Assembly (NCBI GenBank): GCA_910574995.1
Contig: CAJTCS010000001.1
Coordinates: forward strand, 186,001-250,000
Direction of reading: 5' to 3'
Origin: Oscillospiraceae bacterium
Lineage (GTDB): Bacteria; Bacillota; Clostridia; Oscillospirales; Acutalibacteraceae
DNA length: 64,000 bases
Both the position numbers and the translations under genes were made by a program. This document shows, piece after piece, positions 1 to 64,000 of the stretch. The notes under the pieces are model-generated. The model had not been told where the DNA came from. It did no database searches and worked only from the letters and a program-made list of their open reading frames with translations. How positions within the stretch are numbered: position 1 is the stretch's first letter; every line of letters starts with the position of its first letter.

Positions 1-2
1 AG

Positions 3-866
3 ACCCCCTTGTATGCCGTCGTGGTGGCCACGGTGGTGAACATCGCCCTGGACCTGCTGTTTGTAATGGGTTTCCGATGGGGCGTGGCCGGCGCCGCCGG
101 CGCCACGGTGATCGCCCAGGCCATCGCCACGGTGTATTGCTTTGTAAACGTACGGCGGATCTCCATCCTCCGCCTGGAAAAAAGGGATTTCCGCCTAGAC
201 CCGGCCCTATGCCTCACCCTGCTGAAGCTGGGCTCGCCGGTAGCCCTGCAGAACGCCATCATCTCCGCCGGGGGCATGGTGGTGCAGTCGGTGATAAACC
301 GCTATGGCATGCTGTTCATCGCGGGCTTTACAGCCACCAACAAGCTATACGGCCTGTTGGAGATCGCCGCCACCTCCTACGGATACGCGGTCACTTCTTA
401 TGTGGGCCAGAACCTGGGGGCCAAGCTGTTGGGGCGCATCAAAAAAGGCATGCGCGCGGCGGCAGTCATTGCCCTTCTCACCTCGGTTGTGATAGCGGCG
501 GCCATGCTGGTGTTTGGCCGGGCCATCCTGGGGCTGTTCATTTCCGGCACCCCAGAGGAGATAGAGGCTTCTATGGCCATTGCCTACCATTATCTGGCCA
601 TTATGAGCCTGACCCTCCCCATCTTGTACATGCTGCACATCTACCGTTCCGCCCTGATGGGCATGGGGGATACGGTAGTCCCCATGCTTTCGGGCTTCGT
701 CGAGATGGCAGTGCGCATCGGCATCGCGATGCTTTTGCCTTTGGCCATGGGGCAAGAAGGCATTTTCTACGCCGAGACCGGGGCCTGGACCGGCGCGGCC
801 GTTTTGCTGGTGGCAGGGTACTATATACGGATGCACGGCTTTCAGCGCAAGGGCAGCCAGGGGTAG
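3..866 (+). CDS. MATE family efflux transporter, 5'-truncated by window edge
   Basis: This is the C-terminal 287 or so residues of a multidrug and toxin extrusion (MATE) transporter, an integral membrane antiporter exporting drugs or metabolites using Na+ or H+. The frame is open to the window start. Its first visible residues (TPLYAVVVATVVNIALDLLF) align with the middle of the complete MATE gene that follows (MPLYVLIVCCLVNIVLDLLF), so about 160-170 N-terminal residues lie outside. Several hydrophobic helices and the GQNLGA motif typical of the second MATE half are visible. The two MATE genes are adjacent and collinear, which suggests a duplicated pair or a heterodimer. Substrate unknown. Confidence 0.93.
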   Translation, partial: TPLYAVVVATVVNIALDLLFVMGFRWGVAGAAGATVIAQAIATVYCFVNVRRISILRLEKRDFRLDPALCLTLLKLGSPVALQNAIISAGGMVVQSVINRYGMLFIAGFTATNKLYGLLEIAATSYGYAVTSYVGQNLGAKLLGRIKKGMRAAAVIALLTSVVIAAAMLVFGRAILGLFISGTPEEIEASMAIAYHYLAIMSLTLPILYMLHIYRSALMGMGDTVVPMLSGFVEMAVRIGIAMLLPLAMGQEGIFYAETGAWTGAAVLLVAGYYIRMHGFQRKGSQG

Positions 867-990
867 CCGCCGGGCCCGGTCCAGGGCGCTTTGGTAGACG
901 TACGCCGTACAGCCGGGGCTAACAGGACGCCCGGCCTGGAAGCGGCCGTTTTGCAGGCCGGGTGATGATAGAAGGAAAGGAGCGGGATAT

Positions 991-2376
991 ATGGAAAAAC
1001 GCGTGCAGGGGAACAGCATAACCGAGGGGGTCATCTGGAAGCAGCTGCTTCTGTTCTTCTTCCCCATTTTGATCGGCACCTTCTTCCAGCAGCTGTATAA
1101 CACAGTGGACACGGTGATTGTGGGCCAGTATGTGGGCAAAGAGGCCCTGGCCGCCGTGGGCACCACCAGCACCTTGATTAACCTGCTGGTGGGGTTCTTT
1201 GTGGGCATCTCCTCCGGCGCTACGGTAATCATCTCCCAATTTTTTGGCGGCGGCGACTGGAAGAACCTTTCCAAGGCCGTGCACACCTCTGTGGCGCTGG
1301 CATTGGGGGGCGGGCTGGCGGTTATGGCCTTGGGCCTGCTGACAGCCCGGCCGGCCCTGGTGCTGATGGGCGTGCCAGGGGAGATCTTAGACGACGCTTT
1401 GCTATACTTGAACATCTATTATGGGGGCGTCCTTTTCTGCATGGTGTACAATGTGGGCACAGGTGTGCTGCGGGCCATTGGGGACAGCCGCATGCCCCTA
1501 TATGTGCTCATCGTCTGCTGCCTGGTGAACATCGTGCTGGACCTGCTGTTCGTGGTGGCCTTCCATTGGGGCGTCCTGGGCGTGGCCTTGGCCACGGTGT
1601 TCTCCCAGGCGGCCAGCGCCGTGCTGGTCATGCTGCGGCTGATGCTTACCCAAGAAAGCTACCGGGTAGAGCTGCGGCACATCCGGTTCGAGCGGGGCAT
1701 CCTGAAGAACGTGGTGCGCATCGGCCTGCCTGCGGGGCTGCAGTCTGTGGCGTATTCCCTTTCTAACCTGATCATCCAAGCCAGCATCAACAGCTTTGGC
1801 ACCGACGCCATTGCCTCCTGGGCGGCCATTGGCAAGATAGACGGCTTCATCTGGATGGTTATGGGGGCTTTCGGCATCTCCATCACCACCTTTGTAGGGC
1901 AGAACTTTGGCGCGCGGCAATATGGCCGGGTCCGGCGCAGCGTACGGGTGTGCATGGCCATGGCCATGGGTTCTACGGTGGGCCTCAGCGTCCTGATGCT
2001 GGCCTTTATGGAGCCGTTGCTCCGCTTTTTTACCGGGGACGAGGCGGTCATCGCTATTGGCCAGGACTTCCTTTGGGTTTTGGGCCCGTCTTATTTCCTC
2101 TTTGTCTTCATCGAGATCTTCTCCGGGGCCATCCGCGGCGCTGGGGAGGCCCTGCAGCCCATGCTGATCACTACCGTGGGGGTATGCGGCCTGCGCATCC
2201 TGTGGATTGCGGCGGTGGTGCCCTTCTTCCCCACCATGCAGATGGTGGCCATGAATTACCCGGTCACATGGGCCGTGACGGCAGTGGTCTTTACCGTGTA
2301 TTACCTGCGGATGAACTGGCTGCGGCGTTCCATGGCCGCCGCAGGCCATCCAGCCCCTTCCGCCCCGCGGGCGTGA
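991..2376 (+). CDS. MATE family efflux transporter
   Basis: This 461-aa polytopic membrane protein has the usual MATE length (about 450 aa) and 12-helix pattern. Two homologous halves are visible, with FFQQLYNTVDTVIVGQYVG in helix 1-2 and TFVGQNFGARQYGRV in the second half. It probably exports cationic compounds by cation antiport. The start is the ATG 8-10 nt after AAAGGAGCG. It lies 124 nt downstream of another MATE gene on the same strand; no clear terminator is seen in that gap, so the two may be cotranscribed. Substrate cannot be told from sequence. Confidence 0.95.
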   Translation: MEKRVQGNSITEGVIWKQLLLFFFPILIGTFFQQLYNTVDTVIVGQYVGKEALAAVGTTSTLINLLVGFFVGISSGATVIISQFFGGGDWKNLSKAVHTSVALALGGGLAVMALGLLTARPALVLMGVPGEILDDALLYLNIYYGGVLFCMVYNVGTGVLRAIGDSRMPLYVLIVCCLVNIVLDLLFVVAFHWGVLGVALATVFSQAASAVLVMLRLMLTQESYRVELRHIRFERGILKNVVRIGLPAGLQSVAYSLSNLIIQASINSFGTDAIASWAAIGKIDGFIWMVMGAFGISITTFVGQNFGARQYGRVRRSVRVCMAMAMGSTVGLSVLMLAFMEPLLRFFTGDEAVIAIGQDFLWVLGPSYFLFVFIEIFSGAIRGAGEALQPMLITTVGVCGLRILWIAAVVPFFPTMQMVAMNYPVTWAVTAVVFTVYYLRMNWLRRSMAAAGHPAPSAPRA

Positions 2377-2424
2377 GGCCCGGCCCCGCCGCGCCATATC
2401 CCACAATTTTTTCTTCCAGCGCCC

Positions 2425-2453
2425 TTCCATTTCTGGCAAAAAAGGGGTATAAT
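2425..2453 (+). promoter_or_regulatory. Weak sigma-A-like promoter for GH130 gene
   Basis: A perfect TATAAT (2448-2453) follows a poor -35 (TTCCAT) by 17 bp. It lies about 60 bp before the GH130 start. Confidence 0.45.
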
Positions 2454-2515
2454 AGGGGCAGGCAGATACCCGGGCAAAGCCCCGGGGAAAACGGTAGAAT
2501 AAGGAGAGGATCCCT

Positions 2516-3517
2516 ATGGCAAAAATCATTGGCAGGCCCGCCCTGCCCAACATGCCCTGGCAGGACAAGCCCGCCGGGTACGCAAAGCCCGTTTGGCGCT
2601 ATGACCAGAACCCCATCATCCCCCGGGACGCCATCCCCACCTCCAACAGCGTCTTTAATTCCGCCGTGGTGGTCTTCGGCGACGCCTACGCCGGCGTCTT
2701 CCGCTGTGACAACCGGGGCGTAGAGATGGACATCTTCGCCGGCTTCTCCCAGGACGGCGTGCATTGGGAGATCAACCACGAGCCCATCGTCTTTGAAGGG
2801 GAGAAGGATGTGGTGCGCAAGGAGTACCGCTATGACCCGCGGGTGTGCTTTATCGACGACCGGTATTACATTACCTGGTGCAACGGCTATCACGGCCCCA
2901 CCATCGGCGTAGGATATACCTATGATTTCAAGACCTTCTACCAGCTGGAGAACGCGTTCCTGCCTTACAACCGCAACGGCGTGCTGTTCCCCCGGAAGAT
3001 TGGCGGCAACTTTGCCATGGTCAGCCGCCCCAGCGACACCGGCCACACCCCCTTCGGCGACATCTTCTACAGCGAGAGCCCCGACCTGTGCTATTGGGGC
3101 AGGCACCGCTTCCTGTTTGGCACGGCCAACGGCTGGCAGTCCAAAAAAGTGGGCCCCGGCCCCACCCCCATTGAGACGGACGAGGGTTGGCTGATGATTT
3201 ACCACGGGGTGCTCAATTCCTGCAACGGCTTTGTATACCGCTTCGGTACGGCCCTGCTGGACATCGACCGGCCCTGGATTGTGAAAGAGCGGGGAAGCTT
3301 CTATGTATTCGGCCCCGAGGTAGAGTATGAGCTGACCGGCGACGTGCCCAACGTCACCTTCCCCTGCGCCACCTTGACAGACCCGGAGACCGGGCGCATC
3401 ACGATCTATTACGGCGCGGCGGACACCGTTACAGGCCTTGCCTTTACCACTGTGGACGAGCTGCTATCCTATATGCGCCAGTACCCCATGGACGTGGGGG
3501 ATCAGGAAAACAAATAA
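2516..3517 (+). CDS. Glycoside hydrolase family 130 protein (mannoside phosphorylase-like)
   Basis: This is a 333-aa cytoplasmic GH130 five-bladed propeller protein without a signal peptide. GH130 enzymes phosphorolyse beta-mannosides (for example beta-1,4-mannooligosaccharides) to alpha-mannose-1-phosphate. Family hallmarks are the N-terminal NPIIPRDAIP, the YDPRVCFIDDRYY segment near residue 105 carrying the conserved Asp that protonates the glycosidic bond, and WLMIYHGV near 225. Length fits the family. The start is the ATG after AAGGAGAGGATCCCT. The gene is monocistronic, followed by a strong terminator, with no sugar transporter next to it, so the exact mannoside is unknown. Confidence 0.9.
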   Translation: MAKIIGRPALPNMPWQDKPAGYAKPVWRYDQNPIIPRDAIPTSNSVFNSAVVVFGDAYAGVFRCDNRGVEMDIFAGFSQDGVHWEINHEPIVFEGEKDVVRKEYRYDPRVCFIDDRYYITWCNGYHGPTIGVGYTYDFKTFYQLENAFLPYNRNGVLFPRKIGGNFAMVSRPSDTGHTPFGDIFYSESPDLCYWGRHRFLFGTANGWQSKKVGPGPTPIETDEGWLMIYHGVLNSCNGFVYRFGTALLDIDRPWIVKERGSFYVFGPEVEYELTGDVPNVTFPCATLTDPETGRITIYYGAADTVTGLAFTTVDELLSYMRQYPMDVGDQENK

Positions 3518-3538
3518 GCGGCCTATCCTGTGCTGCGA

Positions 3539-3577
3539 AAAAGGCCCCGGAGAGTAGCGATTCCTCGGGGCCTTTTT
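3539..3577 (+). terminator. Rho-independent terminator after GH130 gene
   Basis: An A-run, then a GC-rich arm (AAGGCCCCGGAG), a short loop and CTCGGGGCCTTTTT. It can act in both directions. Confidence 0.85.
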
Positions 3578-3636
3578 GTGCGGGCCGCGCCGATGGAACA
3601 AAAGGCATGTATGTATTCCCCCGGAAAATATATAAT

Positions 3637-3666
3637 TTGACAGGATACCACCGCATATGTTATACT
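3637..3666 (+). promoter_or_regulatory. Sigma-A promoter for TM2-domain gene
   Basis: Consensus TTGACA (3637-3642) and TATACT (3661-3666) are separated by 18 bp. They lie 35 bp before the GTG start. Confidence 0.85.
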
Positions 3667-3700
3667 TTCCATAAGAGTTTTAAAAGGGAGGGGTTTCCCC

Positions 3701-4213
3701 GTGGATATGGAACAGAACAATTTGCAGCCGCAAGAGTACCAGCCGCCTCAAGAATACCAACAGCCCCAGCAGCCCCAACAGCCAGGGCCGCAGCCGTATC
3801 AGCCCTATCAGCAGCCGCCCCAGCCCATGAAGTTCTGCAAACATTGTGGGGGGCGCATCCCGGCGGACGCCGTGGTGTGCACTTTGTGCGGCAGGCAGGT
3901 GGAGGAGCTGGCTGGCAGCAAACAGGCGGCCAACATGCCCATCGTCATCAACAATAACAATAATAACAACAATAATAACAATAACAATGTTGTTGCCGGG
4001 CCCGGCGTGGTTTATATGCCTCAAGGCCGTGCCCGCAGCAAATGGGTGGCGGTGCTGTTATGTTTCTTTGTTGGGTGGCTGGGGGCCCATAAGTTCTACG
4101 AAGGGAAAATTGGTATGGGCGTGCTGTACCTTTTTACCATGGGGCTCTTTGGCTTTGGCATCCTGATCGACTTTATCACATTGATCTTTAAGCCCGACCC
4201 TTACTACGTATAG
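3701..4213 (+). CDS. TM2 domain protein with zinc ribbon and poly-Asn tract
   Basis: This is a 170-aa membrane protein. The order is a Gln/Pro-rich N-terminus (residues 1-44), a zinc ribbon with two CxxC pairs (FCKHCGGRI and VCTLCGRQ, about 46-66), a run of 13 Asn residues (84-96), and a C-terminal TM2 domain of two helices with the conserved GWLGAHKFYEGK signature between them. TM2 proteins are small membrane proteins of mostly unknown role. The GTG at 3701 follows AAAGGGAGGGG; an ATG two codons later is an alternative start. It is monocistronic with its own promoter and terminator. Confidence 0.9.
   Translation: MDMEQNNLQPQEYQPPQEYQQPQQPQQPGPQPYQPYQQPPQPMKFCKHCGGRIPADAVVCTLCGRQVEELAGSKQAANMPIVINNNNNNNNNNNNNVVAGPGVVYMPQGRARSKWVAVLLCFFVGWLGAHKFYEGKIGMGVLYLFTMGLFGFGILIDFITLIFKPDPYYV
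3950..3988 (+). repeat. In-frame (AAY)13 trinucleotide repeat (poly-Asn)
   Basis: Thirteen consecutive AAC/AAT codons encode a poly-asparagine linker between the zinc ribbon and the TM2 helices. Confidence 0.95.
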
Positions 4214-4239
4214 AAGCCTGCCAAACGGGCAGGAAAACC

Positions 4240-4281
4240 GCGGCCCCCCGCAGGTATCCGTACCTGCGGGGGGCCTGTTTG
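4240..4281 (+). terminator. Rho-independent terminator after TM2 gene
   Basis: A perfect stem GGCCCCCCGCAGGTA / TACCTGCGGGGGGCC with a 4-nt loop is followed by TGTTT. Confidence 0.85.
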
Positions 4282-4303
4282 GGTACTGGGGATGAAGTAA
4301 ATC

Positions 4304-4332
4304 TTGAAAAAAAGCGTCTTTTGGGATATAAT
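4304..4332 (+). promoter_or_regulatory. Sigma-A promoter for nfnAB
   Basis: TTGAAA (4304-4309), 17 bp spacer, TATAAT (4327-4332), located 33 bp before nfnA. Confidence 0.88.
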
Positions 4333-4364
4333 AGGGCCATGCAACCGGAAAGGCAGGGAACACA

Positions 4365-5207
4365 ATGTATCAAATCGTAAAGAAGGAACCGCTGAACCCC
4401 ACCGTGACGCGGATGGAGATCGCCGCGCCCTTGATAGCGGCCAAGGCCCAGCCGGGGCAGTTCGTCATTTTGCGGGTGGACGAGGAGGGGGAACGTATCC
4501 CCCTGACCATCGCGGACTTTGACCGGGAGCAGGGCACTGTTACCATTATTTTCCAGATTGTAGGCGCCACTACGGAGAAGCTGAACCACCTAAGCGAAGG
4601 CGGTTCCCTCCAAGATTTTGTAGGCCCGCTGGGCAAGCCCACCCATATTGAAGGCTTGAAAAAAGTAGCCGTTGTAGGCGGCGGCGTGGGCTGCGCCATT
4701 GCTTATCCCATAGCAAAAAAACTTTATGGGCAGGGGGCGGAGGTCCATTCCATTGTGGGGTTCCGCAGCGAAGACCTGGTGATTTTAAAAGAGGAATTCA
4801 AGTCGGTCAGCCACATGTACGCCTTGATGACAGACGACGGCTCTGCTGGGGAGAAGGGGCTTGTGACAGACGCTTTGCGCCGCCTGATACAAAGCGGCGA
4901 GCGGTACGACCAGGTGATTGCCATTGGCCCGCTGGTCATGATGAAGTTCGTGACGGAACTGACAAAGGAATTTGATATCCCCACCACCGTCAGCATGAAC
5001 CCCATCATGATCGACGGCACGGGCATGTGCGGCGGCTGCCGGCTGACCGTAGGGGGCCAGACCAAGTTCGCCTGTGTAGACGGCCCGGATTTTGACGGCT
5101 TCCTTGTGGATTTTGAGGAAGCCATGGCCCGGGGCGCCATGTATAAAGGGTTCGAGCGCCAGGCCCATGAAGAAGCCTGCCGTTTGTTCAGAGGAGGGGA
5201 AGCATAA
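4365..5207 (+). CDS. nfnA: NfnA-type FAD/NAD-binding ferredoxin-NADP+ reductase subunit
   Basis: This is the small subunit (280 aa) of the electron-bifurcating NADH-dependent reduced ferredoxin:NADP+ oxidoreductase, a cytoplasmic complex coupling ferredoxin, NADH and NADPH pools in anaerobes. The order is an FAD-binding ferredoxin-reductase beta-barrel (1-95, with RIPLTIADF), an NAD-binding Rossmann segment starting KVAVVGGGVGCA (about residue 101), and a [2Fe-2S] cysteine motif CGGCRLTV near 222 with a further Cys near 237. nfnB follows 43 nt later. It could instead be called a sulfide dehydrogenase subunit (SudB), but the NfnB partner supports Nfn. A short inverted repeat (5206-5227) lies in the gap to nfnB. 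Confidence 0.92.
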   Translation: MYQIVKKEPLNPTVTRMEIAAPLIAAKAQPGQFVILRVDEEGERIPLTIADFDREQGTVTIIFQIVGATTEKLNHLSEGGSLQDFVGPLGKPTHIEGLKKVAVVGGGVGCAIAYPIAKKLYGQGAEVHSIVGFRSEDLVILKEEFKSVSHMYALMTDDGSAGEKGLVTDALRRLIQSGERYDQVIAIGPLVMMKFVTELTKEFDIPTTVSMNPIMIDGTGMCGGCRLTVGGQTKFACVDGPDFDGFLVDFEEAMARGAMYKGFERQAHEEACRLFRGGEA

Positions 5208-5250
5208 AAAACGCATTTTATGCTTTTGTGGAAAGGATGAAAAACAAACA

Positions 5251-6645
5251 ATGCCTAATATGTCTTTGAAGAAAAACGAAATGCCCTCGCAAGAGCCCCA
5301 GGCGCGCAGCAGAAACTTCCAGGAGGTGGCCCTGGGCTATACGGAGGCGCAGGCCCTGGATGAGGCCAAGCGGTGCCTGCATTGCAAAAACAGGCCCTGC
5401 GTCTCGGGGTGCCCCGTGCAGGTGCACATCCCAGAGTTCATTGAAAAGACGGCGGCGGGGGACTTTGAGGGGGCTTACCAGGTCATCGCCCAAAGCAGCG
5501 CGCTGCCCGCCGTATGCGGCCGGGTGTGCCCCCAGGAGAACCAATGCGAGAAGCTTTGCGTCCGGGGCGTCAAGGGCGAGCCCGTGGCTATTGGCCGTTT
5601 AGAGCGTTTTGTGGCCGATTGGCATAACCAGCACGTACAGGACGCGCCCGTAAAACCCGCATCCAACGGGCGCCGGGTGGCCGTTGTGGGTTCCGGCCCG
5701 GCGGGTCTTACCTGTGCGGGGGACCTGGCCCGGATGGGGTACCAGGTTACCGTGTTCGAGGCTCTGCATACGGCGGGGGGCGTGCTGGTCTATGGCATCC
5801 CGGAATTCCGCCTGCCTAAGGCCATTGTACAGAAGGAGATCGACGGCCTGAAGGCCATGGGCGTGAAAATCGAGACCAATATGGTGATTGGCCAGGTGCT
5901 TTCCATTGACGAGCTGTTAGGCCAGGGGTTTGAGGCTGTGTTTATTGGCAGCGGGGCCGGGCTGCCGCGCTTTATGAATATACCCGGGGAAAACCTGAAG
6001 GGCGTGTATTCGGCCAACGAATTTTTGACCCGGGTGAACCTGATGAAAGCCTACAAGCCGGGCAGCGGCACGCCCATCCAGCATGCCAAAAAGGTGGCGG
6101 TGGTGGGCGGTGGGAATGTAGCCATGGACGCCGCCCGGTGCGCCAAGCGGCTGGGGGCCGAGGAGGTTTACATTGTCTACCGCCGTTCGGAAAAGGAACT
6201 GCCCGCCCGGGCCGAAGAAGTGGAGCATGCCAAAGAGGAGGGCATAGTCTTTAAATTCCTGAATAACCCCACGCGGGTCCTTGGCGGCGATGACGGGGAG
6301 GCTGTGGGGATAGAGTGTATTGAAATGGCCTTAGGAGAGCCCGACGCCAGCGGCCGCAGGCGGCCTGTGGAGAAGGCGGGCAGCGAATTCACCCTGGATG
6401 TGGACTGCGTGATCATGGCCCTGGGCACCAGCCCCAACCCGCTGATCAAATCCACCACCAAGGGCCTGGAGACCCAGAAGTGGGGCGGCATTGTCGTAGA
6501 GGAAGAGACAGGCCTGACCAGCCGGGAAAACGTCTATGCGGGCGGCGACGCCGTTACCGGCGCGGCTACGGTCATTTTGGCTATGGGCGCGGGGAAAACG
6601 GCGGCAAAGGCGATAGATACGCGGCTGCGGGCCTTACGCCCGTAG
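5251..6645 (+). CDS. nfnB: NfnB / NADPH-dependent glutamate synthase-like large subunit
   Basis: This 464-aa FAD flavoprotein is homologous to the GltD small subunit of glutamate synthase and forms the NfnAB bifurcating complex with the preceding gene. N-terminal cysteine clusters for two [4Fe-4S] centres are visible (CLHCKNRPCVSGCP near residue 42; VCGRVCPQENQCEKLC near 90). An FAD dinucleotide fold (VVGSGPAGLTCAGDLAR) and an internal NADPH fold (VAVVGGGNVAMDAARCAKR) follow. The ATG at 5251 was chosen because it lies after GGAAAGGATG and gives the family's usual 464-aa length. Some anaerobes annotate this protein as gltA. Confidence 0.92.
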   Translation: MPNMSLKKNEMPSQEPQARSRNFQEVALGYTEAQALDEAKRCLHCKNRPCVSGCPVQVHIPEFIEKTAAGDFEGAYQVIAQSSALPAVCGRVCPQENQCEKLCVRGVKGEPVAIGRLERFVADWHNQHVQDAPVKPASNGRRVAVVGSGPAGLTCAGDLARMGYQVTVFEALHTAGGVLVYGIPEFRLPKAIVQKEIDGLKAMGVKIETNMVIGQVLSIDELLGQGFEAVFIGSGAGLPRFMNIPGENLKGVYSANEFLTRVNLMKAYKPGSGTPIQHAKKVAVVGGGNVAMDAARCAKRLGAEEVYIVYRRSEKELPARAEEVEHAKEEGIVFKFLNNPTRVLGGDDGEAVGIECIEMALGEPDASGRRRPVEKAGSEFTLDVDCVIMALGTSPNPLIKSTTKGLETQKWGGIVVEEETGLTSRENVYAGGDAVTGAATVILAMGAGKTAAKAIDTRLRALRP

Positions 6646-6811
6646 CCCGGGGCTTTACAGAAAACTTGCCATCCAGAAAAAAGGATAACGCGCAAAAAGC
6701 GGCAAATACTAAGCCCGTGAAAAGCCAATGGAAGCGCCGGGCGTGTTTGGAATGGGAACCGCCCGCCGCCTGGTTTGGCCTGATAATTTTGCGCGAAAGG
6801 GAGTTTTCATA

Positions 6812-7351
6812 ATGAAAGCAACAGGGATTGTTAGGCGGATAGACGACCTGGGCCGGGTAGTCATCCCCAAAGAGATACGCCGCACGTTGAAGATCCGGGA
6901 AGGCATGCCCATGGAGATTTTCACAGACGTCTCCGGCGAGGTCATCCTGAAAAAGTATTCCCCGGTGGGGGAAATGTCCCAGCTGGCCTCGGCCTATGCC
7001 GAAACGCTGGTGCACCTGACAGGCCACGGGGCCCTGGTGTGCGATACCGAGCAGATCATCGCGGTGGCGGGGCCCGCCAAAAAGGACCTGCTCCACAAAC
7101 CCCTCTCCCCCCAGCTGGAGGAGCTGGTACAGGGCAAGCGGAATTTCGTCTCCTCGGCCGACAACACGGTGCTGGTGGCCCAGGGTCTCCCCGCCGCGGC
7201 GCTGGCCGTCTTCCCCGTGGTTTCGGTAGGGGACGTGATGGGCGCGGTGATGCTGGTAAAGGGGGAGAAATCCCCAGCCCGGATCAGCTCGGAAGCGGCG
7301 GAAAGCGCCAAAGCCGCCGCCATGTTCCTTTCCCGGCAGCTGGAGGCCTGA
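6812..7351 (+). CDS. spoVT: Stage V sporulation protein T, AbrB-family regulator
   Basis: This 179-aa DNA-binding regulator of late forespore gene expression and germination has the length of B. subtilis SpoVT (178 aa). The N-terminal AbrB swapped-hairpin domain (MKATGIVRRIDDLGRVVIPK, residues 1-50) is almost identical to the family consensus, and a GAF-like domain follows (about 55-178). The ATG at 6812 follows AAAGGGAG and removes an unrelated upstream extension. Sporulation-specific (sigma-G) control would be expected, but no confident promoter was identified in the 166-nt upstream gap. Its presence is good evidence for a spore-former lineage. Confidence 0.95.
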   Translation: MKATGIVRRIDDLGRVVIPKEIRRTLKIREGMPMEIFTDVSGEVILKKYSPVGEMSQLASAYAETLVHLTGHGALVCDTEQIIAVAGPAKKDLLHKPLSPQLEELVQGKRNFVSSADNTVLVAQGLPAAALAVFPVVSVGDVMGAVMLVKGEKSPARISSEAAESAKAAAMFLSRQLEA

Positions 7352-7411
7352 GGCAAGGGCGGAACCCGGTGGGGGAATCGCTGTTTACCGGGAAATTATA
7401 GCGGTTTACCC

Positions 7412-7440
7412 TTGATTTTTTCAAATCTTGGTGGTATACT
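7412..7440 (+). promoter_or_regulatory. Sigma-A promoter for rimP-nusA-infB operon
   Basis: TTGATT (7412-7417), 17 bp, TATACT (7435-7440). This implies a leader of about 90 nt. Confidence 0.82.
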
Positions 7441-7465
7441 AAACTATGGTAATAGGTAGGATGAT

Positions 7466-7491
7466 GAAAGAGTGGGGCGACCCGCTCTTTC
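7466..7491 (+). promoter_or_regulatory. Leader hairpin in rimP 5' UTR
   Basis: A stem of about 11 bp (GAAAGAGTGGG / CCCGCTCTTTC, with one G-T wobble) is followed by a T-rich stretch (ATTTGCTTT) ahead of the rimP ribosome site. It may act as an attenuator for the operon that contains nusA. Confidence 0.6.
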
Positions 7492-7535
7492 ATTTGCTTT
7501 AGGCCCCGCTGTGGGGCCGGAAAGGATGGGGGCAT

Positions 7536-8024
7536 TTGGAGACGGCACCGAAGAAAAAAGGCAGCGTGGCAGACCGGGTCCGGCAAATGGCAGAGCCCCT
7601 GGCCCAAGAACTGGGGCTGCTGCTGTGGGATGTACAGTTTGTGAAGGAAGGGGCCCAGTGGTTCCTGCGCATTTTCATCGACAAGGAAGAGGGTGTGGGC
7701 ATTGACGACTGTGTGGACATGACGCATGCCGTCAGCCCTGTCTTGGACAAAGAGGATCCCATCCCCCAAGAGTACATGCTGGAGGTTTCTTCCCCCGGGC
7801 TGAACCGCAGGCTTACCCGGCCCGAGCATTTCCAGGCCTACCTGGGGGCCCCGGTGAAGGTAAAGCTCATCCGCCCCCTGGAGGATGGCAGGCGCGAACT
7901 GGCGGGGGAACTGCTGGGCGCGGGTCCTGGCGGCCAGTTCGAGATACGGCTGGACGAAGAGCAAAGCGTGGCGTTCGAAAAGAAGGAATGCGTTTCCGTC
8001 ACCCTGCTGGACGACGATTTCTAA
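7536..8024 (+). CDS. rimP: Ribosome maturation factor RimP
   Basis: This 162-aa factor is needed for 30S subunit maturation. It has the N-terminal RimP domain (QELGLLLWDVQFVKEGAQWF, with FIDKEEGVGIDDC near residue 50) and the characteristic VSSPGLNRRLTRPEHFQ segment near 85, followed by the SH3-like C-terminal domain. The start is TTG at 7536, after AAGGATGGGGGCA; no better ATG exists upstream. It is the first gene of the conserved rimP-nusA-rnpM-ylxQ-infB operon, here separated from nusA by a GNAT gene. Confidence 0.95.
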   Translation: METAPKKKGSVADRVRQMAEPLAQELGLLLWDVQFVKEGAQWFLRIFIDKEEGVGIDDCVDMTHAVSPVLDKEDPIPQEYMLEVSSPGLNRRLTRPEHFQAYLGAPVKVKLIRPLEDGRRELAGELLGAGPGGQFEIRLDEEQSVAFEKKECVSVTLLDDDF

Positions 8025-8111
8025 GCGGACCGCCCCCTTTTAGCGGAACGGCCCGTGGGCAGGGGCGGAAGCGGGATGGCTAACAACGGCCCAAAGGACG
8101 CTGGAGGGACT

Positions 8112-8546
8112 ATGGGATACACCATACGGCAGGAAAGGCTGACGGCGGAGGAATATATTGGCTTCCTTAAAGAAACGGACCTGGGCAGCCAATATCCCCA
8201 GGAACGGTTTGAAGAGCGCGTGGGGAGGCTGGTGGAAAGAGCGCCCATCTCCTTGGCGGCGCGGGACAGCGCGGGCAGCCTGGTAGGGGTGTGCTTCGGC
8301 ATCACAGATTTTGCCTATTGGCTGTTCGTTACAGACTTAGGCGTTATACGGGCGTGTACCGGCCGGGGGATTGGCAAGGCGCTGATGCAAAAGGCGCTGG
8401 AAGCGGCCGGCGGGGAAAAGGATATTATCCTGTATACCTGCCCTAACGAGAAGGCCGTCCCTTTTTACGAGAAGCTGGGCATGCGGAAGGCAGACGGCAT
8501 AATGGTATACAACCACATCGAATGGACCAGCTTTACCGTTACTTGA
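8112..8546 (+). CDS. GNAT family N-acetyltransferase inserted in rimP-nusA operon
   Basis: This 144-aa protein of the GCN5-related acetyltransferase fold transfers acetyl from acetyl-CoA to an unknown amine. The acetyl-CoA pyrophosphate loop is visible as RACTGRGIGKALMQKAL (about 80-96), followed by PNEKAVPFYEKLGMRKADG, the classical motif B. The ATG at 8112 is preceded by GGAGGGACT; upstream in-frame GTG/ATG codons lack a ribosome site. It sits between rimP and nusA in the same orientation, where most Firmicutes have no gene, so it is probably transcribed with the operon. Substrate unknown. Confidence 0.9.
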   Translation: MGYTIRQERLTAEEYIGFLKETDLGSQYPQERFEERVGRLVERAPISLAARDSAGSLVGVCFGITDFAYWLFVTDLGVIRACTGRGIGKALMQKALEAAGGEKDIILYTCPNEKAVPFYEKLGMRKADGIMVYNHIEWTSFTVT

Positions 8547-8596
8547 ACGCATGAAGCAGCCCGTTGTGGATATATAGTAAGGAGTGGTTACAAAAA

Positions 8597-9682
8597 ATGG
8601 CACGGAAGAAGGAACCGGAAAAACAGGGCAATGAAGAGCTGTTCGTAGCCCTGGCGCTGCTGGAGAAGGAAAAAGGCATACCGGCAGACTTTATGCTGGA
8701 TAAGATCAAAAAGGCCATTGGCACAGCCTGCAAGAACAGCTATGGCAACGAAGAGGTAGACGTGCGGGTAGACGCGGCCACGGGCCGTTTTGACGTATAC
8801 CTGCTGAAAACCGTGGTGGAAGAGGTGGAAGACCCCAACCGGGAGATTTTGTACGACCTGGCCCGGGAGATCAACCCCCTTACCCTTTTGGGCGAACAGG
8901 TAGGCATCAAGCTGGATACCAAGCAGTTTGGCCGGGTGGCGGCCCAGACTGCCCGGAACATCATCCGCCAGGGCATCCGCGACAGCGAACGCGGCCAGAT
9001 GATGCAGGAGTTCCAAAGCAAACACCAAGAGCTGGTCAGCGGCCTGGTAGAGCGTATCGACCCGAAAACAGGCGCCATATCCCTGCGCATCGGCAAAGCA
9101 GAGGCGGTGCTTCCCAAAAACGAGCAGATCGGCGGGGAAAGCGTGCAGGAGGGCGACTACATAAAGGTTTATGTAGTCGACGTACGGGAGACGGAGAAGG
9201 GCCCCAAGGCCATTATCTCCCGCACCCACCCAGATCTGGTCAAGCGCATGTTTGAGACCGAGGTGCCCGAGATTTACGACGGTACGGTGGAGATCAAGGC
9301 CGTCTCCCGAGAGGCGGGCTCCCGCACCAAGCTGGCCGTCCTCAGCCATAACCCGGACGTGGACGCGGTAGGCGCGTGCATCGGGGCCCGGGGCGCCCGG
9401 GTGTCCGAGATCGTAGACGAGCTGGGCGGCGAGAAGATCGACATTGTAGAGTATAGCGAAGAGCCCCAGAAGTTCATTGCCGCCGCCCTGTCCCCGGCCA
9501 GCGTGCTGGGGGTAGAGGTGGCCGAAGACGGCACCCGGGCCTGTAAGGTCACGGTGCCCGACAGCCAGCTTTCCCTGGCCATCGGCAACAAGGGGCAGAA
9601 CGCCCGCCTGGCCGCCAAGCTGACCGGCTGGAAGATAGACATCAAACCGGAAAGCGGTTTTTATGGGGAGGATTCCGATTAA
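8597..9682 (+). CDS. nusA: Transcription termination/antitermination factor NusA
   Basis: This 361-aa RNA polymerase-binding elongation factor modulates pausing, termination and antitermination. The order is an N-terminal RNAP-binding domain (about 1-125), an S1 domain (about 135-200) and two KH domains (about 205-350) ending with the conserved VAIGNKGQNARLAAKLTGWK-like stretch. It lacks the C-terminal acidic repeats of E. coli NusA, as usual in Firmicutes. The ATG at 8597 lies after AAGGAGTGG; an upstream ATG would add 11 residues but has no ribosome site. It is cotranscribed with rnpM, ylxQ and infB. Confidence 0.97.
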   Translation: MARKKEPEKQGNEELFVALALLEKEKGIPADFMLDKIKKAIGTACKNSYGNEEVDVRVDAATGRFDVYLLKTVVEEVEDPNREILYDLAREINPLTLLGEQVGIKLDTKQFGRVAAQTARNIIRQGIRDSERGQMMQEFQSKHQELVSGLVERIDPKTGAISLRIGKAEAVLPKNEQIGGESVQEGDYIKVYVVDVRETEKGPKAIISRTHPDLVKRMFETEVPEIYDGTVEIKAVSREAGSRTKLAVLSHNPDVDAVGACIGARGARVSEIVDELGGEKIDIVEYSEEPQKFIAAALSPASVLGVEVAEDGTRACKVTVPDSQLSLAIGNKGQNARLAAKLTGWKIDIKPESGFYGEDSD

Positions 9683-9869
9683 CCTTGCTTTGCGTTATGC
9701 TTGCCGCGCTGTGTTGGCCCCCTGGGCCCGTCCTTTTCCGCCTGCGTCCAGATTTGGCGGGGGCAGGCCCAGCGGCCGCCGCGGCGGAAGCTTTATGAAG
9801 GGCAAGGGGGCTTTTAAAAGTTCCCTTGCAGGGTGCGGGGCACGGTTCCGCAAAAAGGAGGGATGCGGG

Positions 9870-10172
9870 GTGAAGCCCAAGAAAATACCCATGCGGATGT
9901 GTACGGGTTGTGGGGAGATGAAGCCCAAGAAAGAGCTGGTCCGCGTGGTGCGCGGGCCGGAGAAAGCCGGGGAAGACGGCCAACCCTTGCCGCCGGAGAT
10001 CTCCCTGGATCTGACAGGGAAAAAGCCTGGCCGGGGGGCGTACCTGTGCCCTAGCCTGGCCTGCCTGCAGAAGGCCCGCAAAGCCCGGCGGCTGGAACGG
10101 GCTTTCGCCTGTAAGATCCCGGAAGAGGTTTACGAACAGATGGAAAAGGAGCTGGGGACTGATGACGGATAA
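9870..10172 (+). CDS. rnpM: RNase P modulator RnpM (YlxR)
   Basis: This 100-aa RNA-binding protein of the YlxR family modulates RNase P activity in B. subtilis. It shows the family signature (MRMCTGCGEMKPKKELVRVV near the N-terminus, then GRGAYLCPSLACLQKARK). The start is GTG at 9870, after AAAAAGGAGGGATGCGG; the frame is open for another 69 codons upstream but those show no homology. It lies between nusA and ylxQ, its conserved position, and overlaps ylxQ by 11 nt, suggesting translational coupling. Confidence 0.93.
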   Translation: MKPKKIPMRMCTGCGEMKPKKELVRVVRGPEKAGEDGQPLPPEISLDLTGKKPGRGAYLCPSLACLQKARKARRLERAFACKIPEEVYEQMEKELGTDDG

Positions 10173-10470
10173 GGTTCTGTCGCTGCTGGGGCTTTGCCGG
10201 AAGGCCGGGAAGCTGGAGGGCGGCTATGACATGTGCGTGGCGGCCGCCCGGCATGGAGAGGCAAGGCTGCTGCTGGCAGCGGCGGAGATTTCAGAGAAAA
10301 CCTGTAAAAACCTGCGTTACGAAGCCGAGAGGGCGGGCATCCCCTGTGCCCGCGTTGAGATACCCATGGCGGAATTGGGAAGGGCCTGCGGGGTCAGGGC
10401 CGGGGTGCTGGCTGTGACGGACGAGGGCTTTTCAAAGGCGCTGATGGAGCTTGGAGTAAAATGGCTGTGA
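10162..10470 (+). CDS. ylxQ: YlxQ, L7Ae-family RNA-binding protein
   Basis: This 102-aa ribosomal protein L7Ae/L30e-fold protein probably binds kink-turn RNA. It shows the typical N-terminus ([20 protein letters not shown]) and [21 protein letters not shown]. It overlaps the end of rnpM and precedes infB by 25 nt in the standard operon order. Its biological role is poorly defined in the family. Confidence 0.92.
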
Positions 10471-10495
10471 AGCGAGAAGAAGGAGGAATGGTACT

Positions 10496-12904
10496 ATGAT
10501 GGTGAAATATAGAGTACGGGAAGTGGCCAAGGACCTGAACATCCCGAACAAGGATGTGATTGAGACTTTGGCGCAATATTTCCCAGAGCCCAAAAAGTAT
10601 ATGACAGCCCTGGAGGAGCACGAGCTGGACGTTGTGCTGGAAACTTTTACCCAGCAGCGGAACATGGAAAGCCTGGACGCCTATTTTGCAGAGCGCACCG
10701 CCCCTGCCCCAGAACCCGCGCCCGCCCCTGTTTCCAAGCAACAGGCCGGTAAAAAAAACCAGGAGAAGCCCCAGCCCCAGGAAAAGCGGAACCAGAAGCC
10801 CCCGCAGCCAGGCAAGGGGAAGCCGGCGGGCCAGAACAGCCAGAAAGGGCAGCCGGCGCAGGGCAAGCCGCAGCCTGCCGCCGTCGGCAAACAGCCCGCG
10901 CCGGTGCAGGTGCAAGAGCCCAAACAGCCGGTGCGCCGGGTGGTGGATACCCGTACCTCCCATGTAAATATCGATAAATATAGTGAAAAATATGACCGCC
11001 TGGCCGACCAGAAGGTGGGCGCCCGCAACGACAACGTTGTTACCAAGCAGAAGTTCACCAACCGGAACCAGCAGCGCCGGGGCCAGCAGCGCCGGGGCAA
11101 GCGGGAGACCGAAGCCGAGCGTTTGCGCCGCATTGCCCAAGAGCGCAAGGCCAAGCACATCACCATCGAGGTGCCGGATGAGATTACCGTAGGCGAGTTT
11201 GCCCTGCGGCTGAAGGTATCCGCCCCAGAGGTCATCAAGAAGCTGATGGGCCTGGGGGTATTCGCCGCCATCAACGATACGATCGACTTCGACACCGCCG
11301 TGCTGGTGGCCGACGAGTTCCACGCCAAGGTGGAGAAGGAAGTGGTGGTTACCATTGAGGAGCGCATTATCGACGACAGCGAGGATGACGCGGCCAACCT
11401 GGTCCCCCGTGCGCCCGTGGTAGTGGTCATGGGCCATGTGGACCACGGGAAGACCTCTATTTTAGACGTGATCCGCCACTCGAACGTCACCGAGGGCGAG
11501 GCCGGCGGCATTACCCAGCATATCGGCGCGTACCGGGTGAAGGTGGGCGACCGGGACGTTACCTTCCTGGACACCCCCGGCCACGCGGCTTTCACCACCA
11601 TGCGGGCCCGGGGCGCGCAGGTCACCGACATTGCCGTGCTGGTGGTGGCGGCGGACGACGGCATCATGCCCCAGACCGTTGAGGCTATCAACCACGCCAA
11701 GGCCGCGGGGGTAAGCATCATTGTGGCCATCAACAAGATGGACAAAGTGGGGGCGAATCCGGAAAAAGTAAAAGAACAGCTTACCGAATATGAGCTTGTC
11801 CCCGAGGACTGGGGCGGCGCCACCCCCTGCATCCCGGTTTCCGCCCACACGAAAGAGGGCATAGGCGACCTGTTGGAAATGGTCACCCTGACCGCCGACA
11901 TGATGGAACTGAAAGCCAACCCTGACCGCGCGGGTAAAGGCACGGTGGTAGAGGCCCGCCTGGACAAGGGCATGGGCCCCATCGCCACGGTATTGGTGCA
12001 AAACGGCACCCTGAAAGCCGGGGACATCATCGTGGCCGGCACGACGGTGGGCCGTGTCCGCTCTATGATGGACGACAAGGGCCGCCGGGTGCAGGAGGCG
12101 GGCCCCTCGGTGCCTGTGGAGATTACCGGCCTGAACGACGTGCCCGTGGGCGGCGACATCTTCAACGCCGTGTCTGACGAGCGCTTGGCCCGGGAGCTGG
12201 TGGAACAGCGCCTGACTGAACAGAAGGAAGAGACCTTCCGGGCGCAGACCAAGGTGACGCTGGATAACCTGTTCGACCAGATGAAGCAGGGCGAAATGAA
12301 AGAGCTGAAAATCATTGTAAAGGCGGACGTGCAGGGCTCGGTAGAGGCGGTGCGCCAGTCTTTAGAGAAGCTGACCAACGAAGAAGTCCGCGTGCACATC
12401 ATCCATGGGGCCGTGGGCGCCGTGAACGAAAGCGACGTGATGCTGGCCAACGCCTCCAACGCCATCATCGTGGGCTTTAACGTCCGGCCCGACCCGGTGG
12501 CCGAGGAAAGCGCCAAGCGGGACGGCGTGGATATGCGGCTGTACCGGATCATATACGACTGTATTGAGGAGATCGAGTCTGCCATGAAGGGCATGCTGGC
12601 CCCCAAATATAAAGAGGTGGCCCTGGGCAAGGCCGAGTGCCGGGAGACCTATAAGATCTCCAACGTGGGCGTGGTCATCGGCGGCCACGTTACCAGCGGG
12701 AAGATTACCCGTAACGCCCAGGTGCGCGTAGTGCGGGACGGCATCATCGTGGCCGACGACAAGATCGCTTCCCTGCGCCGCTTCAAGGACGATGTGAAGG
12801 AAGTGGCCGACGGCTATGACTGCGGCATTACCCTGGAGAAGTTCTCTGACATCAAGCAAGGCGACGTGCTGGAAGCCTATGAGATGGTAGAGTATAGAGA
12901 TTAG
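10496..12904 (+). CDS. infB: Translation initiation factor IF-2
   Basis: This 802-aa GTPase brings fMet-tRNA to the 30S subunit and promotes subunit joining. The order is an IF2_N helix bundle (1-55), a low-complexity Gln/Pro/Lys/Ala linker (60-160), a second IF2_N (about 225-275), a G domain with GHVDHGKTS (about 313), DTPGH (about 358) and NKMD (about 411), then domains II, III and IV. The start ATGATG follows AGAAGGAGGAATGGTACT. It is the last gene of the rimP operon here; rbfA, which commonly follows infB, is absent. Confidence 0.97.
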
Positions 12905-12992
12905 TTTTAGGATCAAACCCTTTTTTCCAAAGGGTATGTGGGGAATGGGACAAAGCCTCAAGGTTTTTAGCGCCCCGCAAGGAGGAATTGTC

Positions 12993-14267
12993 ATGAAGCA
13001 CGATATTGTCATCATCGGCGGCGGGCCCGCGGGCCTGGCCGCGGCCATTGCCGCCAAAGAGGCCGGCGTGGAGGACGTGCTGGTTTTAGAGCGGGAAAAG
13101 GAGCTGGGAGGCATTCTGAACCAGTGCATCCACAACGGCTTTGGCCTGCACACCTTTAAGGAAGAGCTGACCGGGCCCGAGTACGCCGCCCGGTACATAG
13201 AGAAAGCCCAGGCCTTGGGCATCCCCCGCCTTTTACGCACCACGGCGGTAGACCTGCGGCGCCAGGGGGATTCGGTGGTGGTCACCTCCGTCAGCAAACA
13301 GGACGGCCTTTTGCAGACGGAAGCCAAGGCCGCTGTCCTTTGCATGGGCTGCCGGGAACGCCCCCGGGGCGCGCTGAATATCCCGGGCACACGGCCGGCG
13401 GGCATCTTTTCCGCGGGCACGGCCCAGCGGCTGGTAAACATGGAGGGGTATCTTCCCGGCCGGAAGGTGGTCATCCTGGGCAGCGGCGATATCGGGCTGA
13501 TTATGGCCCGGCGCATGACCCTGGAAGGGGCCAAAGTCCAGTGCGTGGCCGAGCTGATGCCCTATTCAGGCGGGCTGAAGCGGAACATTGTCCAGTGCCT
13601 TGACGATTATGGCATCCCCCTGAAGCTGAGCCACACCGTGGTGGATATAGAGGGCAAAGAGCGCGTCACCGGCGTGACCATCGCCCAGGTGGACGGGAGG
13701 CTGAAGCCCATCCCCGGCACAGAAGAGCATTACGACTGTGACACCCTGCTGCTGTCGGTGGGGCTGATCCCGGAGAACGAGCTTTCCAAAGCCGTGGGGG
13801 TAGAGCTGTCCCCGGTCACCAGCGGGCCCAAGGTGAACGAGCAGCTGGAGACGAACATCCCTGGGGTATTCGCCTGCGGCAACGTGCTCCATGTCCACGA
13901 CCTGGTGGACTACGTCTCGGAAGAGGCGGAGCAGGCCGGGCGCAGCGCCGCCCGCTTCGTGCGGGAGGGCCGGGACGCCGGGCAGCGGGAGATCCCCATA
14001 AAAACGGCCGGCGCCGTGCGTTATACGGTGCCCAGCACCCTTTCCCCAGGCCGCATGGGGCCCGAGGCGGTGGTGCGTTTCCGGGTGGGGCGCAATATGC
14101 GCAAGGCCACGGTACGGGTGCTGGTGGACGGCAAAGAGGTCTTGAAGCGGTCCCGGCCGGTGATGGCGCCCGGGGAGATGGAGCAGCTTAAACTGAAAAA
14201 AGAGTGGTTTACAGACGCTTGCCAGGAAGCCGTGATAGAGGCCACAGACGGACAGGAGGGGAATTGA
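12993..14267 (+). CDS. FAD/NAD-dependent oxidoreductase, anaerobic glycerol-3-P dehydrogenase-like subunit B
   Basis: This 424-aa flavoprotein has an N-terminal FAD fold (DIVIIGGGPAGLAAAIAAKE), an internal NAD fold (KVVILGSGDIGLIMARRMT) and a C-terminal FAD-closing motif (FACGNVLHVHDLVDYV). It matches the middle gene of a three-gene module common in Clostridia: GlpA-like dehydrogenase, this oxidoreductase, and a DUF1667 protein. Here the DUF1667 gene follows directly (1-nt gap) but the GlpA-like partner is at 56022-57446 on the other strand. The ATG at 12993 follows AAGGAGGAATTGTC. Electron acceptor and exact substrate are inferred from the family only. Confidence 0.85.
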   Translation: MKHDIVIIGGGPAGLAAAIAAKEAGVEDVLVLEREKELGGILNQCIHNGFGLHTFKEELTGPEYAARYIEKAQALGIPRLLRTTAVDLRRQGDSVVVTSVSKQDGLLQTEAKAAVLCMGCRERPRGALNIPGTRPAGIFSAGTAQRLVNMEGYLPGRKVVILGSGDIGLIMARRMTLEGAKVQCVAELMPYSGGLKRNIVQCLDDYGIPLKLSHTVVDIEGKERVTGVTIAQVDGRLKPIPGTEEHYDCDTLLLSVGLIPENELSKAVGVELSPVTSGPKVNEQLETNIPGVFACGNVLHVHDLVDYVSEEAEQAGRSAARFVREGRDAGQREIPIKTAGAVRYTVPSTLSPGRMGPEAVVRFRVGRNMRKATVRVLVDGKEVLKRSRPVMAPGEMEQLKLKKEWFTDACQEAVIEATDGQEGN

Positions 14268-14268
14268 C

Positions 14269-14649
14269 ATGGCGGTCCGCGAATTAACATGCATCAGCTG
14301 CCCTTTGGGCTGCCCCCTGCGCGTAGAACTGGACGGGCAGGGCCAGGTGCTCTCGGTAACGGGCAACACCTGTAAGCGTGGGGAGGAATATGGCAGGAAA
14401 GAGGTGACAGCCCCCACCCGCACCGTCACCTCTACCGTGCGGGTAGAGGGCGGCAAAGCGCCGGTCGTTTCCGTGCGCACCAAAACGGACATCCCGAAAG
14501 AGAAAATTTTCGCATGCATGGAAGAGATCCGCAAGGCCGCGGCAAAGGCCCCCGTCCGTATAGGGGACGTGGTCATCCCCAATGTGGCCGGCACCGGCGT
14601 GGACGTGGCCGCCACCAAAGCGGTGGACTCGTTGGGCTGCCCCCAATAA
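14269..14649 (+). CDS. DUF1667 cysteine-rich protein, partner of G3P dehydrogenase-like complex
   Basis: This 126-aa protein has an N-terminal cysteine motif (CISCPLGCPLRV and GNTCKRGEEYG) that probably binds an iron-sulfur cluster or zinc, typical of DUF1667. Members usually sit beside FAD oxidoreductases of the glycerol-3-phosphate dehydrogenase type, as here, and are thought to act as an electron-transfer subunit. The ATG lies 1 nt after the previous stop, indicating translational coupling. Confidence 0.85.
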   Translation: MAVRELTCISCPLGCPLRVELDGQGQVLSVTGNTCKRGEEYGRKEVTAPTRTVTSTVRVEGGKAPVVSVRTKTDIPKEKIFACMEEIRKAAAKAPVRIGDVVIPNVAGTGVDVAATKAVDSLGCPQ

Positions 14650-14667
14650 GATAAGGAGAACGGGAAA

Positions 14668-15387
14668 GTGTTGAAAAAAGAGACAGCCACAGTTTTATTC
14701 GACTTAGACGGCACCCTGCTGCCCATGGAGCTGGAAGCCTTTACACGGGCCTACTTCGGCCTGCTGGCAAAAAAGGCAGCGCCCTTTGGCTATGACCCAA
14801 AAGCCTTGATAGCCGCCGTATGGGAAGGCACCAAGGCCATGCAGGGCAACGATGGCTCTATGCCCAACTGCGACCGGTTTTGGCAGGTATTCGTAGGGGC
14901 AATGGGGCCGGAAGCGGCGGGCCTCCGGCCGGAATTCGACCACTTTTACGCCAACGAATTCCATCAAGCCCGGGCCGCCGTGGGGGAGAATCCCCTGGCG
15001 GCTGCAACGGTGCGGGGCTTGCGGGCCAGGGGGTATGATGTGGTGCTGGCTACCAACCCCCTTTTCCCGGCGGCAGGGGTGGAGACCCGGCTGTCCTGGC
15101 TGGGGCTTTCCCTACAGGATTTCTCCTTCGCCACCACCTACGAGAATTCCACTTATTGCAAGCCTAACGGCGGCTATTACCGGGAGATATTGGGGAAAAC
15201 CGGCAAGCGCCCGGACGAGTGCCTGATGGTGGGAAACGACGCCCGGGAAGACCTGGCGGCCCGGGAGACGGGCATACCGGTATACCTGGTGACAGACTGC
15301 CTGGAAAACCCCCAGGGCCTGGACCTTACGGACGTGGATAAGGGGAGCTTCCAAGACCTGGCGGCATGGCTTGGGGTAGCGTTATAA
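14668..15387 (+). CDS. HAD family hydrolase
   Basis: This 239-aa haloacid dehalogenase-superfamily phosphatase has motif I FDLDGTLLP (nucleophile Asp near residue 13), a helical cap, motif II LATNP (near 126), a Lys in the YCKPNGGYY stretch, and motif IV MVGNDAREDL. It is likely a phosphatase of a small cytoplasmic metabolite. The start is GTG at 14668, after AAGGAGAACGGGAAA, 18 nt after the DUF1667 stop, so it is probably in the same transcript. Substrate unknown; a link to glycerol phosphates would be a guess from context. Confidence 0.88.
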   Translation: MLKKETATVLFDLDGTLLPMELEAFTRAYFGLLAKKAAPFGYDPKALIAAVWEGTKAMQGNDGSMPNCDRFWQVFVGAMGPEAAGLRPEFDHFYANEFHQARAAVGENPLAAATVRGLRARGYDVVLATNPLFPAAGVETRLSWLGLSLQDFSFATTYENSTYCKPNGGYYREILGKTGKRPDECLMVGNDAREDLAARETGIPVYLVTDCLENPQGLDLTDVDKGSFQDLAAWLGVAL

Positions 15388-15442
15388 GTATGAAGGCCAC
15401 AGGGGAATCGGCAGATAAAAAAATGATAAAAAAGGACAGGAT

Positions 15443-15925
15443 ATGAAGCTGTATTTTGACCAGCGCCCCTTCCGTTGGGACGACCAGTACACCATCTATG
15501 ACGAGACCGGCCAGCCTGCCTACCATATCATGGCAGAGCCCGGGGAAAAGGAAAACCGCATCCTCTTGCGCAACCGTAACGGCGTGGAATTGGGCCGGGT
15601 GCGCTGCCGCAAGACTATTTTTGGGGGGTGGCGGTTCTCTTTATGGCAGGGCGAGGCACAGATTGGTACGGTAGAGAAATATTCCAGCCATGGGGTAACC
15701 CGGTATGAGCTGAAGTGCAACCGGTGGCGCATTTTCGGGAATATTTTGCAATTCGAGTATGATGTGTTCGACGGGAAATATATGGTGATGCACGCGGGCA
15801 ATGAAGACGGGGCCTACCCGGGGAAATACGTGATTGACACCTCTTACTCCAACAACGAGCTGGCCGCCCTGCTGGTGGTTTTGGGGATGGAGGCGGCGAA
15901 CAGCACGCTTCCGCCCCGGAGATAG
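15443..15925 (+). CDS. LURP-one-related (tubby-like fold) protein
   Basis: This 160-aa protein resembles the LURP-one-related/YxjI family: a phospholipid scramblase-like beta barrel with YTIYDETGQPAYHIMAE at the N-terminus and repeated short beta strands (GRVRCRKTIFGGWRFSLWQG). It has no signal peptide or membrane helix except a weak hydrophobic C-terminal helix (ELAALLVVLGMEAAN). The function of bacterial members is unknown. The start follows AAAAAAGGACAGGAT. Confidence 0.75.
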   Translation: MKLYFDQRPFRWDDQYTIYDETGQPAYHIMAEPGEKENRILLRNRNGVELGRVRCRKTIFGGWRFSLWQGEAQIGTVEKYSSHGVTRYELKCNRWRIFGNILQFEYDVFDGKYMVMHAGNEDGAYPGKYVIDTSYSNNELAALLVVLGMEAANSTLPPRR

Positions 15926-15997
15926 GGGTATAGCCCCCGCCCGGCGCAGGTGCAGGGCTGGGTGCGGGTATTTTTTATCCCATACCGTTTTTCCGGC

Positions 15998-16026
15998 TTG
16001 TTCCGCCGCCGCTTTTGGGGTATACT
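15998..16026 (+). promoter_or_regulatory. Sigma-A-like promoter for trxA
   Basis: TTGTTC (15998-16003), 17 bp, TATACT (16021-16026), 86 bp before trxA. A GC-rich hairpin with a T-run (about 15935-15978) just upstream probably ends the preceding transcript. Confidence 0.72.
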
Positions 16027-16111
16027 GAAAAGGGGAAGCGGCGGCAAGGCGACAGTATTTTTTCCCTGGTTTTCCGCTTTATGGATGCTGGATACAGAAA
16101 GGATGATAAGA

Positions 16112-16423
16112 ATGGCAGTAAAAACCTTTACTAAAGAAAATTTTGACCAAGAAGTTTTGCAGGCTTCCGGCCCGGTGCTGGTGGACTTTTGGGCCAGCTG
16201 GTGCGGCCCCTGCAAGATGTTTTCCCCCATTGTGGATGAATTTGCCCAGGAGCAGGCAGGGCGTGTGACGGTAGGCAAGGTGAACATTGACGACCAGCCT
16301 GACCTGGCCGCCCGTTATGGGGTGATGAGCATCCCAACGGCTATGCTGTTCCAGAACGGTGAGGCAGTGGGCACTTTGGTAGGCGTGCAGCCCAAAGAGA
16401 ACCTGGAAAAGCTTTTAAAGTAA
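16112..16423 (+). CDS. trxA: Thioredoxin
   Basis: This 103-aa thioredoxin has active site WCGPC (Cys31/Cys34) and the cis-Pro motif SIPTAML. It reduces protein disulfides in the cytoplasm and is recycled by the reductase encoded 89 nt downstream. The ATG at 16112 gives the standard thioredoxin length; the frame is open upstream without homology. A strong terminator separates it from trxB, so trxB may receive only read-through or have its own promoter. Confidence 0.97.
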   Translation: MAVKTFTKENFDQEVLQASGPVLVDFWASWCGPCKMFSPIVDEFAQEQAGRVTVGKVNIDDQPDLAARYGVMSIPTAMLFQNGEAVGTLVGVQPKENLEKLLK

Positions 16424-16431
16424 ACGGAGCG

Positions 16432-16481
16432 GCCCTGCCAGGGCGGAGCAAGGCTTTTGCACCCTGGCAGGGCTTGTTTTT
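16432..16481 (+). terminator. Terminator between trxA and trxB
   Basis: A perfect 12-bp stem (GCCCTGCCAGGG / CCCTGGCAGGGC) with an 18-nt loop, then TTGTTTTT. Confidence 0.88.
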
Positions 16482-16512
16482 GCAAAAGGCAAAAGAGGCA
16501 GGAGGTTAAGGC

Positions 16513-17430
16513 ATGGGCAATGTGTATGATATGATCGTGATAGGCGGCGGGCCAGGGGGGTATACGGCGGCGCTGTATGGGGCGCGGGCAGGTTTTTCCG
16601 TGCTGGTATTGGAAGAACTGGCCCCCGGCGGGCAAATGGGCACCACCGAGCAGATCGACAATTACCCCGGCTTCCCCGAAGGCGTAGGGGGCTTTGAGCT
16701 ATCCATGCAGATGAAGCAAGGGGCCGAACGCTTTGGGGCGGAAACCAAGCTGGCCGGCGCCACAGAGGCCAGGCTGGCCGGGGAAGTGAAGGAAATTTTG
16801 GCGGGAGGGGAGACCTACGCCGCACGCACAGTGGTGCTGGCCACAGGGGCCCGCCCAAGGGAAATGGGCCTGCCCAGGGAGCGGGAGCTGCGGGGGAAGG
16901 GCATATCCTACTGCGCTACCTGCGACGGCATGTTCTTCCGGGGCAAGGCCGTGGCTGTGGTAGGGGGCGGCAATACCGCTGCCGCAGACGCCTTGTACCT
17001 GTCCAGGCTGTGTGAGAAGGTATATTTGGTCCACCGGCGGGACCGCCTGCGGGCCTCCCGTGCATATTGGGAGCCCCTGGGGCAGGCGGGAAACGTGGAG
17101 TTCCTGTGGGACAGCCAAGTGACGGTTTTGCAGGGCGGGACGGCCTTGACAGGCGTAGAGGTGCAAAACAAAAACAGCGGGGCAGCGCGCCTGCTGGATT
17201 GCGCAGGGTTGTTTGTGGCCATCGGCCATTTGCCCAACAGCGGGCTTTTTCAGGGGCAAGTGGAACTGGACGGGGCAGGCTATGTACAAGCGGACGAGAC
17301 CACACGCACCAACCTGCCGGGGGTCTTCGCGGTGGGGGACCTGCGGGCCAAGCCCCTGCGCCAGGTGGTTACGGCAACGGCGGACGGGGCTGTGGCGGCG
17401 CATTTTGCCGAGGAATACCTCTCGCTTTAA
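16513..17430 (+). CDS. trxB: Thioredoxin-disulfide reductase
   Basis: This 305-aa low-molecular-weight FAD/NAD(P)H thioredoxin reductase has an N-terminal FAD fold (MIVIGGGPGGYTAALYGARA), redox motif CATCD (Cys134/Cys137), a second dinucleotide fold (VAVVGGGNTAAADALYLSR) and a C-terminal FAD motif (GVFAVGDLR). It pairs with TrxA directly upstream. The position after VHRRD (RLRAS) fits NADPH use. The start follows AGGAGGTTAAGGC. Confidence 0.96.
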   Translation: MGNVYDMIVIGGGPGGYTAALYGARAGFSVLVLEELAPGGQMGTTEQIDNYPGFPEGVGGFELSMQMKQGAERFGAETKLAGATEARLAGEVKEILAGGETYAARTVVLATGARPREMGLPRERELRGKGISYCATCDGMFFRGKAVAVVGGGNTAAADALYLSRLCEKVYLVHRRDRLRASRAYWEPLGQAGNVEFLWDSQVTVLQGGTALTGVEVQNKNSGAARLLDCAGLFVAIGHLPNSGLFQGQVELDGAGYVQADETTRTNLPGVFAVGDLRAKPLRQVVTATADGAVAAHFAEEYLSL

Positions 17431-17494
17431 AGGACCCTGGGGCTTTGGCGCGTCAGCCTGGTATCCTTTGTGGCCGTAATGCCCCAAAAAAGGC

Positions 17495-17523
17495 TTGACA
17501 AATCCCCGGTTTAGGGGTATCCT
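17495..17523 (+). promoter_or_regulatory. Sigma-A promoter for ABC-F leader transcript
   Basis: Consensus TTGACA (17495-17500), 17 bp, TATCCT (17518-17523). It starts a leader of about 255 nt ahead of the ABC-F gene. Confidence 0.82.
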
Positions 17524-17571
17524 ATATCCTGTACGAACGTACGGCATATTTGAAACGCAAGGAGTGGAAGG

Positions 17572-17583
17572 ATGTTAGTATAA
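17572..17583 (+). CDS. Three-codon upstream ORF (Met-Leu-Val) in ABC-F leader
   Basis: ATG TTA GTA TAA is preceded by a good ribosome site (AAGGAG, 17559-17564, 7 nt spacing). Short upstream ORFs of this kind sense ribosome-stalling antibiotics in the attenuators of ABC-F resistance genes. Here it lies ahead of competing hairpins and a terminator. Translation is inferred, not shown. Confidence 0.6.
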   Translation: MLV

Positions 17584-17698
17584 GGCTTATGGAATCGGGA
17601 AAAACGCTTTTCGGGCGGGGATGCCTGCCCAAGGGCCTGTTTTTTGCGCCGGTTTGCATGTGCCTATACGCATCCTTTTTCTGCTTTGGGGGGACCAT

Positions 17699-17718
17699 GG
17701 GCAGGTATGCCCTTTTTT
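17699..17718 (+). terminator. First hairpin/U-run in ABC-F leader
   Basis: A short stem GGGCA / TGCCC with a 4-nt loop is followed by six T. The 5' arm can instead pair with CCTGCCC at 17624-17630. Confidence 0.5.
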
Positions 17719-17725
17719 GCGTATA

Positions 17726-17768
17726 ACGGGCCTGTTTCCGGCACATCCGGAGGCAGGCCCGTTTTGTG
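17726..17768 (+). terminator. Attenuator terminator directly before ABC-F gene
   Basis: A perfect 9-bp stem ACGGGCCTG / CAGGCCCGT with an inner CCGG/CCGG pairing is followed by TTTTGT, ending 3 nt before the AAAGGAGG ribosome site. The 3' arm CAGGCCC can alternatively pair with GGGCCTG at 17633-17639, which would form an antiterminator. Confidence 0.75.
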
Positions 17769-17786
17769 ACAAAGGAGGGTATGCGT

Positions 17787-19331
17787 ATGCTGCAAATACA
17801 GGGCGTAAGCCTGTCTATGAAAAAAGACCTGCGGGTGCTGGCAGAAAACCTGACGTTTTCCCTGCAGCCCGGGGACAAAGCGGCCATCATCGGCGAGGAG
17901 GGCAACGGGAAGTCTACCTTGCTGAAGCTGCTGTATGACCCTTCCCTGGTGGAGGGGTATGCCCAGTGGGAGGGGCGCGTCCAGCGGGACGGCATGGCTT
18001 TGGGGTATCTGCCTCAAGAGCTGCCAGAAGAGGACCGGGGCAAGACCATCTACGAGCTGTGCGCGGCGACAGAGGCGTTCCTGGATGCCAGCCCTAAGGA
18101 ATTGGCGGAGGCTGGGGCCCGGCTGGGCCTTGCGCCAGAGGATTTTTACAGCGACCAGCTGGTGGAGGCGTTGTCTGGCGGGGAAAAGGTGAAGCTGCGT
18201 ATGGCCATGCTATATTTGCAGCGGCCGGGCTGCTACCTGTTGGATGAGCCCTCTAACGACCTGGATGTAGACACCCTGCGCTGGCTGGAGGGGTTCATAC
18301 AAGACTGCCCCCACCCGGTGCTGTTTATCTCCCATGACGAGACGCTGCTGGAAAACACGGCCAACGTCATCATCCACCTAGAGCAGTTGCGCCGCAAGAC
18401 ATTGCCCCGGCACACGGTAGCCCGCATGGGCTACCGGCAATATGTAGAAGAGCGGCTGCACCGGTTCGCCAAGCAGGAGCAGATTGCCAGGAAGGAGCGC
18501 CAGGAGGAAAGGAAGCAGCAGGAACGGCTCCGGCAGCTTTACCAGAAGGTAGAGCACCAACAGAACGCCATTTCCCGGCAGGACCCCCACGGGGGCAAAA
18601 TGCTGAAACGGAAGATGAAGGCGGTGAAATCGCTGGAAAGGCGGTATGAGCGGGAAGCGGCGGAAAGGACGGAGCTGCCCGACGCCGAAGACGCTATCTT
18701 GGTAGGATTCGGGGAAGGCATCCAGCTGCCCCAGGGCAAGACCGTACTGGACTTCTCCCTTCCCCGGCTGGAGGCGGGGGGCCGCGTGTTAGCGGAAAAC
18801 ATTGCCCTGCATGTGCGGGGGCCAGAGCATATATGCATTGTGGGCAGCAACGGCGCGGGCAAAACCACCTTGCTGCGGCGTATCGCCCAGGAACTGCTGC
18901 CCCGCACAGATATCAAGGCCGCCTATATGCCGCAGGACTATGCCGAAACGCTGGATATGTCCCAGACCCCTGTCGAGTTCCTCTCCAGGACGGGGGAGAA
19001 GAGCGAATCTACCAAAATCAAGACTTTCCTGGGCAGCATGAAGTATACTGCCCAGGAGTGCGCCCACACCCTGGGGGAGCTTTCCGGCGGGCAGAAAGCC
19101 AAGCTGTTTTTCCTGCAAATGATTTTAGACGGGGCCAACGTGCTGGTCTTAGACGAGCCCACCCGGAATTTCAGCCCCCTTTCCGGCCCGGTAATCCGTT
19201 CGATCCTCCGGGATTTCCCCGGCTGCATCCTCAGCGTTTCCCATGACCGCAAGTATATGGCAGAGGTGTGCGGTACGCTGTACGACCTAGGGCCTGGGGG
19301 CCTGTGGCAGCGTACCTGTGGCGGCTTTTAG
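17787..19331 (+). CDS. ABC-F family ATP-binding protein (ribosome protection type)
   Basis: This 514-aa soluble protein has two ABC ATPase domains and no transmembrane segment. The first domain has Walker A GEEGNGKST (about 35) and signature LSGGEKVKLRMAM with LLDEPSNDLD. A charged linker follows (about 205-290, rich in Arg/Glu/Lys). The second domain has GSNGAGKTT (about 353) and LSGGQKAKLFF with VLDEPTRNF in place of the usual DEPTNHLD. ABC-F proteins act on the ribosomal E site; some give resistance to macrolides, lincosamides, streptogramins or pleuromutilins. The attenuator with a uORF suggests antibiotic induction. ATG 17787 has 8-nt spacing from AAAGGAGG, better than 17781. Confidence 0.9.
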   Translation: MLQIQGVSLSMKKDLRVLAENLTFSLQPGDKAAIIGEEGNGKSTLLKLLYDPSLVEGYAQWEGRVQRDGMALGYLPQELPEEDRGKTIYELCAATEAFLDASPKELAEAGARLGLAPEDFYSDQLVEALSGGEKVKLRMAMLYLQRPGCYLLDEPSNDLDVDTLRWLEGFIQDCPHPVLFISHDETLLENTANVIIHLEQLRRKTLPRHTVARMGYRQYVEERLHRFAKQEQIARKERQEERKQQERLRQLYQKVEHQQNAISRQDPHGGKMLKRKMKAVKSLERRYEREAAERTELPDAEDAILVGFGEGIQLPQGKTVLDFSLPRLEAGGRVLAENIALHVRGPEHICIVGSNGAGKTTLLRRIAQELLPRTDIKAAYMPQDYAETLDMSQTPVEFLSRTGEKSESTKIKTFLGSMKYTAQECAHTLGELSGGQKAKLFFLQMILDGANVLVLDEPTRNFSPLSGPVIRSILRDFPGCILSVSHDRKYMAEVCGTLYDLGPGGLWQRTCGGF

Positions 19332-19374
19332 GGGCGGCCAGGGGCAGGCAAGCGCCCTGGCCGCCCCTGGGTTT
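19330..19374 (+). terminator. Terminator after ABC-F gene
   Basis: A stem of about 14 bp (AGGGGCGGCCAGGG / CCCTGGCCGCCCCT) overlaps the stop codon and is followed by GGGTTTT. Confidence 0.8.
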
Positions 19375-19423
19375 TGGCAAAGCCAAAACTGCCAGGCGGC
19401 GCAGAGGTGGGGAAAACTTGCCC

Positions 19424-19450
19424 TTGACAACCCTTGCCCGGTCGTATACA
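19424..19450 (+). promoter_or_regulatory. Possible promoter for ThrE-type exporter genes
   Basis: Consensus TTGACA (19424-19429) and TATACA (19445-19450), but only 15 bp apart. They lie 34 bp before the start. Confidence 0.5.
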
Positions 19451-19483
19451 CTGGAATCACCAAAAAGCAAAGGGGAAAAAGGG

Positions 19484-20257
19484 ATGGACAAGACCAGCGT
19501 ATTAGAGCTGTCGTTCCAGATGGGCGAGACGCTGCTGCAAAACGGCGCGGAGATATCCCGGGTGCAGGAGACCATGGAACGTGTGGCCCGGGCCTATCGG
19601 GTGGACAGCTTTGACGTATATGTGTTGACAAACGCCGTGTTTGCAACCGGGGTAGAACAGGGGGTAGAGCATGCCGCCCGCCTGAAGCATATCCCCAGCA
19701 CCACCATACATTTCGGCCGTATTTTGGCGGTGAACCAGCTTTCCCGGGAGATTGCCCAGGGGGACCACACGGTAGAAGAGGCATTTTCCATTTTAGATTC
19801 GGTGCGGGGCATGCCATATTCCCCCCTGCCCCTGGCTACTTTGGCCTGTGCGGTGGGCAGCGCCTGTTTCAGTTACCTGTTTGGCGGCAGCTGGCTAGAC
19901 GCGCTGATCGCGTTTTTCTGCGGCGTGGTGCTAGAACTGTTCCTGTATGGGGCGGGCCGGCGGAAGCTCTCCAAATTCCTGACAAACCTTTCTGCCAGCG
20001 CGCTGGTGACCCTGTGCGGGGCCCTATTCCTGCTGGCGGGCATAGGGGACAATATGGACAAGATCATCATCGGCTCCATCATCCGGCTGGTGCCCGGCGT
20101 GGCCCTGACCACCTCCATCCGGGATTTTTTCAACGGGGACTACCTTAGCGGCGCCATCCGTATGCTGGACGCCGTGTTGGTAGGGGGCTGCATCGCCGTA
20201 GGCGTGGGCGTGGTGGTGCGCTGCCTGTCCCTTTTGACAGGGGGTGCGCTGCTGTGA
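19484..20257 (+). CDS. ThrE-family threonine/serine exporter, N-terminal half (DUF1212/YjjP-like)
   Basis: This 257-aa protein has a soluble N-terminal domain (1-125, with LLQNGAEISRVQETMERVAR, typical of the family) followed by about five membrane helices. It corresponds to the N-terminal half of the ThrE exporter; the next gene encodes the C-terminal half. The two probably form a two-component amino-acid exporter in the cytoplasmic membrane. ATG 19484 follows AAAGGGGAAAAAGGG. The genes overlap by 4 nt (GTGATAA), indicating coupled translation. Confidence 0.88.
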   Translation: MDKTSVLELSFQMGETLLQNGAEISRVQETMERVARAYRVDSFDVYVLTNAVFATGVEQGVEHAARLKHIPSTTIHFGRILAVNQLSREIAQGDHTVEEAFSILDSVRGMPYSPLPLATLACAVGSACFSYLFGGSWLDALIAFFCGVVLELFLYGAGRRKLSKFLTNLSASALVTLCGALFLLAGIGDNMDKIIIGSIIRLVPGVALTTSIRDFFNGDYLSGAIRMLDAVLVGGCIAVGVGVVVRCLSLLTGGALL

Positions 20258-20706
20258 TAAGCCTGCCTGTTATATGGGGCTGGATATTCCAAACCGCTGT
20301 GGCCTTTGTGTCCACGGTGGCTTTCTCGGTGATTTTCCACACGCCCCGCAAAGAATATCTGTTCACCGGCATCACGGGGGGGCTGGGCTGGCTGGTGTAC
20401 CTGGTCAGTATGGACATGGGGGCGGGGGCAGCGGCGGCGTCCTTTTTTGCCACAGTAGCCCTCGCCTGGATATCCAGGGCGTTTTCCTTTGCCCGCAAGG
20501 CCCCGGTTACTGTGTTCCTAATCTGCGGGATCTTCCCCTTGGTACCTGGGGCGGGGATTTATTATACTGGCTACCATTTTTTCATGAGCGATAATGCCCT
20601 GGCCCTTGAAACCGGCTTGGAGACTATCAAAATCGCGGTGGCCATTGCCTTGGGCATCGGTATCGTGCTCTCCCTGCCAAAGGGGCTTTTCACCCGGAAA
20701 AAATAG
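20254..20706 (+). CDS. ThrE-family exporter, C-terminal half (DUF3815/YjjB-like)
   Basis: This 150-aa membrane protein of four or five helices has the family motif FLICGIFPLVPGAGIYYTGY near residues 90-110. It is the partner of the preceding YjjP-like gene, with which it overlaps by 4 nt; it uses a GTG start inside the end of that gene. Substrate is inferred from the ThrE family (threonine/serine) or from the YjjPB succinate exporter of E. coli. Confidence 0.87.
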   Translation: MISLPVIWGWIFQTAVAFVSTVAFSVIFHTPRKEYLFTGITGGLGWLVYLVSMDMGAGAAAASFFATVALAWISRAFSFARKAPVTVFLICGIFPLVPGAGIYYTGYHFFMSDNALALETGLETIKIAVAIALGIGIVLSLPKGLFTRKK

Positions 20707-20728
20707 AAATATATGCCTGGAACTCTTC

Positions 20729-20803
20729 AAAATCCCCCTGGAACATCTTTAAAATTGAAAAGACGCGGGTTCTCCCGTCTGCCAGCGCAAGGGGGATTTT
20801 TAA
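20729..20803 (+). terminator. Branched terminator between exporter and rluA-type gene
   Basis: The outer arms AAAATCCCCCT and GGGGGATTTTT enclose an inner hairpin (AGACGCGGG / CCCGTCT). The 3' arm ends in a T-run. Confidence 0.65.
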
Positions 20804-20876
20804 AGAGCCCAGAGAAAAGTTTTACAAAATTTGTCCCTGGCAGGGGGTCTAGGGAGGCGGCAAAAAGGAGGAGGCT

Positions 20877-21842
20877 ATGCCCAGGCGGACAGTCACCATA
20901 GAAAAAAACGACGCGGGCCAGCGCCTGGATAAATTCTTATTGAAGGCGTACCCCAACCTGCCCCAGGCTGTGCTGTACAAGTGTGTGCGCACCAAAGACG
21001 TGAAAGTGAACGGCAAACGGGCGGAAATCGGCCAGCGGCTGGCGGTGGGGGATGTGCTGACCTTATACTGGCAGGAGGATTTCTTCCAAAAGTCCCAGAA
21101 GGAATACGACTTTGTCAAGGCGCCTAAGGATGTTCCCATCCTGTATGAGGACGGGAACATCATGCTGCTGGACAAGAAGCCGGGGCTCATTGTGCATCCG
21201 GACGAGAATTACCATTTCGATTCCCTCATCGCCCGGGTACAGCACCTTTTGTATGACCGGGGGGAGTATGACCCGCGGCAGGAAAACTCCTTCGCCCCGG
21301 CGCTGATCAACCGCATAGACCGGAACACCGGGGGCATCGTGATGGCGGCGAAGAATGCGGAAACGCTGCGCATTATGAACCAAAAAGTAAAAGACCGGGA
21401 GCTGCGTAAGGTATACCTGTGCGTGGTGTGCGGCCGCATGGCAGAAAAAGAGGCGCTGCTTACCGGGTTCCTGGAAAAGAACGAGGCCCAGAACCGTGTA
21501 TATATCCGCACAAAGCCCGCCCCGGGGGCCAAAAGCATCCGTACCCGGTATCGGGTGTTGGAAGAGCGCCGGGATTTTTCCTTGCTGGAGGTAGAGCTTC
21601 TCACGGGCCGTACCCACCAGATCCGGGCCCACCTGGCGGCCGTTGGGCACCCCCTGGCCGGGGATGGGAAATACGGCAAAAACGCCCTGAACAAAAAGGC
21701 AGGCTTCCCGTACCAGGCGCTGTACTCTTACAAGCTGGGGTTCGATTTCACCACCCCGGCGGGGTCCCTGTCTTACCTTAACGGACAGGAGTTTACCGCC
21801 AACGGCGTATGGTTCCTGGAGGAGTTCCGGCGGTTCCCCTAA
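20877..21842 (+). CDS. RluA-family pseudouridine synthase with S4 domain
   Basis: This 321-aa enzyme isomerises specific uridines in rRNA. The N-terminal S4 RNA-binding domain (about 12-75: GQRLDKFLLKAYPNLPQAVL) precedes a catalytic domain with the RluA motif NRIDRNTGG (catalytic Asp near residue 146) and the GRTHQIRAHLAAVGHPLAGD motif near 245. RluD/RluC-type 23S rRNA targets are likely but cannot be distinguished here. The ATG follows AAAAAGGAGGAGGCT. Confidence 0.94.
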   Translation: MPRRTVTIEKNDAGQRLDKFLLKAYPNLPQAVLYKCVRTKDVKVNGKRAEIGQRLAVGDVLTLYWQEDFFQKSQKEYDFVKAPKDVPILYEDGNIMLLDKKPGLIVHPDENYHFDSLIARVQHLLYDRGEYDPRQENSFAPALINRIDRNTGGIVMAAKNAETLRIMNQKVKDRELRKVYLCVVCGRMAEKEALLTGFLEKNEAQNRVYIRTKPAPGAKSIRTRYRVLEERRDFSLLEVELLTGRTHQIRAHLAAVGHPLAGDGKYGKNALNKKAGFPYQALYSYKLGFDFTTPAGSLSYLNGQEFTANGVWFLEEFRRFP

Positions 21843-21864
21843 GGCCGGAGGGGATGGGGACGCA

Positions 21865-21952
21865 GGCCCCCGCCGAAACCGGCTGCGCCGGTTTTGGCGG
21901 GCAGGCCTTGCCTGCCCGCCCACGGTTTCCGCAGGGAACCGCGGCGGGGGCC
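21865..21952. repeat. Multi-branched GC-rich inverted-repeat structure
   Basis: A perfect 11-bp outer stem (GGCCCCCGCCG 21865-21875 / CGGCGGGGGCC 21942-21952) encloses two hairpins: AACCGG/CCGGTT (21877-21893) and GGCGGGCAGGC/GCCTGCCCGCC with a 3-nt loop (21896-21920). It lies in the 265-nt gap after the pseudouridine synthase gene and has no T-run, so it is not a standard terminator. Confidence 0.75.
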
Positions 21953-22107
21953 CCTGGGGCGCGCGCCTGCCTTCCAGTGGGCAGGGGGCGGGCCTTTGGG
22001 CTGCGCAACCGCTGGTTGCGGGAGTTCTACCCCGGAATGGTAGCCTGCAACCGGTGGGCCTGGTATACTGAAGCTGCCAATAAAAGGCAGAAAGGCAGGC
22101 GGAATAT

Positions 22108-22713
22108 ATGACATTAGGAGAAAGGCTGCAAGAGCTGCGGAAGTCCCGGGGGATATCGCAAGAGCAGCTGGCAGAGCAGGCCGGGGTATCCCGGCAGGCG
22201 GTAAGCAAGTGGGAGCTGGGCGAATCGGCCCCAGAACTGGACAAGGTGGTGGCCCTCAGCGAATTCTTTGGCGTCACCACCGATTACCTCTTAAAGGGTG
22301 GCGGGCCGGCGTCCCCCAGCCCCGCCCCCAAAAGCGGCTGGGACCGGGAAGCCATCGGCCAGGTGCAGTATGTGGTGTCGGCGGGGCTTATGGCCATCGG
22401 GCTGCTGCTGGCCTTTGGCCTCTGGCACTACAGCCAGGAGGACGTCGTCATATGGGGCTGCATGGCGGTTCAGGCAGCCGCGGTGGTCTGGTATTTCGTG
22501 GGCAAGCTTGTCAACGGACAGGAGGCGCCTTTTTTCATTAAGATGCTGGACTGGGCCCTGGGGCTGTTCATGCCCTGCGCCATGGCGGCCGGGTTTCTTA
22601 TCCAGCGGCTTTTCCGCCCCTATCCCACCGGCATAAAAGAGGTGGCGATTTTTTTGGCGCTGTACCTACTGGCGCTGTGGCTGGTATACCGGCGGTTGAA
22701 AAAGGCGAAATGA
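22108..22713 (+). CDS. XRE-family transcriptional regulator with membrane domain
   Basis: This 201-aa protein has an N-terminal HTH_3 DNA-binding domain (residues 1-65: [20 protein letters not shown], then [14 protein letters not shown]) and a C-terminal part with about four hydrophobic helices (90-195). Membrane-bound XRE regulators of this layout are common in Firmicutes; the signal sensed is unknown. The ATG follows AAAGGCAGGCGGAATAT; a TATACT at about 22062 may be its -10 element. It is convergent with the MATE gene, which suggests but does not prove a link. Confidence 0.88.
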
Positions 22714-22714
22714 C

Positions 22715-22758
22715 AAAAAACAGCGCGGGCCATCTTTAAAGGGCCCGCGCTGTTTTTT
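22715..22758. terminator. Bidirectional terminator between XRE and MATE genes
   Basis: A near-perfect stem (AAAAAACAGCGCGGGCC / GGCCCGCGCTGTTTTTT) has A and T runs that serve both convergent genes. Confidence 0.92.
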
Positions 22759-22762
22759 GAAT

Positions 22763-24166
22763 TTAAGCTTGTTCTTTGGCGATGATGGACTTCTTCTTCC
22801 ACCTGCCCATCTTATAGGCAACAGCCGTAAGCGCCGCGCCAATCACCCAGGAGAGCAGCAGGGAGAGGAACAAGGGCGTGGGCGCGCCGGAACCCATGGC
22901 GCCGCCTTCGGGGCGGGTGAGGAATTCCAGGCCATAGGCGATGGGCACACGGATGATGACGGTGGTAATGATAGAGATCCACATGGGGGTCATAGTGTCG
23001 CCTGCGCCGCGCATAACGCCGGAAAGTATCTGGGTGACAGCCATGGCCACATATCCTACCGCCAAAGTGCGCAGCATCTGCTGGCCTAAGTCGATAACCT
23101 CAGGGGTAGAGGTAAACATCTCCATCAGGTATTTGCCAAAAAGAAGGATCAGCCCCACCAGGATGACAGACACAGCCATACCCACCTTCAGGCCGCCTTT
23201 CGTGCCTTCCTCCACCCGGTCCACCCGGTTTGCGCCGATATTCTGGCCGGTGTATGTAGTCATTGCGGTGCCAAAGGTGAAATTGGGCATCATGGCAAAG
23301 CCGTCTACGCGCATGACCACCGTGTTGGCGGCGATGACCGCCGTACCAAAGGAATTGGTCAAGGATTGGATAATGATCATGGCAAAGGAGAAAATAGCCT
23401 GGGTCAGGCCGCTGGGCAGGCCCAGCTGCACCAGTTTTTTTACAAACAGCCCCTTGGGCCGCAGGGTATGCAGGTCTACCGTAAGCACGTCCTTCATGCG
23501 CATCAAACGCAGCAGGCACAAGGCCCCGGAAATGGCCTGGGCGATGATGGTGGCCCAAGCCACCCCGGCCACGCCCATCTGGAAGCCGGCCACGAACCAA
23601 ATGTCCAAGCCGATGTTCAGCACGCAGGCCACAATGAGGAACACCAGGGGCATCATGGAATCCCCAAGGCCCCGGAGGATACCGGAAATGATATTGTAAT
23701 AGGCGCACCCGATAATGCCCACAAACAAGATGACCAAATATTCACAGGACATCTCATAGATATCGGCGGGGGTGTCCAGCAAGGCCATCACCGGGCGCGT
23801 GATCAAAGGGCCCGCCACCATGATGAAGACAGCCGAGAGCAGCGTGGCGGTGATGGTGGTGCCCACCGTCTCCGATAGGTTGTCCCGTTCGCCCGCCCCG
23901 TAATACTGGGACACCATGATGCTGGCGCCTACAGAGATGCCCATGAACAGCACCAGCAGCAGGTTCAAAATGGGGCCGCTGGCCCCCACCGCCGCCAAAG
24001 CGCCGTCGCCCACATAATTGCCTACCACAATGGAATCCACCGTGCTGTACAGCTGCTGGGCCAGGTTGCCGATGAGCAGGGGCACTGAAAATTTTACAAG
24101 ATTGCCCACAGGGCTGCCCTGAGTCATATCCTGCGCGCCGAACATTGCAGAAAGCTTTCCTGCCAT
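22763..24166 (-). CDS. MATE family efflux transporter
   Basis: This 467-aa, 12-helix MATE exporter shows the family features NLAQQLYSTVDSIVVGNYVG near residue 30 and TYTGQNIGANRVDRV in the second half. It is the third MATE gene in the window and diverges from the other two in sequence. The ATG at 24166 follows AAAGGACGGACGAAACGT; a TTG eight codons upstream would overlap the ribosome site and was rejected. It has its own promoter and is followed by a bidirectional terminator. Confidence 0.95.
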   Translation of the reverse strand: MAGKLSAMFGAQDMTQGSPVGNLVKFSVPLLIGNLAQQLYSTVDSIVVGNYVGDGALAAVGASGPILNLLLVLFMGISVGASIMVSQYYGAGERDNLSETVGTTITATLLSAVFIMVAGPLITRPVMALLDTPADIYEMSCEYLVILFVGIIGCAYYNIISGILRGLGDSMMPLVFLIVACVLNIGLDIWFVAGFQMGVAGVAWATIIAQAISGALCLLRLMRMKDVLTVDLHTLRPKGLFVKKLVQLGLPSGLTQAIFSFAMIIIQSLTNSFGTAVIAANTVVMRVDGFAMMPNFTFGTAMTTYTGQNIGANRVDRVEEGTKGGLKVGMAVSVILVGLILLFGKYLMEMFTSTPEVIDLGQQMLRTLAVGYVAMAVTQILSGVMRGAGDTMTPMWISIITTVIIRVPIAYGLEFLTRPEGGAMGSGAPTPLFLSLLLSWVIGAALTAVAYKMGRWKKKSIIAKEQA

Positions 24167-24231
24167 ACGTTTCGTCCGTCCTTTCCCCAAATGGGTTCTC
24201 TTCCCATTCTCTAAAATATAGTATCCCTACT

Positions 24232-24260
24232 ATTATATGGGAAATGTACGGGGAAATCAA
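24232..24260 (-). promoter_or_regulatory. Sigma-A promoter for MATE gene
   Basis: On the minus strand, TTGATT (24260-24255), 17 bp, TATAAT (24237-24232). Confidence 0.83.
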
Positions 24261-24590
24261 TATAGAAAAACCTATAAATATGCGAAAAAAAGCAAGGCGG
24301 TTTTTGTAACCCTTAGAGCGGGGCTTCTGGGGAGCCCGGCCCAGCTTAAGGCCCGAAGGGTTTAAGCCGGCCAGGATGCTTCTCAAAACAGGCTGGAAGA
24401 ATTGCATAAGGTAAAGCCCGGTTTCCCCGGATATTTTTCGTGAAAACGCCCTATTGCCCTTTTTATAAAAACCATATAAAATAGAGGAGATCGGAAACGG
24501 TCCCTTGCCCGCAATGGGGGCGGCAGGAAGCCGCCGGCAAGCGCGGCAGCGCCATGGCAGGGGCGCCCGTTCAAAAACAGGATACCGTTT

Positions 24591-24596
24591 TATAAT
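24591..24596 (+). promoter_or_regulatory. -10 element for ABC importer leader
   Basis: A perfect TATAAT lies just before the leader hairpin; the -35 region is poor (GTTCAA about 16 bp upstream). The remaining 350 nt up to the MATE promoter hold no gene I can support. Confidence 0.5.
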
Positions 24597-24610
24597 TTTC
24601 GTATGCTTGG

Positions 24611-24652
24611 AAAGCACACAGATCCCCAGAGGGGGATGTTGTGTGCTTTTTT
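24611..24652 (+). terminator. Terminator-like hairpin in leader of ABC importer operon
   Basis: AAAGCACACAGATCCCC pairs with GGGGATGTTGTGTGCTTT (stem about 15 bp with a small bulge) and is followed by TTT. It lies between the putative -10 and the first gene, so it would act as an attenuator or a 5' RNA stabiliser. Confidence 0.7.
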
Positions 24653-24685
24653 GACGCCCCTGTGGGGGAGGGAGGAAGGATGTAC

Positions 24686-26224
24686 ATGAAGAAAAAAATA
24701 GCGGCCCTGCTGTTGGCGGCCCTGCTGGGGCTTCTGGCCGGATGCGCAGGCGGGGAGGACGGCCCCCAAAGCCCTACATTGGTTTATGGCAGCGGGGATT
24801 ACACCCGTATTAACCCGGCCATGGACGAGCACGGCGAGATAAACCTGCTGCTGTTCAACGGCCTGACAGCCCACAACGGGGACAACCAGGTGGTACCGGG
24901 CCTTGCCAAAAGCTGGGATTTTGACCCAGAGGCCTGCACCTATACCTTCCACCTGGAAGAAGGGGTGAAATGGCACGACGGGGAGCCCTTTACGGCGGAA
25001 GACGTGCGGTTCACCATAGAGGCCATCATGGATCCGGAAAACGGCTCGGAAAACGCGGCAAACTTCGAAGATGTGGAAGGGATCGACGTGGCGGACGAGC
25101 ACACTGTGTCCTTCCGGCTTTCCGCGCCCAACGCGGCGTTCCTGGACTATATGTCCATGGCTATCCTGCCTAAGCACCTGCTGGAGGGGGAGGACATGCA
25201 GGAGTCCGCCTTCTTCCGCAGCCCCGTGGGAACGGGCCCCTACAAGCTGGAAGAGTGGGACGAAGGCCAGGCTATATCCCTGGTGAAAAACGAGGAGTAT
25301 TTCAAGGGCCCGGCCGCGATTGGCCGGGTGGTTTTCAAGATCGTGCCGGACGACAACGCCAAGGCCCTGCAGATGGAAGCCGGCGAGCTGGGGCTGGCGC
25401 TTCTAACGCCCAAGGACGCGGCCAAGTTCCAAGGGAAGGAAGGGTACGCGGTGTACGGCATGAAGACGTCTGACTACCGGGGCATCCTTTTCAATTTCCA
25501 GAACCCATATTGGCAGGAGAATAGGGATATCATCCCCGCTGTCTGCTATGCCCTGGACCGGGAAGCCATCCTGGAGACGGTGGCGTTGGGCCGGGGGGTT
25601 GCCGCCTATGGCCCGCTGCAGCGGAACCCCTACAACAACGGGGACGTCGAACGCTACGACTACAGCCCGGAAAAGGCACGGGCTGTGCTGGAGGCGGCCG
25701 GGTGCCGGATGGGGGAAAACGGCCTGTACCAGCGGGACGGGGAAGACCTGGGCTTTGTCATCAGCGTGGGGGCCGGGGACCAGGTGCGGCTGGACATGGC
25801 CCAGGCCGCTGCCCAGATGGTACGGGAAGTGGGGATCGGCTGCACAGTGGAGGTGCCAGAGCAGGTGGACTGGGAGGGCCAGATGGCCTACCTTATCGGC
25901 TGGGGCAGCCCCTTTGACGCGGACGACCACACCTATAAAGTATTCGGGACAGGCAAGGGGGCCAATTATTCCGGGTATTCCAACCCGGAAGTGGACAAGT
26001 ACCTGGCCCAGGCCAGGCAGTCGGACGACCCGGCCGTGCGGGCCGAAGCCTACGGGCGTTTCCAAGAGGCGCTGGCCCAGGACCCGGCCTTCGCGTTTAT
26101 CTGCTATATCGACGCGGACTATGTGGCGGACGCCTCTTTGCAGGGCATAGACCCCCATACGGTGATGGGCCATCACGGGGTGGGGATATTCTGGAATATT
26201 ACCGAATGGACCATTGGCGGATGA
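24686..26224 (+). CDS. ABC transporter substrate-binding lipoprotein, family 5 (peptide/nickel type)
   Basis: This 512-aa extracytoplasmic solute-binding protein has a lipoprotein signal with lipobox LLAGC near residue 21. The family-5 signature is visible as GLAKSWDFDPEACTYTFHLE followed by GVKWHDGEPFTAEDVRFTIE (residues about 75-115), with ISLVKNEEYF further on. It delivers oligopeptides, nickel chelates or similar ligands to the permeases encoded next. ATG 24686 was preferred over 24680 because its spacing from GGAGG is about 10 nt. A hairpin precedes the gene. Ligand unknown. Confidence 0.92.
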   Translation: MKKKIAALLLAALLGLLAGCAGGEDGPQSPTLVYGSGDYTRINPAMDEHGEINLLLFNGLTAHNGDNQVVPGLAKSWDFDPEACTYTFHLEEGVKWHDGEPFTAEDVRFTIEAIMDPENGSENAANFEDVEGIDVADEHTVSFRLSAPNAAFLDYMSMAILPKHLLEGEDMQESAFFRSPVGTGPYKLEEWDEGQAISLVKNEEYFKGPAAIGRVVFKIVPDDNAKALQMEAGELGLALLTPKDAAKFQGKEGYAVYGMKTSDYRGILFNFQNPYWQENRDIIPAVCYALDREAILETVALGRGVAAYGPLQRNPYNNGDVERYDYSPEKARAVLEAAGCRMGENGLYQRDGEDLGFVISVGAGDQVRLDMAQAAAQMVREVGIGCTVEVPEQVDWEGQMAYLIGWGSPFDADDHTYKVFGTGKGANYSGYSNPEVDKYLAQARQSDDPAVRAEAYGRFQEALAQDPAFAFICYIDADYVADASLQGIDPHTVMGHHGVGIFWNITEWTIGG

Positions 26225-26271
26225 CGGGCCGGGGCGTATCCCAGGCAGGCTGTGCGGGAAGGAGGGGCAGG

Positions 26272-27282
26272 ATGGGGAAGCGGTACCGGCGCCTGTATTA
26301 TGGGAAGAAGCTGCTGGGCTTTTTCCTCAGCGTGTTCCTATTGTCTGTGGCCGTGTTCTATATTGCCCGGCTGGCCCCCGGCGACCCATTGGTATCCTAT
26401 TATGGCAGCCAGGCGGAGCGCCTGGGACCCCAGGCACGGGCCCAGGCAGAGGAACGGCTGGGCCTGCGCGACCCTATCTACGTCCAATATGCCCGTTGGC
26501 TGCAAAATGCTTTGCAGGGGGATTTTGGCATTTCGTACAAATATAAGGCGGACGTGCTGGAGGTGATCGGCGGGCGGCTGGGGAACACCCTGCTGCTGGG
26601 GGGCGGCGGGTTTGTGCTGGTGTTCTCCCTGGCATTGGGGCTGGGACTGTTCTGCGCCTGGCAGGAGGGCCGTTGGCCAGACCGGCTTCTCTGCAGGCTG
26701 GGTACGGTGACCAGCTGCATCCCAGAGTTCTGGCTGTCGCTGGTGCTGCTCCTGGTCTTTGCTGTGTGGCTGCGCTGGCTGCCTTCCGGCGGGGCCTATT
26801 CCGTTGGGCGCAGCGGGGATATCCCCGACCGTGCCGCCCATCTGGTCCTGCCCATGGCCGCGGTGGTGGCGGGGCACCTGTGGTACTATGCCTATATGGT
26901 ACGCAGCCGGCTGTTAGAAGAGGCCCGGAAGGAGTATGTGCGGCTGGCCAAGTCCAAGGGCCTGGGCGCCTGGGAGATCCTATGGAAGCACTGCCTGCGC
27001 AACGCCATCCCCTCTTACCTAAGCCTGATGGCCATCTCGGTCCCCCATATCCTGGGGGGTACCTATATCGTGGAGACGGTGTTCTCCTACCCGGGCGTCG
27101 GGGCGCTTTCCTATGAAAGCGCCCGGTATCAGGACTATAATTTGCTAATGGTGCTGTGCATCCTTTCCGGGGCGGTGGTGATCCTGTGCAATATGGCCGC
27201 GCAGGCCATCCAAGAGCGCATAGACCCCCGCATGAAAGGGGCCGGCGCGCCGGAGGCGCGGGGGGTGGGCGGCAATGGATGA
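26272..27282 (+). CDS. ABC transporter permease, DppB/NikB type
   Basis: This 336-aa inner-membrane permease has six predicted helices. The N-terminal helix with FYIARLAPGDPL is typical of DppB/OppB/NikB, and the EAA loop (EYVRLAKSKGLGAWEILWKH) for docking an ATPase is near residue 225. ATG 26272 follows GGAAGGAGGGGCAG; an upstream ATG overlapping the previous gene lacks a ribosome site. It overlaps the next permease gene by 8 nt. Confidence 0.93.
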   Translation: MGKRYRRLYYGKKLLGFFLSVFLLSVAVFYIARLAPGDPLVSYYGSQAERLGPQARAQAEERLGLRDPIYVQYARWLQNALQGDFGISYKYKADVLEVIGGRLGNTLLLGGGGFVLVFSLALGLGLFCAWQEGRWPDRLLCRLGTVTSCIPEFWLSLVLLLVFAVWLRWLPSGGAYSVGRSGDIPDRAAHLVLPMAAVVAGHLWYYAYMVRSRLLEEARKEYVRLAKSKGLGAWEILWKHCLRNAIPSYLSLMAISVPHILGGTYIVETVFSYPGVGALSYESARYQDYNLLMVLCILSGAVVILCNMAAQAIQERIDPRMKGAGAPEARGVGGNG

Positions 27283-28156
27283 ACCTTTCGCCCGGACCGG
27301 GGCGCGGCCCTTTCCGGAACAGGGGCGGGAAAAGCCCCAATGGCATAAGGGGAAGCCCCTGGCCGCTATGGCCGTGCTGGGGGTAATCTTGCTGGGGTGC
27401 CTTGCCTGCGGCCTTTTCATCCCCCAGGATCCCGCATATATGGACCTGTACCACGCGGACCAGCCCCCGGGGCCTGGGGCCTGGTTCGGCACGGACAGCA
27501 TGGGCCGGGATATCTTTTCCATGATATGGGCCGGGGGGCGGGCGTCCCTGTTCATTGGCTTTTCCGCCACGGCCGTCTCAACGGGTATCGCCATCCTGGT
27601 GGGCGCCCTAAGCGGGCTGGCCCCCGGCTGGCTGGACAGCCTGCTGATGCGGGCGGCCGAACTGTTTTTAAGCATCCCCAGCCTGTTGCTGGCCCTGTTT
27701 ATCCAGGCCGCCCTGGGGGAGGCCCATGTGGGGAGCCTGTCCCTTGTCATTGGCCTGACCAGCTGGGCCGGCATTGCCAAGGTGGTGCGCACAGAGGTGC
27801 GGCAAGCCCGGGGCAGCGGGTATGTGGCCGCGGCCCGGTGCATGGGGGCCGGCTTTTCCCGAATCCTGTTCCGGCACCTGGTTCCCAACGTTTTCCCATC
27901 CATCCTGTTCATGGTGGTCATGAACATCCGGGGGGCCATTATGGCGGAATCGACCCTAAGCTTCCTGGGGCTTGGCCTGCCATTGGAACAGGTATCCTGG
28001 GGCAGCATGTTAAGCCTTTCGGAAAGGGCCGCGCTTTCCGGGGCCTGGTGGGCCGTGTGGATACCGGGGGGGTTCCTGGTAGCTACGCTGCTTTGCGTGA
28101 CGGAGATCGGGAATGCCCTGCGTGAAGGGCAGGACCGCAGGCGCCGCAACCTGTGA
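27275..28156 (+). CDS. ABC transporter permease, DppC/NikC type
   Basis: This 293-aa permease is the partner of the preceding DppB-like protein. An N-terminal helix (about 32-52) is followed by WFGTDSMGRDIFSMIWAGGR, the DppC/NikC signature, and the EAA loop is near residues 185-210 (YVAAARCMGAGFSRILF). A strong terminator follows directly, so no ATPase genes (DppD/DppF) are in this operon; ATPases must be encoded elsewhere or shared. Confidence 0.93.
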   Translation: MDEPFARTGARPFPEQGREKPQWHKGKPLAAMAVLGVILLGCLACGLFIPQDPAYMDLYHADQPPGPGAWFGTDSMGRDIFSMIWAGGRASLFIGFSATAVSTGIAILVGALSGLAPGWLDSLLMRAAELFLSIPSLLLALFIQAALGEAHVGSLSLVIGLTSWAGIAKVVRTEVRQARGSGYVAAARCMGAGFSRILFRHLVPNVFPSILFMVVMNIRGAIMAESTLSFLGLGLPLEQVSWGSMLSLSERAALSGAWWAVWIPGGFLVATLLCVTEIGNALREGQDRRRRNL

Positions 28157-28182
28157 CCCAGCCGCCAGCTGTGGGAAAGCAA

Positions 28183-28247
28183 GAAGCCCCATCCCGCAAA
28201 AGCCGCAGCGCCTGTAGCTTTAAGGGGACGGGGCTTCGCTTTTTTTA
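28183..28247 (+). terminator. Terminator after ABC permease operon
   Basis: GAAGCCCC and GGGGCTTC arms (extended by TCCC/GGGGA) enclose a long loop and are followed by GCTTTTTTT. It overlaps the 3' end of the DJ-1 remnant on the other strand. Confidence 0.8.
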
Positions 28248-28556
28248 CGCTTTCCCGCCTGCAAAATTGTACAGCATGGTTTCCTTCAGCCCGCTTGTAT
28301 CCACGCCCAGTGCTTCTGCGATTTTATAAGCAAAGGGGTATGGGGTGGCGGGCCCCTGGCTGGTGATGACGCTGCCGTCGCGTACCACGATATCCTCTTT
28401 AGAAGTGGCCTGCCTTGATCTTTTCACCATAGCCCGGATAAGCGGTGAAGCTTTTGCCCTCCAGCAAGCCGGCGCGTTCCAGGGCGATGGGGGCGGCGCA
28501 CATGGCGGCCACAAAGCCTCCGGCTTGGGCGGTCTCTTGCACGGGCGCATATTTTG
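28245..28556 (-). pseudogene. Truncated and frameshifted DJ-1/PfpI family remnant
   Basis: The minus strand encodes the C-terminal half of a DJ-1/PfpI glyoxalase/deglycase-type protein. One frame carries the nucleophile elbow (GGFVAAMCAAPIALERAG) through YPGYGEKIKAGHF and then a stop. The next frame continues with SKEDIVVRDGSVITSQGP and a normal DJ-1 C-terminus. The break is at about 28400-28415, explainable by loss of two bases. The N-terminal half (about 90 residues) is absent: homology stops near 28556, where an unrelated gene end on the plus strand begins. Clearly non-functional as read. Confidence 0.8.
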
Positions 28557-28801
28557 AGTACCAGGACCTGCGGGCCCGCGGGGAAGCCCTGCGCCTGCCC
28601 CGCATCTGGATGGTTTCCGGGGAGGAAAGGGCGTGGCCGGGCTTTGTAGACGAGGCGCTGGTGTACAAATCGGACGGGACACAGGCCGGGCACCCGTACC
28701 AGTTGCAGGCGGCAGCCAGCCTGATCGCGGAGGAATACGCAGCGGAAATGGCCCTACAGGGAAAGACAAAGGCGCAAGCGCCGGAAAGGGGAAAGGCATG
28801 A
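28550..28801 (+). pseudogene. C-terminal fragment of an unidentified gene
   Basis: An open frame of about 83 codons on the plus strand (starting YFEYQDLRARGEALRLP) reads like the natural C-terminus of a protein: charged helices, RIWMVSGEERAWPGF, and a Lys-rich tail. Its stop overlaps the start of the next gene (ATGA). It has no start codon or ribosome site of its own where it departs from the DJ-1 remnant. I do not recognise the family. The likely explanation is a deletion that fused the end of this gene to the DJ-1 remnant. Confidence 0.55.
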
Positions 28802-29583
28802 TACGGTTAGGGGTTTGTACAGGCATAGAGAACGCGGGGGCCCTGGCAAAGGCGGGCTTCGACTACATGGAGACAGGCTTAAGCGGGGTGGCCGCTATGG
28901 ACGGGGAGGCGTTCGCCCGGGCCAAAGGGGCCCTGGAAGAGGCTGGGGTGCCTTGCGAGGCCATGAACGTGATGCTTCCGGGGGATATCCGCCTGACAGG
29001 GCCCCAAGCGGACAGGGGCCGGATAGAGGGGTACCTGTCCCGGGCCTTTGGCCGGGCCCGGGAGCTGGGGGCCAAGGTAGTGGTGTTCGGCTCTGGGGCC
29101 AGCCGGGGCGTGCCCAAAGGGTTCCCACAGGATAAGGCCTGGCGGCAACTGGGGGATTTCCTTGCCCTGGCGGACGGCTTGGCAGGGGCCCATGGGCTGC
29201 AAATTGCCATAGAGCCATTGCGCCGGGAGGAATGCAATATCCTCCGCTATGTGTCAGAGGCCCTGGCGGTGGCCGCCCTCCTCCAGCTGCCCCGTGTGGG
29301 GGTGCTGGGGGATACCTATCACATGGCCCAGGGAGGCGAACCGGCGTCTGCTTTGGCAGAGGCGGGGGGCCTGTTGTGGCATGTGCACATGGCCAGGCCT
29401 GGGGACAGGGCCTATCCCAAGGCCCAAGACCCAGACGGGGACCTGGAAAGCTATGCCCGGCTGTTCGCTGTTTTGCGGGGGATGGGCTATAAGGGCCGGG
29501 TAAGCGTAGAAGGGCAATGCGGGGACTTCCTGGAGGATGCTAAGGCCAGCTTTGCCCTGTTGGACAGGCTGCGCCGGGCGTAA
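28798..29583 (+). CDS. Sugar phosphate isomerase/epimerase family (xylose isomerase-like TIM barrel)
   Basis: This 261-aa TIM-barrel protein has the AP_endonuc_2/xylose isomerase-like fold. Likely divalent-metal ligands are in IAIEPLRREECN (Glu near 143), VLGDTYHMAQ (Asp and His near 175), LLWHVHMARP (His near 200) and GRVSVEGQCG (Glu near 238), the spacing expected for sugar epimerases/isomerases. The ATG at 28798 overlaps the stop of the upstream fragment, suggesting it was once second in an operon whose first gene is now broken. Substrate unknown. Confidence 0.85.
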   Translation: MIRLGVCTGIENAGALAKAGFDYMETGLSGVAAMDGEAFARAKGALEEAGVPCEAMNVMLPGDIRLTGPQADRGRIEGYLSRAFGRARELGAKVVVFGSGASRGVPKGFPQDKAWRQLGDFLALADGLAGAHGLQIAIEPLRREECNILRYVSEALAVAALLQLPRVGVLGDTYHMAQGGEPASALAEAGGLLWHVHMARPGDRAYPKAQDPDGDLESYARLFAVLRGMGYKGRVSVEGQCGDFLEDAKASFALLDRLRRA

Positions 29584-29690
29584 GTTTCCCGGCAACGCGG
29601 TTTGCAAAAGGGGGAACCCTTCTTGTGGGTGGCGGCAAAGCCCCGCGTTTGCGGGCCGCCGCTGGATAGTGCCCCGCGTGTGTTTACTAG

Positions 29691-29721
29691 GCCCCTCCCG
29701 CGGCGTCCTTGCGGGAGGGGC
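29691..29721. repeat. Inverted repeat in gap after TIM-barrel gene
   Basis: A perfect 11-bp stem GCCCCTCCCGC / GCGGGAGGGGC with a 9-nt loop. There is no long T-run, so terminator function is uncertain. Confidence 0.6.
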
Positions 29722-29791
29722 AATTAAAAGAGGGGTGTGCCGCAGCGCCGCCTTGCGCGGGGGCTTACAACTGAAATACAAGCGCGCCCAC

Positions 29792-29829
29792 AAAAAAGGC
29801 CGCCTGGGGAAGCGCCCAGACGGCCTTTC
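29792..29829 (-). terminator. Terminator of rsmA operon (minus strand)
   Basis: On the minus strand, AAAGGCCGTCTGGGC and a 7-9 nt loop are followed by CCAGGCGGCCTTTTTT. Confidence 0.8.
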
Positions 29830-29844
29830 CCTTTGCGGGCCGGC

Positions 29845-30027
29845 CTACCGCTCGTGGGGCCACACGTACAGCCCATAGCCGATGAGGCAAAGGGAGATAA
29901 GGATGGCGCTGCCCGCCGCGCCGATCGACACAGCCGTGTGGCGCAGGGGGCCTGCCACCATGCTGACCAGCAGCGCGCAGGCGTCCAAAAACAGCAGCAG
30001 CTTGAACATCCGCCTTTCCGTATCCAT
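29845..30027 (-). CDS. Small membrane protein, 60 aa
   Basis: This short protein has two predicted hydrophobic helices (LLLFLDACALLVSMVAGPL and AILISLCLIGYGLYVW) and a charged N-terminus. The start follows AAAGGGGGACCGGGAAA. It is the last gene of a minus-strand operon with rsmA and an 82-aa membrane protein, 21 nt after the latter. I do not recognise a family. Coding status is supported by the ribosome site, operon position and terminator. Confidence 0.6.
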   Translation of the reverse strand: MDTERRMFKLLLFLDACALLVSMVAGPLRHTAVSIGAAGSAILISLCLIGYGLYVWPHER

Positions 30028-30048
30028 TTTCCCGGTCCCCCTTTCTGG

Positions 30049-30297
30049 TCAACCTTTGTCACGGCCCAGCAGCCAATAGGCCAGGGCCAATGCCAGACAT
30101 ACAATGCCTGCCAGGATGGTGCTGGGCAGCTCGTACACATACCAGGGCGCGGTGTACGCCAGGTACGTTCCCGGGTGGGCGGAAGCGTCCCACCACCGGT
30201 ACAGCCACCGGCCTGCCAGCAGCAAGGCCGCCGCGCCCATGCACGCCCGCAGCCAGAACTGTATCCAGGCCTTGGTATCCCGCTTCCCTTTTTTCAT
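30049..30297 (-). CDS. Small membrane protein, 82 aa
   Basis: This 82-aa protein has a basic N-terminus (MKKGKRDTKAW) and two predicted membrane helices (about 15-33 and 55-76). Its ATG overlaps the rsmA stop (ATGA), so it is translationally coupled to rsmA. A site GGGAGG lies about 10 nt before the start. No family recognised. It could be an assembly or stress-related membrane peptide, but nothing in the sequence proves this. Confidence 0.65.
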   Translation of the reverse strand: MKKGKRDTKAWIQFWLRACMGAAALLLAGRWLYRWWDASAHPGTYLAYTAPWYVYELPSTILAGIVCLALALAYWLLGRDKG

Positions 30298-31208
30298 GGC
30301 CGCGCACCTCCCGCAGCGAGGGCATCCAACAGCGCGCCGGAGAGCACCGCCAGCTGTTCCAGGGTCAATTCCTCAGCCCGGGCGTTGGCCGGGGCCCCGG
30401 CGGCCAGCATGGCCCTCCCCACCAGTGGCTTGGGGATATGCAGCGCACTAGAGATGGCGTTGCAGGCAGTCTTGCGCCGCTGGGAGAAAGCTCCCCGGGC
30501 CATCCGGAAGAAAAATGCTTTGTCCGCCACCTGTACGGGGGGGGCTTGCCGGACGGCCAGCCGCAGCACGGCGGAATCTACCTTGGGAGGCGGGAGGAAG
30601 CTGCCCCGGCTTACCCCGAACAGCAGCTCTGGCTGGCTGTGGTACTGCACGGAAACGCTGACCGCCCCGCAGGCCCGGTCCCCCGGGGGGGCGCACAGGC
30701 GCTGGGCCGCCTCCTTTTGCACCAGCACGGTGATGGCCGTCAGGGGCAGGCCGCTTTCTAAAAGGCCCATGATGGCGGGGGAGGTGATATAGTAGGGCAG
30801 GTTGGCGCATACGCATACCGGCCCCCCGCCGAATTTTTCCGCAACCAGCCGGCGCAGGTCTAGCTGTAAGACGTCCCCTTGTACCAGGTCTACGTTAGGG
30901 CAGCCGGAAAGGGTCTCCTCCAGCACGGGGAACAGGCGGGGGTCCAGCTCGATAGAGACCACCTTCCGGGCCAGCTGGGCCAGCTGCCAGGTAAGCACCC
31001 CCACGCCGGGGCCGATCTCCAGTACCCCGGCGCAGCTGCCAGCCCCGCAGGCGGCGGCCATGCGGGGGCATACGCTGGGGTTTACCAAAAAATTCTGCCC
31101 CATGGCCCTGGAGAAGCGGAACCCGTGGCGCTCCAGCAGGCGCCGCAAAAAGCCTGGGTCCGCCAGGCGGCTGCCCATGTCCTGTGGCGCGCCCATCTTA
31201 CTTGCCAT
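30294..31208 (-). CDS. rsmA: 16S rRNA (adenine1518-N6/adenine1519-N6)-dimethyltransferase
   Basis: This protein of about 304 aa dimethylates two adjacent adenines in the 3' terminal hairpin of 16S rRNA (KsgA). It shows AMGQNFLVNPSV near residue 35, the SAM motif VLEIGPGVGVLTWQLA near 63, DVLQLDL near 117 and the catalytic NLPYYITSPAI near 137. The start is uncertain: ATG 31208 has no strong ribosome site, GTG 31217 and later ATGs are alternatives. Two small membrane protein genes follow in the same operon. Confidence 0.94.
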   Translation of the reverse strand: MASKMGAPQDMGSRLADPGFLRRLLERHGFRFSRAMGQNFLVNPSVCPRMAAACGAGSCAGVLEIGPGVGVLTWQLAQLARKVVSIELDPRLFPVLEETLSGCPNVDLVQGDVLQLDLRRLVAEKFGGGPVCVCANLPYYITSPAIMGLLESGLPLTAITVLVQKEAAQRLCAPPGDRACGAVSVSVQYHSQPELLFGVSRGSFLPPPKVDSAVLRLAVRQAPPVQVADKAFFFRMARGAFSQRRKTACNAISSALHIPKPLVGRAMLAAGAPANARAEELTLEQLAVLSGALLDALAAGGARP

Positions 31209-31291
31209 GCGGTACACAATTTGCCCAGAACCCTATGGCAACCCAGCGTTTTGCGCCCGGTACCGCCCCTTTCTTGTTGATAGCTTTCACA

Positions 31292-33421
31292 CTACCTCTC
31301 CTTCCTTTCAAAAACGTCCAGATCCACCTGGTACAGCTTGCGGCCCCCGTCGTCGTACACCACAGGGAACAGGGCGTCCAGCGCCTGCCCGTCCACCTGG
31401 TACGAGGACCGTTCAAAGTCGCTTACAAGCACATACTGGGCCCCTGTGCGCCTGTACAGCCCGGCCGATTCCAGGGGCCGCTCGTACATTTCCCGGACGG
31501 CGTATTCCCGGCCGGAATAGGGCAGGCCGTGGTAGAACAGGTAAGAGGGGGAGCCGCACACCACGTTCCGCCCGGTAAGGGAGGCGACCTCGTTGTTGTG
31601 CCGCAGGTCTGTCAGCACCACGGCGTCCGGCGGCAGTTGCTCTTCGATATAGGCGCACAAAGAGAGGGCCCCGTCCCCATACAGCTCATATTCGGCCACG
31701 GCTTCCCGGCCCCAGGTAAGGGCCGCCGGCGCCACCAGGAACACGACGCCCAGGCCAGCCAGGGCCCGCCTGGCCCCGGCCCGCCGGACCTTGCCCAAAA
31801 CGTCTGCGGCAAAATCGGCGGCGCAGACGCACAGCAGGGCGAAGGCCACGTACAGCAGCTTGTTGTTGTCATAGTCGTTGGGCTGGAATTCTACAAACTC
31901 GGCCAGGGCCCAGATGACCAGGGCGGGCGCGTACCGGGCGAAGCGGTCCTTCTTGCAGCACAGCAGACCCAGGAAAGCCAGCAGGGCGGAAAGGCCCAGG
32001 TTCTTCAGGTAGAACCACAGGTAGCCGTCCTCCCCGGTGACCCAGCCGAAATGCCCCCGCACGAACCCCCCGGCCCCAGCCTGGCGGAAAGTCCACATAA
32101 ACAGCTGGGGGAAAGCCAACAGGCAGGCCGCGCCTGCCAGCAGGGCCCAGGGCAGCAGCAGGTCCCGGCCGCGGCCCCGGCGGGCAGCCTGGAAAACCAG
32201 GAAGCCCAGCAGCGCCAGGCACGCGGCTAAGCCCCCGCAGGCCGCCGCCAGCAGCCAGGGGGAGTCCTCTAGGCCGCGGCTGTGGAGGAAGCCCTTCAAA
32301 AGGCACATCAGGGGAAAGCCCAGGGCCACGGCCCCTTTCCCCACCCGGACGCTTACGGCCTGCCAGCCCAGCCCTTTGCACAGGGAAAAGGCCATCCAGG
32401 CCCCGCAGACCAGGGCCAGGGCCAGGAAAGAGTGGGTGTGTACCATGGGCAGGGCCCCGGCCAGCACCCCGGCATAGAGGAAATACCGGCGCTGGCCTTC
32501 GAATACGGCCCGGTACAGCACATACAGGGCGGGGAAAAGCACGGCCCAGCCAAACAGCGTGGCCCGCTGGGGAAGCATCATGTCCGCCACCACGTTTACC
32601 CAGCGGATGTTCTGCCCCACCAGGTTGGTGGGGGTCTGGTAGAATTCCGTGAAGATGCGGGAGAAGCCTTCCCAGCCATCCCCCAGGAAATACAATACGC
32701 CCAGCCCGCCGTTGCCGAAGAACAGCACCCAGGCAAAGGCGGCTTTGCCATCGCTGCCCAGCAGCCTGCGGGCGAAAAGGTAGAACCCAAAGAATACCTG
32801 GGCCCCGGCGGCCCACATGGGCAAGGCGTAGCTGAAGCGCAGGGGCGCGCCCAGCAGATACAGGCTGGCGGAGATGCTGTCGGAAAGGAAGGGGTACGAC
32901 AAGCGGTTGCCTGGCAACAGGGAGTACTCTGGGGGGAACGCCTGCTGCCGGGCCAGGCTGGTGATGAAGCTGAGGTGCATGCTCATGTCGCCATAGGTGC
33001 TTTGGCAGCTGTATACCCGGCCGTTGACGGACTGGAAGGAGTGCAGCACCAGGAATACGTAAAAACCAGAGAACAGCAGCACCAAAAACAGGAACCTGTG
33101 CCGGGAGAAGGCCTTTGCCCCTTCCAGCAGGCAGGCGCCGCCCGGACGCCTGCTCTTGCGGCGGCCTGCCCACAGGCTGGCCCCGGCGCAGGCCAATGCC
33201 AGGGCGGCGGCCAGCAGCTGGGTGGGCAGGGAAAAGCCCAAGGGGAAAGCAAAAAGCGCCGGGAACCATTGGAGCATCAGGCTGCCGCACAGGCTGCCCA
33301 GCAGCACCCGCGCGCCGGCGGATTCCTTTGGCAGCAGCTGCCAGGCTGCCGCCACGCCGCACAGCTGGAACAACAAGAACAGCTCGGCCGCCGCAACCCC
33401 TCCCCAAAACGACCCTTCCAT
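31292..33421 (-). CDS. Large polytopic membrane protein, GT-C glycosyltransferase-like
   Basis: This 709-aa membrane protein has about 12-14 helices over residues 1-560 and a soluble C-terminal domain (about 575-709). An acidic first periplasmic loop (VYSCQSTYGDMSMHLSFI) follows two helices, and a long loop near 280-330 carries NLVGQNIRWVN. The architecture resembles GT-C family glycosyltransferases that use polyprenyl-phosphate sugars, but no specific member is recognised. The ATG follows GGGAAGGGTGGCAAAGCT. It is followed by rsmA on the same strand with an 80-nt gap. It may act in surface glycan assembly. Confidence 0.75.
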   Translation of the reverse strand: MEGSFWGGVAAAELFLLFQLCGVAAAWQLLPKESAGARVLLGSLCGSLMLQWFPALFAFPLGFSLPTQLLAAALALACAGASLWAGRRKSRRPGGACLLEGAKAFSRHRFLFLVLLFSGFYVFLVLHSFQSVNGRVYSCQSTYGDMSMHLSFITSLARQQAFPPEYSLLPGNRLSYPFLSDSISASLYLLGAPLRFSYALPMWAAGAQVFFGFYLFARRLLGSDGKAAFAWVLFFGNGGLGVLYFLGDGWEGFSRIFTEFYQTPTNLVGQNIRWVNVVADMMLPQRATLFGWAVLFPALYVLYRAVFEGQRRYFLYAGVLAGALPMVHTHSFLALALVCGAWMAFSLCKGLGWQAVSVRVGKGAVALGFPLMCLLKGFLHSRGLEDSPWLLAAACGGLAACLALLGFLVFQAARRGRGRDLLLPWALLAGAACLLAFPQLFMWTFRQAGAGGFVRGHFGWVTGEDGYLWFYLKNLGLSALLAFLGLLCCKKDRFARYAPALVIWALAEFVEFQPNDYDNNKLLYVAFALLCVCAADFAADVLGKVRRAGARRALAGLGVVFLVAPAALTWGREAVAEYELYGDGALSLCAYIEEQLPPDAVVLTDLRHNNEVASLTGRNVVCGSPSYLFYHGLPYSGREYAVREMYERPLESAGLYRRTGAQYVLVSDFERSSYQVDGQALDALFPVVYDDGGRKLYQVDLDVFERKER

Positions 33422-33466
33422 AGCTTTGCCACCCTTCCCGGAGTTTATCGTGATGCTTATGGCTTA

Positions 33467-33495
33467 ATCCTACCATTTTCCGGGGAAAAAGGCAA
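33467..33495 (-). promoter_or_regulatory. Possible promoter of membrane protein gene
   Basis: On the minus strand, TTGCCT (33495-33490), 17 bp, TAGGAT (33472-33467). Confidence 0.5.
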
Positions 33496-33620
33496 GGGGG
33501 TCCTGGGGAAGGATATACCCCAATGCGTGGATAAACGGGCGCCGCTGGATTGCCGGAAGCCATATTGCCCTCAAATAAAATAAATACACGCTTTGGGCAT
33601 TCCGGGAAAGCGGAATCCCC

Positions 33621-33649
33621 TTGCAAGCGGGCCGGAAAGATGCTAAAAT
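33621..33649 (+). promoter_or_regulatory. Sigma-A promoter for recJ
   Basis: TTGCAA (33621-33626), 17 bp, TAAAAT (33644-33649), 35 bp before the GTG start. Confidence 0.78.
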
Positions 33650-33684
33650 ATAGACTTGACATCATGTGTAAAGGGGCGGGCGCT

Positions 33685-35718
33685 GTGAATATTAAAAGGT
33701 GGGAGCTGGCGGTGCTGGACAAAGAACGGGCCGCCACGCTGGCGGAAGAGTACGGCCTGCCCTTTTTCCTGGCCATGCTGCTGGATATCCGGGGCTTCCA
33801 CACCCAGGGGCAGATTGAAGGGCTGCTGGGCCGCGGGGGCCTTGCAGACCCTTTCCAGATGCGGGACATGGACAAGGCCGTAGAGCGCATCCGCCAGGCG
33901 GTAGAGGGTTTCGAGCGCATCGCCGTATATGGGGACTATGACTGCGACGGGGTGACAGCCACCGCCATGCTGTACAGCTACCTGCAGGTCATGGGGGCGG
34001 ACGTTTCCTATTATATCCCCCAGCGGGAAGGGGAAGGCTACGGCATGAACCGAGGGGCCGTGGAGGCCCTGCACAGCCGGGGCGTCAGGCTGATTATCAC
34101 AGTGGACAACGGGATATCTTCTATAGAAGAGGTCCGGCTGGCCGGAGAGCTGGGCATGGATGTGGTAGTTACCGACCACCACCGCCCCCATGGGCAGCTG
34201 CCCCAGGCCGTTGCCGTGGTAGACCCCCACCGGGCGGACGAGGAAAGCCCCTTCCGCGATCTGTGCGGGGCCGGGGTGGTGCTGAAGCTGCTCATCGCCC
34301 TGGAGGACGGGGACGCCCAGCAGGTGGTAAGCGAATACGGCGACCTGGCGGCTTTGGGCACCATTGGGGACGTGGTGCCTTTGCTGGGGGAGAACCGGGC
34401 CATCGTACAGGCGGGGCTAGAGCTGCTGCGGCAAGGGGGCCGCCCCGGCGTGGCCGCCCTGTTGAAAAAATGTGGCGGCAGGGGGGACACAGCCACCTCG
34501 CTGGCCTTTTCGGCCATCCCCTGCATCAACGCTACCGGGCGCATGGGCACGCCCGAAAGGGCGGTGCGGCTGCTTACCTGTGAGGACGACGAAACGGCCC
34601 AGGCCTTGGCGGAAGAGATCGTACAGGACAACAAGCGCCGGCGGGAAGTGGAAGGGGAGATTGCCGCCCAGGCCATGACAGCCATAGAAGCGGACCCCAG
34701 CCTGCAGCACGACCGCATCCTCGTGGTGCAGGGCGTGGGGTGGCACCACGGCGTGGTGGGCATCGTGGCGGCCCGGGTGACCGAACGCTATGGCAAGCCG
34801 TGCTTCGTCATCTCCCTGGACAGGGAGGAGGCCCGGGGCAGCGGCCGCAGCGTAGAGGGCTTTTCCCTGTTCGAGGCGGTTTCCCACTGTTCGCCCCTTC
34901 TGCGGCGTTTTGGGGGGCACCCCATGGCGGCGGGGGTGACGCTGGACCAGGACAAGGTGCCGGCTTTCCGGGAGATGCTGAACGCATACGCCCGCGCAGC
35001 CTGCCCGGATATGCCGGCCCAGGCCATCCGCTTAGATTGCCGCCTGCGGCCCCAGGCCCTTTCGGCCCAGCTGCCCAAGGACTTAGGGGCGCTGGAGCCC
35101 TTTGGCAATGGGAATCCCCAGCCCTTGTTCGGGCTGATGGGGATGGAGCTGCGGGAGGTGCAGCCGGTGGGCGGGGGCAGCCACCTGCGGCTGGCAGTGG
35201 CCAGGGATGGGTGTTTGCTGCGGTGCATGCGCTTCGGGGTGCGGCCCGAGGATTTCCCCTTTGCGCCGGGGGACCGCATTGACCTGGCTGTTACGTTGGA
35301 AGCGGGGGTTTTCCGGGGAGAGGAGCGGCTGGAGATCACCGCCCGGGACGTACGGCCTTCGGGGCTAGAGCAGGAGGCCTGTATCCGGGGCCTGCGGCTG
35401 TACGGGCAGCTGTGCCGGGGGGAGCCCCTGGGGCAGGAAGGGCGCCAGGCGCTGGTCCCCAGCCGGGACCAACTGGCGGCGCTGTACAGGCTGCTGGCAG
35501 CCAGGAAGGGCCGGCGCGCTGGGCTGCGGGGGCTGCTGCTGGAGCTGGGCGGGACAGAAGGGTTCGGCCTGGGGCGGCTGCTGGTATGCCTGGACATCCT
35601 GCAGGAGCGGAAGCTCATCTGCTGCGAGCACCGGGGGGAAGTTTTGTACGCCCAGGTGCTGCCCACAGAGGAAAAGGTGGACATTTTTGCCTCCCCCGTA
35701 TATAAAAGGCTGGGGTAA
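33685..35718 (+). CDS. recJ: Single-stranded-DNA-specific exonuclease RecJ
   Basis: This 677-aa 5'-3' ssDNA exonuclease acts in recombination and mismatch repair. The DHH domain has YGDYDCDGVTA (about 82), VTVDNGISS and VVTDHHRP (Asp-His-His near 163). The DHHA1 domain has HGVVGIVAARV and FGGHPMAAG (about 410), followed by an OB-like C-terminal region. The GTG at 33685 follows AAAGGGGCGGGCGCT; upstream in-frame ATGs lack ribosome sites and fall within or before the promoter. It is shorter than B. subtilis RecJ (786 aa), lacking part of the C-terminal extension. Confidence 0.94.
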   Translation: MNIKRWELAVLDKERAATLAEEYGLPFFLAMLLDIRGFHTQGQIEGLLGRGGLADPFQMRDMDKAVERIRQAVEGFERIAVYGDYDCDGVTATAMLYSYLQVMGADVSYYIPQREGEGYGMNRGAVEALHSRGVRLIITVDNGISSIEEVRLAGELGMDVVVTDHHRPHGQLPQAVAVVDPHRADEESPFRDLCGAGVVLKLLIALEDGDAQQVVSEYGDLAALGTIGDVVPLLGENRAIVQAGLELLRQGGRPGVAALLKKCGGRGDTATSLAFSAIPCINATGRMGTPERAVRLLTCEDDETAQALAEEIVQDNKRRREVEGEIAAQAMTAIEADPSLQHDRILVVQGVGWHHGVVGIVAARVTERYGKPCFVISLDREEARGSGRSVEGFSLFEAVSHCSPLLRRFGGHPMAAGVTLDQDKVPAFREMLNAYARAACPDMPAQAIRLDCRLRPQALSAQLPKDLGALEPFGNGNPQPLFGLMGMELREVQPVGGGSHLRLAVARDGCLLRCMRFGVRPEDFPFAPGDRIDLAVTLEAGVFRGEERLEITARDVRPSGLEQEACIRGLRLYGQLCRGEPLGQEGRQALVPSRDQLAALYRLLAARKGRRAGLRGLLLELGGTEGFGLGRLLVCLDILQERKLICCEHRGEVLYAQVLPTEEKVDIFASPVYKRLG

Positions 35719-35847
35719 GGGACATAAAAAGCGGCTTCCTGCGGGGGCCTGTGCGCTATACGCCTTGTACGGGCTAGACGTTTGTAGGGAGGCTATACCG
35801 GGGCCGCCGGTGCGGCCGGGGGCTTATGGTGCGGCGATGGGGCAGGT

Positions 35848-36012
35848 TAGGGCTTGTTTGAAAATAGAGAAAGCGCCGGGATTTTTGTTCAAAACGGAGC
35901 GGTTTCAAGGCGGAAACCGCAAGAAAACCTTTCGGTTTTCGAGGATTTCCAACACAGGAAACGCCCGTTTTGGGCAAAAAGATGGTGTTTGCGATTTTTC
36001 AAACGGGCCCTA
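35848..36012. mobile_element. 165-bp MITE-like repeat, copy 1
   Basis: This is a TA-bounded element with terminal inverted repeats of about 18 bp (left TAGGGCTTGTTTGAAAAT, right complement TAGGGCCCGTTTGAAAAA) and internal palindromes (GCGGTTTC/GAAACCGC; GAAAACC/GGTTTTC; GCCC/GGGC). A copy of the same length and about 97% identity is at 62158-62322. TA at both ends fits the target choice of IS630/Tc1-mariner transposases. It lies in the 445-nt gap between recJ and rel; the flanking parts of the gap hold only a hairpin (about 36075-36125) and no gene. Confidence 0.8.
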
Positions 36013-36163
36013 GGACGGGAAGCTTTGAAAATGCGCGCCTGGCCAGTGGCCATGGGTTGTACGGGTTCAAAAAGCCGGGGGGATACCCGGCGCATAGGCG
36101 CGGGGTATCCTGGGATCCTTTTTATGCGTCAGCTTTAGGCCCTGAAAGAGAGGAGAGAGAGGG

Positions 36164-38371
36164 ATGGCGGATATTATCCAGATCAGCTCTTATGAAGAGC
36201 TGCAGAAGATCATTGCGGACAGCGGCAAGGAGTATGAACGGGACCGGATTGCCCAGGCGTACCGGCTGGCGGAGGAGAAGCACCGGGACCAGCTGCGCAG
36301 CTCGGGCGAGCCCTATATCATCCACCCCTTATCGGTGGCGGCCATCCTGGTAGAGCTGGGCATGGACTCCCAGTCGGTTATGGCGGGGCTTCTCCACGAT
36401 GTGGTGGAAGACACAGACTGTACCATAGAGGACATTACGGCCCGGTTTGGCCGCGAGGTGGCGCTGCTGATCGACGGGGTGACCAAGCTGGACAAGATCC
36501 CCTATTCTTCCCGGGAAGAGCAGCAGGCCGAGAACCTGCGGAAGATGCTGATGGCCATGGCCGAGGATATACGGGTGATCATCATCAAATTTGCCGACCG
36601 CATGCACAACCTTTCTACCCTAGAATATGTTTCCCCCCAAAAGCAGCGGGACAAGGCCCGGGAGTGCCTGGAGGTGTACGCGCCCATCGCCCACCGGCTG
36701 GGCATGCGCACGGTAAAGGAGTGCATGGAGGATATCTCGCTGAAGTACCTGGACCCTTCCGCGTACCATGAGGTAGAAGACAACCTGGCCTCCCGCAGCC
36801 AAAGCCGGGGCCAGTTCATCGCCGAGATGCGGAAGCAGCTGCGGGAGCGGGTGGGCCCGGCTGTACCCAACGTCTATATCGAGGGGCGGGTAAAAAGCAT
36901 CTACAGCATTTACCGGAAGATGTTCATCCAAGGGAAGATTTTTGAGGAGATCTACGACGTGTTCGCCTTGCGGCTGATTGTGGACACCATAGAGGACTGC
37001 TATAATGTTTTGGGTATCGTCCATGACACCTTCCAGCCCCTGCCCAACCGGTTCAAGGACTATATCTCCTTGCCAAAGCCCAACATGTACCAGTCTTTAC
37101 ACACCACGGTCATCAATAAGGCGGGCGTGCCTTTCGAGGTGCAGATCCGTACCTGGGAGATGCACTACACAGCCGAATACGGCATTGCGGCCCACTGGAA
37201 GTATAAGCTGGGTATGTCTGCCAGGCAGGCAGACAGCCGTTCGTTGGACGACCGGCTGGCCTGGGTGCGGCAAATGCTGGAGAACCAGGCGGAGAGCGAG
37301 GACATCACCGACCTGGTGCACTCTATCAAGAGCGACCTCATCCCCGAAGAGGTGTTCGTCTTCACACCCAAGGGGGACGTGGTGAACCTGCCCATGGGTT
37401 CTACAGTCATCGATTTTGCCTATGCCATCCATAGCGCCGTGGGCAACCGGATGATCGGCGCCAAGGTGGATAAGCGCATTGTACCCCTGGACTACAAGGT
37501 GAAGACTGGGGAGATCATTGAGGTGCTGACCACCAAAGAGGCAGGCAAGGGCCCCAACCGGGACTGGCTGACGCTGGTGCGTACCAGCGAGGCCCGGAAC
37601 AAGATCCGCGCCTGGTTCAAGAAGGAGAAGCGGGAGGAAAACATCGTGGAGGGCCGGGCCGAGCTGGAACGGGAGTTCCGCCGCAGCGGCATGGCCATGA
37701 GCCCCGAATTGATGGCCTATATGGTGGAAAGCGTGGGCAAGCGGCATAACTGTTCCAGCGAGGAAGACCTGTACGCAGCCATTGGGTATGGGGGCATACA
37801 GCTGTGGAAAGTGCTGCCCCGGGTGAAGGAGGAGTACCAGCGCCTAGCCCGGACCACCGCCCCAGCGGAGGAACACCGGGAGCCGCAGCAGAAAACAGCC
37901 CCGCCCAAACAGAAAGTGGCCAGCGGCGTGCTGGTAGAGGGCATGGACAACTGCCTGGTAAAGCTCTCCCGCTGCTGCAACCCCCTGCCCGGGGACGACA
38001 TTGTCGGCTTTATTACCCGGGGCTTCGGCGTGTCTATCCACAAGCGCGGCTGTTCTAACGTCCCCCAGGACCTGACCCAGTGCCCAGAGCCCGAGCGATG
38101 GGTAAACGCCTATTGGGAGGGGGACGTGAAAGACGATTTCAAGTCTACCCTGCACATTGTGGCGGCAGACCGGGCCGGCCTGCTGGCCGATGTGACCATG
38201 CAGCTTTCCAACATGAAAATTTTTATCCATTCCCTCAACTCCCGCCAGGAGAAAGGCGGCATGAACGCTTTCATCTCCGCCACCATTTCCATCAACGGCC
38301 TGCCCCAGCTGCAGAATATCATCGACCGCCTGTCGAAAATCAAGGGCGTCGTCTCCATCGACCGCACCTAG
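36164..38371 (+). CDS. rel: Bifunctional (p)ppGpp synthetase/hydrolase Rel
   Basis: This 735-aa stringent-response enzyme makes (p)ppGpp on stalled ribosomes and degrades it. The order is an HD hydrolase domain with HDVVED (about residue 78) and FADRMHN (about 144), a RelA/SpoT synthetase domain (about 240-350, SLHTTVINKAGVPFEVQIRT), a TGS domain (about 400-460, VFTPKGDVVNLP), a zinc-finger/CC region and a C-terminal ACT domain (about 660-735). Both catalytic domains look intact. The ATG follows GGAGAGAGAGGG. It is preceded by the MITE-like repeat. Confidence 0.96.
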   Translation: MADIIQISSYEELQKIIADSGKEYERDRIAQAYRLAEEKHRDQLRSSGEPYIIHPLSVAAILVELGMDSQSVMAGLLHDVVEDTDCTIEDITARFGREVALLIDGVTKLDKIPYSSREEQQAENLRKMLMAMAEDIRVIIIKFADRMHNLSTLEYVSPQKQRDKARECLEVYAPIAHRLGMRTVKECMEDISLKYLDPSAYHEVEDNLASRSQSRGQFIAEMRKQLRERVGPAVPNVYIEGRVKSIYSIYRKMFIQGKIFEEIYDVFALRLIVDTIEDCYNVLGIVHDTFQPLPNRFKDYISLPKPNMYQSLHTTVINKAGVPFEVQIRTWEMHYTAEYGIAAHWKYKLGMSARQADSRSLDDRLAWVRQMLENQAESEDITDLVHSIKSDLIPEEVFVFTPKGDVVNLPMGSTVIDFAYAIHSAVGNRMIGAKVDKRIVPLDYKVKTGEIIEVLTTKEAGKGPNRDWLTLVRTSEARNKIRAWFKKEKREENIVEGRAELEREFRRSGMAMSPELMAYMVESVGKRHNCSSEEDLYAAIGYGGIQLWKVLPRVKEEYQRLARTTAPAEEHREPQQKTAPPKQKVASGVLVEGMDNCLVKLSRCCNPLPGDDIVGFITRGFGVSIHKRGCSNVPQDLTQCPEPERWVNAYWEGDVKDDFKSTLHIVAADRAGLLADVTMQLSNMKIFIHSLNSRQEKGGMNAFISATISINGLPQLQNIIDRLSKIKGVVSIDRT

Positions 38372-38392
38372 CGGGGCCCGCCCCGCACCCCG

Positions 38393-38424
38393 CCCAGGGT
38401 GCTTTTTGAAAAAAGCCCCCTGGG
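38393..38424. repeat. GGGTGC-T5GA5-GCCCCC hairpin, copy 1
   Basis: CCCAGGGTGC, a TTTTTGAAAAAA self-complementary centre and GCCCCCTGGG form a stem-loop after rel. It shares its core GGGTGCTTTTTGAAAAA with the hairpin at 45672-45702. Confidence 0.75.
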
Positions 38425-38544
38425 AACCCGCAAAAACTTTCCCTGCCCGCGGCGCGGAACCTGGGGGTATCTCTGTCCTGTCGTTGCCAATGCAGAGCTT
38501 TTGGCGGGGCGCAGGGTGATAAATATAGAAAATGAGGTGGGACT

Positions 38545-39609
38545 GTGCAAACATTGGAAACAAAACGGCTGCTTTTGCGGCCCTGGACCCTGGACGACCT
38601 GGAAAGCTTCTACCGGTTCGGCGCAGACCCAGCTGTGGGCCCTGCCGCTGGGTGGAAGCCCCACGAAAGCCTGGAGGAGTCCCGAGAAATTTTTCAGCAG
38701 TGGTCTTCCGGCCAGGGGCCGGAGATTTTCCTGGCCATTGTGGAGAAGGCCGCCGGCGTGCCCATTGGGAACATCACCTTGCACCGGGACATGTACCGGG
38801 GGCACAACCCCCAGTGCAAATGCCTGGGTTACGGCCTGCGGAAGGACTGCTGGGGCCAGGGGTATGCCACCGAAGCGGTAAACGCCGTGATGGACTACGC
38901 TTTCCAGGGGATGAAAATAAAGCTGTTGACGGTGGAGCACTATGTGGATAACGACGGCTCCCGGCGGGTGATCGGGAAATGCGGGTTCCGTTACGAGGGG
39001 ACCCTGCGCCGTTCCCTGCGCGCCTGGGACGGTACCTACCGGGACGCCTGCTATTACTCGATGACGGCCGCTGAATACCGCCTGTCGCGGGCCAAAGCGG
39101 CGGGGCTTTCCCTTATGCTGCCAGAGGATGTAAGCAAAGAAGCGTATCTGGCCTACCATCAAGAGTGCGGGGGCGACGGGCCCCGTTTCAACCCTGCCGC
39201 CATGGAGCAAAAGGGCCGCAGCTATGAGCAATGGCTGCGGGATACCATTGCCATGCGCACAACCCCCCCAGAGGGCCTGGCAGCGTCTACCGCCTGGTTT
39301 TTTGTGGACCGCGCCGGGCGCGTTTTAGGGGCCGTTGACCTGCGCCATACGCTGAACGACTACCTGATGCGCTTTGGGGGGCACATAGGCTACGGCCTTC
39401 GTCCAAACTGCCAGGGGAAAGGCCTGGCCCCCTATATGCTGGCCCTGTGTTTGGAGAAGGCCCAAGAACGGGGCATCCGGCGGGTGCTTGTCACCTGTGA
39501 CGACCTGAACGTGGCCTCGGCCAAAACCATAGAGGCCTGCGGGGGCGAACTGGAAAACAAGGCGGAAGAAGGCGGGCGCCTGACCCGCCGCTACTGGATT
39601 GGGTTATGA
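38545..39609 (+). CDS. Tandem GNAT acetyltransferase (two fused GNAT domains)
   Basis: This 354-aa protein consists of two GCN5-type domains. The N-terminal one (1-175) is RimJ/RimL-like: TKRLLLRPWTLDDLESFYRF, then GYGLRKDCWGQGYATEAVNA and ILGKCGFRYEG-type ending (VIGKCGFRYEG). The C-terminal one (about 185-354) has GYGLRPNCQGKGLAPYMLAL and a DDLNVASAKTIEACGGEL ending, resembling YjdF/Mnat-type acetyltransferases. Each has an acetyl-CoA loop, so both may be active. The GTG at 38545 follows GAGGTGG. A 12-nt gap separates it from the HD gene, so they are probably cotranscribed. Substrates unknown. Confidence 0.85.
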   Translation: MQTLETKRLLLRPWTLDDLESFYRFGADPAVGPAAGWKPHESLEESREIFQQWSSGQGPEIFLAIVEKAAGVPIGNITLHRDMYRGHNPQCKCLGYGLRKDCWGQGYATEAVNAVMDYAFQGMKIKLLTVEHYVDNDGSRRVIGKCGFRYEGTLRRSLRAWDGTYRDACYYSMTAAEYRLSRAKAAGLSLMLPEDVSKEAYLAYHQECGGDGPRFNPAAMEQKGRSYEQWLRDTIAMRTTPPEGLAASTAWFFVDRAGRVLGAVDLRHTLNDYLMRFGGHIGYGLRPNCQGKGLAPYMLALCLEKAQERGIRRVLVTCDDLNVASAKTIEACGGELENKAEEGGRLTRRYWIGL

Positions 39610-39620
39610 GGAGGGCAGGC

Positions 39621-40109
39621 ATGGATATTACGCCGCTTATCTTGAAGATGTGCACGTACGAACAGGGCGAGCCCCAGCGCGCCCACCACTTTTTAAAAGT
39701 TTATGCCTTTGCCCGGGCAATCGGCCTGGGGGAAGGCTTTGCCCCAGAGGTGCGGGAGGTATTGGAGGCAGCCGCCGTGGTGCATGACATTGGCATCAAG
39801 CCCAGCCTGGAGAAATATGGCAGCGCCGCTGGGCCTTACCAGGAGCTGGAAGGCCCGCCTGTGGCACGGGGGATGCTGGAAAGTTTGGGTTACGCGCCCC
39901 AGGTGGTAGAACGGGTGTGTTACCTGGTAGGGCGCCACCATACCTATACCGCCATAGACGGGCCGGATTACCAAGCCTTGGTGGAGGCGGATTTCCTGGT
40001 GAATATGCACGAAAACAGTATGGCCCGTTCCGCGGTGGAGGAGGTGCGGGAAAGGCTTTTCCAGACTGGCACAGGCCGGTACATGTTGGATACCCTCTTC
40101 CTCTCATAA
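39621..40109 (+). CDS. HD domain phosphohydrolase
   Basis: This 162-aa metal-dependent phosphohydrolase has the HD motif split over HHFLKVYAFARAIG (His near residue 22), AAAVVHDIGIKPSL (His-Asp near 55), GRHHTY (near 107) and EADFLVNMHE (Asp near 124), as in the HD superfamily. ATG 39621 has GAGGAGG 6 nt upstream; that ribosome site overlaps the end of the tandem GNAT gene. An ATG at 39606 would place the ribosome site inside the coding region. Substrate (nucleotide or other phosphate ester) unknown. Confidence 0.87.
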   Translation: MDITPLILKMCTYEQGEPQRAHHFLKVYAFARAIGLGEGFAPEVREVLEAAAVVHDIGIKPSLEKYGSAAGPYQELEGPPVARGMLESLGYAPQVVERVCYLVGRHHTYTAIDGPDYQALVEADFLVNMHENSMARSAVEEVRERLFQTGTGRYMLDTLFLS

Positions 40110-40122
40110 AGCTGCGAAGGGC

Positions 40123-40149
40123 AAGGGTGGCGGGCGCCACCCTTTTTTC
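40123..40149 (+). terminator. Terminator after HD gene
   Basis: AAGGGTGGCG / CGCCACCCTT-type stem with a 3-nt loop and six T. Confidence 0.87.
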
Positions 40150-40172
40150 CTGCCTTTTTCCGGGCCCCCCTC

Positions 40173-40201
40173 TTGACTTCTTAAGGGCAAAAGCGTATAC
40201 T
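40173..40201 (+). promoter_or_regulatory. Sigma-A promoter for tdh-kbl
   Basis: TTGACT (40173-40178), 17 bp, TATACT (40196-40201), 61 bp before tdh. Confidence 0.85.
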
Positions 40202-40262
40202 GTCTATAACAGGTGAACAAAACTTGCTAAAAATCGAAATTTGTATTTTATAGGAGGACAAC

Positions 40263-41300
40263 ATGCCACAACTCATGGATGCGCTTGTAAAGCCCGCCGC
40301 GGGCCCCGGCCTGGAACTCCGCCAGGTGCCCATCCCCGAGCCCGGCCCCGGGCAGGTGCTCATCAAAGTGCACAAAACCGCAATTTGCGGCACAGACGTA
40401 CATATCTACAATTGGGACCCCTGGGCCGCCGAGCACATCCGGCCCCCCATGACGATCGGCCATGAATATGTAGGCGAGGTGGCAAAGCTGGGCGCGGGCG
40501 TAGAGGGCCTGCACATTGGCCAGCGGGTAAGCGGCGAGGGGCACATCACCTGTGGCCGCTGCCGCAACTGCCACACCGGCAACATCCAGTGGTGCCGGGA
40601 CACGCAGGGTGTGGGCGTGGACCGGGACGGCGCTTTTGCCGAATATGTCTGCATCCCCCAAAGCAACGTCATCATCATCGATGAAAGCCTGCCTGAAGAG
40701 GTTGTGGCCTTTTTTGACGCTTTCGGCAACGCCACCCACACGGCCCTTATGTGGGACCTGGTGGGGGAAGACGTGCTCATCACCGGGGCGGGGCCTATCG
40801 GCATCATCGCCGCGGGCATCTGCAAATATGCCGGGGCCCGCCGGGTAGTTATTACGGATGTGAACGACTACCGCCTGGGCTTGGCTAAAAAAATGGGCGC
40901 TGACGCGGCTGTGAATGTAAAGGCAGAAGACCTGGCCCACGTCATGCATAAACAGGGCCTGGTTGAAGGCTTTGACATTGGCCTGGAGATGAGCGGCAAT
41001 GGGGCCGCTCTGACCCAAATGGTTTCTGTTATGCGCAACGGCGGTAAGATCAGCCTTTTAGGCATATCCAACCAGCCTGTCCCCATGGACATGAACGGCA
41101 TCATCTGCAAAGGCCTGACACTGCAGGGCATCTACGGCCGTAAAATGGACAACTGGCACCAGATGTCCTACATGGTGCAGGGCGGCCTGGACCTGAGCCC
41201 CGTCATCACCCACCGTTTCCACTACACCCAGTTTGAAGAGGGATTCGCCGCCATGAACAGCGGCCAGTCCGGCAAGGTTATCCTTAACTGGGCGGATTGA
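40263..41300 (+). CDS. tdh: L-threonine 3-dehydrogenase
   Basis: This 345-aa zinc-dependent medium-chain dehydrogenase oxidises L-threonine to 2-amino-3-ketobutyrate with NAD+. It has the catalytic zinc site ICGTDVHIYNWDPW and GHEYVG, the structural zinc cluster CGRCRNCHTGNIQWC (about 95-110) and the NAD fold ITGAGPIGIIAAGICKYAGA (about 178). CGTDVHIYNWD is characteristic of Tdh rather than other sorbitol/alcohol dehydrogenases. The ATG follows ATAGGAGGACAAC. kbl, the next enzyme in threonine-to-glycine breakdown, follows. Confidence 0.95.
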   Translation: MPQLMDALVKPAAGPGLELRQVPIPEPGPGQVLIKVHKTAICGTDVHIYNWDPWAAEHIRPPMTIGHEYVGEVAKLGAGVEGLHIGQRVSGEGHITCGRCRNCHTGNIQWCRDTQGVGVDRDGAFAEYVCIPQSNVIIIDESLPEEVVAFFDAFGNATHTALMWDLVGEDVLITGAGPIGIIAAGICKYAGARRVVITDVNDYRLGLAKKMGADAAVNVKAEDLAHVMHKQGLVEGFDIGLEMSGNGAALTQMVSVMRNGGKISLLGISNQPVPMDMNGIICKGLTLQGIYGRKMDNWHQMSYMVQGGLDLSPVITHRFHYTQFEEGFAAMNSGQSGKVILNWAD

Positions 41301-41318
41301 TGGGGGGCCACCCCCGAA

Positions 41319-41433
41319 CCTCTGGCCAGAGGCAATTTTTTGGGGAAGTTTCCCCTGGGCGCTTCAAGAGCTCCCCCCAAAGGCGCCGCGAAGCGCGGGG
41401 GGGATTGGGCCCAGCCTTTTTCAAAAGGCTGGG
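41319..41433. repeat. Hairpin-rich GC spacer between tdh and kbl
   Basis: The 180-nt gap contains CCTCTGGCCAGAGG followed by CAATTTTTT (41319-41341, terminator-like) and CCCAGCCTTTTTCAAAAGGCTGGG (41410-41433). These may lower kbl expression relative to tdh. Confidence 0.65.
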
Positions 41434-41480
41434 AAGGCGCGGGACGGAGCCCCACAGTCTAAAAAAGGAGTGTTAAGCAA

Positions 41481-42668
41481 ATGAAACAGGCGTTGGAAAA
41501 ATATACAAAAGAGCTGGAAGCCATCCGCCAGGCGGGCACCTGGAAAGGCGAGCGGGTCATCACCACGCCCCAGAAGTCCCGCATTGATACCACCCAGGCC
41601 AAGGCTGTGGTGAACATGTGCGCCAACAACTATCTGGGGCTGTCCAATAACCCGGAGTTGATACAGGCCGCCAAGGAAAGCTATGACAAATGGGGCTTTG
41701 GGCTGTCTTCCGTGCGGTTTATCTGCGGCACCCAGGGCGTGCACAAGGAACTGGAGCAGAAGCTGGCCGCTTTTTTAAGCATGGACGACGCCATCCTGTA
41801 TTCCTCCTGTTTCGACGCCAACGGCGGGCTGTTCGAGACGCTGCTGGGCCCGGAGGACGCGGTGGTCTCAGACGAGCTGAACCATGCCTCGATCATCGAC
41901 GGCGTGCGCCTGTGCAAGGCCAAGCGGTACCGGTATAAGAACAATGACATGGAGGACTTACGGGTTCAATTGGAAGCGGCCCGGGCCGCTGGGGCCCAGG
42001 TGGCGCTTATCGCTACAGACGGCGTGTTCTCCATGGACGGGTATATCGCCAATTTACAGGGCATCTGCGATTTGGCCGAGGAGTTCGGCGCGCTGGTGAT
42101 GGTAGACGACAGCCATGCCGCCGGGTTCATGGGCGACACAGGCCGGGGCACCCCGGAGTACTGCGGGGTGCAGGAGCGGGTGGACATCATCACCGGCACC
42201 TTTGGCAAGGCCCTGGGCGGGGCCTCTGGGGGATATACCGCCGCCCGCCAGCCCATTGTAGATTTGCTGCGCCAGCGCAGCCGCCCCTACCTGTTCTCCA
42301 ATACCCTGGCCCCCGCCGTGTGCGCTGCCAGCGTCAAGACTTTGGAGCTGCTTACCGCTTCTACGGCGCTGCGGGACAAGGTGCATGAGAACACGGCCTA
42401 TTTCCGGGCCGAGCTGGGCAAGCTGGGCTTTGACGTGCTGCCTGGCACCCATCCTATTGTGCCGGTGATGCTGTACGACGCCAAGGTGGCGGCGGAATTT
42501 GCCGCCCGCATGCTGGAAAAGGGCGTATACGTGGTAGGCTTCAGCTATCCCGTGGTGCCCCAGGGCAAGGCGCGCATCCGTACCCAGGTCTCTGCCGGGC
42601 ACACCAAGGAAGACCTGGACTTTGCGGTGGAATGCTTCAAACAGGTAAAGGGGGAGATGGGGCTGTAA
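41481..42668 (+). CDS. kbl: Glycine C-acetyltransferase (2-amino-3-ketobutyrate CoA ligase)
   Basis: This 395-aa PLP enzyme of the alpha-oxoamine synthase family cleaves 2-amino-3-ketobutyrate with CoA to glycine and acetyl-CoA, completing the threonine pathway started by Tdh. Features are [34 protein letters not shown] (about 210) and the PLP lysine in [10 protein letters not shown] (Lys243). The ATG follows AAAAAAGGAGTGTTAAGCAA. It shares an operon with tdh, though the 180-nt gap contains hairpins. Confidence 0.95.
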
Positions 42669-42714
42669 GGCCCTCCCTTTTGCAGGAATATCTCAGCAAT
42701 ATCTTTGATATGCC

Positions 42715-42744
42715 GGGCGGCCTTGTTGGGCCGCCCTTCTTTCT
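42715..42744 (+). terminator. Terminator after kbl
   Basis: GGGCGGCC / GGCCGCCC with a 6-nt loop followed by TTCTTTCT. Confidence 0.78.
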
Positions 42745-42763
42745 GCGCGGCGGAAAAAAGTGG

Positions 42764-42792
42764 TTGCGCAGAGGCCGGGGCCATGCTATTAT
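42764..42792 (+). promoter_or_regulatory. Sigma-A-like promoter for pyrBI
   Basis: TTGCGC (42764-42769), 17 bp, TATTAT (42787-42792), about 60 bp before pyrB. No PyrR-type attenuator was recognised in the short leader. Confidence 0.65.
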
Positions 42793-42853
42793 AGTCAAAG
42801 GAATGGAAGGCTGGAACAAGCGCCTATGGCGCGTGTAGAAAGGAGAGGCGCAT

Positions 42854-43795
42854 ATGAGACATCTGATAGACCCGCTGGACTTTACCCGGGAGGAGACGGA
42901 CCGGCTGCTGGGCCTGGCGGACCGGATCTGGGAGCACCCGGCGGAATACGCCCACAGCTGTGACGGAAGGGTACTGGCCACCTTGTTCTACGAGCCCAGC
43001 ACCCGCACCCGGCTTAGCTTCGAATCGGCCATGCTGCGACTGGGGGGGCAGGTGTTGGGGTTTGCCTCGTCGGACAGCAGCTCGGCCGCTAAGGGCGAAA
43101 GCGTGGCGGACACCATCCGCATGATTTCCGGATATGCGGATATCGCCGCTATGCGCCACAGCAAGGAGGGCGCGCCCTTTGTGGCTTCCCGATATTCCGC
43201 CATCCCTGTGATAAACGCCGGGGACGGCGGGCACCAGCACCCTACACAGACCCTGACCGACCTGTTTACCATCCGCCGCCGGCACGGGCGGGTCGGCGGC
43301 GTGACCATCGGCCTGTGCGGGGACCTGAAATTCGGCCGTACGGTGCATTCCCTTATCAAGTCGCTGGTACGCTATGAGGACGTGCGGTTCATCTTCATCT
43401 CGCCGGAAGAGCTGCGGGTGCCCAGCTATATCCTGAAAGAGGTGGTAGAGCCCTCTGGCCACACATGGCGGGAGGCCCGCGCCATGGAAGAGGTCATGCC
43501 GGAACTGGACATCCTCTATATGACGCGGGTGCAGCGGGAACGGTTCTTCAACGAGGAAGACTACGTGCGCCTGAAAGATTCCTATATCCTCACGCCGGAA
43601 AAGCTGTGTGCAGCCAAGGAAAGCCTGTCCATTTTGCACCCCCTGCCCCGGGTCAATGAGATTGCCCCAGAGGTGGACCACGACCCCCGGGCGGTGTATT
43701 TCCAGCAGGCGCGGGGGGGCGTCTTTGTGCGCATGGCGCTGCTGCTGGCCCTGTTGGGCCTGGAAAAAGGCGTTTTAGACGGGGAGGGGGCATAA
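42854..43795 (+). CDS. pyrB: Aspartate carbamoyltransferase catalytic subunit
   Basis: This 313-aa enzyme makes N-carbamoyl-aspartate, the committed step of pyrimidine synthesis. The carbamoyl-phosphate motif [16 protein letters not shown] (about 46-61), [18 protein letters not shown] (about 122) and the loop HPLPRVNEI (about 260) are all present. The ATG follows AAAGGAGAGGCGCAT. The regulatory subunit gene follows after 3 nt, so this is an allosteric, PyrBI-type enzyme. Confidence 0.96.
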
Positions 43796-43798
43796 TCC

Positions 43799-44218
43799 AT
43801 GCTGAACATAGACAGTATAGAAAACGGGATCGTAATCGACCATATCACGGCGGGCAGGGGCATGCGGGTATATGAACTGCTGGAGTTGGACCGGCTGGAC
43901 ACCTGCGTGGCCATCATCAAAAATGCAAAAAGCGAAAAATTCGGCAAAAAGGACATCATTAAAATTGAGGGCGTAACGGATATCGACCTGGATGTGCTGG
44001 GCTTCATTGACGACCACGCCACTGTGTGTACGATCCGGGACGGGCGGCTGGCGGAAAAGAAGCAGCCCCGCCTGCCCCAAAAGCTGGTAAACATCGTCAG
44101 CTGCAAAAACCCCCGGTGCATCACCAGCGTGGAGAACGTAGACCAAGTATTTTACCTTTGCGATGAAAAAGCCCACCGTTACCGCTGCCGCTATTGCGAG
44201 CAGGAATACAGGAAGTGA
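43799..44218 (+). CDS. pyrI: Aspartate carbamoyltransferase regulatory subunit
   Basis: This 139-aa subunit binds nucleotide effectors (CTP/ATP) and holds catalytic trimers together. The N-terminal allosteric domain has IENGIVIDHITAGRGMRVYE; the C-terminal zinc domain has CKNPRC and CRYC pairs (Cys-x4-Cys and Cys-x2-Cys), as in E. coli PyrI. It is coupled to pyrB. Confidence 0.95.
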   Translation: MLNIDSIENGIVIDHITAGRGMRVYELLELDRLDTCVAIIKNAKSEKFGKKDIIKIEGVTDIDLDVLGFIDDHATVCTIRDGRLAEKKQPRLPQKLVNIVSCKNPRCITSVENVDQVFYLCDEKAHRYRCRYCEQEYRK

Positions 44219-44226
44219 GGGGACAC

Positions 44227-44427
44227 ATGGGAAAACAAGGGGCGGCACGGCGCAAGCCCAGCCAGGCGGGGAAGATTTTCCTGGCAGTGATGACGTTTTT
44301 AAATTTGCTGCTGACGCTGGCGCTGTCCTTCCAGCGCAGGCGGGAGATCATACACGCCATAGAAGGGGACGGGGGCGTAAAGCTGCTTGTTACCCAGGCG
44401 GGGGAAAATAACGGGGCCCGCCCTTGA
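44227..44427 (+). CDS. Small single-pass membrane protein, 66 aa
   Basis: This short protein has a basic N-terminus (MGKQGAARRKPSQAGK), one hydrophobic helix (FLAVMTFLNLLLTLALSF) and a soluble tail. The ATG lies 8 nt after the pyrI stop with GTGAGGGG as ribosome site. No family recognised. Its end overlaps the rplU promoter region. Confidence 0.5.
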   Translation: MGKQGAARRKPSQAGKIFLAVMTFLNLLLTLALSFQRRREIIHAIEGDGGVKLLVTQAGENNGARP

Positions 44428-44452
44428 CTTTGCCCCCAGGCTGTGGTATAGT
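44424..44452 (+). promoter_or_regulatory. Sigma-A promoter for rplU-prp-rpmA
   Basis: TTGACT (44424-44429), 17 bp, TATAGT (44447-44452). Confidence 0.82.
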
Positions 44453-44462
44453 GTATAAGCCG

Positions 44463-44555
44463 CATACTGCGGGCGCGGGGGGATACCCCTGCACAAGCGG
44501 CCGGGGCAGCCGGCCCGCCTGGCAGCAGCGAGACTATCAGAAAAGGCAGGAAACA
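44463..44555 (+). promoter_or_regulatory. L21 leader-like structured 5' UTR
   Basis: The leader between the promoter and rplU can fold into a three-way junction. GCGGGC (44469-44474) pairs with GCCCGC (44513-44518) around hairpins GGGG/CCCC and CCGG/CCGG. Location and general shape fit the Firmicute ribosomal protein L21 leader, a putative autoregulatory site. I could not check it against a covariance model. Confidence 0.5.
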
Positions 44556-44557
44556 AG

Positions 44558-44866
44558 ATGTTTGCAGTTATCGAGACCGGCGGGAAACAGTATAAGGTCC
44601 AGCAGGGTGACGAGCTCTACATTGAAAAGCTGGATGCCGCGGACGGCGATACCGTCACCTTCCCGGTGCAGGCGTTGTTCGGCGAAGGGGAAACCAAGGT
44701 GGGTACCCCTGTTGTCCAGGGCGCTTCCGTCACCGCCAAGGTGCTGAAATCTGGCAAGGCCAAGAAAATTACGGTGTTTACCTATAAGCCCAAGAAGAAC
44801 TCCAAGCGGAAGATGGGCCACCGCCAGCCTTACACCAAGGTACAGATCGAGGCTGTCAACGGCTAA
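44558..44866 (+). CDS. rplU: 50S ribosomal protein L21
   Basis: This 102-aa ribosomal protein has the canonical N-terminus [20 protein letters not shown] and C-terminal [20 protein letters not shown]. It is the first gene of the conserved rplU-prp-rpmA block. The ATG follows AAAAGGCAGGAAACAAG. Confidence 0.97.
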
Positions 44867-45193
44867 GTGGTCACAGCCCATTTCATTACCCCCCCAGATG
44901 GCAGGCTGCTGGGTTTCCATCTTAGCGGTCATGCGGGCTGTGGGGAAGCAGGGCAGGACATTGTGTGCGCGGCGGTGTCCTCCGCAGCGTACCTGGTGGT
45001 GAACGCCGCCATGGAGATCTTGTCCATAACGCCCTTAGCCCTAGAGGTGGGGGAGGGCGAGATGCTCTTCGAGATCAGCCAACAGGACGAGCCTGCCTGC
45101 CGTATATTGCTGGCAGGGCTGAAGCTGCATTTGTTGGGGCTGGAAGAGCAATACCCTGAGGCCATACAGGTCTGGTATGTTCCAGACGGCTGA
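44867..45193 (+). CDS. prp: Ribosomal-processing cysteine protease Prp
   Basis: This 108-aa cysteine protease (YsxB) removes the N-terminal extension of L27 before ribosome assembly. Catalytic His22 and Cys34 lie in GHAGCGEAGQDIVCAAVSS. The GTG start directly abuts the rplU stop codon. The L27 encoded next carries the matching cleavage motif. Confidence 0.95.
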   Translation: MVTAHFITPPDGRLLGFHLSGHAGCGEAGQDIVCAAVSSAAYLVVNAAMEILSITPLALEVGEGEMLFEISQQDEPACRILLAGLKLHLLGLEEQYPEAIQVWYVPDG

Positions 45194-45243
45194 AAACAGT
45201 TGTGCTTAACTAAATTTATTTTTGGGAAAGGAAGGCAATCGTC

Positions 45244-45522
45244 ATGCTGAAAATAGACATCCAGCTTTTCGCCCACAAAAAGGGCATGGGCTCTACCAAG
45301 AACGGCCGCGATTCCGAATCCAAACGCCTGGGCGTAAAGCGCGCCGACGGGCAGTTTGTCCTGGCTGGGAACATCCTGGTCAAGCAGCGCGGCACCAAGA
45401 TCCATCCCGGCGAGAACGTAGGCCGCGGTTCGGACGACACCTTGTTTGCCAAGGTGGATGGGAAGGTTCGTTTCGAGCGCATGGGCGCGGACCGCAAGAA
45501 AGTCAGCGTATACGCCGAATAA
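45244..45522 (+). CDS. rpmA: 50S ribosomal protein L27 with cleavable N-terminal extension
   Basis: This 92-aa L27 begins with [14 protein letters not shown], the Firmicute extension removed by Prp (consensus MLKLNLQFFASKKG, about nine residues cleaved). The mature part starts [21 protein letters not shown]27 contacts the peptidyl transferase centre. The ATG follows AAAGGAAGGCAATCGTC. Confidence 0.97.
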
Positions 45523-45671
45523 GAACGGGAAAGAATAATGACCTGGAAGAGCTTCTTCGGCAGCCGCTGAAGGAGCTTTTTTGTCTAAAGCCATCCCCAT
45601 CCTGTATATCCTTTAAACCCCTGTTGCCGGCCTTACAATGCCGCCCGGGGGGCGGGAAGGTTTTGGGGATG

Positions 45672-47014
<1,343 letters not shown>

Positions 47015-47031
47015 GGAAAGGGGGCGGGCGC

Positions 47032-47430
47032 GTGGGACACAGCATACCTGCAAGGGAGTACAGCCCCTTGACGTTGGCTTTCCTGGGGGATTCCGTGTAC
47101 GAGCTGCTGGTGCGTAATTACCTGGTCTCCCAGGGGAATTGCCCGGTGCGCTCTTTAAATGGCCGGAAGGTGAAGCTGGTGTGCGCCAGGGCCCAGGCCA
47201 GGGCCCTGGAGAAGCTGCTTCCCTATCTGGCCGGGGACGAGATGGAAATCGTGCTGCGGGGGCGGAACGCCCACGTGCATGCGCCCCGAAACGCGGATAT
47301 TGCCGACTATCACGCCGCCACAGCCTTGGAGGCGTTGTTTGGCTATTTGTTTTTAGAGGACCGGGGCCCCCGGATGGGCCTGCTGTTTGCCGCCGCTATG
47401 CAGGAGGCGGAGGAACAGGAGGGCCTGTAG
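47032..47430 (+). CDS. mrnC: Mini-ribonuclease III
   Basis: This 132-aa RNase III-like endonuclease, lacking a dsRNA-binding domain, matures the 23S rRNA ends in B. subtilis. It has catalytic motif TLAFLGDSVYELLVRNYL (residues 13-30) and DYHAATALEALFGYLFL near 105. The GTG at 47032 follows GGAAAGGGGGCGGGC, 17 nt after obgE. A variant of the standard arrangement, in which mrnC lies near cysS, is not followed here. Confidence 0.92.
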   Translation: MGHSIPAREYSPLTLAFLGDSVYELLVRNYLVSQGNCPVRSLNGRKVKLVCARAQARALEKLLPYLAGDEMEIVLRGRNAHVHAPRNADIADYHAATALEALFGYLFLEDRGPRMGLLFAAAMQEAEEQEGL

Positions 47431-47464
47431 CGCCAGGCCCGGAGTTTTTGGCGAGGTGGAAGGT

Positions 47465-48382
47465 ATGGAGCATCAGAAGCTGAAGCATTTTCTTTTGGAC
47501 GCGTTGGTAATGACAGGGGGGGCCATGGCTTATGCCGTGTGTGTAAACGCCTTTACAGCCCCCAACAACATTGCGGCCGGGGGCATAACGGGCGTGGCCA
47601 CCATGCTGCAATATGTGTTCGGTACGCCCATTGGCCTGATGGTGTTCCTTATCAACCTGCCCATCGTCATTTGGGGCGTGGTGGAAATCGGCTATAAGCT
47701 GGTGGTGAAGACCTTGGCGGCCATTGTGCTGTCTTCTGTTATGATCGACTTGTTTGCCAGGTTCGTCCCCGCCTACCGGGGGGACCCGATTTTGGTGGCC
47801 ATTTTTGCCGGCGTGTGCGAGGGCATCGGCCTGTCCCTTACGTTCACCCGGGGGGCCACCACCGGCGGCACAGACCTGGTGGCGCGCATCCTGGGGCGCA
47901 GGCTGCCCCAGCTTTCCATGGGCAAGCTGATGCTGGCCATAGACGGGATCATCGTGGCGGCCTCGGCTTTCGTATACGGCAGTATTGAAAACGCCATGTA
48001 TGCCTGCATCGTCATCTTTGTGTCCACCAGCCTGATCGATTCCATCCTGTATGGCACAGACGTGGGCACAGGCAAGCTGTTCTTCGTCATGTCCCCCCAG
48101 GTGCGGGAGATGGGGGACCGCATCATGCGGGAGGTTGAACGGGGCGTTACCTATCTGGACTCCCAGGGCGGCTATAGCAAGGAGCCTGGGCAGACGCTGC
48201 TGTGCGTGGTCCGCCGGTTCGAGGTGTACCAGGTGCAGTCCATCATCCGGGCGGTAGACCGGAACGCGTTTGTCGTCATAGGGGACGCGGGGGAGATAAC
48301 CGGCGAGGGCTTTAAATCTGTGCACCCGGATGACAAGTCCCTGAAAGAGCTGTGGGAGGCCCTGCGGGCCAAGAAGGGCTGA
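47465..48382 (+). CDS. YitT family membrane protein (DUF161/DUF2179)
   Basis: This 305-aa protein has about five or six membrane helices (1-215) with the family motif NNIAAGGITGVATML and GATTGGTDLVARIL, and a C-terminal soluble DUF2179 domain (about 220-300). The function of YitT proteins is unknown; transport has been proposed. ATG 47465 follows GAGGTGGAAGGT. It follows mrnC by 34 nt. Confidence 0.9.
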   Translation: MEHQKLKHFLLDALVMTGGAMAYAVCVNAFTAPNNIAAGGITGVATMLQYVFGTPIGLMVFLINLPIVIWGVVEIGYKLVVKTLAAIVLSSVMIDLFARFVPAYRGDPILVAIFAGVCEGIGLSLTFTRGATTGGTDLVARILGRRLPQLSMGKLMLAIDGIIVAASAFVYGSIENAMYACIVIFVSTSLIDSILYGTDVGTGKLFFVMSPQVREMGDRIMREVERGVTYLDSQGGYSKEPGQTLLCVVRRFEVYQVQSIIRAVDRNAFVVIGDAGEITGEGFKSVHPDDKSLKELWEALRAKKG

Positions 48383-48393
48383 AGCCCAAATAG

Positions 48394-48434
48394 GACAGGG
48401 ACCCGGTAAGCTTACGCTTACCGGGTCCCTGTCT
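48394..48434. terminator. Bidirectional terminator after yitT-type gene
   Basis: A perfect stem of about 18 bp (GACAGGGACCCGGTAAGC / GCTTACCGGGTCCCTGTC) with a 4-nt loop. It can serve the YitT gene and the Asn/Gln-rich gene on the other strand, although T-runs are weak. Confidence 0.75.
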
Positions 48435-48454
48435 GGGCCGCTGTGGGTCTCCGG

Positions 48455-48601
48455 TCAGTCCTCGTAATCCTTGTTGTTGGACTGCTGATTCTGGGACTGG
48501 TTCTGGTTGCGGTTCTGGGAATTCTGGTTGTTCTGGTTTTTGCTGTTCTGGCCCTGCTTGTTATTCTGGTTCTTGTTCTGGTTCTGGTTGCTCATCTTCA
48601 T
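48455..48601 (-). CDS. Asn/Gln-rich small protein, 48 aa
   Basis: A 48-codon gene encodes a protein made almost only of Asn, Gln, Ser and Lys/Arg: it starts MKMSNQNQNKNQNNKQGQNS and ends QQSNNKDYED. It has no hydrophobic core, no Cys and no signal peptide, so it is probably disordered. AAAGAAGGGC precedes the start; ATG 48595 is an alternative. The composition recalls gamma-type small acid-soluble spore proteins and other hydrophilic stress peptides, but homology is not shown. It has its own terminator-like stem and a hairpin-rich upstream region. Confidence 0.6.
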   Translation of the reverse strand: MKMSNQNQNKNQNNKQGQNSKNQNNQNSQNRNQNQSQNQQSNNKDYED

Positions 48602-48672
48602 GCCCTTCTTTCTTTAGCTTTTTCGGTCCCCTTGGAAAAGGCAGGCGCGTCTATAGCGCGTGTTTTCCATGC

Positions 48673-48792
48673 ATATCCCTCCGTCCCTTGGGCAAAGGGA
48701 TATAGTTAACACGGTTCAAAAGAAGTATACTGCTTTTGAACCGGGCGGCTTTGCCGCCCAACTTGAAAATAGGTATCTACCGATTTTCAAGT
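48673..48792. repeat. Tandem array of four hairpins
   Basis: Four stem-loops follow one another: ATATCCCT/AGGGATAT (48673-48703), GGTTCAAAAG/CTTTTGAACC (48713-48742), GGGCGG/CCGCCC (48743-48759) and ACTTGAAAAT/ATTTTCAAGT (48761-48792). They fill the gap between the Asn/Gln-rich gene and the methyltransferase gene. The remaining 200 nt to 49001 show no gene. Confidence 0.7.
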
Positions 48793-49000
48793 GCGTTTAC
48801 TATATGCATAAAGCCTAAAGGCTTTCCCCAAAAACCGCGCGGGATGGGCTTTGCGCGCTGCCTGTTTCCGTATACTATTGTGTTCGGCAGGCGAAGGTTT
48901 ATGCGGGAAGGGGAAGTTTTTTCTTATTTTTACTTGCAGCCAGCCCCATGTTTCTTTTAACTGAGGGAATTTTATATCAATCGGATTTGTGAGGTGCCCT

Positions 49001-50338
49001 ATGCAGCTTCCCGGAAAATTTATAGAAAATATGCGGGCCATCCTGGGCCCCGAGCTCCCAGGCTTCCTGGCCTGCTGCGAGAGGCCCCCATACGCGGGGG
49101 TGCGGCTGAACCCCTTGAAAGCCACAGAGGATGTGTTACGGGCCAGCCTGCCTTTCCCCTTAGACCCCGCCCCCTTCTCGCCTTTTATGTTTTATGCCCC
49201 AATAGGGTGGAGGCCCGGGGACTTGGCAGCCCACCATGCGGGCATGTTTTATTCCCAAGAACCTTCCGCCGCCAGCGCCGTTACCGCCCTGGACCCCCAG
49301 CCGGGGGAACGGGTGCTGGACCTGTGCGCGGCCCCTGGGGGGAAGTCCACCCAGATTGCCGGGGCGCTGGGGGGAAGCGGCCTGCTTTGGTCCAACGAGG
49401 TTGTCCGCGGCCGGGCGGACGTCTTGCTTTCCAACCTGGAGCGGCTGGGGGTGCGCAACGCTGTGGTATCTTCCTGCCATCCCCAGCGGCTGTGTGAAGG
49501 GCTTGCCGGGTGGTTTCACCGGGTGCTGGTAGACGCGCCTTGTTCGGGCGAAGGTATGTTCCGCCGGGACCCCAGCGCCATAGCCCAATGGACGCCGGAA
49601 AGCCCCGCCGCCTGCGCCCAGCGCCAACGGGGCATCTTGGATTCCGCCTGCCTGGCCGTGAAAGAAGGCGGGGTGCTGGTATACTCTACCTGCACTTTTT
49701 CCCGAGAAGAGAACGAGGCGGTCTGCCAGGCGTTCCTGGCTTCCCACCCGGAGTTCCAGCCGGAAATCATCCCCGCCGCCTTTGGGCGGCCAGCCCTGGA
49801 CGGGGGCCCGGCCCGGCGCATTTTCCCCATGGATGGGGGCGAGGGGCACTTTGTGGCCCGGTTCCGGCGGGTGGGGGCCAATCCCCCGAAAAGGAAGCCC
49901 TTCGCGTACCCAGCTGTCCCCCAAGAGGCTGCCAGGCTTTACGAAGAGCTTTTTGTAGACGGTATCCCCGGTTTTATGGGGCAATTTGGCCCCCGGGTGC
50001 TGCTGCTTCCCCCAGGCCTGCCAGAGCTTGCGGGTCTGGGCGTGCTGCGGGCCGGGGTAGAACTGGCCCAAGTAAAGGGCAGGCGTTTGGCTCCTTGCCA
50101 TGGGGGATTTGTATCCCACAGACGGGAGGACTGCTTGAAAGCCATAGATTTTCCGCCGGACGCGCCAGAACTGGCGGCTTTCTTCCACGGGGAGGAGATT
50201 GCCTGCCCCCACAGCGGCTATACCGCTGTCTGCGTAAGCGGAGTGGTGGCAGGCTTTGGCAAAGCCTCGCAAGGCCGCCTGAAAAACCATTACCCTAAGG
50301 GCCTCCGCAGGCAGCGTCCCGCTGCACCTGTATCGTGA
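49001..50338 (+). CDS. RsmB/RsmF (NOP2/Sun) family RNA m5C methyltransferase
   Basis: This 445-aa SAM-dependent RNA cytosine-C5 methyltransferase has an N-terminal PF17125-like region (1-65), the SAM motif VLDLCAAPGGKSTQIAGAL (about 103), VDAPCSGEGMFRRDP (catalytic Cys near 181), VLVYSTCTFSREENE (second Cys near 230) and a C-terminal PUA/RsmF-like domain (about 290-430). ATG 49001 follows GTGAGGTGCCCT. The last 10 or so codons lie inside the first unit of a 95-bp tandem repeat, so the natural C-terminus may have been altered. Confidence 0.93.
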   Translation: MQLPGKFIENMRAILGPELPGFLACCERPPYAGVRLNPLKATEDVLRASLPFPLDPAPFSPFMFYAPIGWRPGDLAAHHAGMFYSQEPSAASAVTALDPQPGERVLDLCAAPGGKSTQIAGALGGSGLLWSNEVVRGRADVLLSNLERLGVRNAVVSSCHPQRLCEGLAGWFHRVLVDAPCSGEGMFRRDPSAIAQWTPESPAACAQRQRGILDSACLAVKEGGVLVYSTCTFSREENEAVCQAFLASHPEFQPEIIPAAFGRPALDGGPARRIFPMDGGEGHFVARFRRVGANPPKRKPFAYPAVPQEAARLYEELFVDGIPGFMGQFGPRVLLLPPGLPELAGLGVLRAGVELAQVKGRRLAPCHGGFVSHRREDCLKAIDFPPDAPELAAFFHGEEIACPHSGYTAVCVSGVVAGFGKASQGRLKNHYPKGLRRQRPAAPVS

Positions 50339-50549
50339 AGCTAACGCGCGGCATGGGAAAGGAGGTAGACCCGATCGCGGCCTTTATAGGAAAGCAAGGG
50401 GCCCTTTAGCGTCCCGCTGCACCTGTATCGTGAAGCCAGCATGCGGCATGGGAAAGGAGGTAGACCCGATAGCGGCCTTTATAGGAAAGCAAGGAGCCCT
50501 TTAGCGTCCCGCTGCACCTGTATCGTGAAGCTAACGCGCGGCATGGGAA
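50313..50549. repeat. 95-bp tandem direct repeat, 2.5 copies
   Basis: Units start at 50313, 50408 and 50503. Units 1 and 2 are full length with five substitutions; unit 3 ends after GGCATGGGAAA at 50549. Each full unit contains a short open frame ATG...TAG (MGKEVDPIAAFIGKQGAL) preserved in both copies, the two differences within it being synonymous. The array occupies the gap between the convergent methyltransferase and lipoprotein genes and overlaps the methyltransferase 3' end. Confidence 0.9.
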
Positions 50550-50558
50550 AAGGGCCCG

Positions 50559-51581
50559 CTACCCGTTGCTGTCTTCCTCCCAGTCTGCCTCGTCGCTGTA
50601 TGTTTCCCCGCCGTCTAAGGCGGCCTCTTCCAGGGGCTGCCAGGCTTCCCCATCCCAGGCCAGGGGATAGCGGGTGATGACGCATTGGATGTCCCAGGCA
50701 TAGCTGACGTCCCATTCGTCCCAGGTGAAGTACCGGTCCCAGGAAATCTGGCAGTCCTCATAGTCCGGGTTCACCTCGGCAAAGGTGACGCCGTCTTCAT
50801 CTACAGCCCGCACCACCAAAGAATGCTCGTACTCCCACAGCCGGACATGGTCCCCTACCCGGAGGCCATCATAGTCTTCCAGGAAGAAATAGGGGGCTTC
50901 CTGGCCGAAAAGCTGGTCGCTGAGCAGGCAGGCGAAGCCCAGGCATTGGCACAGGTAGTCGTATTCAGGGAAAAGCCCTTGGGCGGGGCTTTCATACAAA
51001 TTGCAGTATAGCTGGTCGTACAGGCTGTGCTCACAGGGGGTGTCCGTGATGGAAAAGGGTGTTTCCAGGCCCCAGGGTAAATCCTGGTCCGCGTGGTTCC
51101 AATATTGCCCTTGTGGAAGCTGCTGTTCCAGGGCCTTCATGCGTTGTTCCAACAGGGAGTGCGTCAGGGTGGCTTGGCCTATTTCCTCCCCATATACCGG
51201 ATAGAGGTCTTCGCCGTATAGGTAGCCCCCTTCAAAAGAAAACCACACCACACTGTCCGCAGCCTCTACAGTCAAGGTCTCTTCGGCGGGTATAAACGAT
51301 CCTGTAGGCTGGTCCCCGTTAGGCCCCGCGAAGACTGGGGCGCCCCAGGGCACGTACACGCTCAGCCCTTGGGGTTCCTCCTCCACAGCTTTGGGCTGGC
51401 GCATAGATTGGAATACCCCCCACTGGGCCCCAGGCGCGCCTGCATCTTCCAGCCCGCTGGCTGCCAAAGTACTGCTTTCTGCCAGGGGCGGTGCGCTGGG
51501 CAGATGGTCATTATGGTCGTTGCCGCAGCCTCCCAGCAGCAGGAAGGCCCATATAAGGCAAAGCAGCTTTGCGCGCCGCAT
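50559..51581 (-). CDS. Secreted lipoprotein with possible papain-like cysteine peptidase/amidase domain
   Basis: This 340-aa acidic protein has a lipoprotein signal (MRRAKLLCLIWAFLLLGGC, lipobox LGGC), an SH3-like stretch (about 70-115, VYVPWGAPVFAGPNG) and a C-terminal domain with QCLGFACLLSDQLFG (Cys near 203), EYEHSLVVRAV (His near 245) and FAEVNPDYEDC. This Cys...His...Asn order resembles CHAP/papain-like amidases of Clostridia. It may be a cell-wall or peptide-cleaving enzyme anchored outside the membrane. The very acidic C-terminal tail (DEADWEEDSNG) is disordered. Divergent from rnhA. Family assignment is tentative. Confidence 0.65.
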   Translation of the reverse strand: MRRAKLLCLIWAFLLLGGCGNDHNDHLPSAPPLAESSTLAASGLEDAGAPGAQWGVFQSMRQPKAVEEEPQGLSVYVPWGAPVFAGPNGDQPTGSFIPAEETLTVEAADSVVWFSFEGGYLYGEDLYPVYGEEIGQATLTHSLLEQRMKALEQQLPQGQYWNHADQDLPWGLETPFSITDTPCEHSLYDQLYCNLYESPAQGLFPEYDYLCQCLGFACLLSDQLFGQEAPYFFLEDYDGLRVGDHVRLWEYEHSLVVRAVDEDGVTFAEVNPDYEDCQISWDRYFTWDEWDVSYAWDIQCVITRYPLAWDGEAWQPLEEAALDGGETYSDEADWEEDSNG

Positions 51582-51620
51582 GGCAGGCGCCCCCCTTTCG
51601 TAGCGGAAAGATATGCACAT

Positions 51621-51650
51621 ATTGTAGCGTAGGGATTCTAGAAAAGTCAA
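51621..51650 (-). promoter_or_regulatory. Sigma-A promoter for lipoprotein gene
   Basis: On the minus strand, TTGACT (51650-51645), 18 bp, TACAAT (51626-51621). Confidence 0.75.
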
Positions 51651-51698
51651 ATGAAAAGATTGTGAATTTTGTCGCTTTTTGTAGAAAAGGAGAGAAGT

Positions 51699-52307
51699 AT
51701 GGCAGGGACTAAGAAAAAATATTATGCTGTTATTGGCGGGAAAAGCGGTACGGCCATTTACAGCAGCTGGGACCAGTGCCGGGCCCAGGTCATGGGCGTG
51801 AAAGGGGTTGTATATAAGGGCTTCCTTACCCGGGGGGAGGCGGAAGCTTTCCTTTCCCAAGGCTCTGCCCCCAAGCCCCCGGCCGGGGGCCCGCCCCAGG
51901 ACCTGGCAATAGCCTATGTAGACGGAAGCTATTATAAGGGCGTGTTTTCCTGCGGGGCGGTGCTGTTTTACCAAGGGGAGCAGATAGAATTTTCGGAGAA
52001 ATTCCACGACAAAGAGCTGGCGGCCATGCACAACGTGGCGGGGGAGATCATGGGGGCCCTGACGGTAATACGCTATTGCTTAGAAAAGGGTATCCCGGCT
52101 TTGGAGATCCACCACGATTATGAAGGCGTGGCCAAATGGGCTTTGGGCATGTGGAAAGCCAACAAGCCCGGCACCATCGCCTATGCCGCCGCCTGCAAAG
52201 AGGCCATGGACAGGCTGGACCTGACCTTTGTAAAGGTGAAGGGCCACTCGGGCGACACCTATAACGACCTGGCGGATAGCCTGGCTAAACGGGCCCTGGG
52301 GCTGTAA
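51699..52307 (+). CDS. rnhA: Ribonuclease HI with N-terminal hybrid-binding domain
   Basis: This 202-aa enzyme cleaves RNA in RNA-DNA hybrids. The N-terminal RHBD/viroplasmin domain (KKYYAVIGGKSGTAIYSSWD, 5-50) binds hybrid; the RNase H domain (about 65-202) has catalytic acids in YVDGSYYKG, GEIMGAL, HHDYEGV and YNDLADSLAK. Both halves look complete. The ATG follows AAAAGGAGAGAAGT. It is divergent from the lipoprotein gene. Confidence 0.94.
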   Translation: MAGTKKKYYAVIGGKSGTAIYSSWDQCRAQVMGVKGVVYKGFLTRGEAEAFLSQGSAPKPPAGGPPQDLAIAYVDGSYYKGVFSCGAVLFYQGEQIEFSEKFHDKELAAMHNVAGEIMGALTVIRYCLEKGIPALEIHHDYEGVAKWALGMWKANKPGTIAYAAACKEAMDRLDLTFVKVKGHSGDTYNDLADSLAKRALGL

Positions 52308-52321
52308 CGCCCTCCCTGCCC

Positions 52322-52351
52322 TTGACGGGGGGCTTCCTCCCATGCTATAGT
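52322..52351 (+). promoter_or_regulatory. Sigma-A-like promoter for aldose epimerase gene
   Basis: TTGACG (52322-52327), 18 bp, TATAGT (52346-52351). Confidence 0.7.
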
Positions 52352-52409
52352 ATTCTTACTGGACGGGTTTTATAGATGTTTTTTAGCAAATGAAAAGGCG
52401 GTGTATCCC

Positions 52410-53285
52410 ATGTCCCTTTATACGATCCAAAACAGCTGCTTTTGTGCCCAGGTAGACCCATGGGGCGCGCAGCTGGTGTCCCTTACCTCCCAGGGCAAAG
52501 AGCTTCTCTGGACAGGCGACCCCGTTTACTGGAAAGAGCATGCCCCGGTGCTGTTCCCCATTGTGGGGGCCCTGCGGAAGGGCCGTGCCCGCATTGGCGG
52601 CCAGTGGTATGAAATGGGCCGCCACGGCTTTGCCAAGGGCAGCCGCTTCACCTTAGACGGGCAGACAGACCGGTCCGTTTCCCTTACCTTGCGGGCGGAC
52701 GAAGCCAGCAAGCGGCAGTACCCCTTCGATTTTACCCTTACGGTCTCCTATGGCTTGCAGGAAGACGGTATCCGTACGGCTTTCACCGTGGCTAACGCTG
52801 GCAGCGTACCTATGCCCTTTGCCATTGGCGGGCACCCGGGCTTCAACATCCCTTTGGAGGAGGGGGCCGCTTTTGAGGATTACGTCATCCAGTTCGAGCA
52901 GCCTGAAAACCAGGTGTGCCCCACCGTACATATGGATACCGGCCTTTTGGACTATGAGCAATCGGGCTTCCGGCTGGAAGGCCGGGAGATCCCCTTGCGG
53001 CACAGTTTGTTCTACCAGGACGCGCTGGTTTTTAGCGGCCTGCGTTCCCACTGTGTGCGTATCTGGAACCCCAACAGCGGCAAAGGCGTGGAAATGGATT
53101 TTACCGGTTTCCCCATGCTGGGTATCTGGTCGGCCCCGAATGACGGCCCCTATGTGTGCCTAGAGCCTTGGACGGGCTGCGCCACCCTTACCACCGAAGG
53201 GGACGACCTTGAAGCAAAGCGGGGCATGGCCGTTTTGCGGCCAGGGCAGCAGGCCCGGCACAGCTTTATGGTAAAAATCCTGTAG
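52410..53285 (+). CDS. Aldose 1-epimerase family protein
   Basis: This 291-aa galactose mutarotase-like beta-sandwich belongs to the bacterial LacX/YeaD-like subgroup. It shows YWKEHAPVLFPIVGALRKG (about 45), MGRHGFAKGSRF (about 70), and IGGHPGFNIPL (His near 145), with EPWTGCATL near the C-terminus. It probably interconverts sugar anomers in the cytoplasm. ATG 52410 follows AAAGGCGGTGTATCCC. Confidence 0.9.
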   Translation: MSLYTIQNSCFCAQVDPWGAQLVSLTSQGKELLWTGDPVYWKEHAPVLFPIVGALRKGRARIGGQWYEMGRHGFAKGSRFTLDGQTDRSVSLTLRADEASKRQYPFDFTLTVSYGLQEDGIRTAFTVANAGSVPMPFAIGGHPGFNIPLEEGAAFEDYVIQFEQPENQVCPTVHMDTGLLDYEQSGFRLEGREIPLRHSLFYQDALVFSGLRSHCVRIWNPNSGKGVEMDFTGFPMLGIWSAPNDGPYVCLEPWTGCATLTTEGDDLEAKRGMAVLRPGQQARHSFMVKIL

Positions 53286-53358
53286 GGCCCTTTCAGAGGG
53301 GCCCGCAGGGGAAGGGCCTTACAGGGCGCTATCCCCCTCCCGCAGAATGTTTTGCCTC

Positions 53359-53387
53359 TTGCATCCTTGCCAGGAATGGGCTATAAT
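53359..53387 (+). promoter_or_regulatory. Sigma-A promoter for sigma-like HTH gene
   Basis: TTGCAT (53359-53364), 17 bp, TATAAT (53382-53387). This implies that translation starts downstream of about 53395. Confidence 0.75.
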
Positions 53388-53456
53388 GAAAGCAAGAACG
53401 TCTGTTCGTATAAGGGGGGGATCCAAACGCGCACAGAGAAGGTGAGCTTTGACCAC

Positions 53457-53741
53457 ATGCAGCGGCTGGTGGGCCTGGACGGGGAGGCCCTGGAAAACAG
53501 CGGCTGCCAAAGGGGGACGGCACAGGCGGTACAGGTGCTGCGGGCTGCCATGGAAGGGGAATTGACTTCCCGCCAGCGGGAATGTGTGGAACTGTATTTT
53601 TTCCAGGGGATGACTATGGAACAGGCGGGCCGGGCCCTGGGCATTGGGAAGGGCACCGTATGCAGGCATTTACAGAAAGCCCAGCACAGGCTGGGGAAAA
53701 TACTGGGGTATACGGGGATGCTGCCTAACGGGCGGCCTTAG
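53457..53741 (+). CDS. Sigma-70 region 4-like HTH protein
   Basis: This small DNA-binding protein (94 aa) has a sigma-70 region 4 type helix-turn-helix: LTSRQRECVELYFFQGMTME followed by ALGIGKGTVCRHLQKA (about 30-75). It lacks region 2, so it cannot be a full sigma factor; similar proteins occur as phage or accessory regulators. The start is uncertain: ATG 53457 has AAGGTGAG 10 nt upstream, GTG 53442 is an alternative. Its 3' end overlaps the convergent GrpB gene by 17 nt. Confidence 0.7.
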   Translation: MQRLVGLDGEALENSGCQRGTAQAVQVLRAAMEGELTSRQRECVELYFFQGMTMEQAGRALGIGKGTVCRHLQKAQHRLGKILGYTGMLPNGRP

Positions 53742-54270
53742 CCAGCGCCATGACACGCCCTACGAACGGGGACTTAGCGTTTGTATAGCCGTCCCGGTCG
53801 TGCTCGTAGGGCTTCCAAAGGGAGAGCTTCAGCCGCTCGTATTCTTTTGCGGTATCGGGGTGGGCTAGAAGGTAATCCCGGAAGAGGAGTTCATCCCAGT
53901 CCCCCTCCAGGCGCAGGTGCAGGTGGAATACCCGCTGGGCAAAGCCTTGGGGCGTATAGCCTTTGTTCAAGGAGACCCGCGCGGGGGCTTGGTTCATGCA
54001 CAGCCAGCCCTGGGCCGTGAGGGCGTCCCGCAGGGGAGGCAGCCCTATTTGACGGGGGGCCACTGCCAAAATGTCTATGATGGGCTTGGCCCAGATGCCG
54101 GGGACGGCGGTGCTGCCGATATGGTGTAGGGTACATAGGGGCAAAAGGGGCCCCAGCGCGGCGGCCTCTTCCCTATACCACTGGGCCCAGCAGGCCTGGT
54201 GGGGCGTAAGGGTGATGGGGAACAGCTGCCACAGCTCTTCCAGGGTCATCTCCGCCAATTTTTTCTCCAT
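53725..54270 (-). CDS. GrpB family protein (UPF0157)
   Basis: This 181-aa protein of the GrpB nucleotidyltransferase-like family has LHHIGSTAVPGIWAKPIIDILA (about 60-80), the hallmark GSTAVPG...KPIID motif, and FAQRVFHLHL. Members are predicted minimal nucleotidyltransferases; some are fused to CoaE. ATG 54270 follows AAGGAGGCTTTTATA. The 3' end overlaps the convergent sigma-like gene. Confidence 0.9.
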   Translation of the reverse strand: MEKKLAEMTLEELWQLFPITLTPHQACWAQWYREEAAALGPLLPLCTLHHIGSTAVPGIWAKPIIDILAVAPRQIGLPPLRDALTAQGWLCMNQAPARVSLNKGYTPQGFAQRVFHLHLRLEGDWDELLFRDYLLAHPDTAKEYERLKLSLWKPYEHDRDGYTNAKSPFVGRVMALAKAAR

Positions 54271-54330
54271 TATAAAAGCCTCCTTGGGCGGCAATATATG
54301 GTACAAGAAACACACGGGAGGGCGCGGGGC

Positions 54331-55152
54331 ATGGACGATATACTACAGTACAATACAGGCCGGGGAAGCCTGGAAAAGCTAGGGCATGTGAAAATGTTCG
54401 TGCTGGATATGGACGGCACGATCTACCTGGGGGACAGGCTGTTCCCTTTTACCCGGGGATTCCTGGACAAGGTACAGGCCACCGGGCGGGGCTTCTGCTT
54501 TTTCACCAACAACAGCTCGAAAAACCGGGAGGCTTACCTGGAAAAGCTGGGGCGCATGGGCATACAAATATGGCCTGAGCAGATGCTTATTTCCAACGGG
54601 GTGATATTAAACTGGCTGGGACAGCACCGCCCCGGGGAAAGCTGCTATCTGGTGGGCACACCGGCGTTGGCGGCGGATTTCCAGGCGGCGGGGGTGCCGC
54701 TTACCGACGAAGACCCCGACTATGTCGTGCTGGGCTTTGACACCACCTTGACTTATGAAAAGCTGTGCAGGGCCTGCCATTTTGTGCGGGCGGGCAAGGC
54801 CATCTACGGGGTGAATCCAGACTGGAACTGCCCGGTGGAGGAAGGCTTTATCCCAGACTGCGGGTCTATGGCGGCGCTGGTCAAGGCCTCTACGGGGGTG
54901 CAGTGCGAATTTTTTGGGAAGCCTTCCCCCCATACGCTGGCCTATATGCTGGAAAAAACCGGCTGCCAGCCCGAAGAGCTGGCAGTGGTGGGGGACCGTT
55001 TGTATACGGATATCGCCGTGGCCGCCGGGACAGGGGCCACCTCCATCCTGGTGATGAGCGGCGAGACCACCCCCGCTATGCTGGCGGGAAGCAGCATCCA
55101 GCCAGACCTGGTGTTCCAGGACCTGGGGCAGCTGGCCGGGTGCCTGGGATGA
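54331..55152 (+). CDS. HAD-IIA family hydrolase, NagD-like
   Basis: This 273-aa phosphatase has motif I LDMDGTIYLGDRLF (Asp near 30), FTNNSSKNREAYL (motif II near 62), a C2 cap domain, FFGKPSPHTLAYMLE (Lys near 198) and VVGDRLYTDIAVAAG (motif IV near 225), the NagD/p-nitrophenylphosphatase layout. It may act on UMP, sugar phosphates or glycerol phosphates. ATG 54331 follows GGGAGGGCGCGGGGC. Its stop lies 4 nt from the convergent proC stop. Confidence 0.92.
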   Translation: MDDILQYNTGRGSLEKLGHVKMFVLDMDGTIYLGDRLFPFTRGFLDKVQATGRGFCFFTNNSSKNREAYLEKLGRMGIQIWPEQMLISNGVILNWLGQHRPGESCYLVGTPALAADFQAAGVPLTDEDPDYVVLGFDTTLTYEKLCRACHFVRAGKAIYGVNPDWNCPVEEGFIPDCGSMAALVKASTGVQCEFFGKPSPHTLAYMLEKTGCQPEELAVVGDRLYTDIAVAAGTGATSILVMSGETTPAMLAGSSIQPDLVFQDLGQLAGCLG

Positions 55153-55156
55153 CACC

Positions 55157-55951
55157 TTACATGCGGCGGGATTTCTCGCCGCATGCCTGCATGGCCTGCA
55201 TCAGGCTGGCCCGGAAACCAGTGCGCTCCAGCACCTGTACAGCCTCTATGGTGGTGCCCCCAGGGGAGCAGACCATGTCCTTCAGCTGGGCCGGGTGCTG
55301 GCCGGTCTCCAGCACCATTTTGGCGCTGCCCAGCACCGCCTGGGCGGCAAAGGTATAGGCCTGTTGGCGGGGCATGCCCTGGGCCACGGCGGCGTCGGCC
55401 ATGGCCTCCAGCATCAGGAACACATAGGCTGGGGCGCTGCCGCTGACCGAGACGACGGCGTCCATCAGGTGCTCGGGGACGGGCTCGGCGCGGCCAAAGC
55501 TGCCCAGTAGGTCCAGGGCCAGCCGCTGCTGTTCTGGGGGGACGTTCTCGTTTGGGCACAGGGCGGTAATGCCCTCCCCTACCATAGCGGGGGTGTTGGG
55601 CATGGCCCGGACCAGACGCACTGGCTTGCCAAAGCACCCCTCCAGCCAGGAAAGGGTCTTGCCCGGGGCAATGGAAACCACCAGCTGCCCACAGGGGCAG
55701 ACGTCCCGTATCTCCTGGATGACCGTTTCGTACAGCTGCGGCTTGACGGCCAGTACCAGCACCTGGGCCCAGGCGGCCACGGCCTGGTTACCGCCGGGGT
55801 CCCCTACGCCAAAGGCCTTTTGGAAAGCCGATACCGCCTGGGGGGAAATATCTGTTACGCGTACCTCATCCGGGGTACAAAGGCCGGTTTTCAATATGCC
55901 GCCTAACATAGCCCTCGCCATGTTGCCGCAGCCAATAAAACCCAATTGCAT
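55157..55951 (-). CDS. proC: Pyrroline-5-carboxylate reductase
   Basis: This 264-aa NAD(P)H enzyme makes proline from pyrroline-5-carboxylate. The N-terminal Rossmann motif QLGFIGCGNMARAMLGG, VRAMPNTPAMVGEGITAL (about 112) and the C-terminal VCSPGGTTIEAVQVLE (about 228) are family signatures. ATG 55951 follows GAAAGGAGCGCAACAGC. Confidence 0.96.
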   Translation of the reverse strand: MQLGFIGCGNMARAMLGGILKTGLCTPDEVRVTDISPQAVSAFQKAFGVGDPGGNQAVAAWAQVLVLAVKPQLYETVIQEIRDVCPCGQLVVSIAPGKTLSWLEGCFGKPVRLVRAMPNTPAMVGEGITALCPNENVPPEQQRLALDLLGSFGRAEPVPEHLMDAVVSVSGSAPAYVFLMLEAMADAAVAQGMPRQQAYTFAAQAVLGSAKMVLETGQHPAQLKDMVCSPGGTTIEAVQVLERTGFRASLMQAMQACGEKSRRM

Positions 55952-55975
55952 GCTGTTGCGCTCCTTTCCTGTTTG

Positions 55976-56014
55976 AAAGCCTGTTTGAAAACCCCCGGTT
56001 TTCAAACAGGCTTT
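55976..56014. terminator. Perfect 18-bp palindromic stem-loop
   Basis: AAAGCCTGTTTGAAAACC and its exact complement enclose a 3-nt loop between the GlpA-like gene and proC, both on the minus strand. It can end the GlpA-like transcript. Its CTGTTTGAAAA core resembles the MITE terminal repeat. Confidence 0.8.
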
Positions 56015-56021
56015 GTATTTC

Positions 56022-57446
56022 TCAGCGTGTTTTTTCCCATACGATGTGGGAGCCGGGCCCGTTCTTGCGGACGTCTGCCAGGTCCCAAGAGAGCTCTTGA
56101 GCCAGCAGTTCCATCACCCGTGGGGAACAGAAGCCGCTTTGGCAGCGCCCCATGCCGGCCCGGGTGCGGCGCTTCACGCCGTCCAGGGTGCGGGCCCCCA
56201 ATATGCCATGGATAGCGTCTACAATCTCCCCTTCCGATACCTCCTCGCACCGGCAGATGATATTGCCGTAGGCAGGGTTTTCCCGTATCCTGGCGGCACG
56301 CTCTTGGGGGGGCAGCTGGTTGATATGGGGCACGCCCCGGCGGGTGGGGTCGAAATCCGTTTTTATGGGCAGGGAAAGCTTATCCGCCACCAGCCCGGCG
56401 ATGTACGCGCCGATGGCCGGGGCGCTGGAAAGCCCGGGGGATTCGATGCCGGCCGCGTCGAAGAAGCCTTCAGCCGATTCCCCCAGCCGGAAGTCGTCCC
56501 CATCCTCATGGGCCCGCAGGCCGGTAAAGGAGGTGATGACCTGGCGCAGGGGCACGTCCCGTACCCCCAGGCCGGCTTTTTCCTGCAGGTCTGCCAAGCC
56601 CTGGGCCGTGGTACCGGTGTTTTCCTTATCGTCTATGTCCTCCGCCGTAGGGCCTACCAGCAGGTTGCCATGCACGGTGGGGGACACCAGCACGCCCTTG
56701 CCCAGCTTGCCGGGCAGCTGGAAGATAGTGCGGCCCACATGGCCCCCGGCCGTTTTGTCCAGCAGGCAATACTCGCCCTTGCGCGGCGTGATGTGCAGCT
56801 TGTCCCCGCACACCTGGTTGTGGAATATATCTGCATACACCCCGGCGGCGTTCACCACGGCCCGTGCTGCAATGCTGCCTGCGGCGGTGTGGAGCATCCA
56901 GCCGTCCCCTGTTTTTTCAATCTGCTCCACCTGGGTATCGAACCGGAAGGATACGCCGTTTTTGGCGGCGTTTTCGGCCAGGCCCAGGGTCAGCTCGAAG
57001 GGGCAGACTATGGCGGAGGTTTCCGCCAGCAAGGCGGCGCACACCTGGGGGGACAGGTTGGGCTCTAGGGCCCGGGCTTCGTCCCCCGTGAGGATGCGCA
57101 GGCCCTGTACGCCGTTTTCAACGCCACGATCGTATAGTTCCTGCAACTGGGCCCGGCCGGCCTCCTCCAGGCAGAGTACGAAAGCCCCTACCTGTTTATA
57201 GGGTACGTCCAGCTGGCTGGCCAGCTGCCCCATCATCTGGCTGCCCTGGACGTTCATTTTGGCTTTCATGGTGCCGGGCTCTGCGTCGAACCCCGCATGG
57301 ACAATGGCGGAATTGGCCTTGCTTGTGCCTTCGCACACATCAGAGGCCCGCTCTACCACTAAAAACGTCCCCTGCCGCCGGGAAAGCTCCCGGGCGATGG
57401 CGCTGCCGGTCACCCCCGCGCCTATTACAACTGCGTCGTATATCAT
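56022..57446 (-). CDS. GlpA-like FAD-dependent glycerol-3-phosphate dehydrogenase with BFD-type [2Fe-2S] domain
   Basis: This 474-aa flavoenzyme has an N-terminal FAD fold (DAVVIGAGVTGSAIARELSR), a DAO domain with KANSAIVHAGFDAEPGTMKA and ITSFTGLRAHEDGDDF, and a C-terminal BFD-like [2Fe-2S] domain (about 395-474) with IICRCEEVSEGEIV and GMGRCQSGFCSPRV. It is the usual first gene of the glycerol-3-phosphate dehydrogenase-like module whose other two parts are at 12993-14649. ATG 57446 follows AGAGAGGCAAAGCATT. L-2-hydroxyglutarate oxidase-like activity is an alternative. Confidence 0.88.
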   Translation of the reverse strand: MIYDAVVIGAGVTGSAIARELSRRQGTFLVVERASDVCEGTSKANSAIVHAGFDAEPGTMKAKMNVQGSQMMGQLASQLDVPYKQVGAFVLCLEEAGRAQLQELYDRGVENGVQGLRILTGDEARALEPNLSPQVCAALLAETSAIVCPFELTLGLAENAAKNGVSFRFDTQVEQIEKTGDGWMLHTAAGSIAARAVVNAAGVYADIFHNQVCGDKLHITPRKGEYCLLDKTAGGHVGRTIFQLPGKLGKGVLVSPTVHGNLLVGPTAEDIDDKENTGTTAQGLADLQEKAGLGVRDVPLRQVITSFTGLRAHEDGDDFRLGESAEGFFDAAGIESPGLSSAPAIGAYIAGLVADKLSLPIKTDFDPTRRGVPHINQLPPQERAARIRENPAYGNIICRCEEVSEGEIVDAIHGILGARTLDGVKRRTRAGMGRCQSGFCSPRVMELLAQELSWDLADVRKNGPGSHIVWEKTR

Positions 57447-57534
57447 AATGCTTTGCCTCTCTCTCTTTATCGTGGTACCGGTCCCCGTTCCCCTGCCCTG
57501 GGCCTTGGGCGGGCCTTTCCCCATAAGTGCTTAT

Positions 57535-57563
57535 AGCATACCACAAAAGGCGCCTCCCTGCAA
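57535..57563 (-). promoter_or_regulatory. Promoter of GlpA-like gene
   Basis: On the minus strand, TTGCAG (57563-57558), 17 bp, TATGCT (57540-57535). Confidence 0.68.
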
Positions 57564-57570
57564 GGCCAAA

Positions 57571-57725
57571 CTGCTTTTGGGGAGTGTCCAACCACGCGTT
57601 TTATGCCTCCGGCGGTTTAGGGGCTTTGCCCCTAAATACCCCCCACCTTTGAAAAGCTGGAGGAAACTTTTGTGTTTTTTCATTTTTTAAAATACTCGCT
57701 TTGGACATTCCCCTGCTTTTGGGGA
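57571..57725. repeat. Inverted-repeat element flanked by 13-bp direct repeats
   Basis: Direct repeats CTGCTTTTGGGGA (57571-57583 and 57713-57725) flank 129 bp whose ends form an inverted repeat (GGGGAGTGTCCAA / TTGGACATTCCCC, 12 of 13 matching). Inside are the hairpin TTTAGGGGC/GCCCCTAAA and an AT-rich tract. It looks like a small non-coding repetitive element. It lies in the 500-nt gap upstream of the GlpA-like gene; the rest of that gap (57726-57944) holds no gene I can support. Confidence 0.65.
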
Positions 57726-57944
57726 AGCGCGCCTACACAGGCCCCAGGCGGCTATATTCTACCGTGTCCCCCTGGGAGAGGTAAAATTTTACAGGACATT
57801 TTCTGTCCCGCCCATCCTTTTAGATATGCCCAACCTTTATAGCGGGGCGCATATTCCGGCCCCGCCGCCGGAAAAATACAGTGGGTGCATTTGAAGACAG
57901 TATTTGCCCCATCCACATGGAAAAAACAGGAAGGGAGAAACGCC

Positions 57945-58148
57945 ATGCCAGGGAAGAGGAAAATCGACTATCACGAGCACGACGATTTGCCGGAAGGGGA
58001 TTTCCCCGCTATCTCCAACGTGGCTTCAGCCAACGAGTGTACCGGGCTGATGTATGCCGCGCCGACAGACCGGGGCCAGCTGGAATCGTATCAGGAACTG
58101 TCCAGCCTGGAGATCCCTAAGGCCGGGGCCCGCCGCAAGGGCAAATGA
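57945..58148 (+). CDS. Small conserved-type clostridial protein, 67 aa
   Basis: This 67-aa soluble protein (MPGKRKIDYHEHDDLPEGDF start, GARRKGK end) is rich in acidic residues in the first half and basic at the end. The segment ASANECTGLMYAAP followed by ESYQEL recalls small clostridial proteins of unknown function with an 'ATGL' motif, but this is from memory and not certain. ATG 57945 follows GGGAGAAACGCC. A palindromic stem follows. Confidence 0.65.
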   Translation: MPGKRKIDYHEHDDLPEGDFPAISNVASANECTGLMYAAPTDRGQLESYQELSSLEIPKAGARRKGK

Positions 58149-58183
58149 CGGTACGGCCTGCCGGGCACGCTGGCAGGCCGTAC
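58148..58183. repeat. Palindromic stem after 67-aa gene
   Basis: GTACGGCCTGCC and GGCAGGCCGTAC (12 bp) with a 9-nt loop and no T-run. Terminator function uncertain. Confidence 0.65.
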
Positions 58184-58335
58184 ATACGGGGCGCGCCCAA
58201 TGTTTACACTGTGTTCAACAAATGGGGCGGGGAATGCGGTAGAATATGGGATAGTGGGGAAATCTTAAAAGAAAGGGACGGCAAGGCAGGCTTCCCTCCG
58301 CTGTTTGCGCAGGCCTGCGCCGTGGGGGACCTTCC

Positions 58336-59244
58336 ATGTTCGGCTATGTCCGCCCCTACCATTCCCAGCTGCTGGTACAGGAATATCAGCAATATAAGGC
58401 GGTGTACTGCCAGCTGTGCCGCTGCCTGGGGGAAGAATACGGCTGGCTGGCCCGGTTTTCCCTCAGCTATGACTGCACCTTTTACGCCATGCTGTCCCTG
58501 TCCGTGTCCGGCGCCCGGTTACAAGAGAGCAAGGGCCTGTGCGCGATGAATCCATTGAAACGCTGTATCTATTTGCGGGCGGACGGGGAAAGCTATCAAA
58601 AGGCCAGCGCCCTTACGGTGCTGCTTACGTATCACAAGCTGCGGGACGACGTCCAGGACGACGGCTTTTGGAAAAGCCTGGGCAAGCGCCTGTTGCTCCC
58701 CTTTGCCGCCCGGAAGGCCCGCAAGGCGGCCGGCCGGTACCCCTTCTTGGCGCGGGCGGCGGAAAAGGCCATGGCGGGCCAGCGGGAGGCGGAACAGTCC
58801 CAGGCGGGGCTGGATCCCTGCGCCGAGCCTACCGCCCGGCTGTTGGCAGACGTCTTCCAAGAGCTGGCCGGGTGCGACAAAGGGCAGGCCACGGTGTTAG
58901 AACGATTTGGGTATTTCCTGGGCAGGTGGGTATACCTGATGGACGCGGCGGACGATTTGCAGGAGGACCTGCGCACAGGGGCTTTCAACCCCTTCATCCG
59001 GCGGCTGGGGCTGGAAGGGGAAAGGGGGTTGGACCCAGCCAGGCGCAGCCAGACGGACCAGGCCTGCAACGCCGTGCTGAACGCCACCGCCGCCCAGATG
59101 CTTTTGCCGCTGAACTTGCTGAAGCTGGGGGATTTTGGGCCCATCATTGAAAATGTGGTGCGCAAAGGCCTGCCAGAGCTGCAAAGGGAGATCCTTTTCC
59201 TGCACATCCGGGAGAAGCCCCCCAGGGAGATGGGGGACCTATAA
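58336..59244 (+). CDS. DUF5685 family protein
   Basis: This 302-aa all-helical soluble protein begins MFGYVRPYHSQLLVQEYQQY and has CQLCRCLGEEYG (Cys pair near 28), LLTYHKLRDDVQDDGFWKS (about 95) and YLMDAADDLQEDLRTG (about 200), typical of DUF5685. The two Asp-rich helices resemble the metal-binding motifs of polyprenyl synthases, so an isoprenoid-related fold is possible but unproven. It is followed by a DnaJ-like gene and a membrane protein gene on the same strand, 67 and 40 nt apart, as in many Clostridia. Confidence 0.85.
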   Translation: MFGYVRPYHSQLLVQEYQQYKAVYCQLCRCLGEEYGWLARFSLSYDCTFYAMLSLSVSGARLQESKGLCAMNPLKRCIYLRADGESYQKASALTVLLTYHKLRDDVQDDGFWKSLGKRLLLPFAARKARKAAGRYPFLARAAEKAMAGQREAEQSQAGLDPCAEPTARLLADVFQELAGCDKGQATVLERFGYFLGRWVYLMDAADDLQEDLRTGAFNPFIRRLGLEGERGLDPARRSQTDQACNAVLNATAAQMLLPLNLLKLGDFGPIIENVVRKGLPELQREILFLHIREKPPREMGDL

Positions 59245-59311
59245 AAACGTTACGAGATGGGAATGGGAATGTATAAGGCGGAACCAGTCCGCAACAGAAA
59301 AGGAGATGCAC

Positions 59312-59941
59312 ATGAGCGACCCGTATAAGGCGCTGGGGGTATCCCCCTCTGCCACAGATGAGGAAATCAAAGAGGCTTACAGGGGCCTGGCCAAAAAATA
59401 CCATCCGGACCAATATGCCGACAGCCCCCTGAAAGAACTGGCCGATGAGAAAATGAAGGAAATCAACGAGGCTTACGACGCCATTACGGCCCAGCGCAAG
59501 GCAGGCGGCGGCTATGGCGGCCGGGGGGGCGGCTACAGCGCCGGGTACAACCCCGTAGGCGGGCGGCGGGATTCGGGCTTCAACGATGTGCGGAACCTGA
59601 TTATGGCAGGCCGCCTGGCAGACGCGGAACAGCTTCTCAACGGCGTGCCCGGCGAACGGCGCAACGCGGAATGGTATTTCCTGAAGGGCTCGGTCTTATA
59701 CCGCCGGGGCTGGCTGGAGGAGGCCAAGGACCATTTCTCCCGGGCCTGCCAGATGGACCCGGGCAACGGCGAATACAGCGCGGCCCTGAACCAGGCCATG
59801 AACCAGGGCTCGGGCATGTATGGGGGGTATAGCCCCAACATGGCCGCGGGGGGGTGCAACTCCTGCGACATGTGTTCCTCCCTTATCTGTGCCGACTGCT
59901 GCTGTGAATGTATGGGCGGCGACTTGATCCCCTGCTGCTGA
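59312..59941 (+). CDS. J-domain protein with TPR-like region and Cys-rich C-terminus
   Basis: This 209-aa protein has an N-terminal J domain with the HPD motif (residues 31-33), a Gly/Tyr-rich linker (about 70-95), a helical TPR-like repeat (about 105-170, WLEEAKDHFSRACQMDPGN) and a C-terminal tail of about 28 residues with 11 Cys (for example ICADCCCECMGG), suited to zinc or iron-sulfur binding or to membrane association. It would recruit an Hsp70 (DnaK, not in the window) to an unknown client. ATG 59312 has AAAAGGAG 6 nt upstream. Confidence 0.88.
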   Translation: MSDPYKALGVSPSATDEEIKEAYRGLAKKYHPDQYADSPLKELADEKMKEINEAYDAITAQRKAGGGYGGRGGGYSAGYNPVGGRRDSGFNDVRNLIMAGRLADAEQLLNGVPGERRNAEWYFLKGSVLYRRGWLEEAKDHFSRACQMDPGNGEYSAALNQAMNQGSGMYGGYSPNMAAGGCNSCDMCSSLICADCCCECMGGDLIPCC

Positions 59942-59981
59942 CAGTTTTTGGTAGTGGAGCGGGCCGCGGAAAGGAGCGGGC

Positions 59982-60521
59982 ATGAAGCAATCGATAAAGA
60001 TAGCATTTTGCGGGGTAGTGTCTGCTTTGGGTGTAGTGCTGATGCTTTTCCAGGGGATGGCGCCCATTGCCAGCATCGCGGTGCCGGCCCTGGTGGGCTG
60101 CCTGTTGATCCCCGTGGTGGCGGAGGCCGGGCTGGCTTGGGCTTTTGGGACCTATGGGGCCACGGCGGCGCTTACGTTGCTGCTGGCCCCCGACCGGGAG
60201 GCGGCGCTGATCTACCTGTTGTTTTTCGGGTACTATCCCGCGCTGTATGCGGTACTGGGGCGCATCCCCCAAAAGCCCCTGCGCTATGGGGCCAAGCTGC
60301 TGGTGTTCAACCTGGCCGCTGTGGCAGAGGCCCTGTTGGCCCTGTTCTTGCTGGGGATCCCCATAGAGTCCCTTTCGTTTTTTGGTGATTTCACCCCGGT
60401 GGTGCTGCTATTGCTGGCAAACGCGGTGTTCCTAATTTACGACTTTGCCCTGGAGGGGCTGATTGCCATGTATTTCCAGCGCCTGCACCGGCGGGTCAGC
60501 CGGATTTTAAAAGGGAAATAA
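59982..60521 (+). CDS. Integral membrane protein, ECF-S-component-like
   Basis: This 179-aa protein has about five or six hydrophobic helices (for example IAFCGVVSALGVVLMLFQGM at the N-terminus) and a basic C-terminus (RLHRRVSRILKGK). The GVVSALGVVLM start resembles S components of energy-coupling factor transporters. It is the last gene of the DUF5685-DnaJ cluster and is followed by a terminator. The ligand is unknown. ATG follows GAAAGGAGCGGGC. Confidence 0.75.
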   Translation: MKQSIKIAFCGVVSALGVVLMLFQGMAPIASIAVPALVGCLLIPVVAEAGLAWAFGTYGATAALTLLLAPDREAALIYLLFFGYYPALYAVLGRIPQKPLRYGAKLLVFNLAAVAEALLALFLLGIPIESLSFFGDFTPVVLLLLANAVFLIYDFALEGLIAMYFQRLHRRVSRILKGK

Positions 60522-60536
60522 GTATCGGGTAAAGGG

Positions 60537-60578
60537 AAGGCCGGGCGCAAACACATGCGTCCGGCCTTTGGCTTTTTA
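60537..60578. terminator. Terminator after membrane protein gene
   Basis: AAGGCCGG...CCGGCCTT with an inner GCGCA/TGCGT pairing, then GGCTTTTT. Also serves convergent nrdG in part. Confidence 0.75.
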
Positions 60579-60607
60579 CAAAAAGGGTGCGGTGCTTTCT
60601 GGGCTGG

Positions 60608-61111
60608 CTAGTTGGCCCCTTCCCACAGCACGGGCCGGCCTGCCTGGCGGGTAGCGGCCATGTCCAGCAGGCGTTGGTTCTCGCTGCCCCGGAAAGCCAG
60701 CTCCAGGTTTTTCTGCCCCTCCAGGAAGGGGCCGTCTATCAACAGGTCGGTCTCTGCCAGAAGGGCCTGTACCTGGGGGTCTTCCATAACGGCCAGCTGC
60801 TCATAGGTATACCCGGTGAAGGTGGCCACGTCTTTCCCCACGGCGTGTACCCGTTTTGCCAGTTCTGCCAAGGGGCCAGGCTGGCAGAAGGGTTCGCCGC
60901 CGCTGAACGTAATGCCCTTTAAGATGGGGTCGGACTGGAACCCGGCGAAAATCTCCGCCGTGTCCATGGCCCGCCCCCCTTGGAAAGGGTGTGTCTGGGG
61001 GTTGTGGCAGCCGGGGCAGCGGTGGGGGCACCCCTGGACGAACACGGTATAGCGGATGCCCGGCCCGTCGACAATGGATTCGGCCGCGATACCGGCAATC
61101 TGCAATTCCAT
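60608..61111 (-). CDS. nrdG: Anaerobic ribonucleotide reductase activating protein NrdG
   Basis: This 167-aa radical SAM enzyme installs the glycyl radical on NrdD. The radical-SAM cluster motif is CPHRCPGC (Cys28, Cys32, Cys35; Cx3Cx2C), after GPGIRYTVFVQG, and TFSGGEPF is near residue 68. Length is typical. It lies downstream of surE and the separate glycyl-radical gene on the same strand. Confidence 0.95.
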   Translation of the reverse strand: MELQIAGIAAESIVDGPGIRYTVFVQGCPHRCPGCHNPQTHPFQGGRAMDTAEIFAGFQSDPILKGITFSGGEPFCQPGPLAELAKRVHAVGKDVATFTGYTYEQLAVMEDPQVQALLAETDLLIDGPFLEGQKNLELAFRGSENQRLLDMAATRQAGRPVLWEGAN

Positions 61112-61124
61112 AGGGGCGCCCCTC

Positions 61125-61874
61125 CTATAAGCAAAATTCCTTGTCCCGGAATCCCTCGCTGTCGGTCAGGTCAAAAACCAAAGGCGTAAGGGACACATAG
61201 CCATTGGCCGTGCAGCCAATGTCCGTGTCCATCCCATATCCCGGCGTAGCGCCGTCTTGGATATTTTTCAGCCAGTAATAGTCCCGGCCATCAGGGGCCT
61301 GGCGGTGCTCATAGGTATCGGCCCACAGGTGGGTCCGCCCGGCGGGCACCCACCGGACGCCCTTTATCTCCTGCCCGGGCAGGGCGGGGATGTTCACGTT
61401 CAGCATAAAATCGATGTCGTTTTCTACGTCCAGCTGTCCCAGCAGCCGGGCGAACACCTGGGCCGCTTTGTCAAATTCCCCATCCCACTGGGTAGACACG
61501 GCAATAGACCTTTTGCCCAGCATGGCGGCCTCCATGGCGGCTGAAACGGTCCCAGAGTACAGCATGTCCATGGCCACGTTCAAGCCCCTGTTGATGCCGG
61601 ATACCACCAAATCTACCGGCCCCTCTGCCAGGGACAGCACCCCCAGCCGGGCGCAGTCGGCGGGCGTGCCAGAGACTGCATAGGCGGCCTTTGCCCCAGG
61701 CACCTCGCGCTTTTCCGTAAACAGCGGCATGCGGACTGTCAGCCCATGGCCCACGGCGCTGCGCTCCTCCATGGGGGCGCTCACCGTTACGGTATGGCTT
61801 TCCCCCAGCACCTGCGCCAGGGCCCGCAGGCCGGGGGCGCCTATGCCGTCGTCATTTACCAACAGGATATGCAT
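61125..61874 (-). CDS. surE: 5'/3'-nucleotidase SurE
   Basis: This 249-aa metal-dependent nucleotidase dephosphorylates nucleoside monophosphates. It shows the N-terminal metal motif ILLVNDDGI (Asp-Asp), SGTPADC (about 90) and VVSGINRGLN with YSGTVSAAMEA. ATG 61874 lies 8 nt after GGAGG; ATG 61880 is too close to the ribosome site. The ribosome site lies inside the 3' end of the upstream small gene, indicating coupling. Its placement between the nrdD pieces and nrdG is unusual but fits nucleotide metabolism. Confidence 0.94.
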   Translation of the reverse strand: MHILLVNDDGIGAPGLRALAQVLGESHTVTVSAPMEERSAVGHGLTVRMPLFTEKREVPGAKAAYAVSGTPADCARLGVLSLAEGPVDLVVSGINRGLNVAMDMLYSGTVSAAMEAAMLGKRSIAVSTQWDGEFDKAAQVFARLLGQLDVENDIDFMLNVNIPALPGQEIKGVRWVPAGRTHLWADTYEHRQAPDGRDYYWLKNIQDGATPGYGMDTDIGCTANGYVSLTPLVFDLTDSEGFRDKEFCL

Positions 61875-61876
61875 GG

Positions 61877-62053
61877 TCATTTCCTCCCCAAGGTGTGCTT
61901 GACCCGGTCCTGTTCCTCGGCGCGCTTGGCGTTGTTCCAGCGGTCGATGGTGCCCACCAGATAGCCGGTGATACGGCGGATGCGTTCGAAGCCCAGGCCC
62001 TCGCCTACAACAATTTCCTTGCCCTCGGTCTTATACTCTTTTACGCTTGTCAT
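61877..62053 (-). CDS. Stand-alone glycyl-radical C-terminal domain of anaerobic ribonucleotide reductase
   Basis: This 58-codon gene encodes GLGFERIRRITGYLVG followed by TIDRWNNAKRAEEQDRVKH. It matches the very C-terminus of class III NrdD, where the glycyl-radical Gly lies in an R-x-T/C-G-Y-L segment and is followed by a conserved N-x-x-K/R...RVKH tail. The predicted radical residue is Gly30. It has a strong ribosome site (AGGAGGAAACCAAC) and surE overlaps its end. The main NrdD ORF upstream lacks this segment, so the two proteins together would form the active enzyme. NrdG, the activase, is in the same cluster. Confidence 0.8.
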   Translation of the reverse strand: MTSVKEYKTEGKEIVVGEGLGFERIRRITGYLVGTIDRWNNAKRAEEQDRVKHTLGRK

Positions 62054-62157
62054 GTTGGTTTCCTCCTAATTATATTTTTCATGAACTATTCCCTTCGCGC
62101 GGGGACACGCATATTCCAATAACCCTGTATCTCCCATCCCCCGCCCCATATCCAGTT

Positions 62158-62322
62158 TAGGGCTTGTTTGAAAATAGAGAAAGTGCCGGAATTTTTGTTC
62201 AAAACGGAGCGGTTTCAAGGCGGAAACCGCAAGAAAACCTTTCGGTTTTCGAGGATTTCCAACACAGGAAACGCCCGTTTTGGGCAAAAAGACGGTGTTT
62301 GCGATTTTTCACACGAGCCCTA
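62158..62322. mobile_element. 165-bp MITE-like repeat, copy 2
   Basis: The same element as 35848-36012, same length, TA at both ends, with terminal inverted repeats TAGGGCTTGTTTGAAAAT and (complement) TAGGGCTCGTGTGAAAAA. It differs by roughly five to six bases. It lies in the 365-nt gap between nrdD and the stand-alone glycyl-radical gene. The rest of the gap (62054-62157, 62323-62418) shows no gene and no clear promoter. Confidence 0.8.
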
Positions 62323-62418
62323 GATTTGATAGCTTCAAAATATACGCGGTCCAGGGGCGTTAGGCCCTGGCAGGGCGCGGGACAGCGTCTCGCGGCCTTG
62401 CCCTTGCGCCGCGGGCGC

Positions 62419-63999
62419 TCAGCGGATGAGGCAGGTGTAGTCGGGCACGTCGTGATATTTGCTGCGCAGTTCCTCCAGCTTACTGAGCGGCACGCCTTCC
62501 CCGGCCTTGCGGCCGCAGCGGGGGCATACGTCGCCAATGATGCCGTTATACCCGCACACGGGGTCCCGGTCTACCGGGTGGTTGACAGAGCCGTAGCCGA
62601 TGCCCGCCTCTTTCATACAGCGGACGACGCTTTCAAAGGCTTCTATGTTCTTGCACACGTCCCCGTCCAGTTCTACATAGCTGATGTGCCCGGCATTGGT
62701 CAGGGCGTGGAAGGGGGCCTCCTTCTGGATTTTTTCGAACGCGCCGATGGGGTAATACACAGGTACATGGAAGGAGTTTGTATAATAGCCCCGGTCGGTA
62801 ATACCGGGGATCTTGCCATATTTTTTCTGGTCGATGCGCACGAACCGCCCGGAAAGGCCTTCGGCTGGGGTGGCCAATAAGGTGAAATTCAACCCTGTCT
62901 TTTCCGAAAGGCTGTCCATATACCCCCGCATGTGGGTGACGATCTCTAGGCCCAGCTTATAGCTCTCCTGGCTTTCCCCGTGGTGCTTGCCTGTCAGGGC
63001 CTTCAGGGTCTCGGCCAGGCCGATGAATCCTACAGACAGGGTGCCGTGCTTCAACACCTCGGCTACCGAGTCGTTCCGGCCCAGCTTTTCCGAATCGATC
63101 CACACGCCCTGGCCCATCAGGAAGGGATAGTTGTACGCTTTTTTGCTGCATTGTATTTTAAAGCGGTGCAACAGCTGTTCAGCGGCCAAGTCCATGCGTG
63201 CATCCAAAATTTTATAAAACCGCTTGATATCCTTTTGCGCCTCTATGCCGATGCGGGGCAGGTTGATGGAGGTGAAGCTCAGGTTGCCCCGGCCGCAGGT
63301 GGTTTCGCGGCTTTTGTCGTGATGGTTCCCCATTACCCGGGTGCGGCAGCCCATGTAGGCCACCTCGGTGTCATAGTCCCCTGGCTTGTAGTATTGCAGG
63401 TTGAAGGGCGCGTCGATAAAGCTGAAGTTGGGGAACAGCCGCTTGGCGGAAACCCGCATGGCCAGCTTGAACAGGTCATAGTTGGGGTCGCCCTCGTTGT
63501 AGTTCACCCCCTCCTTCACCTTGAAGATCTGTACCGGGAAGATAGGCGTCTCCCCATCCCCCAGGCCAGCCTCTGTGGCCAGCAGCAGGTTGCGGATGAC
63601 CATACGGCCCTGCTCGCTGGTGTCCGTGCCGTAGTTCAGGGAGGAGAAGGGCACCTGGGCCCCAGCCCGGGAATTCATGGTGTTCAGGTTGTGCACCAGG
63701 GCTTCCATGGCCTGGTAGGTGGCCCGGTCGGTCTCCCGCCAGGCGGCCTCTTTGGCATAGGCGCAGGCGTCCTCCGCTTCTTCGGTGATGATCTCCTCGA
63801 AGCCGCCCTCCTTCTGGTGCCGGGGCACAAAGGCCGTGAACCGTTGGCTGTATGCGTCCACGTTTTTCATGGTCACCTTCCGGCCCAGCTCCAGCCGGGC
63901 GGCGTCTACCAGGGCCTCGGCATGGCTGTAGGGCATGCCCTTATGGATCTGCAGGAACTGTATCAGCGCCTTGAAATACTCTTTGCAATAGGTCTTATC
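62419..63999 (-). CDS. nrdD: Anaerobic ribonucleoside-triphosphate reductase NrdD, lacking its glycyl-radical C-terminus; 5' end outside window
   Basis: This is the class III reductase converting ribonucleotides to deoxyribonucleotides without oxygen. At least 526 residues are visible; the frame stays open to the window edge, so the N-terminus (including an ATP cone) is missing. Family motifs include SRETTCGRGNLSFTSINLPR, the GVWIDSEKLGRND region and a C-terminal Cys-rich zinc site (VCGYNGIIGDVCPRCG). Normal NrdD continues into a glycyl-radical segment; here the ORF instead ends with about 30 residues finishing YHDVPDYTCLIR. That segment is encoded by a separate gene at 61877-62053. Confidence 0.93.
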   Translation of the reverse strand, partial: DKTYCKEYFKALIQFLQIHKGMPYSHAEALVDAARLELGRKVTMKNVDAYSQRFTAFVPRHQKEGGFEEIITEEAEDACAYAKEAAWRETDRATYQAMEALVHNLNTMNSRAGAQVPFSSLNYGTDTSEQGRMVIRNLLLATEAGLGDGETPIFPVQIFKVKEGVNYNEGDPNYDLFKLAMRVSAKRLFPNFSFIDAPFNLQYYKPGDYDTEVAYMGCRTRVMGNHHDKSRETTCGRGNLSFTSINLPRIGIEAQKDIKRFYKILDARMDLAAEQLLHRFKIQCSKKAYNYPFLMGQGVWIDSEKLGRNDSVAEVLKHGTLSVGFIGLAETLKALTGKHHGESQESYKLGLEIVTHMRGYMDSLSEKTGLNFTLLATPAEGLSGRFVRIDQKKYGKIPGITDRGYYTNSFHVPVYYPIGAFEKIQKEAPFHALTNAGHISYVELDGDVCKNIEAFESVVRCMKEAGIGYGSVNHPVDRDPVCGYNGIIGDVCPRCGRKAGEGVPLSKLEELRSKYHDVPDYTCLIR

Positions 64000-64000
64000 C

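Follow-up and report, generated by a model that had tools for sequence, protein, structure and literature searches.

A predicted class III ribonucleotide reductase of two polypeptides, with the glycyl-radical domain on a separate 58-residue protein

The window analysed here is a stretch of 64,000 nucleotides from contig CAJTCS010000001.1 of an Oscillospiraceae bacterium, a gut commensal. On its minus strand lie, in this order, nrdD, a short open reading frame of 58 codons, surE and nrdG. The nrdD gene, from 62419 to beyond 63999 (−), encodes a truncated catalytic subunit of class III ribonucleotide reductase (RNR), with the catalytic barrel and the zinc-site cysteines and without the glycyl-radical loop. 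Its frame leaves the window, which holds 526 residues of it, and the full frame on the contig (L102:2419–4737, −) encodes 772 residues. The zinc-site segment CGYNGIIGDVCPRCGR (62509–62556, −) has three cysteines, the number also seen in most of the clade's fused members, and is followed by a genus-conserved C-terminal tail of 29 residues, KAGEGVPLSKLEELRSKYHDVPDYTCLIR (62422–62508, −), that takes the place of the radical loop. An earlier note on this DNA, made from the sequence alone, had NrdD ending without an RxTGYL loop, as we also found, and ending right after the zinc cysteines, which is not so, since the stop comes 29 residues later.

The 58-residue protein, encoded at 61877–62053 (−), is a standalone glycyl-radical domain (GRD), identified from the list of open reading frames, Pfam, NCBIfam and alignment. 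It carries FERIRRITGYLVG and the RVKH tail. The codon of its predicted radical glycine, Gly30, within RRITGYLVG, lies at 61964–61966 (−), as assigned from the sequence and from alignment to P. copri NrdD. The gene has its own ribosome binding site AGGAGGAA (AGGAGG; 62060–62067, −), so that the description of a separate gene encoding both loop and tail proved accurate. Its stop overlaps the start of the surE-like gene (61125–61880, −) in an ATGA, and the cognate radical SAM activase NrdG is present in the same locus, two genes downstream (60608–61111, −; TIGR02491, 140 bits against a cut-off of 126.1). Between nrdD and the GRD gene sits a MITE-like repeat (62149–62331, no strand assigned) with 26-nt inverted ends that are 81% complementary. 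The repeat, of about 180 bp, is dispersed, with 20 matches in the genome, and a second copy at 35844–36013 of the window is 96% identical. A search of the collected loci found it nowhere but in the copies belonging to the window and, inverted, in a single relative (L013 and L024); in L024 the related copy again lies between nrdD and the GRD gene, in the other orientation. The gap holds this dispersed repeat with inverted ends and no decayed C-terminus, in agreement with the earlier note.

A single NrdD model is divided over the two proteins. In a profile search of the whole genome, positions 1–530 of the 562-position Pfam NRDD model (PF13597) fell on NrdD, where the catalytic domain is above cut-off, and positions 533–562 fell on the 58-residue protein, also above the curated cut-off (E 5.4e-8). 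NCBIfam PRK07111 (746 positions) is partitioned in the same way, with 248–711 on the window NrdD and 711–744 on the small protein. In alignment with the P. copri NrdD chain 8p23, the window NrdD extends to chain residue 704, its MGCRTRV cysteine included, and the 58-residue protein takes up residues 707–743. Gly30 would correspond to native P. copri Gly711 if the 8p23 chain has four extra residues, as its length of 743 against 739 suggests. The class III loop RxTGYL is therefore present, but on the small protein and not on the barrel chain. The small protein was placed only in full-length NrdD models across NCBIfam, Pfam and PHROGs, and among Pfam matches to E 1 it had PF13597 only and none to PF01228 (Gly_radical). 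Two PF01228 radical domains, of the pyruvate formate-lyase type, do occur in the genome, and both sit in long frames (753 and 818 residues), which makes the split look specific to NrdD. The zinc site of the window NrdD has three of four cysteines, which is also the state of most rows of the clade, fused or split.

RNR makes the building blocks of DNA and is essential, and this pair is the only RNR that we found in a genome that is 99.98% complete. The whole-genome search gave no third place matching the NRDD model besides the truncated NrdD and the 58-residue frame. The class I/II model PF02867 had no match in the window genome and matched in 11 of 14 control genomes; TIGR02505 also had no match there, in a weaker search, as its control exceeded the threshold in just 1 of 14 genomes. 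The pair is regarded as the sole RNR found because no class I or II model matches. A second full-length NrdD, which the earlier note had named as fatal to its reading, is not present, and its word "obligatory" for the small protein fits this genome, which has no other NrdD-type GRD. The relatives set, with the window's own genome, comprises 60 genomes, and PF02867 matched two of them (G035 and G044, each having a fused NrdD) and none of the 29 that belong to the genus. Three genus genomes (G001, G008 and G019) have a distant second NrdD that is 27–33% identical.

The two parts occur together in 28 of the 29 genus genomes, and the exception (G025, 60% complete) has neither; the small frame is thus not missing from any genus genome where this NrdD was found. 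The GRD gene is under purifying selection in the genus, with dN 0.076 and dS 0.82 over 43 codons in 20 genes (dN/dS about 0.09), and G023, a genome in one contig, has the same split. The low dN relative to dS and the one-contig genome argue that the split is due neither to chance nor to assembly error. A sequencing error whose correction would join the two frames is likewise very unlikely, given the conservation in the genus and the differing stops and frames elsewhere.

The split is not confined to the genus and recurs in other Bacillota, related gut bacteria among them. Likeness to the standalone GRD was the criterion by which we collected loci L003–L101 (best 80 of 572, some genomes included twice), so they show breadth and not frequency: a truncated NrdD with a GRD is present in 86 of 99, a fused NrdD in 7, and no NrdD within the stretch in 6. 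One locus has two GRDs, giving 87 NrdD–GRD pairs. In these the NrdD stop is TAA in 51, TGA in 22 and TAG in 14, the GRD lies in any of the three frames, and the gaps reach 799 bases. A Shine-Dalgarno-like string precedes the GRD in 86 of the 87 by a loose test without a control. The order nrdD–GRD–nrdG holds in 63 of the 75 split loci having at least 1.5 kb downstream, the other 11 split loci having too little flank to count. L104, a circular Subdoligranulum variabile record of 90 kb filed as a plasmid, has a split NrdD together with a GRD and a frame resembling NrdG, and in L096, a Fibrobacter-labelled MAG, NrdD has no zinc-site segment and keeps the split-type tail.

Altogether, 142 distinct NrdD frames were classed, and 86 of them have no loop. 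In 81 of the 86 a standalone GRD accompanies the truncated NrdD at its own locus, and the other five are L103, L122, L124, L126 and L134. In L103, from a phage, the GRD is spread over two frames. For L122 and L124 the GRD is on another contig of the same genome, and L126 lies at a contig edge. L134 (G263:C3) is a second NrdD copy of 757 residues that has neither zinc site nor radical loop and adjoins an NrdG-like frame. In a less biased sample of the class, a GRD match turned up in at least 89 of 291 genomes; by reading of the listed matches, at least 10 of these GRD-positive genomes have a split NrdD and at least 5 a fused NrdD with a standalone GRD. Among the NrdD matches listed at 51% identity or more, only two genomes have no GRD match, G061, whose NrdD frame ends early in a genome 73% complete, and G148, whose NrdD is broken. 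Eleven genomes with NrdD matches at 45–49% identity likewise have no GRD among the matches listed.

We modelled the two parts as one chain. In the natural in-frame pair L073, with the stop read as Ser, the GRD residues 781–818 had a block pLDDT of 72–86, and the model superposed on P. copri chain 8p2s_B at 2.8 Å over 637 residues, the model's end reaching residue 735; its alignment was drawn from fused homologues only, so the result indicates fit and not binding. In an earlier one-chain model, of L025 with 31 rows, the GRD was left unplaced, and residues 807–837 were under pLDDT 50. Foldseek and VIA rows returned the class III RNR and glycyl radical enzyme (GRE) fold, as expected.

NrdD has changed repeatedly between the split and fused states. 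In a tree of 140 NrdD bodies with their C-termini removed (L126 and L134 left out, two long rows flagged), built by a quick method with no mixture model, split and fused NrdDs are interleaved with at least 13 changes, 8 of them forced by starred branches, and such counts cannot separate splitting from re-fusion. We also scored the NrdD tails against an HMM of fused GRDs with 200 shuffles per tail. Of 83 tails 79 scored, and in 27 of these no more than 10 shuffles reached the score; for L122, L124, L051, L056, L057 and L076 no shuffle scored as high. These scores support descent of the tail from a lost GRD segment for only some split NrdDs, most clearly L122 and L124. The window tail itself, as a candidate GRD remnant, is indistinguishable from shuffled sequence (112 of 200 shuffles reach its score). 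GEG(V/L) occurs in both this tail and its partner GRD, which counts against the two-polypeptide reading, as both would have to fit after the zinc site; an alignment that set GRDs against the NrdD tail (A1) went unused.

Two NrdDs seem to have been caught in transition, judging by their sequence ends. Fused forms have FERIRRITGYL at this place; the NrdD of G306 ends EEEHFERIPRL and that of G321 SSERVARIKA. Each of these two genomes has a longer GRD on another contig. A longer form of the GRD, with a partly conserved N-terminal extension, is also the extra standalone copy in seven genomes that have a fused NrdD (G136, G346, G198, G151, G285, G029 and G043), and it partners a truncated NrdD in four Selenomonadaceae loci. 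Beside NRDD, Pfam gave only matches under their cut-offs on these longer GRDs. Because NrdD ends that look transitional exist and the longer GRD occurs in both settings, we infer an order from fused to fused with a spare to split. In locus L113 about 650 bases separate an extra GRD gene of the long form from a flavodiiron-like gene with ODP and flavodoxin domains (L113:1654–2853 and 3503–3814), possibly an oxygen-stress setting.

Standalone GRDs also occur on virus contigs. Two virus scans kept 160 loci (best 80 of 271 and best 80 of 382 relatives; 149 contig names). A GRD without NrdD in the stretch was found in 139, some of them at contig ends where a few may be cut; 14 have a truncated NrdD with a GRD, 6 a fused NrdD, and 1 is unclassed. 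Across 50 chosen, mostly long, GRD-bearing virus records, which may be fragments, no NrdD match was found anywhere in the record in 49, the exception being L327 with an NrdD frame of 609 residues. Beside the GRD of L194 lies an endolysin-like gene, with a match to holin that is weak, and beside that of L246 an integrase; PHROGs, run on nine proteins around the GRD of virus contig L197, matched only the GRD itself. The extra GRD of genus member G021 (L142) has the same sequence as that of L197 in the compared part, and the extra GRDs of G005 and G023 adjoin a DNA methyltransferase and weak tail-like matches. The two extra GRDs of G338 adjoin a tail-fibre-like gene and an integrase. In Eggerthella phage EL753P1 a separate GRD (L103:3884–4122) is spread over two reading frames under a gene annotated as hypothetical, and the NrdD of this phage contains an insertion some 340 residues long.

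We think it highly probable that the window encodes a working class III, anaerobic RNR of two polypeptides whose glycyl radical is on a separate, replaceable subunit. The partition of the NrdD models, the conservation in the genus and the status as sole RNR all support the two-protein glycyl-radical enzyme that the earlier note predicted. It is unlikely that the small protein instead serves only to repair oxygen-cleaved NrdD, as YfiD/GrcA does for its enzyme, without being a standing subunit. The seven genomes with a fused NrdD and an extra longer-form GRD, the virus records with standalone GRDs in which no NrdD was found, and the position of the L113 GRD near a flavodiiron-like gene would suit such a role, but the window genome has no intact NrdD to repair and no other RNR was found. 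The likeness to GrcA drawn in the earlier note therefore divides: its "obligatory" part stands for the window genome, and the more literal spare-part comparison fits the seven genomes with a complete NrdD.

Decay of the truncated NrdD to a pseudogene, in a cell living on salvaged deoxynucleosides, is very improbable. Broken NrdDs do exist in some relatives (G148, and the second copy in G100), yet the window frame is intact, both parts persist across the genus, the GRD gene is under purifying selection and nrdG is above its cut-off. We give still less credence to the idea that one long NrdD chain is rebuilt, whether by splicing, by frameshifting or by reading through the stop. In 12 of the 87 pairs the GRD does share the NrdD frame, with one stop between them, but all three stops and all frames occur among them, gaps are as long as 799 bases, a dispersed repeat fills the gap in the window, and no intein or intron signature was seen by eye. 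There is equally little reason to believe that the MITE-like repeat broke a once-fused gene. It does sit between nrdD and the GRD gene, but many split relatives do not have this repeat, and since among the loci searched it was found only in the window genome and one relative it is more likely a later guest.

Oxygen cleaves the chain of class III RNR at the radical glycine and thereby destroys the enzyme. NrdG makes the glycyl radical, which in turn makes a thiyl radical in the barrel. In the two-polypeptide enzyme, NrdD would supply the catalytic barrel, the active-site cysteines and the zinc site, and the 58-residue protein the glycyl-radical loop and C-terminal tail, presumably docking in trans into the barrel at the seat of an ordinary NrdD C-terminus. 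The radical that starts each turnover would form when NrdG takes a hydrogen from Gly30 of the 58-residue protein. Such an enzyme probably arose in two steps, the gain of a spare GRD gene beside a fused NrdD and the later loss of the GRD from NrdD itself, which would have moved the vulnerable loop alone to a cheap protein and kept the catalytic body. A likely benefit, by analogy, is cheap repair, with only the 58-residue part replaced after an oxygen cut. More tentatively, at somewhat less than an even chance, GRDs may be an exchangeable cartridge of bacteria and viruses, a spare that repairs fused NrdD and becomes an obligatory subunit once NrdD loses its own, with GRD-only phages using it to keep or take over host dNTP synthesis. 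If the two-polypeptide reading is true, a reductase with a separate radical part would allow radical transfer in trans to be tested in a simple system. Annotation can miss half of an essential enzyme, as with the EL753P1 GRD under its hypothetical gene, and phages may carry the small half alone. We know of no earlier example of the spare-part idea turned into a standing architecture.

Y06I is the phage T4 spare part of pyruvate formate-lyase. Like YfiD/GrcA and Y06I, the window protein is a small separate glycyl-radical protein that goes with a large GRE without a usable loop, and phage-encoded forms exist in both cases. The two differ in family, PF01228 there and PF13597 here, and in that the large enzyme there is made whole and damaged later, whereas the window NrdD is encoded without its loop. 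In the parts of the source consulted, Andorfer et al. 2021 (PMC8683613) give only YfiD and Y06I as validated spare parts and suggest that further GREs could have their own. Searches of one open-licence library gave no paper that we recognised as describing an NrdD whose radical loop is encoded by a separate gene, and we found no description of this NrdD split in the portions consulted of PMC9531940, PMC9669993, PMC4390871, PMC3019208 and PMC4009431. Phage nrdD genes split into two or more open reading frames are alike in being divided; in the section on them in PMC3653736 most are ascribed to introns, inteins or homing endonucleases and one is unexplained, and that section describes no separate radical-domain gene. 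Split class II RNR, NrdJa/NrdJb, also has its catalytic subunit encoded as two chains, but it is class II and has no glycyl radical (parts consulted of PMC9669993 and PMC4009431). The P. copri NrdD (8p23 and kin) shares with the window pair the barrel, the zinc site, the GRD sequence and the NrdG activase, and, in the portion consulted of its description, has the zinc site and radical loop in one C-terminal domain, residues 676–739, with Gly711 (PMC11226230). The departure of the window enzyme from known class III RNR is that the radical loop is off the barrel chain: the P. copri enzyme is one chain, and the window chain is cut between the zinc site and the loop.
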